IMG/VR virus record: IMGVR_UViG_3300031539_000088
Span: 1-44,005 of that record
DNA from: a virus
DNA length: 44,005 bases
Strand: one strand, 5' to 3'
The stretch's first letter is position 1; every line of letters starts with the position of its first letter. Shown in pieces: positions 1-44,005 of the stretch. The translations under genes were made by a program, and so were the position numbers. Under the pieces are notes generated by a model. It was not told the DNA's origin, did not search any database, and saw only the letters and a list, made by a program, of their open reading frames with translations.

Positions 1-190
1 CAGGCACCTCGCAGCCGGTCGGCAGGATGGCGACCTCAAAATTCTTGCCTTCTCGGCACTTGGGGCAAGGGGAGAAACCAGAGCCAGGGCCATCGGACCA
101 CTGGACTGGCAGCCAGTCGCCGCCCCTACCCCCGCAATCCGCGCATTCGATGGGGGTGGAGGAGAGAGCGAAGGGGACTGCGGGGGCCAT
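1..190 (-). CDS. Zinc-finger-like hypothetical protein (3' end beyond window)
   Basis: Reading the minus strand from the ATG at 188-190 gives an open frame of 63 codons that runs off the left edge. The start is supported by a good ribosome binding site: the minus strand carries TAGGAGAC directly before the ATG. The visible part has two CxxC pairs, the first in the context ECADCGGRGG and the second in SPCPKCREGK. This spacing and glycine pattern is typical of a DnaJ-type or rubredoxin-like zinc knuckle binding one zinc ion. Nothing else identifies the function, and the C-terminal part is missing. The gene diverges from the + strand genes that begin at 272, so the 80 bp between them probably holds promoters for both directions. 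The forward frame lying over it is judged a shadow. Confidence 0.65.
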   Translation of the reverse strand, partial: MAPAVPFALSSTPIECADCGGRGGDWLPVQWSDGPGSGFSPCPKCREGKNFEVAILPTGCEVP

Positions 191-231
191 GTCTCCTATA
201 CGTTTGGTCCTAGTCTACCGAAACCGCGGCG

Positions 232-271
232 TTGGCGCGCTTATTCTGGCTATAGGACCGCTTTTGACGAG
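232..271 (+). promoter_or_regulatory. Promoter-like motif, copy A
   Basis: TTGGCG at 232-237 is followed after 13 bases by TATAGG at 251-256 (context GGCTATAGGACCGC) and ends in ACGAG at 267-271, just before the start codon at 272. Closely related strings occur at 9152-9195 and 15884-15923, each upstream of a + strand gene. Conservation of both blocks at three separate intergenic sites suggests a phage promoter or regulator site. The 13-14 base gap is shorter than the usual sigma-70 spacing. If transcription starts a few bases after TATAGG, the leader of the gene at 272 would be very short. Confidence 0.5.
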
Positions 272-553
272 ATGCCAGACGACACCAGCAAAGGCTCCGC
301 CAAGACGCTAGATCTGGCGCTCAAGCTCCTTTCGACCCTCGTAATCCCGTTGATCCTCTGGGGCGTGCGCTTGGAGGTGAAAACCGCCATCCAAGACGAA
401 CGCATCGCAGAGTTGGAGGACGACGTACAAAAGGCGACCGGAATCTCGACCGCGGTTCAGGAGAACTCCCTGACGCTCGTGAAGCTGGAAGCCAAGATCG
501 ACTCTGTGGGAGAAAAGATCGATGACATCAAGAAGCTACTTGATCGCGGGTAG
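272..553 (+). CDS. Small membrane-anchored coiled-coil protein, candidate inner-membrane spanin or holin-like
   Basis: The 93 aa product has a short charged N-terminus, one hydrophobic segment at about residues 14-35 (core LLSTLVIPLILWGV), and then a charged heptad-like helix to the C-terminus ending KIDDIKKLLDRG. Lysines before the segment and acidic residues after it favour an N-in, C-out topology with the coiled coil in the periplasm. This is the layout of an i-spanin, although Rz-type proteins are usually longer. The next gene starts inside this one in another frame and encodes a lipoprotein, which is the usual overlapping architecture of two-component spanins. A BhlA-like or class III-like holin is the main alternative. 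The ATG at 272 lies directly after GACGAG, which is too close to be an ideal ribosome binding site, and no better start is seen. Confidence 0.6.
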   Translation: MPDDTSKGSAKTLDLALKLLSTLVIPLILWGVRLEVKTAIQDERIAELEDDVQKATGISTAVQENSLTLVKLEAKIDSVGEKIDDIKKLLDRG

Positions 554-1109
554 CCTCCTCTTCGCCTGCACTGCCCCGAAGGACCACACGGAAGCGGTTG
601 AGGCGAGGGCCGACAAAGCGGCTGACAAGAAGGCGGAGATCAAGGCGGAGATCGAGAAGGCCAAGATTGAGTTTGGCTCCGAAGATCCGATCTCGGACAC
701 GGGAGAGGAGCCCGTCGGGCCTGATTTCGGGGGCGATGGCGGGACGGAGACGGGGAACGGCGCGGTTGTGATCGTGGTCGAGCAACCCACCACGAAGAAG
801 CGCAAGACGAAGCAGCCCAAGGGCGCATCTTGCCCATCCTCCTACGTGAAGTTTGATGGCGAGTGTCTGCCGAAGAAGAAGGCGGACTACCTCGCAGAGA
901 AGCGCGACGAGAAGCATTTGGCGGAGCTTGCCGATGCTGACAGCGAGCTTGAGCAGGCCAAGGTCCAGCAGCAGATCCTTGAGGATCAGGCGAAGCAAAT
1001 GGAGAATTACGGCGACGACTTGGACGAGATCTACAAGAAGCTGGAAGAGAAGAAAAAGAAGGGCGAAGGCCCCTTTGACAAGAAGGGCGAAGATCCGTTC
1101 GGCGGGTAG
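522..1109 (+). CDS. Lipoprotein with coiled coil, candidate outer-membrane spanin
   Basis: The 195 aa product begins with a short signal peptide of lipoprotein type: Arg4, a hydrophobic core, then Leu13-Phe14-Ala15-Cys16 as lipobox, with Thr at +2, which suits outer-membrane sorting. The mature part has an alpha-helical Lys/Glu/Ala-rich stretch, a glycine/acidic linker, a basic patch, a Cys pair (CPSSYVKFDGEC) that could form a disulphide, a second long charged helix, and a repetitive tail (GEGPFDKKGEDPFGG). The gene starts 32 bases inside the preceding membrane-protein gene in a different frame. Lipid anchor, helices and overlap together fit the outer-membrane partner of a two-component spanin, which fuses inner and outer membranes during lysis. 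It is longer than typical Rz1-like proteins, so a structural or exclusion lipoprotein remains possible. Confidence 0.65.
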   Translation: MTSRSYLIAGSLLFACTAPKDHTEAVEARADKAADKKAEIKAEIEKAKIEFGSEDPISDTGEEPVGPDFGGDGGTETGNGAVVIVVEQPTTKKRKTKQPKGASCPSSYVKFDGECLPKKKADYLAEKRDEKHLAELADADSELEQAKVQQQILEDQAKQMENYGDDLDEIYKKLEEKKKKGEGPFDKKGEDPFGG

Positions 1110-1118
1110 AGTGCCATC

Positions 1119-1571
1119 ATGTCCGACATGCTCACCACCGAGTCCCCTACCGCTCCCGAGCCCTCCGTCGAGGCTACCCCCGAGGTCGCCGAAGCGCCAA
1201 TTGCTGAAACGGTCGGCAAGATGGAGGACGAGGAGGCCAAGAACCTCTACTCCTGGCAGGCCGAGGTCCAAGCCCACATGCGCTCGGCCGGGGAAATCGC
1301 GGTTCGGGTCAAGCGGGTCCAGAAGCAGCGCGACGCTGCGACTGCCCATTTCGACAGGCAGATCGAGGCGCTGACGACTCAGCAGGACAAGCTGATCGAC
1401 CGCTGCGAGGAATTGGAAGGCAATGCCCAGACACTCCTGAACGATCTGAAACAACGCTTTGGCATCGAAGCCGGCACTGACTGGCGCACGATGCCGGATG
1501 GCAGTGTTCAAACTCTCGATCCAGAATTGCTCAAGGCCGCGCGAGACAAAGCTGCGGCAGAAACACAGTAG
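1119..1571 (+). CDS. Coiled-coil protein of unknown function
   Basis: The protein has 150 aa. Residues 1-35 are Pro/Glu/Thr-rich and probably disordered. Residues about 40-120 form a long charged helix with heptad character, and the C-terminus is short and Ala/Lys-rich. The layout of helical hairpin followed by a short end loosely recalls Gam-type nuclease inhibitors, but no diagnostic residue was recognised and that is not proposed as the function. The gene follows the lipoprotein gene by nine bases and precedes the adaptor gene by six, so it is probably cotranscribed with the neck genes. The ribosome binding site is weak (GGGTAGAG about ten bases upstream). Confidence 0.7.
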   Translation: MSDMLTTESPTAPEPSVEATPEVAEAPIAETVGKMEDEEAKNLYSWQAEVQAHMRSAGEIAVRVKRVQKQRDAATAHFDRQIEALTTQQDKLIDRCEELEGNAQTLLNDLKQRFGIEAGTDWRTMPDGSVQTLDPELLKAARDKAAAETQ

Positions 1572-1577
1572 ACGACG

Positions 1578-2978
1578 ATGACTGATCTCGGATGGGGGCC
1601 AAGCCTCGGGGAAAATCCATTCCCACCTGCGAATGTGCAGGTGGTGAGTCCCCTATTTACAGGCGCGCTCGACATTCGATGGGACGACCCGAGGATCAAC
1701 CCCTGCAACTCAGCCTTCGATATCGTGGGCGTGAACATTTACCGTTCCGACACCACGGAGCGGGGGCCCTACACTCGCATCAACCGTTTCCCGGTCGGAG
1801 GCAACTTCTACCGCGACATGACCGACAACGCCTTTGAGGAGCAAGAGGTCGTCCACTGGCCCCAGGACTACCTCTCTCGGGGGGAGTCTGCGAACGGGAG
1901 CCGTTTCACCTTCAAGACCAAGCGGTGCCCCATCGTCAAGAAGGACGGTCAGGCGATCACAGCGAACAGCCCCGCCGACGTGCAGGTCACGATCAACGGG
2001 GTCATCGTTCCGGTACACGAGGTTTTCGGAACGACTGGCGAGATCACGCTGATCAACACGCAGACCTTCGACATTGCGCGGCAGCGGTTGAACGACCCCA
2101 TCCTGCCTGACGAGAACGCCATCGTCACGGTCACGTATTTCTACAACCGCAACCTCGTGAAGCAAGACCTCGACCAGAAGCTCTGGTACAGGGTCACGAC
2201 GATTGCGGCCTGCGTCGATGAGAATGGGAACCCGCTCACGTCCTCGGGCCTGATCGAGACGCCGCTGAAATTCGCACCCGCGATCACGAACCACCAGATC
2301 GAGACGATGGACTACATTTGGCGGGAAGCGATCCGCCGAAACAACTGGGTGCTAGAGCAGGGCGGTGAGCGCGTCAAGGTGTTCATCCGCAAGACAAGTG
2401 GCATCCCCTGCTTTTGTGGCATAGACGCCCGCACGTTGGAGATCGGCCAACAGCCACGGAACAAGTGCGAGACCTGTTTTGGTGTCGGCTTTGTCGGTGG
2501 CTACGAGGGCCCCTACGACCTGATCATCTCGCCGGACGATGGGGCTGACCGACGGGTTCGGCAAGACCCCAGCGGTCGCGTGCTGGAGCACCAGTGGGAG
2601 GTTTGGACCGGACCCTCCCCGGCCCTGACCCAACGCGACTTTGTGGTGCGACAGACCAACGAGCGCTACTCCATCGGCGCTGTCCGCAAACCAAGCTCGC
2701 GCGGCAACGTCATGCAGCAGCACTTCTCGATCAAGTATCTGGAGGAGAATGACATTCGGTACGAAGTTCCGATGGCCGACCCCGCCGGACTCACTTGGCC
2801 CGAGTGTCGAATCATGCCGCCGACAACGACCGGCGGAGCGTGGCGGAATTTCCCGCCGTTTGGCCCACACCCTGTCGGCGAGCACGACACCATCCCGCAC
2901 ACGACCGACAAGGAGAACATCCCTGACGAACGGGAGATTCGCGGCCGAACCGCGGTGTGGGAGAACATCACCTACTAG
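1578..2978 (+). CDS. Virion structural protein, probable head-tail adaptor with cysteine cluster
   Basis: The protein has 466 aa. Residues about 20-100 look like a fibronectin-type beta-sandwich (VNIYRSDTTERGPYTRIN). Residues about 130-200 hold a second beta domain ending VTVTYFYNR, a motif that recurs in the sheath. Residues about 275-320 contain a Cys cluster (CFCG, then CETCFGVGFVGG) that probably binds zinc, followed by a beta-rich C-terminal half. Position immediately before an HK97-gp10-like neck gene and upstream of terminator, sheath and tube genes argues for a head-tail connector or head-closure protein. The exact family is not recognised and the assignment rests mainly on synteny. 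No strong ribosome binding site is visible, so translation may be coupled to the gene ending at 1571. Confidence 0.65.
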   Translation: MTDLGWGPSLGENPFPPANVQVVSPLFTGALDIRWDDPRINPCNSAFDIVGVNIYRSDTTERGPYTRINRFPVGGNFYRDMTDNAFEEQEVVHWPQDYLSRGESANGSRFTFKTKRCPIVKKDGQAITANSPADVQVTINGVIVPVHEVFGTTGEITLINTQTFDIARQRLNDPILPDENAIVTVTYFYNRNLVKQDLDQKLWYRVTTIAACVDENGNPLTSSGLIETPLKFAPAITNHQIETMDYIWREAIRRNNWVLEQGGERVKVFIRKTSGIPCFCGIDARTLEIGQQPRNKCETCFGVGFVGGYEGPYDLIISPDDGADRRVRQDPSGRVLEHQWEVWTGPSPALTQRDFVVRQTNERYSIGAVRKPSSRGNVMQQHFSIKYLEENDIRYEVPMADPAGLTWPECRIMPPTTTGGAWRNFPPFGPHPVGEHDTIPHTTDKENIPDEREIRGRTAVWENITY

Positions 2979-2987
2979 GAGTGTGCC

Positions 2988-3578
2988 GTGGTCGAAACAA
3001 GGGCAGTACGTCGAGCTTACGGGAAGCCCTGGTCTGAGATCATCGGGAGCATCGAAACGTCGCGCCCCTTTTTGAAAGAGGTCGGGAAGATCCTGGTTGA
3101 AGCGGTGGTCAAGGAAGCCCGCAAGGATCTTGCGAAGCAGGGCAACCGGCCAACGCCACGGGGGAAGGCTGAGGGTATCCCTGCGAGCGAGAAATTCTTC
3201 AAATCGTTCTCCTATCGGATCACAGGCTCTAATTCCGTTGAGATCGTATCCGACTGGGAGTGGATCGATCAGATTTTGGAAGGGCGTAGCCCCTACAAGA
3301 TGACCTGGATGCGGCAGGTTTCGATGCCGAACGCGGGGGGTGTTGCCCCGTTGCACTCCAAAACCCGGAAACGCCCTGCATCGGGCCCAGCACGCAAGCC
3401 ACCCGGTAAAGTGGTGTATCGAACAACCCCTGGCAAATGGCAGCGGAACTGGATCCACCCCGGTTTCGCCAAACACAATTTTGTGGACCGCGCCTTCCGC
3501 AAGGCAAAGCTCAACGTGGACGAAGCGATGCGCAAGCGGTTGGAAAAGGCTCTCGGTGCGAGTAGTAACTTCCAATGA
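2988..3578 (+). CDS. Neck / tail-completion protein (HK97 gp10-like)
   Basis: The protein has 196 aa and is basic. It has an N-terminal helix with EVGKILVEAVVKEARKDL, the stretch ASEKFFKSFSYRITGSNSVEIVSDW, and a C-terminal part ending in DRAFRKAKLNVDEAMRKRLEKAL. Amphipathic helix, then a beta-sheet with S-x-E-I-x-S-D-W, then a last helix is the pattern of HK97-gp10-type head-tail joining or tail-completion proteins, normally 120-180 aa. The start codon is GTG at 2988, chosen because AGGAG lies six bases upstream at 2977-2981. The stop overlaps the next start as ATGA, so translation of the next gene is probably coupled. Confidence 0.6.
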   Translation: MVETRAVRRAYGKPWSEIIGSIETSRPFLKEVGKILVEAVVKEARKDLAKQGNRPTPRGKAEGIPASEKFFKSFSYRITGSNSVEIVSDWEWIDQILEGRSPYKMTWMRQVSMPNAGGVAPLHSKTRKRPASGPARKPPGKVVYRTTPGKWQRNWIHPGFAKHNFVDRAFRKAKLNVDEAMRKRLEKALGASSNFQ

Positions 3579-4279
3579 AGGAGGCGAGAGTCACATGCAA
3601 GATCGAGCAGATCAAATTGCCGGACATGGGGATCACACTAGTGCGTGGGCAGGAGGTCTGGTTTGGCGAACGCGAAGCACGACGCTCGGCCGACCTCAAC
3701 CATGCACGGAAGATCGGAGCCATCGATCTTCGGTGGGAGACGAGGTGTCGCGTGTCTAAACCGCCTGCGCCCCCGCACTTCCGAAAGCTGCGTCCAGGCG
3801 TTCGCAAGCAGATCGAGCCCTCGCGCCCTGAGCCTGCGAAGCCGGCCCCGGCTCCCGCTCCGAGCGTCGATCTCGACCTGATCGGGAAGCAGGTCAAGGC
3901 GCAGGTCGCGGCCGAGATGGCGCGGCAGATGGGTCAGCTTGAAGGTCAGATGGAGACGATGCGGACGGACATTGTGTCCCAGGTGACGGCGGCACTCTCC
4001 GGCCAGAAGGGCATGGACGCCGAGCAGATGGCGGCCGTGCTCAAGGCCACCTTGGAGCAAGTGCTCCCTGCCCATTCCGCTGCCGTCGCGGCACCCGCGG
4101 CGAAGGGACATGCAACGGTGTCGAGCGACGCCCCGATGTTCATTCCCGAGGGGATCGTGAAAGAAACCAAAGGCAAGGTCAAGGTTCAACAAGCCACCGG
4201 CTCGACGGGTGGTTTGGATGATGCCGCAGCGGCCTTGAAAGCATTGAAACGGAAAAAGAAGGACAAGACAAATGACTGA
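3575..4279 (+). CDS. Unknown protein with N-terminal beta domain and coiled coil
   Basis: The protein has 234 aa. Residues 1-55 form a compact beta-rich domain (GITLVRGQEVWFGEREARRS, then IGAIDLRWETRCRV). A Pro/Ala-rich linker follows at about 60-95, then a helix of Gln, Met and Glu at about 100-165, and a C-terminus rich in Ala and Lys (KALKRKKKDK). It is coupled on both sides: its start overlaps the neck gene (ATGA) and its end overlaps the actin-like ATPase gene (ATGACTGA). The tight coupling suggests that it works with the neck protein or with the ATPase, possibly as its partner or adaptor, but no ParR-like DNA-binding fold was recognised. Function unknown. Confidence 0.7.
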   Translation: MKEARVTCKIEQIKLPDMGITLVRGQEVWFGEREARRSADLNHARKIGAIDLRWETRCRVSKPPAPPHFRKLRPGVRKQIEPSRPEPAKPAPAPAPSVDLDLIGKQVKAQVAAEMARQMGQLEGQMETMRTDIVSQVTAALSGQKGMDAEQMAAVLKATLEQVLPAHSAAVAAPAAKGHATVSSDAPMFIPEGIVKETKGKVKVQQATGSTGGLDDAAAALKALKRKKKDKTND

Positions 4280-5300
4280 CGTAATGCCCGGCTGCGGCCT
4301 CGATTGTGGAACCATGAATTTCGTCTCGGCACGACGGACGGACGAAGGCGTCGTCACTCGTCGGATGCGTGATGCCTTCCTCGACCTGCCCCTCGACAGC
4401 AAGAAGATGCTGAAGCTCGGCGGGGTCAACTACGTGACGATGGGGGAGGGAGACGACAAGGCTCTCGTCGTTGTCGGCGACGCTGCGATGGAGTACGCCA
4501 ACCTTCTTAGCAAGCCTGTGCGGCGGCCTCTTCAAGCGGGCCTGATCGCAGCCGGTGAGATCGACGCCATCGAGGTACTCGGGGTGCTGATCAAGCATGT
4601 CCTCGGCGAGCCCGTCGTGGAGGGCGAGTATTGCTATTTCTCGGTTCCCGCCGCCCCGGTGGATGACCCGACGAAGAACGTGATCTACCACCAGGGTGTC
4701 CTCGATCGGATCATCTCGGAGTGTGGCTACACCCCGGTTCCGTCGAACGAAGCCTTGGCGATCATCTACGCGGAGACGGCGAAGGACGGCTTCTCAGGCA
4801 TCGGTATTTCGATGGGCTCGGGCATGAGCAACGTCGCTCTTGCCATCGGGACCGTGGAAGGCTTGGCCTTCTCCGTGGGCCGCGGAGGTGACTGGATCGA
4901 CGCGGGGGCTGCTACTGCCACAGGGGCGACACCGGAGAAAATCTGCGCGCTCAAAGAGGCCGGCATCGACCTGATGGCTCCGAAGAACCGGACGGAAGAG
5001 GCCATCTGCGTCTACTACAAGCACCACATCCAGTACGTGCTGGAGGTGTTCTTGGCCGAATTCGTCAAGATCAAGGACAAGTTTGCCATCCCGAAGCCCA
5101 TCCCGATCGTTGTCGGCGGTGGCACATCCAAGCCCGAGAATTTCATGGAATTCTTCCAGCAGGTGTTCGACCGGATGAAGCGCAAGTTCCCCATCGAGAT
5201 CAGCGAAATCCGTCACGCGTCGTCACCGCTCAACGCGGTGGCACACGGCCTGCTCATCCAGGCCGGGCAGGAATACGACGAGGATGAGGATGATGAGTGA
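4272..5300 (+). CDS. Actin-fold (MreB/Hsp70-like) ATPase
   Basis: The protein has 342 aa, the usual length for MreB/ParM-like proteins. The actin-superfamily motifs appear in order. Phosphate-1 is GLDCGTMN at 9-16 with Asp11. A connect-1 helix has SNEALAII at 158-165, with Glu160 at the catalytic Glu/Gln place. Phosphate-2 is ISMGSGMSNVA at 179-189. An RGGDWID block at 204-210 resembles the GGD-x-hD of MreB. The adenosine motif is IVVGGGTS at 279-286. In phosphate-2 the usual Asp is replaced by Ser180, so hydrolysis may be slow or changed. The C-terminus is very acidic. Phage actins are known to form filaments that position or segregate DNA or virions; here the gene sits among neck genes, so a role in assembly or localisation is inferred. 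Start and stop overlap neighbours by 8 bases each. Confidence 0.85.
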   Translation: MTDVMPGCGLDCGTMNFVSARRTDEGVVTRRMRDAFLDLPLDSKKMLKLGGVNYVTMGEGDDKALVVVGDAAMEYANLLSKPVRRPLQAGLIAAGEIDAIEVLGVLIKHVLGEPVVEGEYCYFSVPAAPVDDPTKNVIYHQGVLDRIISECGYTPVPSNEALAIIYAETAKDGFSGIGISMGSGMSNVALAIGTVEGLAFSVGRGGDWIDAGAATATGATPEKICALKEAGIDLMAPKNRTEEAICVYYKHHIQYVLEVFLAEFVKIKDKFAIPKPIPIVVGGGTSKPENFMEFFQQVFDRMKRKFPIEISEIRHASSPLNAVAHGLLIQAGQEYDEDEDDE

Positions 5301-5580
5301 TTTCGATCAGGAGCGTGCAGTGATCCTGAAACGCATCGCCGAGGGCCTCAATGACCTCGCCGGACTTTACGCTGCCAACCCTGACCGCGCCCTCCCTTCG
5401 GTGGATGAGCCGACCGGCTCGGCCGTCATCTCTGTGGCCAACGCGGATGAGGGTGTTTCCCTCCACAACGTCTACCCTATGTCCTGTCAGCAGGCGATTT
5501 CAGAGGACGAAGAGACGGTGTGGGGGCCCGTTATTTACTGCATCCTTGGCTTGTCCACGGAAAACTTACTCCTACACTAG
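5293..5580 (+). CDS. Small hypothetical protein
   Basis: The protein has 95 aa from the ATG at 5293. In-frame ATGs at 5284 and 5290 are possible, but 5293 gives the overlap ATGAGTGA with the stop of the ATPase gene, matching the ATGACTGA overlap at that gene's own start. The N-terminal third is a predicted helix (ERAVILKRIAEGLNDLAGLY), and the rest is mixed with a hydrophobic end (WGPVIYCILGLSTENLLLH). No family is recognised. Coupling to the ATPase makes a partner role possible. Confidence 0.6.
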   Translation: MSDFDQERAVILKRIAEGLNDLAGLYAANPDRALPSVDEPTGSAVISVANADEGVSLHNVYPMSCQQAISEDEETVWGPVIYCILGLSTENLLLH

Positions 5581-5621
5581 AACAGGCCACACAGGCCGTA
5601 ACCACCCAAACAGGGAACAAC

Positions 5622-5972
5622 ATGACACGCAAAACCATTCACGACCGCGAAACTGACGGAGCCACTCCGATCAGCTTCATCATCGGCACTGTTTCTCAGT
5701 ACCGCCTCAAAAACGGCACGGCAAAGTGCCCCTGCAAACCGAACTACTACGGACTCGGGTGCTCCATCTGCAAGCCCGACAAGTTCGCAGCCCGGGTCGC
5801 GTCTGCCATGGCGGACGAACGAGTCGCACGCACGATGGCACATGCCGCCCACGAGAGCGTCCGCGCCTCGCTCGGGCTCGCCACCGGGACACCTCGGGAC
5901 ACCCGCACTGCGGTCTGGTCAGCACGCCTTCAGGGCGTCACCAGCGAGACGCTGGAGCGGCTCAATGCCTAG
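5622..5972 (+). CDS. Small protein with four-cysteine cluster
   Basis: The protein has 116 aa. The ATG at 5622 is preferred over upstream in-frame starts because AGGGA lies five bases before it and the protein upstream of it looks like noise. A Cys-rich segment at about residues 35-55 (CPCKPNYYGLGCSICKP) has the CxC...CxxC layout of a small zinc site. It is followed by an Ala/Arg/Val-rich helical region. Function unknown. The stop overlaps the next start (ATGCCTAG). Confidence 0.65.
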   Translation: MTRKTIHDRETDGATPISFIIGTVSQYRLKNGTAKCPCKPNYYGLGCSICKPDKFAARVASAMADERVARTMAHAAHESVRASLGLATGTPRDTRTAVWSARLQGVTSETLERLNA

Positions 5973-6342
5973 CCACACTAAGCGAAAACAACGGCTGATC
6001 GCTTCCGCCCTCGATCGCTGGATCAACAACGAGGTGCTCATGCCTGGAGATGACTTCTCCGAAACCCTCCACGCAGTCCGCACCCAGCACCTTCACGAGA
6101 AGGAGGTCAAGCGCGGGTTCAATACCCCGACGGAGACCGGATCCTTTTGGGTCCGAGGGCCGGGCGAACGCTCGGTGGAGCGGGTGTCCAACGAGGACTC
6201 CTCATGGATCGAGGAGTACCAGACCGCCAACTTTCGTGAGCCATCCGATCTTGGGTGGAAACGACCGGCGCGAAGCGCGGAGAAGCTGGCCGCCACTAGG
6301 GTGGCTATGCGCTTTCGTAGTAGAAGGGCTGCCCGCGAGTAG
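5965..6342 (+). CDS. Hypothetical protein
   Basis: The protein has 125 aa and is basic and charged. The start at 5965 is chosen because it overlaps the stop of the preceding gene, the coupling style used throughout this cluster; an upstream in-frame extension would run through that gene. The N-terminal region is helical with KRKQRLIASALDRWIN, and the C-terminus is rich in Arg (RVAMRFRSRRAARE). No domain is recognised. It may bind nucleic acid or an acidic partner, but nothing shows this directly. Confidence 0.6.
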   Translation: MPSHTKRKQRLIASALDRWINNEVLMPGDDFSETLHAVRTQHLHEKEVKRGFNTPTETGSFWVRGPGERSVERVSNEDSSWIEEYQTANFREPSDLGWKRPARSAEKLAATRVAMRFRSRRAARE

Positions 6343-6357
6343 CCCTACGGCCCCGAA

Positions 6358-6504
6358 ATGCGTACTGAACCGCTCATCCCCCGCGAGGTATTGGAAGATC
6401 TGTATTTCGGCAAGGTCGCGGCGAAATTCGCAGCGGCTCGCGTCTACTGCAACAAGCGGGGCTGGGTGTTCCGCGTTATCGACCACGTAAAGGTGGAAAG
6501 GTAG
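6358..6504 (+). CDS. Very small hypothetical protein (48 aa)
   Basis: An ATG at 6358 opens a 48-codon frame ending TAG at 6502-6504. It fills the gap between neighbouring genes with 15 bases before it and 18 after. The product begins MRTEPLIPREVLEDLYFGKV, continues with an Ala-rich helix, and has an aromatic, basic end (GWVFRVIDHVKVER), giving plausible helix and strand composition with codon use like its neighbours. No ribosome binding site is clear. Function unknown. Confidence 0.45.
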   Translation: MRTEPLIPREVLEDLYFGKVAAKFAAARVYCNKRGWVFRVIDHVKVER

Positions 6505-6522
6505 GCCGCCATCTATTTTCAA

Positions 6523-7791
6523 TTGACAGATTCGGTCCAGCGTCGCTTCATCTTGGAGCTACGTCGGTTCTGGTCGTACCATCCGAAATTTCGGGACATT
6601 GTAGACCACATCCAGGGCAAGTATTCGTTCAAGGAGCGCCCGCAGCGGTCCATCGTGCTGAAGAACAGCAGCGCGAACCAATTCCAACTGGCTGCGGACA
6701 ACTTCCAGGGCACGGTGTTCAGTTACCTGCACCAAGCCCGGGTGGACAACTACCCTGGGGTGGCCTTGGAGTGGGTTCGGGAGGACGCCAAGGCGATTCG
6801 TCGCAACGGTGGTGCCTTCCCGTCCGCTCCGGGGATCTACTTCATCGAGATCACACACGTCGCCGAAAACTGCTCGTACTTTGAATTCTTCATCGACCCG
6901 TTGCTCGACCAGATCAACGAGACGGTGACGATGGTGAACGAGACGACCGGCGTGCTCCAGGCGGGCAAGTACCTCGACGGTACGGTCAGGCTGTTTCAGA
7001 TGCCCGGCAACGTCGTGTTGTTTGAAGGGATCAACTGGACAGGCGACCCTGATACGGGCGAGATCGAGTTGCTCCTGCCTCTGACCGAAGGGGGGTGGCT
7101 GTCTGCGGACTACCGATGGCCCGGCACCACGGACGCGGACTCGCCCGCGATTCGCCCTGTGGACCCCCTCACGGGCAACCCTCAGCCGTGGACCGGGATG
7201 CCCAACCGAGGGCTGGTCGAGCCTCTGCCGGGCGTCGTCCTGGCTTTTGGCACCCGGATCGAAGAAGGGGACCGCATGGCCGTCGTGGTCGGCCACAACC
7301 GTAGTGCGTCGGCACAAGAGTACGGCGGACGATGGGCTCTGAACATCGACTTCGACGTATCGGCCCGCGACCCCTACGCCCAACGCGAAATCCTCGACCG
7401 TACGATGCTCTACATTTGGGGTGTGCTTCGCTCGCGCCTTTCGACAGAAGGGATCGAAATCGAGTCGGTCAATGGCGGAGGCGAGTCGGAGGAAATCTAC
7501 GACGAGAACGGCGACGACTACTTCTACAACGCCTCCTTCTCGGTCCAACTCCAAACCGACTGGTCGATCCACGTCCCCATCGCGGCGACGATCCAGCGAG
7601 TGACTCCGGTGAGCCTGAGCGTGGAGCAGCAAGCGGCCCTATTGAACCCGGAAGAGGCGGCTGCCCTTCAATCGAATTTCCAGATCCTCGACAGCATGGG
7701 GCTCAAGCTGGTGGACGATCCGTACTTTGGCGGTCGGCCGGGCCGGAACCCAATTCTGCCGCGCTCGTCCACGTTTGAGGTCATTCGGTAG
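6523..7791 (+). CDS. Probable tail terminator / tail completion protein
   Basis: The protein has 422 aa. TTG at 6523 is the only reasonable start: an in-frame TAG lies at 6502-6504 and there is no ATG or GTG between. The C-terminal half holds a helix with AQREILDRTMLYIWGVLRS, then GIEIESVNGGGESEE, then YFYNASFSVQLQTDWSIHVP. Long helix, loop, then strands with T-D-W and a final V-P is the pattern of terminator-type proteins (lambda gpU-like fold) in myoviruses. The N-terminal half is beta-rich and probably an added domain, because classical terminators have only 130-200 aa. Its place before the sheath gene agrees with a terminator, which caps the sheath and tube at the neck. The call is by motif and order, not by a search. 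Confidence 0.55.
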   Translation: MTDSVQRRFILELRRFWSYHPKFRDIVDHIQGKYSFKERPQRSIVLKNSSANQFQLAADNFQGTVFSYLHQARVDNYPGVALEWVREDAKAIRRNGGAFPSAPGIYFIEITHVAENCSYFEFFIDPLLDQINETVTMVNETTGVLQAGKYLDGTVRLFQMPGNVVLFEGINWTGDPDTGEIELLLPLTEGGWLSADYRWPGTTDADSPAIRPVDPLTGNPQPWTGMPNRGLVEPLPGVVLAFGTRIEEGDRMAVVVGHNRSASAQEYGGRWALNIDFDVSARDPYAQREILDRTMLYIWGVLRSRLSTEGIEIESVNGGGESEEIYDENGDDYFYNASFSVQLQTDWSIHVPIAATIQRVTPVSLSVEQQAALLNPEEAAALQSNFQILDSMGLKLVDDPYFGGRPGRNPILPRSSTFEVIR

Positions 7792-7803
7792 GCTGGCTAT
7801 CCT
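7775..7803 (+). promoter_or_regulatory. Possible sigma-70-like promoter
   Basis: TTGAGG at 7775-7780 and TATCCT at 7798-7803 are 17 bases apart, just before the gene at 7817. The string CTGGCTAT around the second block is shared with the motif upstream of 272 (CTGGCTATAGG). It overlaps the end of the terminator gene. The evidence is weak on its own. Confidence 0.25.
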
Positions 7804-7816
7804 GAGCCCTCGGTAG

Positions 7817-9148
7817 ATGCCGAGCGTGCGTAGAGTCGCGGCCCGTTACCGGGAGGCCATGTTTGGGTTCGACACCCCCCGAAAGGAAAAGGGGCTTGGG
7901 GCTGCGGATGTGGCCGCTATTCGGCGTTTGGTGAGAGTCCCCGACCCACTATATGTGGCGATCGACCCGCTTAACCTGACCTGGGTTTACCGCCAAGGCG
8001 TTCGCCAGCCGAAGGTGTACCTGTACGAGACTCTGCGGCAAGCCTTCAAGGGAGGTTACAGCCCGAACAAGGCGGTGGCCGTGGTGAATCGCTCCGATTT
8101 GGACCCCTCCAAACTGATGCCCCAGAAGGCCGGAAGGATCGAATTCAAAGGGCGTATCCCGCGGGAAAACCTCTACATGTTCGTGACCCGGAACACGATG
8201 GGCCTGCCTCCCGGGTCGGACAAGTGGATGATTCCGGTTGTTCGGCGAGAGGGTGGGCGCTGGCGTTCGACCCGTCCCGTGGTCCCGTGGAAAGACCTCC
8301 CGACCGAGGACCCGGTACGTGGCCCGGCTGAGGCTGTCGATGGCCCCTATGGCGAGTACCTGTTCGGGGAGCTTCGGCCCGATGTGAGTGAGCCAAACAC
8401 CCCCGAGGAGTCCGCTCTGATTTCGGCTCTGATTTCGCATTACCAGGGCTCCGGCGACTCCTTTTCCAAACCGGCCTTGAGCGGCGCGGTGGCAGTGACA
8501 CTGCGGGCCGCCCATCAAAAAGGTCTGTACCCCGAGTGGCTGCAAGTGCCGTCCAAGTACAAGTACGCCTATCGGCTCATGGACAACATTTCGTCCTACG
8601 GGATGGAAAAGCTCTTGAAGGGCGATGAGATCGGTGAAGAGACCTACCCCACGGCGAACGTGGTCGAGAACACGGGCGGCACGTATCGGCCCCACAAGGG
8701 CAAGGTCACGTCGTGGACGGTGAGCAAGGAAGCGATTCGCAAAATGGTACAGGACTGGCGGTTCCGTGTGAGCCGCGAGTACCCCGATGGCGACGAGAAC
8801 ATCGCCATCGCCGTTGTGGATCTGGGGCAGGTAAGGGACAGCTTCATGCTGAACCCCGATCGGATCGCAGAGCTTGGGCTCGCGGGTGATTTCACCTATC
8901 AGAGCGAGGTGTTGGGGTGGGGATCCTTTCCGATGGCACGGTTCCTTTACGCCGAAGTGGACAACTCGGATTGGGAGTCGGGCAGAGACCAAGCGGAAGA
9001 GAACGAGGAGCGTCTTGACGAGGACGAAGACTTGGACTGGGCCGACCTCGATGGCTACTCCAGCGTCGAAGAATTCGACTCGGACATGGCGCAGTATTAC
9101 GCCAAGGCCCGAGAGGATCTGATTTCAGAGCTTGTCGCTGCCCTGTGA
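7817..9148 (+). CDS. Candidate ADP-ribosyltransferase-fold protein
   Basis: The protein has 443 aa. Residues 1-17 (MPSVRRVAARYREAMFG) form a basic amphipathic start. Residues 45-160 are beta-rich and unidentified. Residues about 230-385 show the R-S-E layout of ADP-ribosyltransferases: Tyr252-Arg253 at the end of a strand (KYKYAYRLM), the S-x-T-x-S stretch at 299-303 (VTSWTVSKEAI) followed by a helix, a strand IAIAVVDL, and Gln362-Ser363-Glu364 in YQSEVLGWG, matching the (Q/E)xE catalytic motif with the usual following V-L. The C-terminus is extremely acidic (EENEERLDEDEDLDWADLD). Such enzymes move ADP-ribose from NAD to proteins or nucleic acid; T4 Alt is a virion-packaged example. Location among tail genes suggests a virion protein. 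Without a structure comparison the call is tentative. Confidence 0.5.
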   Translation: MPSVRRVAARYREAMFGFDTPRKEKGLGAADVAAIRRLVRVPDPLYVAIDPLNLTWVYRQGVRQPKVYLYETLRQAFKGGYSPNKAVAVVNRSDLDPSKLMPQKAGRIEFKGRIPRENLYMFVTRNTMGLPPGSDKWMIPVVRREGGRWRSTRPVVPWKDLPTEDPVRGPAEAVDGPYGEYLFGELRPDVSEPNTPEESALISALISHYQGSGDSFSKPALSGAVAVTLRAAHQKGLYPEWLQVPSKYKYAYRLMDNISSYGMEKLLKGDEIGEETYPTANVVENTGGTYRPHKGKVTSWTVSKEAIRKMVQDWRFRVSREYPDGDENIAIAVVDLGQVRDSFMLNPDRIAELGLAGDFTYQSEVLGWGSFPMARFLYAEVDNSDWESGRDQAEENEERLDEDEDLDWADLDGYSSVEEFDSDMAQYYAKAREDLISELVAAL

Positions 9149-9151
9149 CCG

Positions 9152-9195
9152 TTGGCGCCCGATACCCCGCCTATAGAACCGGCATTTGTGACGAG
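9152..9195 (+). promoter_or_regulatory. Promoter-like motif, copy B
   Basis: TTGGCG at 9152-9157 (context GTTGGCGCCC, nearly identical to copy A), a 14-base gap, TATAGA at 9172-9177 (context CGCCTATAGAACCGGC), and ACGAG at 9191-9195. It lies between the stop at 9148 and the TTG start at 9204. The ACGAGGA end doubles as the ribosome binding site of the FmdB-like gene. Confidence 0.5.
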
Positions 9196-9203
9196 GACCC
9201 ACC

Positions 9204-9704
9204 TTGCCCATCTACGATTACCAGTGCGACGCCTGCGGGCTCCGATTTGAGAAGATGCTGAAAGCTGACGCAGCGAAGGCCGAATTGGCCTGTACTCGCT
9301 GCGCTAGTCTCGCTCAGCGCCGGCTCTCGGGGCCAGCGTTCGCGTTCGCCGGGGGCACCGACGGAGCCCTCCCGCAGAACACGGGAGTCGCCGGAGTGGA
9401 CCTCGACGTGGATCGGGCCATCGGCCGGGACGCCGAGCAGCAGTGGGGCGCGGTTCACGCGCGTCTCGACCGCAAGCGACAGATCATGGCGAGGACCGGA
9501 GCGTCGGGATTCGATCTCAGCGCGACCCCCTCGACCGCAGGCAGCCCCGACGGGGACTACCGAGTCATGGCTCCCTCCGAGCGCGCGGCGGCTGAGAAGG
9601 GCCGACAGGTTCACCACGCCGCGGTCAACAAGATCAAAGACTACGTGCGCACACGCAACAAGAATTCCCAACAGCCTACGGCTGGTGAGAGGGCTCGCTC
9701 GTAA
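9204..9704 (+). CDS. FmdB-type zinc-ribbon protein
   Basis: The protein has 166 aa. The N-terminus is the FmdB/CxxC_CxxC regulatory-protein domain: MPIYDYQCDACGLRFE, a second pair CTRC, then RRLSGPAFAFAGG, with Cys8, Cys11, Cys30 and Cys33 as zinc ligands. The match to the family's MPIYEYRC start shows that TTG at 9204 is the true start codon, supported by GAGGA six bases upstream. The family usually has 60-110 aa; here about 110 further residues follow, charged and Ala/Arg-rich, without recognised domains. In bacteria the domain was first linked to regulation of formamidase genes, but its biochemical role is unclear. It has its own promoter-like motif and lies just before the sheath gene, so a regulatory or virion role is possible. 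Confidence 0.8.
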   Translation: MPIYDYQCDACGLRFEKMLKADAAKAELACTRCASLAQRRLSGPAFAFAGGTDGALPQNTGVAGVDLDVDRAIGRDAEQQWGAVHARLDRKRQIMARTGASGFDLSATPSTAGSPDGDYRVMAPSERAAAEKGRQVHHAAVNKIKDYVRTRNKNSQQPTAGERARS

Positions 9705-9741
9705 GAGCAGCGTCCAACCCCGAGCGGCTCTGCCGCCAAAT

Positions 9742-9757
9742 CAGACAGACAGACAGA
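9742..9757. repeat. CAGA tetranucleotide microsatellite (4 units)
   Basis: Four tandem CAGA units lie in the intergenic region before the sheath gene. A shorter related string (CAGACAGACC) occurs again near 9823. Such tracts can vary in length by slippage, but there is no reading frame here to be phase-varied. Confidence 0.6.
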
Positions 9758-9898
9758 TCAATACATCGGGCCTAGCCCACCTTGCGCTGACCAACCTCGC
9801 TAACGGCGACGGACACGATCGAACAGACAGACCAGACGGAAACTGAACCGACTGAGATCGATGGCCCCAATGCAAGGGCCTCAACTGGACAGCTACTC

Positions 9899-9914
9899 GC
9901 GGCAAATTTGCCGC
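9899..9914. promoter_or_regulatory. Perfect 16 bp palindrome before the sheath gene
   Basis: GCGGCAAATTTGCCGC reads the same on both strands. It lies about 40 bases before the sheath start codon and has the same GCGGC/GCCGC arms as the hairpin at 9724-9736. It could be an operator for a dimeric regulator or an mRNA hairpin protecting the 5' end. It is followed at 9919-9933 by GGGAT-CTTGT-ATCCC, a second small hairpin. Confidence 0.5.
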
Positions 9915-9952
9915 CACAGGGATCTTGTATCCCACAAAGACGAGGTGAGAAA

Positions 9953-12900
9953 ATGGCCTTTCCCGGCTCCGTATATGCGCCCCCTGGTGTTTACACCCAA
10001 ACGCTTTTCAACAATCCGGTCCAAGCCGCAGTCACAGGGGTGCGAATCCCTGTCTACATCGGCACCGGCAACGAAATTCTCTCTCAGGAAGATCTACAGG
10101 TCGTCCGCGGGTCGAGCGCTTCCGTAGACCAAGGAGTTCCCAAGGAGGATCTCGATGGTCGCGCGGTTGCCGACATTCTCGCGTCCGGTCAGGTAATCCT
10201 GGGCAACTTCGACGGCGAGCGCCGTCTGGTTCAGGTTCGTAATTTCCCGATCGTGACGGGCGACGGAAGCGGCACGACCGCGACCAACGCTGCCTCGATC
10301 TCAGTGGAGATCAATGGTCGCCCCGACGTGGTGCTGACTGTTCGTGGAGCCGAGGGAATTCTGGAGCTTTCGACGGCTCCCCGGCCGACGGATGAGGTAC
10401 GTGTCACGTACTTCTTCAACCGGACGGACACCGCGGCCACGGACAACGTGTCGTCTCAGGTGACTCCCGGGGCAGCGGTTCTCCGCGGTCTCAAAGGTGA
10501 GCCCAGCGGCGGCTACGAGGTTCTTGCTGGGAACAACACCCTGATCGTCACCGTCGATGGTGTCGATGTGGTGGTCGATTTCGGGACTGGCTTCAAATCT
10601 GCCTCAACCCTCACCTCTCTGATCAACGGCGCGGGCGCGGCGACCACACTCAACGCCGTGACCTATGGGACCAACTTCGGAGAGGTCGCCATCGCACTGT
10701 CTGGTGCGGAGAGCTTGGTCATCGGCGATGGTTCCGCCAACACGTTGCTCGGGTACACCACTGGCGCCTCCACCTCGCGCCAGACGGTGTTCTACACGTT
10801 CAACGGTCCCATCGTTCAGGGGGACAACGGCGGCGTCACTACCACAGATCCGTCCAAGGTCACTGTCTTGATCGACGGGGCTGCTGTCACGCCTCTGGCC
10901 GTCAACGGTCAGACCCGTGCTGTCACCCTTCCCTTCGCGCCGCCCAGCGGCTCGACGGTCACGGTCAGCTACTTTTTCAACACCTACCAGGACACGTTCG
11001 ACTACCTCGCGCACATCAATGTCACCGACATTCAGCGCGTCGGCGTCGTGCCCGGTAACAGCGACTTCATCGAGCAGGCCGACTTCGTTCTGAAGAACGA
11101 CCTGATCGTGTGGGGAACCGCCGCCCTCATCGAGAGCGGTGTGAACACGCAGGGCACCGCCCTGTTCAACGAGGCGCAGATCACAGGGAACCTTGTCGAT
11201 GTGCAGTCTTACTTGGAGGTTGCCTCGCCCGTCTCGGACCAGACGGTCAACCCGCCGAAGACGAGCACGACCACGTTCCAGCTTCAGCGCCAACCCACCA
11301 CGGGTAACGGTCGCAACACCCCGCTGGGCCAAGACCTGTTCCAGACCGTCTCCAACGGTCGGATCGACCTGCCGACCAACCGTCCCGATCTGGTCATCGC
11401 CTACTGGGGCTGGAGCGTGCAGGACGCCTTGGAGCGCGGCCCCGTCTCGGTGCTTCGTGTTGAAGGCGCCGAGATCACTCTCGGTGAGAGCGTGCCTGTC
11501 GGCGCGACCGTCTACGCCACGTACTACTACAACACCCTCGTTGACGAGGAGTACACCCTTGAGGTTGACGTTCCCGGCCCCGCTGGTATCGGCACCTACT
11601 TCATCAAGGACAAGAACGGGCGTGACATTTTCACGCCGCGGTTCGGCGTCAAGGGCACCTTGCTCACCGGGATCACGATTCAATTCCCGAGCGGTTCGGA
11701 GCTTACGCCCGACGTTCGCTTTGAGTCGGGTGTCACCGGGCCGGTCGAGGAGACCGTCACCGTCACCTTCGCCAACAAGGATGCGACCCTCGCCAAGTAC
11801 AGCGTGCCCGGCTCGGGTCCGTACTTCACGATCACGGACGCTTCCGATCACGCTCGGTTCACCATCGACTCCACGGCCCTCACGGGCGGTGGTGCCGGTA
11901 TCGACCTGAGCCGCGTCGATGGCATTGAGGGCCTGGGTTTCTCCGCTCACCTGTTGGGTGAGGAGATCGCCTACACCTCGGCGTCGGGTCAGACGACCTA
12001 CGACGTGGAAACCGGCGTCAACGACGAGCTTGCGCTCACCCTCGATGGTGTGACGATCACGATCGATGTGCCGCCGGGAACCGGCGTGGATGCCGACCGC
12101 TATGTCACGGCGATCAACGAGCAAGCCAAGAGCACGCTCAATCCGCCCGTCTACACCTCGGCGACCCGTTTCACGGGCGCGACCGAGATCACCGCGGCCG
12201 AGTACGACAAGTTCACGTTCAACTACACAGGCGACGTGAACGGGTCCTCTGGCCCGCTGACTGTGACCATCCCGCCGGGCACCTACAACAGCCCGGCCAC
12301 CCTCGCCACGGCGATTCAGGGTGTCGTGACGGTTGCCCTCGGTACGTTGGGTGCTGGCTTCGCCGGCATCGCTATCACGGTCGGTGCGAACGCTGACGGT
12401 CAACTGACCTACGCGCTCGACAACGCCACCGCGGACAACGGTACGGCCTGGACCGACACCATTACGGTGACGGGTGCTCCGGTGCCGGTCCCCGGCGATA
12501 CGGTGGAGATCACCGACCCGCTGGGCAACGTCGAGGTCTTCACGGCGACCGCGACCGCGACCGTCATCGGTGCAGGTGCTCGCAACTTCGACGTGTCATC
12601 GGGCCTTGTTGCCACGATCAGCCTGGAGCTTACCAGCGCGATCAACGACGTGACCAACGGCATCGCCGACACGCTTACGGCTGTCGATGGTGGTGGTACG
12701 GTGGCGCTCACGGCGGTCAACGTCGGCGTGATCAGCAACCTGATCTCGATCGCCTTCACCGGCTCGGTCGGTGCCTTCACTCTCCTCGGTGCCGTTCCGG
12801 GTACTGCGGAAGGCGGTGGCTACCTTGAGTTCCTCGACGGCCCCACGGCTGCGGAGGATTTCTCGGTGCTCTCGGGCATCTCCACCGATGCTGCCGTTGG

Positions 12901-15274
12901 CGGAAATCAGACCAAGCTGCTCAATGGCGACGTTGTGCGTCGATTCTCGGTCGCAGGCACCTCTGGTGCTCTGGTCTACGACCGAATCCTCGTTCGCAAC
13001 CGCGTTGTGCCGGGATCGGGCTCCATGAGCCACTTCCCGCAGGTCGGGCAGAGCCAACTGAAGGTCGAGGGCAACAGCGCCATCGAGCAGACGGGCCTGC
13101 TTCCGAACAGCGAAGGCTCCGCTGGCATGCGTGCCACGGTCCAGCCTGCAACCCTGCTTGGTCGGGTCGGCTTCTCCGCCGGTCAGATCGCAACGGGTAC
13201 GTTCGGCGACGAGCGTGATGGACAGCCCACCGTCCAACTGTTTGAGGCGGGAGGCACCCAGCCGCAGAACAACGTGTTCAAGGTCAACATCGACGGCACT
13301 CCCGTCGAGATCGTGTTCACCGATTCGGCTGGTGCGGCGATTCCGATCGCCGGTTCCGCTGACGTTCCACTTGGCCCGCTGGGCTCGCCGGACACGGTTC
13401 TCACACAGATCAACACGGCTCTGACCGCCGCGGGCCTTCCCGGTGCGGTTCGACAAGAGGGCGCAGGCATCCGTTTCACCTCTCTGGTGACGGACACGAC
13501 CTCTGCGGTCACGATTGACGACGGCAACGCCAACTCGACTCTCGGGTTCTCGGCTGGAAACACCGACGACCGGGATCCGGTACAGCCGGAGGTCATCGCA
13601 TCGGCACTCATGTCTCACCACAGTTCCTCGGTCTCGGCCGAGTACCTGACCTGGGACAGCCCGTCTTCGACTCACTTTGCTGGCCTCGCGCTGGCGGGCG
13701 TGATTCGGGATCAGGCGAACGCCGAGTTCCTCTACATCCAGTCGCAGGCGGCCACGGTCGGCGGGCTCGGTGTGTCCTCCAACATTCTGTTGGAGACCCC
13801 GGCTTCGCCCAACGGCTCCTGGCTCCTCCCTGGGACCAACCTTCTCGCCTTGGCGGGGGCTGGTGCTTCGGGCGAGGAAGGCATCTCGGGCTTCTACGTC
13901 ACGTCCTCGGACACGACGCGGGGCTCGGGCTCGGCCAACACCTCGGTACTCAACACGGGTACAGGCCAGGACGGCGCGGTGGGTCAGACCTACCGCGACA
14001 CGAACACCGGATTGGTGTTCACCGTGCTGGAGCGCGAGGGCGGCGGAACATACCCGACGGGTGTGACCTCCACCTTCACCTTTGAGGTGCGGCGCAAGGT
14101 CACGACCGACAGCAACTTGCCGGTCAACGCCTTGCCGGGTGTCGAGCTTCTGGTGACGAACACCAGCGGCATCGGCGTCGGGGACACCTCCATCGTCACG
14201 ACGGTGGAGCGTGGGGGCAACGAGCCGGCCATCGGCGACCTGTACTACGTCACCTACGACTACACGAAGGACAATTTCGACACGGCTCTCTTCACTCGGT
14301 TGGCGACAATCGAGGCCAACTACGGGCGCGTTGCCCAGGAGAACCTCGTCACTCTGGCGTCCTACCTCGGCATCATCAACGGCGCCGTCATCGTGGGTAT
14401 CAAGCAGGTGGTCAAGCAGGTCGGATCGAATCAGGCCAGCGTTGCAGACTACCGTGACGCGTTGATCGACCTTCGCGGTCCTCTGCCGGGCGGACTCTCG
14501 CTCGACCAGATCACGCCGTTGCGGGGTGACAACGCCGACCTGTACCAATTCCTGCGGATCGAGAACGACATTCAGTCGTCCATCCGATACCGGCAGGAGC
14601 GCACCTCGATCGTAGGTACGTCCTCGGGTACGCAGATCAGTGGGGCCGGCGATCTTGCCAACGCCCTGTCTGCCACCCGTATGCGGGTTGTGTACCCCGA
14701 CATTGTGACCATGACGCTGACAGACGCGCTTGGGAACGATGACGAGGTGCTGGTCGATGGCACGTTCCTCGCTTCGGCGATGGCGGGCAACCGGGTCTCC
14801 CCGAACATCGACGTGGCGACTCCATGGACGAACGCGCGGCTCGTAGGGTTCAACCAACTCGCTCGCACGCTCGACGCGGTGGAGCAGAACCAGCTTGCCG
14901 TTCGCGGTGTGACGGTTCTTGAGGATCGCGCCCCTGCGATCCGTGTCCGTCAGGGTCTCTCGACGGACATTAGCAACGTGCTGACCAAGACCCCGACCGT
15001 GATCACCATCGCGGACGAGGTTCAGCGTCAGGCTCGGATCACACTTGACCGCTTCATCGGTGTCAAGTTCCTGCCCACCATCCTTCAGCAAATCGAAGGT
15101 CGCATGACCTTCATGTTCAAGGGTCTCTCGGCGGCCGAGATTATCACGACGTTCACGGGCATCCGCGCATCCACCACGACCGACCCCACGGTTGTCGAGG
15201 TGGAAGCCTTCTACCAACCCGTGTTCCCGCTGCTCTACATCGTCGTGACGTTCAACCTGCGTTCGACGCTGTAA
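9953..15274 (+). CDS. Giant contractile tail sheath protein
   Basis: The protein has 1773 aa from ATG 9953, chosen because GAGGTGA lies four bases upstream at 9942-9948; an upstream TTG at 9908 is rejected. The N-terminus (FPGSVYAPPGVYTQTLF) and the last 330 residues (about 1440-1773, with DRFIGVKFLPTILQQIEGRM and a final PLLYIVVTFNL) have the form of the conserved myovirus sheath core. Sheath proteins usually have 400-700 aa; here about 1000 extra residues are inserted. These include three beta domains ending in (T/S)YFFN or TYYYN near residues 152, 342 and 527, and four flagellin-IN-like repeats near 192-272, 683-738, 847-955 and 1105-1203 (for example TLIVTVDGVDVVVDF...LINGAG). The sheath contracts to drive the tube through the envelope; the insertions probably decorate its outside. 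A strong terminator follows. Confidence 0.85.
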   Translation: MAFPGSVYAPPGVYTQTLFNNPVQAAVTGVRIPVYIGTGNEILSQEDLQVVRGSSASVDQGVPKEDLDGRAVADILASGQVILGNFDGERRLVQVRNFPIVTGDGSGTTATNAASISVEINGRPDVVLTVRGAEGILELSTAPRPTDEVRVTYFFNRTDTAATDNVSSQVTPGAAVLRGLKGEPSGGYEVLAGNNTLIVTVDGVDVVVDFGTGFKSASTLTSLINGAGAATTLNAVTYGTNFGEVAIALSGAESLVIGDGSANTLLGYTTGASTSRQTVFYTFNGPIVQGDNGGVTTTDPSKVTVLIDGAAVTPLAVNGQTRAVTLPFAPPSGSTVTVSYFFNTYQDTFDYLAHINVTDIQRVGVVPGNSDFIEQADFVLKNDLIVWGTAALIESGVNTQGTALFNEAQITGNLVDVQSYLEVASPVSDQTVNPPKTSTTTFQLQRQPTTGNGRNTPLGQDLFQTVSNGRIDLPTNRPDLVIAYWGWSVQDALERGPVSVLRVEGAEITLGESVPVGATVYATYYYNTLVDEEYTLEVDVPGPAGIGTYFIKDKNGRDIFTPRFGVKGTLLTGITIQFPSGSELTPDVRFESGVTGPVEETVTVTFANKDATLAKYSVPGSGPYFTITDASDHARFTIDSTALTGGGAGIDLSRVDGIEGLGFSAHLLGEEIAYTSASGQTTYDVETGVNDELALTLDGVTITIDVPPGTGVDADRYVTAINEQAKSTLNPPVYTSATRFTGATEITAAEYDKFTFNYTGDVNGSSGPLTVTIPPGTYNSPATLATAIQGVVTVALGTLGAGFAGIAITVGANADGQLTYALDNATADNGTAWTDTITVTGAPVPVPGDTVEITDPLGNVEVFTATATATVIGAGARNFDVSSGLVATISLELTSAINDVTNGIADTLTAVDGGGTVALTAVNVGVISNLISIAFTGSVGAFTLLGAVPGTAEGGGYLEFLDGPTAAEDFSVLSGISTDAAVGGNQTKLLNGDVVRRFSVAGTSGALVYDRILVRNRVVPGSGSMSHFPQVGQSQLKVEGNSAIEQTGLLPNSEGSAGMRATVQPATLLGRVGFSAGQIATGTFGDERDGQPTVQLFEAGGTQPQNNVFKVNIDGTPVEIVFTDSAGAAIPIAGSADVPLGPLGSPDTVLTQINTALTAAGLPGAVRQEGAGIRFTSLVTDTTSAVTIDDGNANSTLGFSAGNTDDRDPVQPEVIASALMSHHSSSVSAEYLTWDSPSSTHFAGLALAGVIRDQANAEFLYIQSQAATVGGLGVSSNILLETPASPNGSWLLPGTNLLALAGAGASGEEGISGFYVTSSDTTRGSGSANTSVLNTGTGQDGAVGQTYRDTNTGLVFTVLEREGGGTYPTGVTSTFTFEVRRKVTTDSNLPVNALPGVELLVTNTSGIGVGDTSIVTTVERGGNEPAIGDLYYVTYDYTKDNFDTALFTRLATIEANYGRVAQENLVTLASYLGIINGAVIVGIKQVVKQVGSNQASVADYRDALIDLRGPLPGGLSLDQITPLRGDNADLYQFLRIENDIQSSIRYRQERTSIVGTSSGTQISGAGDLANALSATRMRVVYPDIVTMTLTDALGNDDEVLVDGTFLASAMAGNRVSPNIDVATPWTNARLVGFNQLARTLDAVEQNQLAVRGVTVLEDRAPAIRVRQGLSTDISNVLTKTPTVITIADEVQRQARITLDRFIGVKFLPTILQQIEGRMTFMFKGLSAAEIITTFTGIRASTTTDPTVVEVEAFYQPVFPLLYIVVTFNLRSTL

Positions 15275-15295
15275 GTGAAGGCGCACGCCTAAGTG

Positions 15296-15325
15296 AAGGC
15301 CCCTCCTCGGAGGGGCCTTTTCTTT
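15296..15325 (+). terminator. Strong rho-independent terminator after the sheath gene
   Basis: AAGGCCCCTCC at 15296-15306 pairs with GGAGGGGCCTT at 15309-15319 and is followed by TTTTCTTT. The stem is GC-rich with a tight loop. It lies 22 bases after the sheath stop, so sheath transcription probably ends here, and it separates the sheath from the inverted lipoprotein gene. Just before it, TAAGTGAAGGC occurs twice (15272-15282 and 15290-15300). Confidence 0.9.
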
Positions 15326-15357
15326 CGGGACCTTCAACCGGAAGGACGCGGGCGGGA

Positions 15358-15594
15358 CTACGCGACGGGCTCGCAGGTTCGTCCGATGAAGATCGAGTAG
15401 GTGCCATCCTCCTCCTCAAGCTCTAGCTCCGTCTCTACGCACTCTTCATCGTCTCCGCATGGTCCGTCGCTCCCGCAGGGCTCGACGCACTCACCTGCGT
15501 CCAGCACCATCCCTTCCTCGCAGGGCTCCACAGGGGCGACCGTGGGAGGGGTTGTGCAGGCGTTGAGGACCAGGAAGAGAGCGAGCTTGACCAT
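15358..15594 (-). CDS. Cysteine-rich lipoprotein (moron-like)
   Basis: The protein has 78 aa and is encoded against the direction of the surrounding tail genes. It has a very short signal sequence (Lys3, hydrophobic LALFLVL) and a lipobox Leu10-Asn11-Ala12-Cys13, followed by Thr, so outer-membrane anchoring is expected. The mature part is acidic and has six more cysteines at 25, 36, 40, 46, 52 and 74, enough for three disulphides in a small secreted domain. No other in-frame start exists before the upstream stop. A sheath terminator on one side and a hairpin on the other isolate it. Small lipoproteins of temperate and virulent phages often block superinfection; that role is inferred. No strong ribosome binding site is seen. 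Confidence 0.65.
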   Translation of the reverse strand: MVKLALFLVLNACTTPPTVAPVEPCEEGMVLDAGECVEPCGSDGPCGDDEECVETELELEEEDGTYSIFIGRTCEPVA

Positions 15595-15639
15595 GTACCA
15601 ATTACGACGGCTCGATCGGATCCGAAACCCGAATTAGGC

Positions 15640-15675
15640 GGCCCCAGCACCACGGTACGACGCGCTGCTGGGGCC
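15640..15675. terminator. Inverted repeat, possible terminator or leader hairpin
   Basis: GGCCCCAGCA at 15640-15649 pairs with TGCTGGGGCC at 15666-15675 across a 16-base loop. On the + strand it is followed by TGTTTGGG, a poor T tract. It lies upstream of the minus-strand lipoprotein gene, so it may be a back-up terminator or part of that gene's leader. Confidence 0.4.
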
Positions 15676-15883
15676 TGTTTGGGAAAATCACTCAGGTTTG
15701 GTGAGAGGTGGGTGGCTGAATAAAGCCCTGACTGACATGCAAGAGAGCGTCGTCGGGCACCGAGAGCGTCGTACTACTCCGTCACGGGACCACCCTGGGA
15801 CGATCAACACTGGACGCCGAGTGAGGTTCCACGCCCCTACTTACGCCAATTCGGCTTCTCCCGAAACCGCGCTAACCCCGCCT

Positions 15884-15923
15884 TTGTCCACGGTAGCTCG
15901 GCTATAGGTCCGCAGTCTACGAG
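15884..15923 (+). promoter_or_regulatory. Promoter-like motif, copy C, upstream of the tube gene
   Basis: TTGTCC at 15884-15889, a 13-base gap, TATAGG at 15903-15908 (context GGCTATAGGTCCGC, differing from copy A by one base over 14), and ACGAG at 15919-15923. It lies 45 bases before the tube start codon. A separate promoter here would explain how the tube gene is expressed after the terminator at 15296. Confidence 0.55.
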
Positions 15924-15968
15924 GGACGGCCCTTTTGTTGTTGCCGGTCATCCCAGGAGAAGCCACTC

Positions 15969-16766
15969 ATGCCCAATACCGATCTCACCCCAGGCGGCGC
16001 TGCCGGACTCCAGGGTTCCAGCTACGTCTACGACTACGGCACCAGCCCGAACACCCGAACGGCAGTGAGCCAGAAGGTACGGATCCTGGCCCCTGCCTAT
16101 GGCACTACGTCCCAGCTTCTTCAGATGGGCGTGCTGTCGAATTTCGCACCCACCGAGTCGCGCTCAGTTGAGCCGCTTCGGGGCATCGGCTTCGGCGATC
16201 AGATCGCTGAGCTTGTGCCGTCGGTGACGGAGCCGATGACGGCCAACTTTGAGCGGGCGCTCATGTACCTGTCGAACCTGTGGCAAGCCACGGGCTACTC
16301 AGGCGGCATCGACGGTCCCGTTCGATCCCTTCGCCACCACCGTTGGCCCTTCGACGTGGAGGAGCAGGTCGTGTTCTCGACCCTCGCCGACATGGACCTG
16401 GGTGTGGAGAACGAGGGCTTCCAGGGCCAGGGCTTCCAGGGTGGTACGACTCAGATCACCTACCCCGACCAGCTTGACGGCTCCACGGGCCCGACGCCCA
16501 ACGGAAACTTCCCGCAGGGCGGGCAGCAGGGACACAGCGCGATCATTACGCTCTATGAGGCGTGTTGGTTCACGTCTTGGAGCAAGACCGTCAACCGTGA
16601 CCAAGGCATGATCATGGAAACGGGCGACGTTACGATCTCAGACGTTCACGATTTCTCTTCCGAGTACGGAGAGTTTCTCGCCACTGGCAACGACCCGAGC
16701 GTCGGTCAGCTTGGCTCGGTTCGCTTCGGCGATCCGCAACAAGGCGGCACTCAGTTCATCCCCTAG
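15969..16766 (+). CDS. Major tail tube protein
   Basis: The protein has 265 aa. It is the first + strand gene after the sheath, the normal place of the tube gene in contractile tails. The central part (RSLRHHRWPFDVEEQVVFSTLADM) and the strand-rich end (AIITLYEACWFTSWSKTVNRDQGMIMETGDVTISDVHDF, quoted here only as a pattern of Y-E-A-C-W followed by a beta hairpin) fit tube proteins, which have about 140-300 aa and build the hexameric inner conduit for DNA. A Gly/Gln-rich loop at about residues 155-195 is probably flexible. The ribosome binding site AGGAGA lies eight bases before the ATG. Its own promoter-like motif and downstream hairpins agree with the need for many copies. Confidence 0.7.
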   Translation: MPNTDLTPGGAAGLQGSSYVYDYGTSPNTRTAVSQKVRILAPAYGTTSQLLQMGVLSNFAPTESRSVEPLRGIGFGDQIAELVPSVTEPMTANFERALMYLSNLWQATGYSGGIDGPVRSLRHHRWPFDVEEQVVFSTLADMDLGVENEGFQGQGFQGGTTQITYPDQLDGSTGPTPNGNFPQGGQQGHSAIITLYEACWFTSWSKTVNRDQGMIMETGDVTISDVHDFSSEYGEFLATGNDPSVGQLGSVRFGDPQQGGTQFIP

Positions 16767-16793
16767 TGGATGATCTCGGTACTGTGGCTTGAA

Positions 16794-16831
16794 GGGCGGG
16801 GTTCTCCCGCCCACCCACACCGGACACGGTG
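16794..16831 (+). terminator. Two tandem hairpins after the tube gene
   Basis: GGGCGGG-GTTCT-CCCGCCC at 16794-16812 is followed by CACCG-GACA-CGGTG at 16818-16831. Neither has a T tract, so these are more likely mRNA-stabilising or attenuating hairpins than full terminators. They would reduce expression of the chaperones relative to the tube. The remaining bases to 16992 show no clear promoter and no real open frame. Confidence 0.5.
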
Positions 16832-16992
16832 GTGTAAGACAAAACCAACCAGATCAGATCGAACCGATTTCTTGTGCTGAGTTTCCGCCCCTGTGGCTGG
16901 TCAATATGAAGATGCAGACCCGATTGACTCGATGAAGATCCTTTTGTGCTGTCGCGCACCACCGCTGCCCCGAAAACCAACGGACAGCGGAC

Positions 16993-18375
16993 ATGCCAAT
17001 CAATCTCAAAGACCTGCAAGGTGCTCTTGCCCAAGTGGGCAAGATCGCATACGACGAAATTACATTCCCGGCCGGTGATCACGAGATCACTCTCCGCCCA
17101 ATCAAGACGTGGGAGGAGGCAGAGGTAGATGCCTTTGCCAAGGTGGCTTGGGAAGGCAAGGACGAGGACGACGCTGCTGCATTCGGGGACTACCTCGATC
17201 GGATGCGCGTCGGCACTCTGTCCCACTCAATCATCGTATTCGATGGCCTCGACCTTCGGGACGTTGCCCACATCGACACGGGGGAGTTGTCCAACACCGG
17301 GACGATGATCCAGATCGAGAAGCACGCTGCGCTGCGTGACGCCATTTTTGAATGGCCGCGGCAGGTGCTCCATCGCGCGTATCTCAAGTACAGCGAGATG
17401 ATGACCCGGGTCGAGGTCAAGGCCCAGGCAGCGATTCAGATCGAGGTCAAGGACCTCGATGCTGAAATTGTCCGGCTCAACGGTCGTGTTGCGGACCTGC
17501 AAGCGATCAAGGAAGCCTCAGAGGAGCGGGCCGATGCCCCGGAGCCGAAGGCGCACCAACGTGAAGCCGTGGTCGAGGCGAGCACCGTGGCCCAGGATCG
17601 GATGAATGGTTTGCTGGATCAGGCGGACACGGCTGATTTCCGGCGCCAGTCGAGTGCTGCCGAGCAGGCCGCATCGTCGCCACAGGCACCCCCGCAGGCG
17701 CAGGCACCCCAAGCCCCGCCCCAGGCTGCCCCAAGCCCCAGGGGGCGTCAGGAAGGCGTCTCCTATCCCCCAATGGGCAGCGATGCCCGGCAGCCCACCT
17801 ATGACCCCCGCCCCGGCGGGCCGAGGCAGCCAATTACCCCGCAAACGGGCGCGGCTCCCTCTCGGGAAGCTCCACCGCCGCAACCCGCACCTCCTCCGAT
17901 CGAGAGGGACCCGATGGGTATCGAGCGCCCGCACGATGGTGATTCGTTCTACGACTCGGCCGAGCCCGAGGATGCGATGGCAGCCGAGACTCGACGGCAG
18001 CTTGAATTTCGTAGGCAGGCAGGATTGCCTGTTCAGGGGACGATTGCACCTCCGCAGCGGCGAGGCGAGCCACCCCACGCTGCCGCACATCGTCAGCAGA
18101 TTAATACGGAGAACGCCCAATTGGATCTCAAGGGGCAACCTGTTTCGACGGGACGGGTTGACCCACGCACAGGCGAGGAGATCGCTGCCGTTCGCTTGCC
18201 TACCGACACAGTGTCGGAGGATGCGCGCGGGGTTCAAGAGGGACCGACCAAGAATCAGATTCGACAGCAGTTGAACCAGGGCGGAACGGGCTCTCGGAAT
18301 CCCAACTTCGTTGCCCCCGGGGGTGCCCCCGCTTCCTCGGACAAAGATCCGAAAGTATGGCGTGATCAGAGGTGA
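16993..18375 (+). CDS. Probable tail assembly chaperone 1
   Basis: The protein has 460 aa. The N-terminal 110 residues hold a small beta domain (ITFPAGDHEITLRPIKTWEE) followed by helices. Residues about 110-180 are helical with EWPRQVLHRAYLKYSEMMTRVE and a coiled coil (IEVKDLDAEIVRLNGRVADL). The rest, about 180-460, is low-complexity and rich in Pro, Gln, Ala and Arg, probably disordered. Lying between tube and tape measure genes, it occupies the place of the tail assembly chaperones that hold the tape measure before tube polymerisation. The long disordered tail is unusual. The next gene starts at an overlapping GTGA, so the two appear coupled rather than joined by a ribosomal frameshift. Confidence 0.55.
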   Translation: MPINLKDLQGALAQVGKIAYDEITFPAGDHEITLRPIKTWEEAEVDAFAKVAWEGKDEDDAAAFGDYLDRMRVGTLSHSIIVFDGLDLRDVAHIDTGELSNTGTMIQIEKHAALRDAIFEWPRQVLHRAYLKYSEMMTRVEVKAQAAIQIEVKDLDAEIVRLNGRVADLQAIKEASEERADAPEPKAHQREAVVEASTVAQDRMNGLLDQADTADFRRQSSAAEQAASSPQAPPQAQAPQAPPQAAPSPRGRQEGVSYPPMGSDARQPTYDPRPGGPRQPITPQTGAAPSREAPPPQPAPPPIERDPMGIERPHDGDSFYDSAEPEDAMAAETRRQLEFRRQAGLPVQGTIAPPQRRGEPPHAAAHRQQINTENAQLDLKGQPVSTGRVDPRTGEEIAAVRLPTDTVSEDARGVQEGPTKNQIRQQLNQGGTGSRNPNFVAPGGAPASSDKDPKVWRDQR

Positions 18376-19565
18376 ACACTGAGGTCGCGCGTCAAGAGCC
18401 TCCCGTGAGGCTGAAACGGACGAGTCCCGAGGAGCGGACTCATCTGTACGACGACGTGCGCTCTCTCCTTGTTCCAGGGTTCCTGACCGAATCCATTGCC
18501 ATTGGGGATACCCGCGTGTCGGTACGCTCGTTGACGCGCGGTGACTACTACATGCTGGAGCAGCGGGCCGGGAGCTTGGATTTCGACAAGCCGGAGGTAC
18601 GCCATTGGTTTCTTGCCACGTCGATCTGGATGGTTGCGGGCCAGTCTGTGTTGGAGGACCCCCAAGCTATGCTGGAGATCTACAAGACGGTTTCTGCGCT
18701 CCCCCTCGGAGCACAGGGGGAAATCTTGCGCGCGATCGGAGGTCTTCAGACGAGGACGGACGAGGCGGTTCAGCGGATCCGAGCCTTCAATTTTGAGGCT
18801 GAGTCCAGGCTCATGTGGAGTATCTATGGCGATCGGGTCATGGAGCGGTCGCCCGTCCCCGGCGCGGCGCGGCTCGGGTTCAATCCGATCCATCGCATGT
18901 GGGTGGGCTTCAACAAGATGGAGGACTCGCGCGAGGCTTTCCAGCTTGACTGGGTGCAAACCAAGCTGATTGCAGCGACGCAATCTCCCAAGGGGATCAA
19001 GAAGCTCAACGCCTCAGACCAGCAGGCAAATGACCGAGAGCTTGCTCGTCGGCAGGCGGTCATGGATGCGGTCTACTACAAGACACTCGGCCACGAGATC
19101 GATATCAAGGCGGTGTCTAGTCGCGGCCCCTCGGGCATCAAAACAGCGGTCACTGCCGAGGAGCTTGAGGCGGAGATGCAGCGTTGGCGCGCGGGCGAGA
19201 AGGACGACCACGATAGGGTCGTGGACGGCTACAAGCGCCGGATCGCTGAACGGATCGAACGGGAGAAGTACGAACAGCAGTTGCGGATCGAAGCGGCCCA
19301 ACGGGCGGCGCTTACCGGCGGGCACCGAGAGGCATCCCTTCAGCCCCTCACGATGGACGCCGCCCAGCTTGCGAGCAAGTTCCGCACCCAGGGCACCTCA
19401 CAGGTCGTCTACGGGTCAAAGGCGAACAGCTTGTACGAGCGATATATCGAGCACGAAGCGGAGCCGGGGACGATTGTCGTTCGCGGTGGTCGTCCTGTAG
19501 CTCTACCAGAGGACAAGGCCGTGTCGCTCCAAGAGCAGGTACGCCGCCGCATGAGGGGTAGCTAA
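18372..19565 (+). CDS. Probable tail assembly chaperone 2
   Basis: The protein has 397 aa and starts at GTG 18372, which overlaps the stop of the previous gene (GTGA). It is largely helical. Its N-terminal part (LTRGDYYMLEQRAG) and the block FNPIHRMWVGFNKMEDSREA with the following KLIAATQSPKGIKKLN are of the sort seen in chaperone or G/T-type proteins upstream of tape measures. Residues about 260-310 form a charged coiled coil. The stop overlaps the tape-measure start (TAATG). Function is inferred from position and helical nature; no catalytic motif is visible. Confidence 0.5.
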   Translation: MNTEVARQEPPVRLKRTSPEERTHLYDDVRSLLVPGFLTESIAIGDTRVSVRSLTRGDYYMLEQRAGSLDFDKPEVRHWFLATSIWMVAGQSVLEDPQAMLEIYKTVSALPLGAQGEILRAIGGLQTRTDEAVQRIRAFNFEAESRLMWSIYGDRVMERSPVPGAARLGFNPIHRMWVGFNKMEDSREAFQLDWVQTKLIAATQSPKGIKKLNASDQQANDRELARRQAVMDAVYYKTLGHEIDIKAVSSRGPSGIKTAVTAEELEAEMQRWRAGEKDDHDRVVDGYKRRIAERIEREKYEQQLRIEAAQRAALTGGHREASLQPLTMDAAQLASKFRTQGTSQVVYGSKANSLYERYIEHEAEPGTIVVRGGRPVALPEDKAVSLQEQVRRRMRGS

Positions 19566-22500
19566 TGACCACCGCACTTAATTATACGATCGGGGTCAAG
19601 GCGAAGCAGCGCGACCTGACCCAACTGCGGGACGGGATGGCGGCGTCTTTGGTTGCCGGCTACGAGAAGGCCCGTAAAGCCCAGCGGCGGCTGATCGATG
19701 ATGCGTACCGGGCCCCTATGGCGGCCCGTGTGTTCCGCGAGCACGCAGCAAAATTCCAGAAGATGCTGGGCACGTCAGTCGCCCAGACTCTCAGCACGAT
19801 GGCGACGGCCGGTACGAAGGCGGCGAAGGACCAATTCGACAAGCAGTGGAAGAACATGTCGAAGGTCTGGAAGGAGCAGCGCGAACAGATCAAGAAGAAC
19901 GCGAGTCGCCAGATGGAGGCGGCCAAGGCGGTTGCGGCGTTTCGGCGCAAGGAGCTTGACGAGCGCGTCTCGGCTTACGGCACAGGGATGGCGGGGGCAA
20001 TCACAGGCGCGCTGGGGGCCCTCAAAGGAGCGGATCTTAAGGGCCTTGCAGACATGGTGAAGGGTGGCGGCAAGGGCATGCGGACGGGCGGACGGGCGCT
20101 CGATGCTAAGGGTGCTCAGATGGGCGGGATGAAGGGTGTCCCCGTCCAGGGTCTCGGCAAGATGCTCGCAGGACTTGGGACAGCGGTTGCGACGATCGGG
20201 GCCGTGGTTGGCTCGATTGCCCTGCTGGTCAAGGTTGTGCTTGATGCGGAAGCCGCGGTGAAGGACACGAACAAAGCGATCCTCGACATGGGGGGCGCTG
20301 CCAGTATCTCGGCGGGGAATATCGCAGATATCAAGAAGGAGATGAAAACGGTTGGTGATTTCTTCACCTCGATCGATTTCTCGATGGATTGGTTCACGAC
20401 CCCCAAGCAACTCCAGAGCATCGCCAAGGGCTTCGGCGAAGCGGGCGTGTCGATGCGTAAGCTCAGCGGCGAGGTCGAGACGGCGCGCGGCCGGATGCTT
20501 GGTCTCAAGAATGCGTCAGAGCTAGCCCTCACTTACGCAAACCTGTTCGGCATGGAAGCTGGTGAGATTGCGAAGGGGATGGGCACGATCCAATTCGAGA
20601 CGGGCACGACGCTCGGGCGAATTGCGGAAGGCTTCTCGCAGGTCAACGACATGGCGAAGCTCTCGGGCTTTGAGGTCAAGCGTTTCTACTCTGCCGTGTT
20701 GGAGAGCACGACCGGCATGGGCATGTACAACCATCGGATCGAAGAAGCGGCCGGGTTGCTTTCGACGTTGAGCACTATTTTGGGACAGACGGTCGGCGGT
20801 GACTTCCTCAAGGGGATCAAGGGAGGCATGGAGGAGAAGGGTCTCGCGGATCGACACAAGTTCATGGCGCTCGCTGGCAAGGGCAACGTTATGAAGGTCT
20901 TCGCAGACGAGCAAGAACGCAACGCGAAGGCGCTCCTCAAGGACATTGAGCAAATGTTGGGTGGCACCGTCGATGAGCAGTCGCAGGCCAATGCGATTCT
21001 CTCGTCTTTGGGTCTTGGGCATCAGGACCGTGCCAAACTACCCGAGACGATAATGAAAATGTCGGGTGATGCGATGGGCGAGGCAATGGCGTCGGCCATG
21101 ATGGGAGGCGCCACAGGGGAGCAGACCAACAGAATGTTTGAGATCGGGGGCCAGGGACAAGCGGCACGCGGGAAGGCGGCTGCGGCGGAGAAATTCGCGG
21201 GAACCCTCAGTCCGGCAGCGATTCTTCAGTTGGAGCTTCTCATGGCGAAGAAGCGTCTCGGTTCAGGGGAGATTGATGAGTACGGCCTCGGCGAGCTTAT
21301 GGGAGCCGAGACGCTCGGAGCGGTCCCCCAAGCACAACGCGATGAGATGATGAAGATGGCTCAGCTACTCGACGGCATCTGGTCGAAGGTCAAGAAGGGA
21401 GATGAATTGGGCGGCGGAGAGAAGGAGATGCTGGAGAAGAAATTCGGCGTCGATGTGAAGGGCAAGAAATTCTTCAAGGCCGGCACCGACGAAGAGGTGG
21501 GCGACTGGATCGGTCTCATGGGGACGATGGGGCAAAGTCTTGACGCAGAGACGGAGATGGTGGAGCAGGTCTCCGAGGACGTGGCCTTGGCACGCGAGAT
21601 TGCCCAAGAAACCCACAGCATTACGAACGTCCTTGAGACAACGCTTGCTAGCATCCTGCGCGAGATTTGGTACACGACCGAGGGCACCTGGAGCACTTTG
21701 AAATCCCTGTACCACGGGTTTTTGAAGAAGTGGGGTTGGGACAAGGTGAACACCGCCTTGGACCCCGAAGAATCCCGGCAGATGGCCCTCACCCAATTGC
21801 AGAACCGCACCCAAAGAGGGCGATCGGCGATGGGGGACATTAAGGCGCAGATGGAAGGAGAGACCGACGAGGGTCGTCTGAAGGAGCTTTCCGACGCTCT
21901 TGATGAGGTTTCACGAGTCGTGGAGTCGGAGGAGGCGGCAGCGCAAGCCATCCGCCAAGACTCCACTTGGAAGGGCTCTGACCCGAACGCCCTTTTGCTC
22001 AAACACAGCACCGACGTTGCGGACGCTTCTTTTGGGGACACCGGCAAGCGGCAGGTCCAATGGGCGATTGACCAAGCTACAAAGAAATACGACCACCAGG
22101 GTTTGCAGCAACGTGGCGGCCTGATGGACGTGGCTTTTGGTGGCGGCCAGATTCAAGGGGACAAGGCCACAATTGCACAATCGAACCTCATGGACCCCAT
22201 CATTTCCCGACTGAGGAGTGAGGGGGTGGAGGGTGCCGAGGAGAAGGGAGCGAAGATCACACGGATCGCACTCGCACGCGCCAAGAAGGCGCATGCCGGT
22301 GCCGATCTGACTGAATCTTCCTCTGCGGACGCCTTCGCAGCCACCGTGTCCGATATTATGGGCGAGGAGTATCGCAGGGTGATGTTGGAGGAGACCGGCA
22401 CTACATCCCTCGACAAGAAAACGCTCGATTCGATGTTGGAGGGGCTTGGCGTCGCAAAGCAGAAGAAGGCTGCGGTGGAAGCTGCAACAGACCCGCAGGC

Positions 22501-22900
22501 GATCGACGCGACCGCGGAGGGCGTCAAGAAGGGTCTGAAATCCGCGGAGCTTGAAGAGGCTTATGCGGCGGCCAAGAAGGCGGGCATCGACATGAGTGGC
22601 ATGGCTGCGGAGGGCTCGGGGGATACTTCCCTCTCCGCCTTGCTCGCCAACGCTGAGGAAATGGGGCTCACGGGAGACGACCTTGCGGCGGGCCTCCGCG
22701 ACGCTGTGACCCACAAGGTAGACGATTTCATCCTCACGAATGACGGCAAGCTGATTCAGACGAACCCTCTCGATACCCTGACCGGCTCAAAGGGTGGCGC
22801 CCCTGGCGGGGGTGGTAACGTTCAGATCGTGATCAATGGCGGGGATTCCCAAAGAATCTACGCCGTCGTCAAGAAGGCGATGCTCGCCGCGGGGATGTAA
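19565..22900 (+). CDS. Tape measure protein
   Basis: The protein has 1111 aa, mostly alpha-helical, and is rich in Ala, Lys, Gly and Glu. A hydrophobic segment at about residues 200-226 (MLAGLGTAVATIGAVVGSIALL) is typical for tape measures, which insert into the host membrane during ejection. Long charged helical stretches follow, and the end is Gly-rich with a final beta strand (NVQIVINGGD). At about 1.5 A per residue it would set a tail of roughly 165 nm; the ratio is general knowledge and the number an estimate. The start is preceded by GAGGGG seven bases away. It lies between chaperone and tail-tip genes, as in most long-tailed phages. No peptidase or lysozyme motif was seen inside. Confidence 0.8.
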   Translation: MTTALNYTIGVKAKQRDLTQLRDGMAASLVAGYEKARKAQRRLIDDAYRAPMAARVFREHAAKFQKMLGTSVAQTLSTMATAGTKAAKDQFDKQWKNMSKVWKEQREQIKKNASRQMEAAKAVAAFRRKELDERVSAYGTGMAGAITGALGALKGADLKGLADMVKGGGKGMRTGGRALDAKGAQMGGMKGVPVQGLGKMLAGLGTAVATIGAVVGSIALLVKVVLDAEAAVKDTNKAILDMGGAASISAGNIADIKKEMKTVGDFFTSIDFSMDWFTTPKQLQSIAKGFGEAGVSMRKLSGEVETARGRMLGLKNASELALTYANLFGMEAGEIAKGMGTIQFETGTTLGRIAEGFSQVNDMAKLSGFEVKRFYSAVLESTTGMGMYNHRIEEAAGLLSTLSTILGQTVGGDFLKGIKGGMEEKGLADRHKFMALAGKGNVMKVFADEQERNAKALLKDIEQMLGGTVDEQSQANAILSSLGLGHQDRAKLPETIMKMSGDAMGEAMASAMMGGATGEQTNRMFEIGGQGQAARGKAAAAEKFAGTLSPAAILQLELLMAKKRLGSGEIDEYGLGELMGAETLGAVPQAQRDEMMKMAQLLDGIWSKVKKGDELGGGEKEMLEKKFGVDVKGKKFFKAGTDEEVGDWIGLMGTMGQSLDAETEMVEQVSEDVALAREIAQETHSITNVLETTLASILREIWYTTEGTWSTLKSLYHGFLKKWGWDKVNTALDPEESRQMALTQLQNRTQRGRSAMGDIKAQMEGETDEGRLKELSDALDEVSRVVESEEAAAQAIRQDSTWKGSDPNALLLKHSTDVADASFGDTGKRQVQWAIDQATKKYDHQGLQQRGGLMDVAFGGGQIQGDKATIAQSNLMDPIISRLRSEGVEGAEEKGAKITRIALARAKKAHAGADLTESSSADAFAATVSDIMGEEYRRVMLEETGTTSLDKKTLDSMLEGLGVAKQKKAAVEAATDPQAIDATAEGVKKGLKSAELEEAYAAAKKAGIDMSGMAAEGSGDTSLSALLANAEEMGLTGDDLAAGLRDAVTHKVDDFILTNDGKLIQTNPLDTLTGSKGGAPGGGGNVQIVINGGDSQRIYAVVKKAMLAAGM

Positions 22901-23674
22901 ATGCCGATCATCCCCACCTCCTTTGAGTCGTTCTCGGACGAGTATTCAGGACAGGGCAAACGCCCGGTCGTGTTCGACATTCTCGCTTCCGACCGACGAA
23001 CCTCGATACTCCCGCCCGAGCTAAAACTCGTGCTGCACGTCAACCCGCGTTCGATGAAGCTCAACTACCAGAAGCTCATTACACGCATCCAGACGCGCGG
23101 TGGCTTCGTGGAGCAGCACTGGGGAGACGCGCTGGAGGATATCAGTTTTGAATTTGCGACCGGAGGCTTCGTCCGCCTCTACACGGGCTTGTCAAACAAG
23201 ACGGGCTCGACGGGCTCGACAGGCAAGCTCAGTGGGTCCATCGACAACCGCAGCAACCCACTCGGCACCGGAAAGCAAGGTCGCCGCGAGACCATCGCCT
23301 ACGACCGCTACCTGGACCTCTTGGCCTTGTGGCTCAACAACGGGTCGATCCACGACGCGCGTGGCGAGGTTGTCGGTCAGGGGTACATCAAGATCACCTT
23401 CGATGGCGGTATTTACTACGGCTGGTTCGACACGGATTTCGTGATCACCGAGGCGGCTGAGAAGCCCTACCAGTTTGACCTGACGGCCCGCTTTCAGATC
23501 GACCTGGAGGAGCTTGCCCTCCGCTCCACGATCCTCAACCCGTTCTCCGACGCGATTCAGCCCGGCACTGGCACTCCAACGCAGAACCAGCCGATCTTCG
23601 GAGAGGGTGTCGGAGGGGCACGCCGCATCCTCGGTCAAGAGACGCCACTCGGCGCAGGAGGGGTATTCTCGTAA
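22901..23674 (+). CDS. Tail-tip / baseplate protein, paralogue 1
   Basis: The protein has 257 aa. A block at about residues 43-90 (LKLVLHVNPRSMKLNYQK ... GGFVEQHWGDALEDISFE) and another at about 140-205 (ALWLNNGSIHD ... GYIKITFDGGIYYGWFDTDFVI ... FQIDLEEL) recur in the next gene in the same order, so the two are paralogues. The position directly after the tape measure is that of distal tail or hub-initiating proteins. A Ser/Gly/Thr-rich loop (SNKTGSTGSTGKLSGS) is probably flexible. The ATG follows the tape-measure stop without a gap. Confidence 0.6.
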   Translation: MPIIPTSFESFSDEYSGQGKRPVVFDILASDRRTSILPPELKLVLHVNPRSMKLNYQKLITRIQTRGGFVEQHWGDALEDISFEFATGGFVRLYTGLSNKTGSTGSTGKLSGSIDNRSNPLGTGKQGRRETIAYDRYLDLLALWLNNGSIHDARGEVVGQGYIKITFDGGIYYGWFDTDFVITEAAEKPYQFDLTARFQIDLEELALRSTILNPFSDAIQPGTGTPTQNQPIFGEGVGGARRILGQETPLGAGGVFS

Positions 23675-24858
23675 TGGCTTCCGGCACACCACCTCCCGCA
23701 TTGCTGTACCAAGGCGTCGCCGCTGGCCCTGGTTGGAAGCGTTCGTATCAGATCCAACCCGGCGCTCCGGTCGATGGCTCGCGGGCCATCCTGCGCGATC
23801 CGGCCAACGGTTCCCCATTCACTTTCCGGCTCATCCCCCCTCCCTTGTTGATCGAGGCGTTGTCGGCCGGGCAAAAGGACGAGGAGAAGATCAGCCTCAT
23901 CGGGGCGGCGCTGAAGATCAACGACACCTTCTCCAAATTCAACGAGAAGCTGGAAGCCTTTCGTGCTTCATCCTTCGTGACCAAGACGCAGGACGAGCTT
24001 GCACGGTTGGAGACCTTCGTTGCCGCCAATGGTGTGTTCTACGATGCCGCGACGGGTGCGACCTCCCTGGCGAACGTGACGGCCATCTCCGATGTTAAGC
24101 AGGCGGCGTCCGTGATCGCTCAGCTAAATCGGATGCTGTCTACGCCCCCGCTGACGTTGCTCGTCAACCCGCAGAACCTCACGCTCACCCATACGAAGAA
24201 GCAGCAATACTCAGATCGGAACCGCAAGGGCTACGTGTTCCAGACCTGGGGCCATGAGCAGCCTCGCTTGTCCGTCACGGGCAAAACGGGGGCCTTCATC
24301 GCCGGGTCGAAATTCACCGACACGGACTCTCCCAACAACTTCGCCGGCCTCGGATCGGCAGCACGGGGAGTGGTCGGGGCGACGACGGCAGTATCCGGGG
24401 TCCAGTACGCGAGCAAGCGGGACTCGGCTTCCTGGCAGAACCTCATGGCCCTGCTCACGCTGTACCGGAACAACGGTTTGATCTACGACCTCGTGACCAA
24501 CACCGAGGCTCACCAGTGGGTTGGCATGGTCGGCATCGACTACGACCAGCAGACCTACATGGGCAACTTTGAGAACTTCACCTGGACCGAGAGCGAGGAC
24601 ACGATGCTCGGTGGTATCGAATTCTCGTTTGAGTTCACCATCTCCTCCCAGTTTGACTCGGCGCAGCGCGAGTTTGTCGTCCTTCCTCAGAAGGCCCCGA
24701 CCCCGAGCCCGAGCGACCCTCTGTGGACGGCTCAAGGCCGCCGGCAGCAGCAGCTAGGCACGGCCCGAGGTCGTCGCGCCTTCGCCCCCCGGCAAAGCCA
24801 GGGGAACATCGGACGCCCCACTAGCTCCGGCGCCCTCTCAATCTTGGGGAGGGGGTAA
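23674..24858 (+). CDS. Tail-tip / baseplate protein, paralogue 2
   Basis: The protein has 394 aa. Its first 160 residues are separate and mixed helical. Residues about 165-330 repeat the scheme of the preceding protein: LTLLVNPQNLTLTHTKKQ, then a G-x-V-F-Q-x-W-G block with LSVTGKTGAF, then LTLYRNNGLIYD and GMVGIDYDQQTYMGNFENF with a final SFEFTISSQFD. The C-terminus is Pro/Arg/Gly-rich. It probably stacks on its paralogue in the tail tip between tape measure and hub. Its start overlaps the preceding stop (TAATG). Confidence 0.6.
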   Translation: MASGTPPPALLYQGVAAGPGWKRSYQIQPGAPVDGSRAILRDPANGSPFTFRLIPPPLLIEALSAGQKDEEKISLIGAALKINDTFSKFNEKLEAFRASSFVTKTQDELARLETFVAANGVFYDAATGATSLANVTAISDVKQAASVIAQLNRMLSTPPLTLLVNPQNLTLTHTKKQQYSDRNRKGYVFQTWGHEQPRLSVTGKTGAFIAGSKFTDTDSPNNFAGLGSAARGVVGATTAVSGVQYASKRDSASWQNLMALLTLYRNNGLIYDLVTNTEAHQWVGMVGIDYDQQTYMGNFENFTWTESEDTMLGGIEFSFEFTISSQFDSAQREFVVLPQKAPTPSPSDPLWTAQGRRQQQLGTARGRRAFAPRQSQGNIGRPTSSGALSILGRG

Positions 24859-24861
24859 GCC

Positions 24862-27800
24862 ATGCCGAATCTGAAGGATCGTCCCTACATCGGGACCTGG
24901 GATTTCAACAACCGGGCGGTGGTCAAGCACACGCCGGACATGATGATCTTCGTGAACGGGGACACGGCCATCCCCGGGTGCCCCAAGTGCAACGGGCGCA
25001 TCGACATTCAGCGATTCGTTAAGCAGGTGTCGGTCGAGGCCGGCACGGACCCCGGCGCTCACTCCGGCTCGGCCACGATGGTCGTCCCACGCAGCTACGG
25101 CGACCAGCTTTTTCGTGAGGGGCATGCGCTCCTTCAGCCTGCGCTGGAGGTTCACATTTACATGCGCGGGTATTTCCCGACGCAAGGCCAGTTCGCCCAC
25201 ATCCCTGAGAATTCGGTCGATCTGGGGGGCTCCACGATCAACTTGGAGAAGATGGTCGCGTACCCCTACTACCACGTCTTCCACGGGGTCGTTACGAGCG
25301 TCACTTACGAGTACAGCGATGGGTTCTACACCGCGTCGATGAGCTTCGCATCGCTTCTCCACTTCTGGCAGTACCAAAACCTCGTAATGAACGGGCAGGC
25401 GCTTGGTTCAAAGGTGAAGGGCTCGACCAACAAACCTGCCTTCTACGGGACGCATTTCACGAACATGCACCCGTTCGCCATCATCTACCAGCTTTACCGC
25501 GACCAGATTGGTGCAGCCGCGATTCAGTCCTACAAATCGACGGGCAGGGCGCAAAACCTTGGACCCGATAAGGGCGGCAAACAGGTCTGGTCGTGGGCGT
25601 TGATGTACTGGGAGAACCGCTTCCGTACCACTCTTCAGGAGCTTCGGATTTACGGAGCCAACGGGCGCCTTTTCAACTCAGTGCAGCAAGCCTACTTGGC
25701 GGCACGGAACAATGGGCGCATTGATGGGTCCCCCATGGACAACCCGACCCATGTCTCGCCGGGCTTGCTCTACAAGCAGAATGATGTGTTTCGGGGCTTG
25801 CGCGATCAGGCGAATCGTCTTGGGTTGGAGGGGGCCGGTGACGATTTCGTGTTCGGTCGTCTTAGCCCGTCAGGGGGGACCACTGATCTCAACATCATGG
25901 CGGTGACTGCATTTTCCCAGGCCGTGTCCGAGATGGGCAGCCCTGGAATTGAGGAGACCAGCTACTCGACCAAACTCGACATTGCGCAGCAGGTGTGCAA
26001 ATCGATCGACTACGAATTCTATCAGGACGTGGATGGGGATCTGGTTTTCAAGCCCCCATTCTACAACCTCGATACCAGGGGCAACCGCGTCTTTCGGATC
26101 GAGGACATAGACATTATCTCGGTCTCCTTTCAGGAGAAGGAGCCCGAGGTGACGTACATGTCGATGCAGTCCGCGAACCTGAAGGGCTACAAGGACGTGG
26201 GGGACGGGATTACCGGCCACGCGGCAACCTTCTACGATTGGCCTTTGATCGCCAAGTTTGGGTGGCGCCCCGCATCGGAGGATGTGACCCACTTCGACAA
26301 CAAGAAGTCGCTGTTCTACATGTGCCAAGCTCGCATGGCACAACTGAACCGTGACGTGAATTCGGCGACGCTGACGATTCCGATCCGCCCCGAGCTTCGC
26401 CCTGGCTTTCCCGTCTACATTCGGTTCATCGACGCCTTCTACTACGTGACTGCGCTGAGCCATTCCTTTGGGTTTGGGACGCAGTGCACGACGACACTGA
26501 CGTTGACGGCCCGTCGTGCCAAATTCCATGCCCCCGGCCTTATCGGTCCCTTGCAAGAAGGCGAGAACGCCATCGGACGCATCCGCCTGGATCGTCCCGA
26601 CCTCCCGACCCGCCCTTTGGAGGTGTACGAGGATGGTCTGCCGCGCTACGCAGGTTTCCCGAACGTCGTCATGGCGCTCGACACGGCGAAGCTCAACCCC
26701 AAGTTTTTTATGATCCCCGTGGGCTTGGAGAGCCTTGGCACGATCAAGGATGTGGACCTGCTTTTCAACATGGTCCGCGAGCAACTGAAGCAAGTGAACA
26801 ACGGGGCCGGAATCTTCTCGTTGGCCCATGCGCAAGATGAGGGGCAGGACCCAACCGAGCACACGGAGTACCGCCTTCAGCAGAGCAAGAACCCCGAGGA
26901 CGACATTGTTTTCTCGCTCTCCGATCTCATGCGAGATTTCCACACCCTCGACGCGGCGCGAAAAGAGGTGGCTTCCGCAGATCGGGCCATTGCTTCCAAG
27001 GCTGCGGACAAGCGGGGGGCCGCTTCCCCATCAAAGCGTTCCGCTTTGGAGGGTGAGATCGCTTCACTGCAAGTGAACCTGGAATCCCTTGGCAGTAGTC
27101 TCACCGCCGGAGTGGACCCTGAGCGGAACAAGCTCGTTCAGTTGATCATTGCGTTGCAGTCCTCGGACACGATCCGTAAGACCTCGCTTTCGATGCCCGA
27201 CGCCCCGACTTCTTCGGCATGGCTTGACCTGCTCTCTGAGCGGAAGAACGCGATGCACACGGCCGTGTCGGGGCACTACCGCTATTACTCGGCCTCCCAC
27301 CCTGACCCGAACCAGCAGGGGCAGTCCACCGTCGTGTGGGATGAGGGTTCAGGGTCCAATGTTACAGAGACGGACGCCACCGTGGCGAGCACCGACACTC
27401 TGGCGGCACCCGAGCCCACAACCCCCGTTTCGGCGAAGGACGTGCGGCAGTTTGGCGCGGGCGACCTGACCGACCCCAAGGTGCTGGCGGAGAAGAGGGC
27501 CGCGGCGAGGAAACGCGGCGCGAGGAGGAACAAGGCGGACCACAAGAAAATCGCGGATCGCATGGAGCAGATCACAGGTGTGGATGGGCTTTCGACGTTT
27601 CTCCACTCCGCGGCCCAGGTGGAGTCGAGCGGCTTTCGCAGTGGCTCCTATGCGGCGAACCGTACTGACACAGAGCGGATCGCTTCGACGCGCACCTTCT
27701 TGGGTCAGGAGGTTGCCTCGCAGCAGATGGTTCGCGGGTGCAATGTGGCTGTGCGCTCGACCTCTGCCAGCGCCAAGAGGTTCCAAGAGAAGTACGGCCG

Positions 27801-30414
27801 CCTGCCTGGGGTTGGAGAGGGTGCCGCGGGTTCAGGTACACGGCACAAGACGAACCCGCATTTGTACGATAGCGGGGGTCAGGTGCTCCCCGGCGCGTGC
27901 GACCGTTGGGGTTTCGGATCTGGGAGCTATTACGGGGTTTTCCCTTCCTCGGGTATGGGTGCTTTCCGTTCCAGCACCGGGAGTAAGTACGCGAACCTTC
28001 CTCCCGAAGCCATTTTCGATCCACTGATTGTACAGGCGATGCAGTACAACTACATGGCTACAACGTGCAAGGAGTGGTCGGGCAAAGCCGTTAACGGGAT
28101 TATGACGTGGGGGGAGATGCGCCGCTCAATGGCCGCCCCCTCTACCATCGGTAAAGGAGAGTTTGGGACTCGCAAGACCGATCAGAGGTTTATCCGATCC
28201 CTCCAAACCAGCGGAGAGTTTAGTAGCGACGCTGAGGCTATCGCGTTCGCCAACACCCCGGTCGATTGTAAGGCTTTGCTGGATCGCAGCTTGGGGCGGA
28301 TTGGCAAGTACGACAAGCTGCTGGACAAACTGCGGGATGGGAAGGATTTGGAGGTGTCCCCGAAGGAGAAGCCCACACCTCCCCCGCCCCCCGAGGTCGC
28401 CGATCCGGTGGCCCCGTCCATGAGCCGAGAGATTCAAAGGCTGCCTGCCCCCATGCCGGTTCTTGGTTTTGTGAGCGGCCCCTTGCCGAAGCCCGACGGA
28501 GTTACACGAAGCCCCGAAGCCCAGCTTGGGCAGATCGTTTGTGAACAGGGTCTCCGAATCCTCCAACCCGATCGTACGAAAAGGGTCCAGCCCACTTCCC
28601 AAATCCAGCAGTTCTCCTGGTCGGTCAGTGAGGCGCGGAAGAAGGTCGAGGTCATGGGGTTCTCGACTGAGCAGGGGGATTTTTCGCCCAAGGTTTTTGA
28701 GAAGCACCTGACTAAGTATCTGAGCAATCGCTTTGCGGTTGCGGCGGAGCAGAAGACCGCGGAGCTTCCCGCCGACGAGATCACGCCGCGCGTAATGATC
28801 GAGGAGGTCTACAACGAGATCCGAGACCTATTGAATACGGGTGCTGGATCGACCGCTGACAAGATCTTCGCTGACGTGGCCACTTTCGACTTCGACCCTG
28901 GCTCTCGGGCCTACCCGGTCTACGGTCGCGTCCAGGGTGCGTTTGTGGTCGAGGGCACGGAGATCGTCTCCCTGCCCTCTTTTGAGGATGTTGTGACGGG
29001 GTTGCCCGCGCCGCTTCTGATCAACGGGGAGACGCTTGCGGACGTATCTCAGACGACAACTCCAGTCGATTTTGGGGGGGTGACTCTTCAAGGAGTGGTC
29101 GAGGTCACTGGGGCGACCACGGCGGCGGAACCTATCTTGATCGACGGCACCATAGCGGACGCCAACTTGCTCACTCTTCAGGGGATGCGTAGGTACACCT
29201 CGCGTAAGAAAAAGACCGACAAGACTCAGCAGGCAGTGATCAACGACTACGTGAAGGCTGTCGTGGATCAGGTTGTGAAGGCGTACCGCACCGCGCGTGC
29301 GAGTGCCGGCTACACGAAAGGCCGAAAGCCCAAGGGGTACATCGACAGGATGCGCCCGGTGGTCGATGCCTTCAATCAGATCTCCTTCGACGTGACCCAG
29401 GTGAGCACCCCGATTGGCAAGGGCAAGGCCAAGACGACCAAGGGCAAGAGCGGGAAGGCTCATGTGGATGTGATGATGCCGGTGATCCCCATCTCCGATG
29501 GCGAAGGTTACGAGCACTTTGGGTCGTTCCGATACGGGCGAGGGTTGACCGTGGAGAAGGGCGGGTCCTTTGATCGGATTTCGGCAGAGAACAACCCACT
29601 TGCTGGCCTCACCGCGCCATCCGCCGAAGCCTTCCTGCAAGCGCTCACGTCGGTAACGAAGGCGACGCAGGCAAAGTCGGCCGAAGGCCAAGCTCTCAAG
29701 CAACAGCTTGAAGCGGCCACCCAATCCTTGATCATGGCTCAGTTGGAGCAGGAAGATTTCGACACGGACCCCGCGACTGATGCCGCGGCTGACGATGCGA
29801 TTCGACTCCGCGCGGATAGGCTTGCGAAATTGAAACTCGTGATCGCAGAGCTTGCCGCTTCCAACCCGGATGCGGTAGGTGAGCTTGCCGCTTCCGCCGG
29901 CATCGACCCCGACGTTCTGGTTCAAGATGCGACCGGAGAGGACGTGTCTCTTTTTGCGGCACGGTTCTCCAACTTCCCCGCGATCTTGACCACCGAAAGC
30001 AACTTTTCCACGACGATCGTCAATGCCGCCTACAACCTCACCGACCTGTCGGCGCATCTTACCGACGAGGTGAATACCTCGTGCATCTGTCGGGGTTCCG
30101 ACGCCTCAGTGTTGTTGTCGGCTTACGGTCGGTCGGATTTCATCTCCTTGGACGGCATTGACCCGAAGGGCGACCCGGCTACCGCCTGGGTTTCCGAGGG
30201 TATTCTAAGTCAGCTTCAGGATTTCCAATTCCAGAGGCAAGCGCTTCGGGGGCAGGTGCTTGAAACGGGAGGTTCCGATCTGTTCCAGAAATTCCGCAAG
30301 CTCAAGGACATGCGCAACAACTTCAAGAACGCGGGCTCGCAGCTTCGCCAGCTTGGGAGTCAATTCAAACGCACCGCTCAGTCGATCGGTGACATTCAAC
30401 TTGGAGGTGGGTAA
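24862..30414 (+). CDS. Baseplate hub protein with embedded lytic-transglycosylase-like domain
   Basis: The protein has 1850 aa. Residues 1-560 look like a gp27/gpD-type hub: strands around a single CPKC pair (Cys40, Cys43), then VEIYMRGYF-like and FHGVVTSVTYEY segments and a long beta region up to about 558. Residues about 690-760 are coiled coil. Residues about 900-1080 resemble a lysozyme-like transglycosylase: SAAQVESSGF with Glu921 as the probable catalytic acid, then YGVFPSSGMGAFRSS, and IFDPLIVQAMQYNYMATTCKEW. A Pro-rich linker follows at about 1170-1185. The rest has beta and helical parts, including VMMPVIPISDGEGYEHFG near 1535 and CIC near 1741. The hub carries the spike and helps cut peptidoglycan. 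GGGGAGGGGG before the ATG is a strong ribosome binding site. Confidence 0.75.
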   Translation: MPNLKDRPYIGTWDFNNRAVVKHTPDMMIFVNGDTAIPGCPKCNGRIDIQRFVKQVSVEAGTDPGAHSGSATMVVPRSYGDQLFREGHALLQPALEVHIYMRGYFPTQGQFAHIPENSVDLGGSTINLEKMVAYPYYHVFHGVVTSVTYEYSDGFYTASMSFASLLHFWQYQNLVMNGQALGSKVKGSTNKPAFYGTHFTNMHPFAIIYQLYRDQIGAAAIQSYKSTGRAQNLGPDKGGKQVWSWALMYWENRFRTTLQELRIYGANGRLFNSVQQAYLAARNNGRIDGSPMDNPTHVSPGLLYKQNDVFRGLRDQANRLGLEGAGDDFVFGRLSPSGGTTDLNIMAVTAFSQAVSEMGSPGIEETSYSTKLDIAQQVCKSIDYEFYQDVDGDLVFKPPFYNLDTRGNRVFRIEDIDIISVSFQEKEPEVTYMSMQSANLKGYKDVGDGITGHAATFYDWPLIAKFGWRPASEDVTHFDNKKSLFYMCQARMAQLNRDVNSATLTIPIRPELRPGFPVYIRFIDAFYYVTALSHSFGFGTQCTTTLTLTARRAKFHAPGLIGPLQEGENAIGRIRLDRPDLPTRPLEVYEDGLPRYAGFPNVVMALDTAKLNPKFFMIPVGLESLGTIKDVDLLFNMVREQLKQVNNGAGIFSLAHAQDEGQDPTEHTEYRLQQSKNPEDDIVFSLSDLMRDFHTLDAARKEVASADRAIASKAADKRGAASPSKRSALEGEIASLQVNLESLGSSLTAGVDPERNKLVQLIIALQSSDTIRKTSLSMPDAPTSSAWLDLLSERKNAMHTAVSGHYRYYSASHPDPNQQGQSTVVWDEGSGSNVTETDATVASTDTLAAPEPTTPVSAKDVRQFGAGDLTDPKVLAEKRAAARKRGARRNKADHKKIADRMEQITGVDGLSTFLHSAAQVESSGFRSGSYAANRTDTERIASTRTFLGQEVASQQMVRGCNVAVRSTSASAKRFQEKYGRLPGVGEGAAGSGTRHKTNPHLYDSGGQVLPGACDRWGFGSGSYYGVFPSSGMGAFRSSTGSKYANLPPEAIFDPLIVQAMQYNYMATTCKEWSGKAVNGIMTWGEMRRSMAAPSTIGKGEFGTRKTDQRFIRSLQTSGEFSSDAEAIAFANTPVDCKALLDRSLGRIGKYDKLLDKLRDGKDLEVSPKEKPTPPPPPEVADPVAPSMSREIQRLPAPMPVLGFVSGPLPKPDGVTRSPEAQLGQIVCEQGLRILQPDRTKRVQPTSQIQQFSWSVSEARKKVEVMGFSTEQGDFSPKVFEKHLTKYLSNRFAVAAEQKTAELPADEITPRVMIEEVYNEIRDLLNTGAGSTADKIFADVATFDFDPGSRAYPVYGRVQGAFVVEGTEIVSLPSFEDVVTGLPAPLLINGETLADVSQTTTPVDFGGVTLQGVVEVTGATTAAEPILIDGTIADANLLTLQGMRRYTSRKKKTDKTQQAVINDYVKAVVDQVVKAYRTARASAGYTKGRKPKGYIDRMRPVVDAFNQISFDVTQVSTPIGKGKAKTTKGKSGKAHVDVMMPVIPISDGEGYEHFGSFRYGRGLTVEKGGSFDRISAENNPLAGLTAPSAEAFLQALTSVTKATQAKSAEGQALKQQLEAATQSLIMAQLEQEDFDTDPATDAAADDAIRLRADRLAKLKLVIAELAASNPDAVGELAASAGIDPDVLVQDATGEDVSLFAARFSNFPAILTTESNFSTTIVNAAYNLTDLSAHLTDEVNTSCICRGSDASVLLSAYGRSDFISLDGIDPKGDPATAWVSEGILSQLQDFQFQRQALRGQVLETGGSDLFQKFRKLKDMRNNFKNAGSQLRQLGSQFKRTAQSIGDIQLGGG

Positions 30415-32873
30415 TGGGTAACGACAAATGGAAGGGCGATCCGTTTTCGGCTGTCTCCAACCTGCCGGCTGGGACAGTTTGGTCGGACACGCACGTCAAG
30501 CGAGAGCTTGACGAACGCTCACCAACCCGAGGGGCTCGACAATGGGCCTTGGGCATCGCTCGCGTTGCGCAGGTGGACTACAACCTCCACACCGTCTCGC
30601 TTCAGATCTTGACGGGTGGGCTCAACACGGAGATCAAAGCCCCCATCCCGATCACGTATCCTGGCGGTGGGCCTCGTCACTTCCTCGGCGCGATGCCGAC
30701 GGTTGGGGCCACCTGCGTCATCGGCTACCTGCCGACCCAACCGATGCGCAAGCCGGTGATCCTCTGCTGGGACATTGGCAACCCGTGGATGGGGCAAGAC
30801 TGGATCCCAACGCAGGAACACCTGCCGACGGAATTCGACATGAACCCTCGGAAAGAGGCGGAGTATGAGGGACTCACGCATCGGACCCGCCACAAGCTCC
30901 GCCACATGGTCCCCGGGAACATCGTGGCCTCCTCCGCCCAAGGTGCGGATCTGATCCTCGATGAGAGCGCGACGCTCATGGACCGCCGAGGCGATGAGAT
31001 TCGCTTGCGCGATCAGGACTCCTCGATCGTGTTCCGGTCCCTCCAGCAGTTTCACGCCACAGGAGGCACCCGCTCGTATGTCGGCATGGTGCAGCGCGAT
31101 GCGACCTTCTTGCTCAGCAACATGGTCAGCGATGGTCTGCTTTGGGACGGCCTGAATCAGACGGAGGACGGAGTGCCTCGTGGGCCCGGTGAGTTCGTGG
31201 ACTCGGCCTCTCGTCCGGCTGGTGCGCTCAACCCTCACCGTGCCTTCTTCCGCACGGACCCCACCTTCCCCTTCGCGGACTCGTCACTATCGATCCAAGC
31301 GAGCGTTGACCCTTACGATTTTCTTCGCAAGGGCCTCTTCATCGGGGACAACGGGATCGTCCTCGACCCCTCGCTCACGATCCCTGACGCCGAGTACAAC
31401 GGCAAACCGATCTTTCGCGTGTCGGTGGACCCGAACGCGGACTCCCCTGACAGCCTGCCTGCCAACGCGACGATCCAGAACGGAGCGGAGAGCGAGACTC
31501 TCACCGAGCATCGGATCGAGGTCAACCACACCTGGGATGGCTCTCTCCCGGTCACGGAACAGACCGACGGCTTCGACGCCGACCGTCTGCCGACGAGCAA
31601 CGGCGAGGAGAACGACGTGCTCGGCGGCGGGGACAAGCCCTTCATCGAGTGGGTGCTTGGGTCCTACGTGGGCAACGACCCCTATTCAGAGAAGGGGCGC
31701 AAGCTCTACGCCCAACCCATCGTCCCGCAGATCCTTGCCGACGATGGCAGCGTGTCCGCCGCGCTCATTTCCGGCGTCGGGCGCGACATGAATACTCACG
31801 CCGCGACGATGTTCCGGTTGGAGCCGCCGCTGCGAACCGATTTCTCGCCAACGTGGCACTCGTTCACGAAGGACGGTCGGTTCAAGAGCTTCGTTTCCGG
31901 CCCGCGGGACCAGAACAGCATTGAGGTTTCGACGGCCGGAGGCATTCTCGTCAAAGCGGGTGGTGCCCTCGACCTCCGCACGGGCTCGCCGCTCAAGATC
32001 CAGGCCCCCTCGGGAGACGACGAGGAGAACATGGGCTTCTGCTTCGACTCGCCGACTGGGGCCATCTGCCTCACAGCGGGCGGAGCAACCACGAGGGGCA
32101 GCTTCACGGCGCGGACCAACCCTGACGCCCTGGACGAGCTACAGCTTCCGGGGCTCATCCTAGAGGCCCCCACGTCGTCCGTGTGGGTGACGGCTGGGCG
32201 GACCATAATGCTCGCTGCGGCTGACCAGATCCAGCTTGTGAACGCGAACGAGGTCAAGATCTCGCCGCGGAACAACGTCCAAATTCTCAGCGACAAGATC
32301 TCGCAGCAGTGCACGACTCTGGATCGGACCGTCACGGGTCAGGAAAGCACGTTCTACTCAGGGCCCAAGAATTTCCTGCCCACGAATCTCCCTCTCCGTC
32401 GCGTGACGGTGGGTGGCACCCCGCTGACCGGGCATATTGGTGGCGACACCGACGTGTACAAGATGCTCCTCGGCAACCGTGTCGAGACCATCGTGATCGG
32501 AGGGCACACGACCCGCGTGCTGGTCGGAAACATGGAGTATTCGACCGGCATCGGCACCCACACTGTCCGTACCGGGACAAATCAAACCATCCATGACCCG
32601 GTTGGGGGCATCACGTCTACGGCTACGACGGGTAGCATAACGATGACTGCGAACCTCGCCGCGACTGTTCGCGGAAACGCGGCTGTCACGATCAGTGCAG
32701 CCGGACCTGCCGTGGTCAGCGGCAAACCCTCCGTCGTATTGGGCGGAGTTGGAAAGGTTGGGCAGATCCTTTCCAGTGTTGACCTCGACCCTCTTTCCGG
32801 CCTCCCTTACGCAGCCATCTTCGGCCCCGGCGCAGGCTCCACCGGACACCTCCTCGGACCCGCACTCCCGTAA
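30414..32873 (+). CDS. Tail spike / puncturing device (gp5/VgrG-like OB fold and beta-helix)
   Basis: The protein has 819 aa. Residues about 43-120 look like the OB-fold of gpV/gp5-type spikes: IARVAQVDYNLHTVSLQIL, then FLGAMPTVGATCVIGYLPTQ, and PVILCWD. Residues about 150-500 are unassigned and beta-rich. From about 490 repeated short strands follow (GGILVKAGGALDLRTGSPLKIQ, quoted as pattern), and the last 120 residues are a beta-helix-like Gly/Thr/Val/Ala run (SITMTANLAATVRGNAAVTI). OB fold followed by a triple-stranded beta-helix is the build of a membrane-piercing spike. No gp5 lysozyme domain lies between the two; the hub upstream has a wall-degrading domain instead. The start overlaps the hub stop (TAATG). 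Confidence 0.7.
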   Translation: MGNDKWKGDPFSAVSNLPAGTVWSDTHVKRELDERSPTRGARQWALGIARVAQVDYNLHTVSLQILTGGLNTEIKAPIPITYPGGGPRHFLGAMPTVGATCVIGYLPTQPMRKPVILCWDIGNPWMGQDWIPTQEHLPTEFDMNPRKEAEYEGLTHRTRHKLRHMVPGNIVASSAQGADLILDESATLMDRRGDEIRLRDQDSSIVFRSLQQFHATGGTRSYVGMVQRDATFLLSNMVSDGLLWDGLNQTEDGVPRGPGEFVDSASRPAGALNPHRAFFRTDPTFPFADSSLSIQASVDPYDFLRKGLFIGDNGIVLDPSLTIPDAEYNGKPIFRVSVDPNADSPDSLPANATIQNGAESETLTEHRIEVNHTWDGSLPVTEQTDGFDADRLPTSNGEENDVLGGGDKPFIEWVLGSYVGNDPYSEKGRKLYAQPIVPQILADDGSVSAALISGVGRDMNTHAATMFRLEPPLRTDFSPTWHSFTKDGRFKSFVSGPRDQNSIEVSTAGGILVKAGGALDLRTGSPLKIQAPSGDDEENMGFCFDSPTGAICLTAGGATTRGSFTARTNPDALDELQLPGLILEAPTSSVWVTAGRTIMLAAADQIQLVNANEVKISPRNNVQILSDKISQQCTTLDRTVTGQESTFYSGPKNFLPTNLPLRRVTVGGTPLTGHIGGDTDVYKMLLGNRVETIVIGGHTTRVLVGNMEYSTGIGTHTVRTGTNQTIHDPVGGITSTATTGSITMTANLAATVRGNAAVTISAAGPAVVSGKPSVVLGGVGKVGQILSSVDLDPLSGLPYAAIFGPGAGSTGHLLGPALP

Positions 32874-33466
32874 TGGCACTCTCCGCCGCACTTCTGATTG
32901 GCGCGCTCAACGGCGCAGGGCAGGCATTCATGCCGGGCTCGACGCAATTTCCGAAGATCGCCACCGCGGTGGGAACGGCGGTCAAGAAATGGATTTCGAC
33001 TGTGACCGTTCAGGGGATCACGGCGGGGCAGGCTGGAGCGGGCACCGTCCAGGGCAAGATGATCTTCGTCCCCGCCCAACAGGTACTCGGCGGGCTGTCT
33101 TCCGCAGGCTTTGTCGGGCCGACCGCTCCCAAAATGGGTGCCGCGGTTCAATCAGCGATGGATGGCTACGTCAGCGCTTCGACACAGTATGCCGGGGTTT
33201 CGGCCGGGGTCGCCACGGGCACAGACGTGAGCAAGGTGTCCAAGGCCACCCCCGGAGCGATTGCTGTCCCCGGCACACTCGCCTTCTACATTTACACCTC
33301 TCTCACAGCACAAGCTGTGACTGGCCCTAAGACGCCCCTTCTCGCCCAAGGGCTTGCCAACGGAATTGCACTTTTCGTTGCCACTGGCACAGGAGTCGGC
33401 GGTGTCGTTCCTGTAACCCCCGCTCCCGCCCCCGCTGCGGGCACCTCCATCTCTGCGATGTTCTGA
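32873..33466 (+). CDS. Small Ala/Gly-rich baseplate-associated protein
   Basis: The protein has 197 aa and is rich in Ala, Gly, Val and Thr. It has helices with hydrophobic faces (ALLIGALNGAGQAFM, LAQGLANGIALFVATGTGVGG), a VQGITAGQAGAGTVQGKM stretch, and a Pro/Ala-rich end. It is not an obvious membrane protein, since the hydrophobic stretches are short. Small proteins of this style occur beside spike genes in large myoviruses, where they belong to the baseplate; that is a general impression, not a family assignment. The start overlaps the spike stop (TAATG). Confidence 0.5.
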   Translation: MALSAALLIGALNGAGQAFMPGSTQFPKIATAVGTAVKKWISTVTVQGITAGQAGAGTVQGKMIFVPAQQVLGGLSSAGFVGPTAPKMGAAVQSAMDGYVSASTQYAGVSAGVATGTDVSKVSKATPGAIAVPGTLAFYIYTSLTAQAVTGPKTPLLAQGLANGIALFVATGTGVGGVVPVTPAPAPAAGTSISAMF

Positions 33467-33467
33467 C

Positions 33468-36400
33468 ATGGGTTTTGATCTCTCAGGCTTTGTTCTTCGA
33501 CCGATCCGTACTGCGCCAGCCAACGCGCTGACGACGGACGAGGCGGTCAATGGTGTGGCAACAGATTTCAAGCCGCTCCCCGAGGACTACACCATTCAGT
33601 CGAATGTGCCCGACCTCGTGGATGTGGCAGCGGAGCAGTACCGCGCCTCGACCCTGTATCGCACTGAAGATGGGCAGACCGAGTACATCCTTTGGGCCGC
33701 CAATACATCGAACACCTACGTCCGAGAGGGCCTCGCCGTTGAGGTAGGGAACCCCGAGAGCCAAGATGCGGCCGGCTCCAAAGTGGTGGTCGTGCTCTCG
33801 GGTTCCGAGAGCGTCTATGACGACAATGCGGGCGAGCCTGTCGTCCGTGAGGACGGGTCGATCCGATTCTCCGTCCGAGACGTGGCGGGTCAGAGTGTCT
33901 CGTCGGTCAGCAGTATCCTTGTCCGTCGAGGCGATGACGGGAGCGAGATCAGTTTCACGTCGAACGATCTGTCGTTCAACCCTACAACGGGCATCGCTGC
34001 GCTCACCAACTCCACGAAGATCGGGCAGGCGGTGGCGAGCGCCGTCTCCCTTTCGGGCGGCATCTCCAAGCTGCGCGGGGACAAGATCACGGTGGTCTAC
34101 TACACCTTGGCCTCCGTGCGTTTCTGGTGGTCGAGGAACGACCGCTACGAGACCCGGTTCCAATGGGATGGTCTGAACGAGCGATGGGCACCGCTTCGCG
34201 GCGGGGCACCTCGCAACCTTGGACGGCTCCTGCCCGATAGTGCCTACGTCCTGAGCCCGAATCCGAACGCCCAGATCGGATCCTACCTGACGGGCAACAG
34301 CGATGACCCCGACGACTATTGCATGGTGCGTCTTGGAGTGCGGCCGGACGCCGCCTCCGTGCCCGTCGCCGAGCCTGTTGCGCCCTCCGGCTTCGGCGGG
34401 ATTCTCGTGGTCACGGACGAGGAAGCCGAAGAGGAGTACGATTTCCTGACCCTCGCCCCAACGGCCTCCGCAGTCATGGGGCAGGCGACCGGCACACTCC
34501 AGTGGAACCCGGCCTTCTTGGACGAGTACGCGGGGCAGGTCGTTTGGTACAGCTACCGCTCGTTCGGCACGGCGAACGAGTCTGTTTCGCTTGGGGGACT
34601 GGAGGGCGCCGACCTGGAGCCGCTGTTCCTCGCGCCGATCCCCGCTCCGACCGAGTACCCCTTCATCCGTATCGGCAACCGCAACCCCCTGGAAGCGGTG
34701 TTGGTTGACACCGACGCCCTGTTGTTCGTGAAGACGATCGAAGAAGGGCAAGTGGGCTTGTCGCTCTCGACTGGTCGTCTGAAGTTCAGCGCCGCGGACA
34801 TTGCGAAATCGGACCCGGAGAGCGCCACGTTCAACGCCTCCTACTTGGGCTCTGTCGTGTTCTACACAGGCATCGCCATGACCCCGGTGCCCGTCGAAAT
34901 GCGCGCTCCAGTGCGTCTCGTGGGCTCCTCGGGCACACCCTCGGACGTGTCGGAGGACAAGAAGCAAATCCTCTACGTCCCCGACGCCATTCCCCTCCCC
35001 TCGCCGGGGATCTCGGGGGTTCAACACATCCCTGACCGCACGGGCGGCATCCCCGATCCGAGCATCGACCCGAGCATCCGCGCTAATGGGTCGAACCTCA
35101 TCCGTGAGGTGCGGGGCGATTGGGATCTGATCCTGTTCTCTGACGACGGGCGGGTGTTTCGTCGCGTCATTGTCGTTGACGACGACGAGGAAATCCCTCG
35201 CTTCCCCTTCCGACGAGCGAAGGGCGACGCCTACCTCAACCTCAATCTCGGCTCCGGCGGCTCTGCCGTCAAGATCGGCAAGGACGACCGCAAGCGATTC
35301 CAAGGCCAGAAGCTCTGGTTCCGGCAGTCCGCGGTTCAACCGGCCGTGTATGCACCCGACGCCCGCATTTACTCCCGTGTTCGGGACAACGTGACCCTCC
35401 TTGGCACCGAGACCTTCCGCTTCGCGGTCAACGGCACTGAGTACGCGTGGGACGCTGCTTCGGATTTCGGAGGGGTCGCAACCTCGGCCGGGGGCACCTT
35501 TACCGTTGCCGAAATCGCCACGTCCCTCGCTGCTGCTTCGGACCCCGATGTGATCAAGGTGCGTGCGGCTCGGCTCGTGATCCAGAGCCCCGATGTGATC
35601 AACGGCGCCCATGTCGGGTCGGTTGAGATCGGATTCGGCCCCGACAGCGCCGAGACTCCGGTGGACCCCACCGGCACCTCAGCGTTGGGCTTCCTCCCAG
35701 CGTGGCGTGTCGTTGTGGACCTTCAGGACCCCTCCAATGACCGCCGCTGGCTCCCCGACTCGGGGATCCATGTCGGCATCCGGCGGAGTCCTTTGAATCT
35801 CGATGGTACGCAGGACATTCCTGACGTGAAGCACCGGGCCGCGATCTCGGATGTTCCACTGTCCGAGGACATTCCCGGCAACACGGTTGTCCTTCTCGAC
35901 AAGATTCCGCTGGAGGACGAGCCCGGCTACGACGAGGACGTGTTCTTCCGCCTGGAGGCTGGACTGTCTCAGAAGAATCTTGAGCACTACGACGAGGTGC
36001 TTCACGAGTTTGGGTTGGGCCGCTTCATGTGGATCGACCAAGAGACCACCTTCCAATTGATCGAGCAGCCGGTCTTGGACCTGAACCTCGGCAAGCAGAG
36101 TGTCGTCCCCGACTCCTTCCGCCTTCCCGGTAAGGGCTTGTTTGTCTCCGCCTTTGGCGGACCCTTTGAACAACAAGCGCTTGGCACCGACTTCCTGCTC
36201 CCCTTTGCCGGGGCTCCAGGTTCCGCGAAGCTGATCGAGGTCATCAGTGGTCGCTCGACTCTCGGCGCGCTCGGGCAATTCACCGCCGGTCTCACGACCT
36301 TCCGTGACCCGGGGGCTGACACCGATTTCGTTGCTCTCGGGGCGGGCGTTGGCTACCAACTGAAGATCACGACCGGGGACGCGCAAGGCACGTACATCGT

Positions 36401-39400
36401 GACGGCCGCGCCCACGGATCCGAAGGAGCTACAGATCACACCTGCCTTCCCGCGGACGGGCAACCGCGAGTCTTGGGAGCTTTACGAGGGTGTAGACAAG
36501 GAGACGAACGACCTATCGATCGTCGCCAGCGAGATCTTCACCGAATTCAATCATCTGCCGGAGGAGCCTTTCAAGATTCGTGTGCTCTCTCCACTCGGAC
36601 CTCTTCCCGCCGATGCTGCGTCTCAGGACGCCGGCCGTCTTGTTGGCGTGTTTGGCGATGCACTCGCCAATTCCCGTCCGATCAGTATCCGATTCGGACT
36701 CCCTCCGGGGAGCCCCGAGGCTTCACTTGTGAGGTTGGGCCAGGAGTTCCTCGGTTCCCTTCAAAATGCGTTGGTCGTGCCGACCCCGACTGACGAGCGC
36801 TTCGTGAACGAGTCCTTCTCGATCAGGGTGGGGACCAAGACCTACACGTTTGCCGATGGCAACATCGTGAAAGTGCCCGGCGTGCTCACCATAGGGCTCG
36901 CGGGGGACATTATCGAGGTGCAGGACATTTCGGGCATCTTGAATTTCGGATCCGAGGTGTTCACCCAGTTCCAAGGCGCCGACGTGTACTACGTCGAGGG
37001 GTTCTCCGACCCCGACCTTGCCCCCACCGACCTCCCTCCGGGCACGGTCGAATACCGTGCGGATGATGGTGTGTTGAACTTCAACGGCACCGACCTTGCG
37101 ACCTACGCAGGGATGGAGACCCACCTTGTCGAGCAGATGGTCACGGAGGCCGGGCTCGACGTGGCCCTCAACCCGCTCAATGGCTCTTTCCTATTCACGA
37201 AGCCGCTCCGTGAGCAGCAGATCGTGGAGGTCGAGTATTTTCAGGCAGCGCAAGGCACAGGTGAGCAGCTTCTTGTCCCTGACCCGAATTTCATCGCTCT
37301 CCAGGCAGGCGACGAGGCCCCTCTCGTCCCGGTCGAGGTGGTTGAGGTACTTCCCCTGTTCGTGCGGCAAGAGGTCGCTACGAAGCCGGAGGTTCCGCCA
37401 AACTCCATCGTCCCGCAGGATTTCAAGAGGGTGTGGCGGTTCAACCCCACCGAACGCACTGTCCGCGACGATATTGAGCCGCAGGTCTACATCAACAACA
37501 ACCTGTGCAACGTGGGAGGCTCCGCGTCTCCCGTCTGCACCTTCGACTACGTGAACAGCCGCATCCTGTTCCAAGAGACACAGCCCGATGACGCTGACGT
37601 TCTGATCACCTACTCGGTGAACGAGGCTTTTGGTGGTGAGGCTTCGTACACCGTCTCGACCTTCCCGGTGTACCGGCCCCCATTCTTCATCGAAGCGAAC
37701 AAGACCGAATTCGTCTTGGAGTCCGACCGCACCGACGATGTGGTGCCCGGCAAGATCATGCGGGTCGGGGCTGCCCCGCTCTACATTACGGGTTCGACCT
37801 TCGACGGCGAAAACACCACCGTTGAATTCTTCCCCGAGACTGAAACCGAGATCGGTAGCCGCGCCCCCGGCAACGACACGCTGTCGCTGCTGTCGGACAG
37901 GCCCATCGTCAAGGCCCACAACCCTGCGGCCGGCGACGGTTACTGGCGTGTGATCGACGTGCCTTACGAGCCCGTGAACAAGGGCTTCACCTCGATCACC
38001 TTCTCAGGTGATCTTACGGCGCTCGCGGTCCCGGGCTATCTGCTGGAGATGGCGGGATATCCCTTCATCGTCTCCGGGTCGAGTCTCACGGAAGATGGTC
38101 TGCGGACCGTCATCAATATGACGACGCCTTCTCCAACCGGGTTCTTCTCCGGTCAGGACGAGGCACGTCTTTCGATCCGTCCCGTGTACCCCCCGAGCCC
38201 GGCCCTCTTCGTCGGAGTGGGCGCGGTCCTTCCTGAAGAGGAGTTTGAGGCGGTTCTATTTGGGGAGAAGGATACGGAAGGCAACGACGCTCCTGGTCGC
38301 ACCCTTCGACTCACCCTCGACTACGCCCTCGACTTCAACACGGGGGCTATTGAGTTCCTCGCGCCGACGCAGGCTCCTCTTGGGCCGCTTCAGACGCTCT
38401 ATTTTAGGCGTACTCAGGTCGATGTGTTGGCGCCTTTCATCGCGGACAACGCCATCGTTAACCCGCGATTCCTCGCACGCTTCGTCCACGCTATCGCCCC
38501 CTCTGAGGACAATGGGCTTCGCGGCAAGATCCTCCGCGCGAGCTATACCTACTCGGCCCCCGACACCTTCTACTGGCGCACCCTGCCTTTGACGGACTAC
38601 ATGGGTGAGATCGCCTCCGAAATCTCGGCGGATGTGGCGAACCAGCTTCCGAGCAACGGGGCCTCGCCGTCCATCCCGCCCGCGATCCGAAACGAGACCC
38701 AGGGAACACTTGGGCTTCGTGCGCAGATCGAGAGCCTCTACGATGAGGACCGGGCCGCTCGCGTCTTCATCGACTTTTACAACAACGTCGTGCTGGCCTT
38801 TGAGCAGGTACAGGAGACGATCAGCGGCGGGATCATTGGCGACCGCGACGGCAAATTCAAGTTCTTCGTTGGTCGTGGGATCAACATTCCGCCACCCGGC
38901 TACGAGGATGCCATCTCGGGGCGGGTGAATACGCGGAACATTTTCAGCGAGCTTTTCTTCGCCTACAACCACAAGCTGATCTTCTTGACCCGCGACCCCC
39001 TGGTCGAGCCTGACTCCGCCTCGTTGAACGTGGACAAGATCGAAGGTCGTTTCATGGACCCCGATTTCTTGGGGGAGCTTGCTCGCCAACAACGGGAGTT
39101 CGCTCAGAACGACATTGACGATCTGGTACTGGTCAAGCGGAATCGGATCCGCATCGTCAGCCTGATCCCCTTCCGTATCGAGGCGACAGGACGGTACGAG
39201 CGGCTCGGAGACCCCAACCGTTTCTCCCGTCTGTTCCCGCAACGCGCCGAAGCCTTCTTCTTGACCGCACCGGGCATCGGCTCGGACCTGGATGCCACCC
39301 CGGTTGAACCCGGCGTCTACGCCTTCCGTAAGCGCGTGAGCCGTCTGTCTTTCAAGGGTGGCCTTCAGTTGCCCAAGCGTGCGTCCACGTTCCGCAAGAC

Positions 39401-42400
39401 GATTGCCGAGGTATCCAACCCGGTCCTCGGCTCCCTGGAGGGCATCAGTCGCTTTACGCTCCGTGAGCGGCTCCCCCGAGCCCGTGTGTTCCGTTACTCG
39501 GAGACAGGCTTCCCTGAGCTTGACGATGACCTCAACGCGGCCGGGTTTGACAACTTCACGGACAACCCTCGACCGGCGGTCATCGCTTCCATCCTTCCGC
39601 TCCACGAATTCCCTCTGCGCGCAGATGGGATGCCTGATATCAAACAACTGATCGCACAGGGGGGTGGTCTTCCCGACCTCACGACTGGCGACGCGGACCT
39701 AGTGACGCCCCCCTTTGAGGGCATCGTGACGGACAATGGCAGCTATCCGATGCTCGCCTTCGGCCGTCCGAACGGGGACATTATTGACGTTGGGATCACG
39801 GATACCCTCGACATAGCGTTCTTGACCTTCTCGTCCCCCGTGTTCAAGAAAATGTTCGTGGGCGAGGTCATGCTGGGGTGTGTGATCACCTTCTCGGATG
39901 ACAAGGGCGAGGTGGTCACGGAGGCCGGCGACGTGATTCAGCTTGGCGAGGAGCCCGAGGACGGGGAACCGCTCGTTCTCTCTCGCGGGGACACCATCTT
40001 CGTCACTCCGCCTGACGTGGACCTGGAGCCTGCGGACCCGCCAGACAACGAGACGACGGCTGTGAGCGCGGAGGGGTTGCCCGGCTACCGTATTGGCTTC
40101 GACGTGAAGCTCGATCGCGGCGATGGGGAGGTCGTGGACATTACCTTCCCATCCTTCAAGGACCCGAGCATCTTCGGGCTCAAGGAAATGTTCGGCCAGA
40201 AACCGCCGAAGCCTCTCGACCACATGGAGGCGGATGTGTCGTTCCGCAACTCCCTCGTTTCTCCAGCACCGCTCCCCGCGCTCTTGGGCCAGCCGCTCAA
40301 CGACTCGGGCGACTACACCTTGCCGTACCTCGTCGCAGGCAACACTGAGATCGACCGGCTCGGTGAAGTCGCCAGGGCGTTTGATCTTCTTCTCGCGCTC
40401 GATACCCCGAACCCTTCAGCGGTGTACCCCGATGAGGTTCTTGGGAACGATGGCGCGGTGATCGGCACCTACGTCGATGGGGGCCTCCAGGCGGGCGCTT
40501 TGATCACGACACAGGACGCGACCCCGGTGCTTACGGCAGGAGGGGCCTACACCCCGCACTCCGGCATTGGCGACGTAGAGAGCTTCGATTTCCTATTCAT
40601 CCAGACCGGACAGGCTGGGATCCTGCCGGACGCCCAGGGGATGCTGTCGGTTGGGTCGGTCGAAAGCGACGGCGTGACGAGTGTGATCGAGCCTCCCCGG
40701 TTTGTTACTCCGACCGGACCGGCCACACGGTTCCGCTACGTTTTCAACAACGCGCTCTCGTACATTCTCCAGCCGGCCACTCCCGCCCCTCCTGGCATGA
40801 GGGTCCAGCGAATCGGCACGGACACCATTTTCGACTGCACCTCGATCTCTCCGGGGTTCCTCGTGTTCAACGATGGCACCGCACCTCCCTCCGTGACAGG
40901 CGGGCTCAACGACATTATCAATCCCCCTGACGCCGGCTTTGCGTACCCCGCTAACGGCAACGTGATCCGCATCCATCTGTGGACCGCAGACGACGGAGTG
41001 AACCCGGTCACGTTCCTCCAGACGATCACGATTGCGATGAACGGCGCCCTCGCCCCCACCGTGGACGGCGACCTGGGCACTCCTGTTATCGGGCCTGGAG
41101 GCGTAACCTTCGACCAACAGGTGCTCACCATCGACTCGGCTGCTTTCGTCACGCTGGGTGCTGGCGGCCTTCCTCTTGACCCGACCAACCCCCCGTACAC
41201 CGTGCCGCTTTGGTTCACCATCGACGTGGACACGAGTGCGGCTGGCGGTGCCGGCGTGGGGGGTGCTTCCTTCACTGGGCACATTGACAGGGATCGGTTG
41301 AGCTTTGTCGAGAGCTACGATCTACGCTCCGTTCGGAGCCGTAACGATGGTCCCGTGGATGCCGTTTCGGTCGTCAGCGAGCTTTCGGTAACGGCCGTCT
41401 CGGGGCCCGGCGGCGCCGAAGACATCACTGTGAATGCTCCTGTGGAGGTGAATGGTGGTGCACCCTTCACTTGGAATGACCGAGCCAATATCTTCCCGTT
41501 CACCGGGGGAGAATTCGACTTCACCTTGGGCGAGGGACGCATCAAGGTCATGGCCTTTGAGGGACATGGCAACGTCGAGATCGAAGCCGCCGAACCCCTC
41601 ATTTTCTCAGCGCTGCCCTCCAGTCTCTCCGACGAGAACGGTGTGATCGCAACGGGTAGCGGGTTGTGCGAAGGAGGTCTCACGGATTTCGACAACCGCC
41701 TCCAAACGAGCATCGTGGGGATCACCGGAGGAAGTCTGGATAACGTCGAACCGGGGGACGTTTGCCATATCACCCGTGCAGCGGACCCTTCGGCACACGC
41801 CACGGCGAAGGCCGGCACGTATCTCGTCAAGCACGCGATCCAGCCCGACCCTGCATCGTCTCTGAAAGAGTTCGCGTTCAGGGCCAAGACTCTGCCGATG
41901 AATTCGACGGCGAGCTTCATCGCCTTCACCTTCCCGAAGATCACTGAATTCCAAGCACTTGCTTTCAAGATCTTCGTGGACGTGGCGGAGCTTTCCAATG
42001 GGGATCCCATGTGGCTACCCCCCGCAGCCGGCACGCGCATTTACGTGCTCCCCGACCTCGGGGATATCACGAAGGTCATCTCCGTCGAGTACACCTTCTA
42101 CGATGCCGCCGCTGGCGAGTTCCACTTTGACCCCTTGACGATCGAGGATGCGGACGGCGGCGGACTCGGCATCGCGGACCTGCTCAACGCAGCGCAGGTG
42201 GGGGCGTACGTCTCTGGCTTCTCCTTCGCTGAAGTCCGCCCCGACCGCGGGACCGGCCAGCCTCGGAACCTTGTGGGCTGGAGGCAGCAAGGGGCTGTCC
42301 CGTCTCACGCTGCCTATGGTTTCAAGTTCGTCTCCCTCTTCAACCCGAAGCTGGATCCGCCGGCCATCTCTGGAGAATTCCCAGGCGGAACCAAGACGTT

Positions 42401-44005
42401 TGATTTTGCCGCGGCGCTTGACGGACCCATCTTGGAGAGCGCGGGGGATCCTCTCGCTGACGAGATTCGGATCATCGACGCAACGCCGATTGCAAATACG
42501 ACCTTCGATCCCGACCCTGATGCCGTGGTCTACGAGAGCGTGCCGGGACGCTTTGCGTTCAACCTCAGTCAACCGAATTGGGATGACATTCACGGCAACA
42601 CCGCAGGTGCCTCCGAGGTCAACTGTCTGTTCCCCAGCGACGAGATTATGACCGTGGATGGCTCAGGTGGCGGGGCCATTTCCGGGGCTCCTCCGGGGTT
42701 CAGCGCCCAGGCCGGTGTGTTTTTTGAGCCGTCGGTCCCGCGACCCACTCTGGACCTCGCAACAGGTGGGGCGAAGGTCGTGGACGCCACGCACTCCCTG
42801 GCAGCCGGCCAGATTGGCATGCGGCCCAGCGGCGCTTTCGGAATCGTGGTTTCGCCCGAGTTTGTGACCTTTGCGGTCCGGCGTCCGCGTCGCTACCACG
42901 TCGCACAGGACAACATCGGCGAACTACTTACGCCGCTTCGGTTCGCCTACGAGATTCGCAAGGGCACGATTGACGCCTTCGGCCCCGACACCCTCCCCCC
43001 GCAGAACGAGGAGTGGCCTTACGTGATCGAGGCGGCAGGCGCGACGCAGCTTGGCGCATTTGACGACGAGGACGTGAACGTCAACCCCGGGGATTTCTTC
43101 CGCCTGCTCGATGCGAATGGCACGGTGGAGCAAGAGGTTGAGATCGGGGCGGTGGTGGATTCGACGCGACTCGCCCTCAAGGCCCCAGGGCTGTTTCCTG
43201 TTGTGGGTGGCTTCGCCGGTCGGTCCTTTGAGATCTACCTGCGCAAACCTCCGGTTCCGCATCTCCAGTCGAACCAACAGCTTCTCGACCTGCTCACCGA
43301 CGAGGTGGTGTTGGAGCGGACTGCGGACTACTCGATGCAGGATGGCGGCTGGGTTCCTACCGAGTCGGACCCGCAGGCTCCCCGTCGCCTCAAGGACACG
43401 GACACCTCGATCAACTTCGCGGCAATCGTGCAGGAGGGGGACATTGTGATCATCGACCCCGCAGGCGATGTAGAGGGCCCCGGCGGGCTTCCGGCGACAG
43501 GGCAGGAGCGAGGCACCCGGCCTTTCGGGGACCGCTCTGTGCCCACACGGCTCGTTGCACAGCCGGGTCAAGAGGTGCCCTACCTTGCGGGCGGGCCTGC
43601 CGAGCTTGACGACAACCGTGGCTGGTATCGTGTCTCCACCGTCTCGACAACGGACGTGGAGGTCGAGGCGAATAACGTCTACGCAGGCCCCGCTGGGGGA
43701 CCTGTCACTTTCGGCACTGACGCCGAATACGCGGTCTACCCGACGATCACAGGGTCCACCGCGCACTTTGCCGACCCGCCCGGATTCGGAAACGAGGGGC
43801 AGAATGACCTTCGACCGACCGGCTTTGCAGGGGAGTTCGGCTCACCTCCCGACTCGTACCAGGGCAACCTGTTCTCTATCGGACCCTTCAGCTATCGGAT
43901 CATTCGACCCTCGGCCCTGTTTTCAGACGAGGCGGTGGACCTGATTCTGATGATGCGCGAGCGGATGTTGAGCTTCGTTGAGGAATTCGATTCGCTGCTC
44001 ACAGG
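33468..44005 (+). CDS. Giant beta-rich virion structural protein (3' end beyond window)
   Basis: From ATG 33468, one base after the preceding TGA, a single frame stays open for at least 3512 codons to the window end, so stop and full length are unknown. It is dominated by beta-strand patterns. An IN-like domain lies at about residues 645-742 (TFRFAVNGTEYAWDAAS...ALGFLP), similar to the repeats in the sheath. Ig-like blocks of the type V-x-V-x-Y lie near 1190-1270 and 1330-1390. A more helical part lies at about 1705-1890 (RVFIDFYNNVVLAFEQVQE). Further blocks near 3160 and 3315 have GDFFRLLD or GDIVIIDP followed by WYRVSTV. Coming after hub and spike, it is probably a baseplate wedge, arm or fibre component. 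It has no signal peptide or transmembrane segment. The exact role is unknown. Confidence 0.8.
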   Translation, partial: MGFDLSGFVLRPIRTAPANALTTDEAVNGVATDFKPLPEDYTIQSNVPDLVDVAAEQYRASTLYRTEDGQTEYILWAANTSNTYVREGLAVEVGNPESQDAAGSKVVVVLSGSESVYDDNAGEPVVREDGSIRFSVRDVAGQSVSSVSSILVRRGDDGSEISFTSNDLSFNPTTGIAALTNSTKIGQAVASAVSLSGGISKLRGDKITVVYYTLASVRFWWSRNDRYETRFQWDGLNERWAPLRGGAPRNLGRLLPDSAYVLSPNPNAQIGSYLTGNSDDPDDYCMVRLGVRPDAASVPVAEPVAPSGFGGILVVTDEEAEEEYDFLTLAPTASAVMGQATGTLQWNPAFLDEYAGQVVWYSYRSFGTANESVSLGGLEGADLEPLFLAPIPAPTEYPFIRIGNRNPLEAVLVDTDALLFVKTIEEGQVGLSLSTGRLKFSAADIAKSDPESATFNASYLGSVVFYTGIAMTPVPVEMRAPVRLVGSSGTPSDVSEDKKQILYVPDAIPLPSPGISGVQHIPDRTGGIPDPSIDPSIRANGSNLIREVRGDWDLILFSDDGRVFRRVIVVDDDEEIPRFPFRRAKGDAYLNLNLGSGGSAVKIGKDDRKRFQGQKLWFRQSAVQPAVYAPDARIYSRVRDNVTLLGTETFRFAVNGTEYAWDAASDFGGVATSAGGTFTVAEIATSLAAASDPDVIKVRAARLVIQSPDVINGAHVGSVEIGFGPDSAETPVDPTGTSALGFLPAWRVVVDLQDPSNDRRWLPDSGIHVGIRRSPLNLDGTQDIPDVKHRAAISDVPLSEDIPGNTVVLLDKIPLEDEPGYDEDVFFRLEAGLSQKNLEHYDEVLHEFGLGRFMWIDQETTFQLIEQPVLDLNLGKQSVVPDSFRLPGKGLFVSAFGGPFEQQALGTDFLLPFAGAPGSAKLIEVISGRSTLGALGQFTAGLTTFRDPGADTDFVALGAGVGYQLKITTGDAQGTYIVTAAPTDPKELQITPAFPRTGNRESWELYEGVDKETNDLSIVASEIFTEFNHLPEEPFKIRVLSPLGPLPADAASQDAGRLVGVFGDALANSRPISIRFGLPPGSPEASLVRLGQEFLGSLQNALVVPTPTDERFVNESFSIRVGTKTYTFADGNIVKVPGVLTIGLAGDIIEVQDISGILNFGSEVFTQFQGADVYYVEGFSDPDLAPTDLPPGTVEYRADDGVLNFNGTDLATYAGMETHLVEQMVTEAGLDVALNPLNGSFLFTKPLREQQIVEVEYFQAAQGTGEQLLVPDPNFIALQAGDEAPLVPVEVVEVLPLFVRQEVATKPEVPPNSIVPQDFKRVWRFNPTERTVRDDIEPQVYINNNLCNVGGSASPVCTFDYVNSRILFQETQPDDADVLITYSVNEAFGGEASYTVSTFPVYRPPFFIEANKTEFVLESDRTDDVVPGKIMRVGAAPLYITGSTFDGENTTVEFFPETETEIGSRAPGNDTLSLLSDRPIVKAHNPAAGDGYWRVIDVPYEPVNKGFTSITFSGDLTALAVPGYLLEMAGYPFIVSGSSLTEDGLRTVINMTTPSPTGFFSGQDEARLSIRPVYPPSPALFVGVGAVLPEEEFEAVLFGEKDTEGNDAPGRTLRLTLDYALDFNTGAIEFLAPTQAPLGPLQTLYFRRTQVDVLAPFIADNAIVNPRFLARFVHAIAPSEDNGLRGKILRASYTYSAPDTFYWRTLPLTDYMGEIASEISADVANQLPSNGASPSIPPAIRNETQGTLGLRAQIESLYDEDRAARVFIDFYNNVVLAFEQVQETISGGIIGDRDGKFKFFVGRGINIPPPGYEDAISGRVNTRNIFSELFFAYNHKLIFLTRDPLVEPDSASLNVDKIEGRFMDPDFLGELARQQREFAQNDIDDLVLVKRNRIRIVSLIPFRIEATGRYERLGDPNRFSRLFPQRAEAFFLTAPGIGSDLDATPVEPGVYAFRKRVSRLSFKGGLQLPKRASTFRKTIAEVSNPVLGSLEGISRFTLRERLPRARVFRYSETGFPELDDDLNAAGFDNFTDNPRPAVIASILPLHEFPLRADGMPDIKQLIAQGGGLPDLTTGDADLVTPPFEGIVTDNGSYPMLAFGRPNGDIIDVGITDTLDIAFLTFSSPVFKKMFVGEVMLGCVITFSDDKGEVVTEAGDVIQLGEEPEDGEPLVLSRGDTIFVTPPDVDLEPADPPDNETTAVSAEGLPGYRIGFDVKLDRGDGEVVDITFPSFKDPSIFGLKEMFGQKPPKPLDHMEADVSFRNSLVSPAPLPALLGQPLNDSGDYTLPYLVAGNTEIDRLGEVARAFDLLLALDTPNPSAVYPDEVLGNDGAVIGTYVDGGLQAGALITTQDATPVLTAGGAYTPHSGIGDVESFDFLFIQTGQAGILPDAQGMLSVGSVESDGVTSVIEPPRFVTPTGPATRFRYVFNNALSYILQPATPAPPGMRVQRIGTDTIFDCTSISPGFLVFNDGTAPPSVTGGLNDIINPPDAGFAYPANGNVIRIHLWTADDGVNPVTFLQTITIAMNGALAPTVDGDLGTPVIGPGGVTFDQQVLTIDSAAFVTLGAGGLPLDPTNPPYTVPLWFTIDVDTSAAGGAGVGGASFTGHIDRDRLSFVESYDLRSVRSRNDGPVDAVSVVSELSVTAVSGPGGAEDITVNAPVEVNGGAPFTWNDRANIFPFTGGEFDFTLGEGRIKVMAFEGHGNVEIEAAEPLIFSALPSSLSDENGVIATGSGLCEGGLTDFDNRLQTSIVGITGGSLDNVEPGDVCHITRAADPSAHATAKAGTYLVKHAIQPDPASSLKEFAFRAKTLPMNSTASFIAFTFPKITEFQALAFKIFVDVAELSNGDPMWLPPAAGTRIYVLPDLGDITKVISVEYTFYDAAAGEFHFDPLTIEDADGGGLGIADLLNAAQVGAYVSGFSFAEVRPDRGTGQPRNLVGWRQQGAVPSHAAYGFKFVSLFNPKLDPPAISGEFPGGTKTFDFAAALDGPILESAGDPLADEIRIIDATPIANTTFDPDPDAVVYESVPGRFAFNLSQPNWDDIHGNTAGASEVNCLFPSDEIMTVDGSGGGAISGAPPGFSAQAGVFFEPSVPRPTLDLATGGAKVVDATHSLAAGQIGMRPSGAFGIVVSPEFVTFAVRRPRRYHVAQDNIGELLTPLRFAYEIRKGTIDAFGPDTLPPQNEEWPYVIEAAGATQLGAFDDEDVNVNPGDFFRLLDANGTVEQEVEIGAVVDSTRLALKAPGLFPVVGGFAGRSFEIYLRKPPVPHLQSNQQLLDLLTDEVVLERTADYSMQDGGWVPTESDPQAPRRLKDTDTSINFAAIVQEGDIVIIDPAGDVEGPGGLPATGQERGTRPFGDRSVPTRLVAQPGQEVPYLAGGPAELDDNRGWYRVSTVSTTDVEVEANNVYAGPAGGPVTFGTDAEYAVYPTITGSTAHFADPPGFGNEGQNDLRPTGFAGEFGSPPDSYQGNLFSIGPFSYRIIRPSALFSDEAVDLILMMRERMLSFVEEFDSLLT

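What the first reader, a model, noticed from the sequence alone, without database searches (positions are those of the whole stretch)
7817..9148. Candidate virion ADP-ribosyltransferase between tail terminator and sheath genes
Arg253, the S-x-T-x-S at 299-303 and Gln362-x-Glu364 followed by V-L occur in the right order and spacing for an R-S-(Q/E)xE ADP-ribosyltransferase. The QxE form is the version known from C3-like enzymes that modify residues other than arginine. Location in the tail cluster suggests an enzyme carried in the particle and injected, as with T4 Alt, but with an uncharacterised N-terminal domain and a very acidic C-terminus.
Basis: partly seen in the sequence, partly recalled or inferred. 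Interest (0 to 1): 0.65.

Follow-up and report, generated by a model that had tools for sequence, protein, structure and literature searches.

The report
Huge-phage candidate injected ADP-ribosyltransferase
A giant bacterial virus carries, as a one-off gene slotted into its tail-gene cluster, a protein that looks like an enzyme packed into the virus particle and injected to chemically tag host molecules; this kind of weapon is known from phage T4, but this one is a rare new family with a different apparent packing label.

Summary
No family library, PDB sequence or phage record matches it. Its C-terminal module (residues ~173-395) has four IMG/VR relatives, two of them near-identical. These act as a held-out test of the predicted active site: Arg253, Thr301 and Glu364 are invariant, Gln362 alternates Q/E, Ser299 is S or G, and Ser303 is not conserved. 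The link to T4 Alt by profile-profile comparison is weak, and HMMER finds none. ART is likely but unproven.

The neighbourhood argument is weak. In all 29 related loci that hold both flanking genes this gene is absent, even at 84% identity in the neighbour, and the slot holds varying accessory genes. Packaging is better supported by leaders: three relatives carry T4-type capsid-targeting leaders, and the window protein starts MPSVRRVAARYREA, a motif enriched at N-termini of huge-phage proteins (13 against 1.8 expected), several of them effector-like.

Best reading: a head-packaged, injected ART-like effector acting as T4 Alt does. It is a new member of a known kind; the leader is the more novel part.

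The parts
7817..9148 (+). Candidate injected ART-like effector gene, 443 aa
   Evidence: Open frame with ATG start; conserved C-terminal module in L049-L051 and L055
7817..7876 (+). N-terminal leader MPSVRRVAARYREAMFGFDT (residues 1-20), candidate packaging signal
   Evidence: Motif [RK][VIM]A.[RKQ][YFWH] near the initiator Met: 13 N-termini against mean 1.8 for permuted motifs, 0 of 719 reach 13 (stricter version 11 against 1.4)
7904..8341 (+). Orphan N-terminal domain (residues ~30-175), no relatives found
   Evidence: No match in viral contigs or among 23,246 ORFs held; boundaries are approximate
8333..9001 (+). Putative ART catalytic module (residues ~173-395)
   Evidence: 26-35% identical to L049, L050, L051, L055
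8573..8575 (+). Arg253 codon (candidate NAD-binding Arg, YKYAYR)
   Evidence: Invariant in all 5 sequences
8711..8719 (+). Ser299-Trp300-Thr301 codons (STS-like motif)
   Evidence: Trp and Thr invariant, Ser299 is Gly in L055
8900..8908 (+). Gln362-Ser-Glu364 codons ((Q/E)xE motif)
   Evidence: Glu364 invariant; position 362 is Q in four rows, E in L055
9002..9145 (+). Acidic C-terminal tail (residues 396-443), 17 D/E and 3 K/R of 48
   Evidence: Composition
6523..7791 (+). Upstream neighbour, related to Tunturi_5 gp324 annotated tail terminator
   Evidence: tblastn to L003 13831-14313, E 1e-9, inside gp324; 41-84% identical in other relatives
9204..9704 (+). Downstream neighbour, zinc-ribbon protein
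   Evidence: PF09723, E 8.6e-12; next to the upstream neighbour in most relatives

Best explanation
The gene encodes a mono-ADP-ribosyltransferase-like effector of a huge contractile-tailed phage. It is made late, drawn into the prohead through its N-terminal leader (MPSVRRVAARYREA), packed with the DNA and injected at infection. There the C-terminal module (residues ~173-395) would bind NAD through Arg253 and Ser299/Thr301 and use Glu364, with Gln362, to transfer ADP-ribose to a host molecule, as T4 Alt does. The orphan N-terminal domain and acidic tail may govern target choice or packing. Shown: the ORF, a module conserved in four other phage contigs, invariance of R, T and E with Q/E alternation, the leader statistics, and absence from syntenic relatives. 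Inferred: ART fold and chemistry, timing, packaging, injection and target.
For: L055 reads NEMETI where T4 Alt reads NEMEVI. HHalign against a 10-sequence Alt profile puts Arg253 on the Alt Tyr-Arg and Q-S-E on the Alt E-M-E. L049-L051 carry T4-type capsid-targeting leaders (9 hits in three records, about 0.07 expected); the same motif hits only ipII and ipIII in 64 kb of T4. The window leader recurs on other effector-like huge-phage proteins. ARTs occur in over 40% of jumbo phages and about 44% of phage ARTs lie in packaging contexts (PMC9503650).
Against: No fold: AF2 pLDDT 34 and 38. No match to any ART family by sequence or to Alt by HMMER. The HHalign score is reached by 3 of 150 column shuffles and 3 of 60 unrelated families, and S-W-T is not aligned with S-T-S. 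Ser299 is Gly in L055. No virion proteomics; the leader's role is inferred.
Confidence: 0.6

Rival explanations
1. An ART-like enzyme that is not packaged: it is made in the infected cell, like T4 ModA and ModB, and the N-terminal motif is an unrelated helix.
For: Phage ARTs also act after synthesis in the cell (T4 ModA/ModB; PMC9503650). The gene is an accessory insertion, so its position says little. It has no T4-type leader.
Against: The leader motif is statistically enriched at N-termini, and relatives L049-L051 of the same module carry T4-type capsid-targeting leaders.
Confidence: 0.17
2. A packaged, injected effector with a different fold and chemistry; the R, SxT and QxE are conserved for another reason.
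For: No sequence link to a known ART, no usable model, and a weak profile score. Conserved Trp300, Gly and Asn-Pro positions are not classical ART marks.
Against: Order and spacing of R, SxT and (Q/E)xE, the Q/E alternation before an invariant Glu, and the NEMExI loop of L055.
Confidence: 0.15
3. A minor structural tail or neck protein that belongs to the cluster it sits in.
For: It lies between tail genes; in L055 the relative lies between a head-tail adaptor gene and the sheath gene.
Against: Absent from every syntenic relative, including one 84% identical in the adjacent gene. L049-L051 sit among leader-bearing accessory genes, with a NUDIX, an SNase and a polynucleotide-kinase-like gene nearby. 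A structural part should be conserved.
Confidence: 0.06

Closest known systems
T4 Alt (gpAlt; phage Alt/VIP2-type R-S-E ARTs)
   Same: Predicted R ... S/T ... (Q/E)xE catalytic order; candidate N-terminal packing leader; accessory to assembly; L055 shares the NEMExI loop.
   Different: No detectable sequence membership; QxE instead of ExE in the window protein; different leader; orphan N-terminal domain; about 440 aa against 682 aa.
T4 internal proteins with capsid-targeting sequence (IPII, IPIII)
   Same: Relatives L049-L051 have the same leader pattern MK..x..[FWY][IL]xE, shown in T4 to direct proteins into the prohead (PMC9958956).
   Different: The window protein has a different leader (RVAARY type); IPs are not enzymes of this kind.
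Polyvalent proteins of phages and conjugative elements (PMC5512222)
   Same: Leader-bearing huge-phage proteins include a 1510-aa protein with a nucleotidyltransferase domain, an HExxH motif and a weak 2H match, as in that class.
   Different: The window protein is not multi-enzyme, and ARTs of polyvalent proteins have an H-Y-D site.
C3-like exoenzymes (QxE ARTs)
   Same: Q-x-E in place of E-x-E (own knowledge of the class).
   Different: No sequence match; not compared directly.

Membership tests
ART superfamily, R-S-E type | Conserved Arg, S/T-x-S/T and (Q/E)xE in order | tested here: met
   R253, T301 and E364 invariant, 362 Q/E, S299 S or G over 5 sequences
ART superfamily, R-S-E type | Split beta-sheet fold with the three elements around one NAD pocket | tested here: inconclusive
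   AF2 pLDDT 33.9 alone and 37.7 with 5 sequences; no fold search run on such models
ART superfamily, R-S-E type | Sequence match to a known ART family | tested here: not met
   No match in Pfam, NCBIfam or PDB sequences; PF03496 and PF01129 not found at E up to 10
ART superfamily, R-S-E type | NAD-dependent ADP-ribose transfer | not testable with these tools
   Needs biochemistry
Alt family of T4-like phages | Sequence homology to Alt | tested here: not met
   hmmsearch with a 10-sequence Alt profile gives negative scores; HHalign 21.9 is within reach of controls
Head-packaged (ejected) phage proteins | N-terminal capsid-targeting sequence of T4 type | tested here: not met
   Window protein lacks it; relatives L049-L051 have it
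Head-packaged (ejected) phage proteins | A leader shared with other predicted injected proteins of the same phage group | tested here: met
   13 N-termini against mean 1.8, none of 719 permutations as high; bearers listed
Head-packaged (ejected) phage proteins | Presence in purified particles | not testable with these tools
   Uncultured virus; no proteomics

The most novel reading that the evidence does not exclude
The leader [RK][VI]A[AS][RK][YFWH] is an undescribed virion-packaging signal of a huge-phage group, the counterpart of the T4 capsid-targeting sequence. It marks a transferable set of injected effectors (ART-like enzymes, HExxH proteins, nucleotidyltransferase-bearing multidomain proteins), and the window ART module moved between T4-like and huge phages by exchanging one leader type for another.
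Probability: 0.4. Interest if true: 0.7.

Novelty: new member of a known kind. Interest (0 to 1): 0.45.

Why it matters
Injected ARTs are a main way phages seize host machinery. A family that no library recognises shows how much of this arsenal is hidden by fast divergence. If the leader is a packaging signal, it would give a simple sequence label for predicting which proteins of uncultured huge phages are carried in the particle and injected.

Tried and rejected
Whole-protein searches in phages, viral contigs and genome contigs found nothing; a query limited to the catalytic part found the relatives. The N-terminal part alone found none. Whole-record searches of 22 huge phages found no copy elsewhere; a profile search of 15 records found only the four known relatives. 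A degenerate DNA scan around the QxE loop gave only known members, and more genome and viral scans added none. Fold searches were not run, because a model at pLDDT 38 gives meaningless matches. A structural tail role was rejected because the gene is absent from relatives. The idea that the N-terminal domain is a second, degenerate ART domain could not be tested (no relatives, no model). The second candidate ART (L084) does not match the family profile. A possible late-promoter element (CTATA or GCTATC before 7817, 9204 and 15969) was seen but not tested. The bare motif in its loose form is common (8% of ORFs).

Full report
OBSERVATION. The ORF at 7817-9148 (+) encodes 443 aa from an ATG. Its closest relatives are huge phages: uncultured LR745208.1 (485 kb; sheath 45% identical over 92%), Tunturi_5 (309 kb, host Tunturiibacter), and 45 IMG/VR loci on contigs of up to 619 kb. 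The bare motif is weak evidence: 8% of 300-600 aa ORFs contain R..SxT..[QE]xE, though none of 1061 contain the stricter YR..SxT..[QE]xE[VI][LIV].

FAMILY. The full protein matches nothing convincing in Pfam, PHROGs, NCBIfam, PDB sequences, phages, viral contigs or genome contigs. A search limited to the catalytic part found L049, L050 and L051 (33-34% identity, E 4e-23 to 5e-19), and an alignment-based search added L055. L050 and L051 are near-identical. Homology covers window residues ~173-395; the relatives are about 225-280 aa and lack the window's N-terminal domain. In the alignment Arg253 (YKYAYRLM), Trp300, Thr301 and Glu364 are invariant; position 362 is Q in four rows and E in L055; Ser299 is Gly in L055; Ser303 is not conserved. 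With 24 invariant of about 203 positions, R, T and E all being invariant by chance is about 0.2% (my estimate).

ART OR NOT. AF2 failed twice (pLDDT 34 and 38), so the fold is untested. Known ART profiles do not ring. Against a 10-sequence profile of phage Alt proteins HMMER finds nothing. HHalign gives score 21.9 and aligns Arg253 with the Alt Tyr-Arg and Q-S-E with the Alt E-M-E, but not S-W-T with S-T-S. That score is reached by 3 of 150 column shuffles and by 3 of 60 unrelated huge-phage families, so it is only suggestive. L055 reads NEMETI where T4 Alt reads NEMEVI. I put the ART assignment by itself at about 0.75.

NEIGHBOURHOOD. In all 29 related loci that hold both flanking genes this gene is missing; in most of them the two flanking genes are adjacent. 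L004, 84% identical in the upstream gene, matches the window up to that gene's stop codon and again at a CCTATA...GAGGAC stretch before the zinc-ribbon gene, with nothing comparable between. In other relatives the slot holds a GIY-YIG endonuclease (L045), an apparent peptidoglycan-binding protein (L028) or small unknown genes (L034). Whole-record searches of 22 relatives found no copy elsewhere. The gene is therefore an accessory insertion, and position alone does not argue for a tail role. Its GC content matches the flanks, so there is no compositional sign of recent foreign origin.

PACKAGING. Relatives L049-L051 lie in clusters of genes whose products begin MK-x-[FLY]-x-x-[FWY]-[IL]-x-E: 2, 4 and 3 hits in their records against 0 to 0.04 expected from shuffled motifs. 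I wrote that motif from knowledge of the T4 sequence; in 64 kb of T4 it hits exactly ipII and ipIII, whose leaders are shown to direct proteins into the prohead (PMC9958956; PMC7411985). L055 has a looser leader (MRTLWEYINLLVEEE, not caught by the motif) and lies between a head-tail adaptor gene and a sheath gene. The window protein begins MPSVRRVAARYREA instead. The motif [RK][VIM]A.[RK][YFWH] just after the initiator Met is enriched in the huge-phage material: 11 against 1.4 for 60 permuted motifs, and, with Q allowed, 13 against 1.8 with none of 719 permutations as high. The 13 include one gene counted at two starts and a few doubtful frames. Its bearers include two HExxH proteins (L108:16620-18551 and L121:1725-2852), a 1510-aa protein with PolyA_pol (E 2.5e-19), a weak LigT match, an HExxH motif and four copies of the leader motif along its length, an FYHGT protein with a weak PARP match (L105:14197-14688, E 0.067), and a second R / WTT / EQE candidate (L084:6527-7207). 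I read this leader as a likely packaging signal. That is inference; there is no virion proteomics.

MECHANISM. The most likely course is synthesis with late genes, recruitment into the prohead, injection with the DNA, and ADP-ribosylation of a host molecule, as for T4 Alt. The target is unknown. The QxE form suggests a target other than arginine by analogy with C3-like enzymes (own knowledge), but the ExE in L055 shows that this position varies within the family. Confidence in the joint claim is 0.6.

PLACE IN WHAT IS KNOWN. ARTs occur in over 40% of jumbo phages, and about 44% of phage ARTs sit in packaging contexts (PMC9503650), so the kind is known. What is new is the family, the orphan N-terminal domain and the leader. 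Membership of the ART superfamily is not claimed as shown: the fold is untested and sequence matches to known families were tested and not met.

Noticed in passing
4272-5300: Actin-family protein (Pfam Volactin, E 8e-68), an archaeal cell-shape actin family (PMC10869688), conserved in the tail cluster of more than 20 huge-phage relatives.
   Followed up: partly
9908-15274: Very long tail sheath protein (1788 aa); only its C-terminal part matches ordinary mycobacteriophage sheaths.
   Followed up: no
L108:10981-15513: 1510-aa multidomain protein (weak 2H, HExxH, PolyA_pol) with four copies of the RVA.[RQ]Y-type motif at residues 6, 290, 906 and 1116; two lie shortly before domains, which could be processing or packing sites.
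   Followed up: partly
L084:6527-7207: Leader-bearing protein of the window's closest relative with YYRG, HWTTN and EQEVV, a second candidate R-S-ExE ART unrelated in sequence to the window family.
   Followed up: partly
7792-9203: The slot between the terminator-like and zinc-ribbon genes is an insertion hot spot: GIY-YIG endonuclease (L045), peptidoglycan-binding-like protein (L028), paired small genes (L034), inverted zinc-ribbon gene in L032.
   Followed up: partly
7796, 9171, 15902: CTATA or GCTATC elements just upstream of three genes, CCTATAAAT in L004; possible late promoters.
   Followed up: no
L050:4105-5829: NUDIX-domain protein near the ART relative in a cluster of leader-bearing genes.
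   Followed up: no
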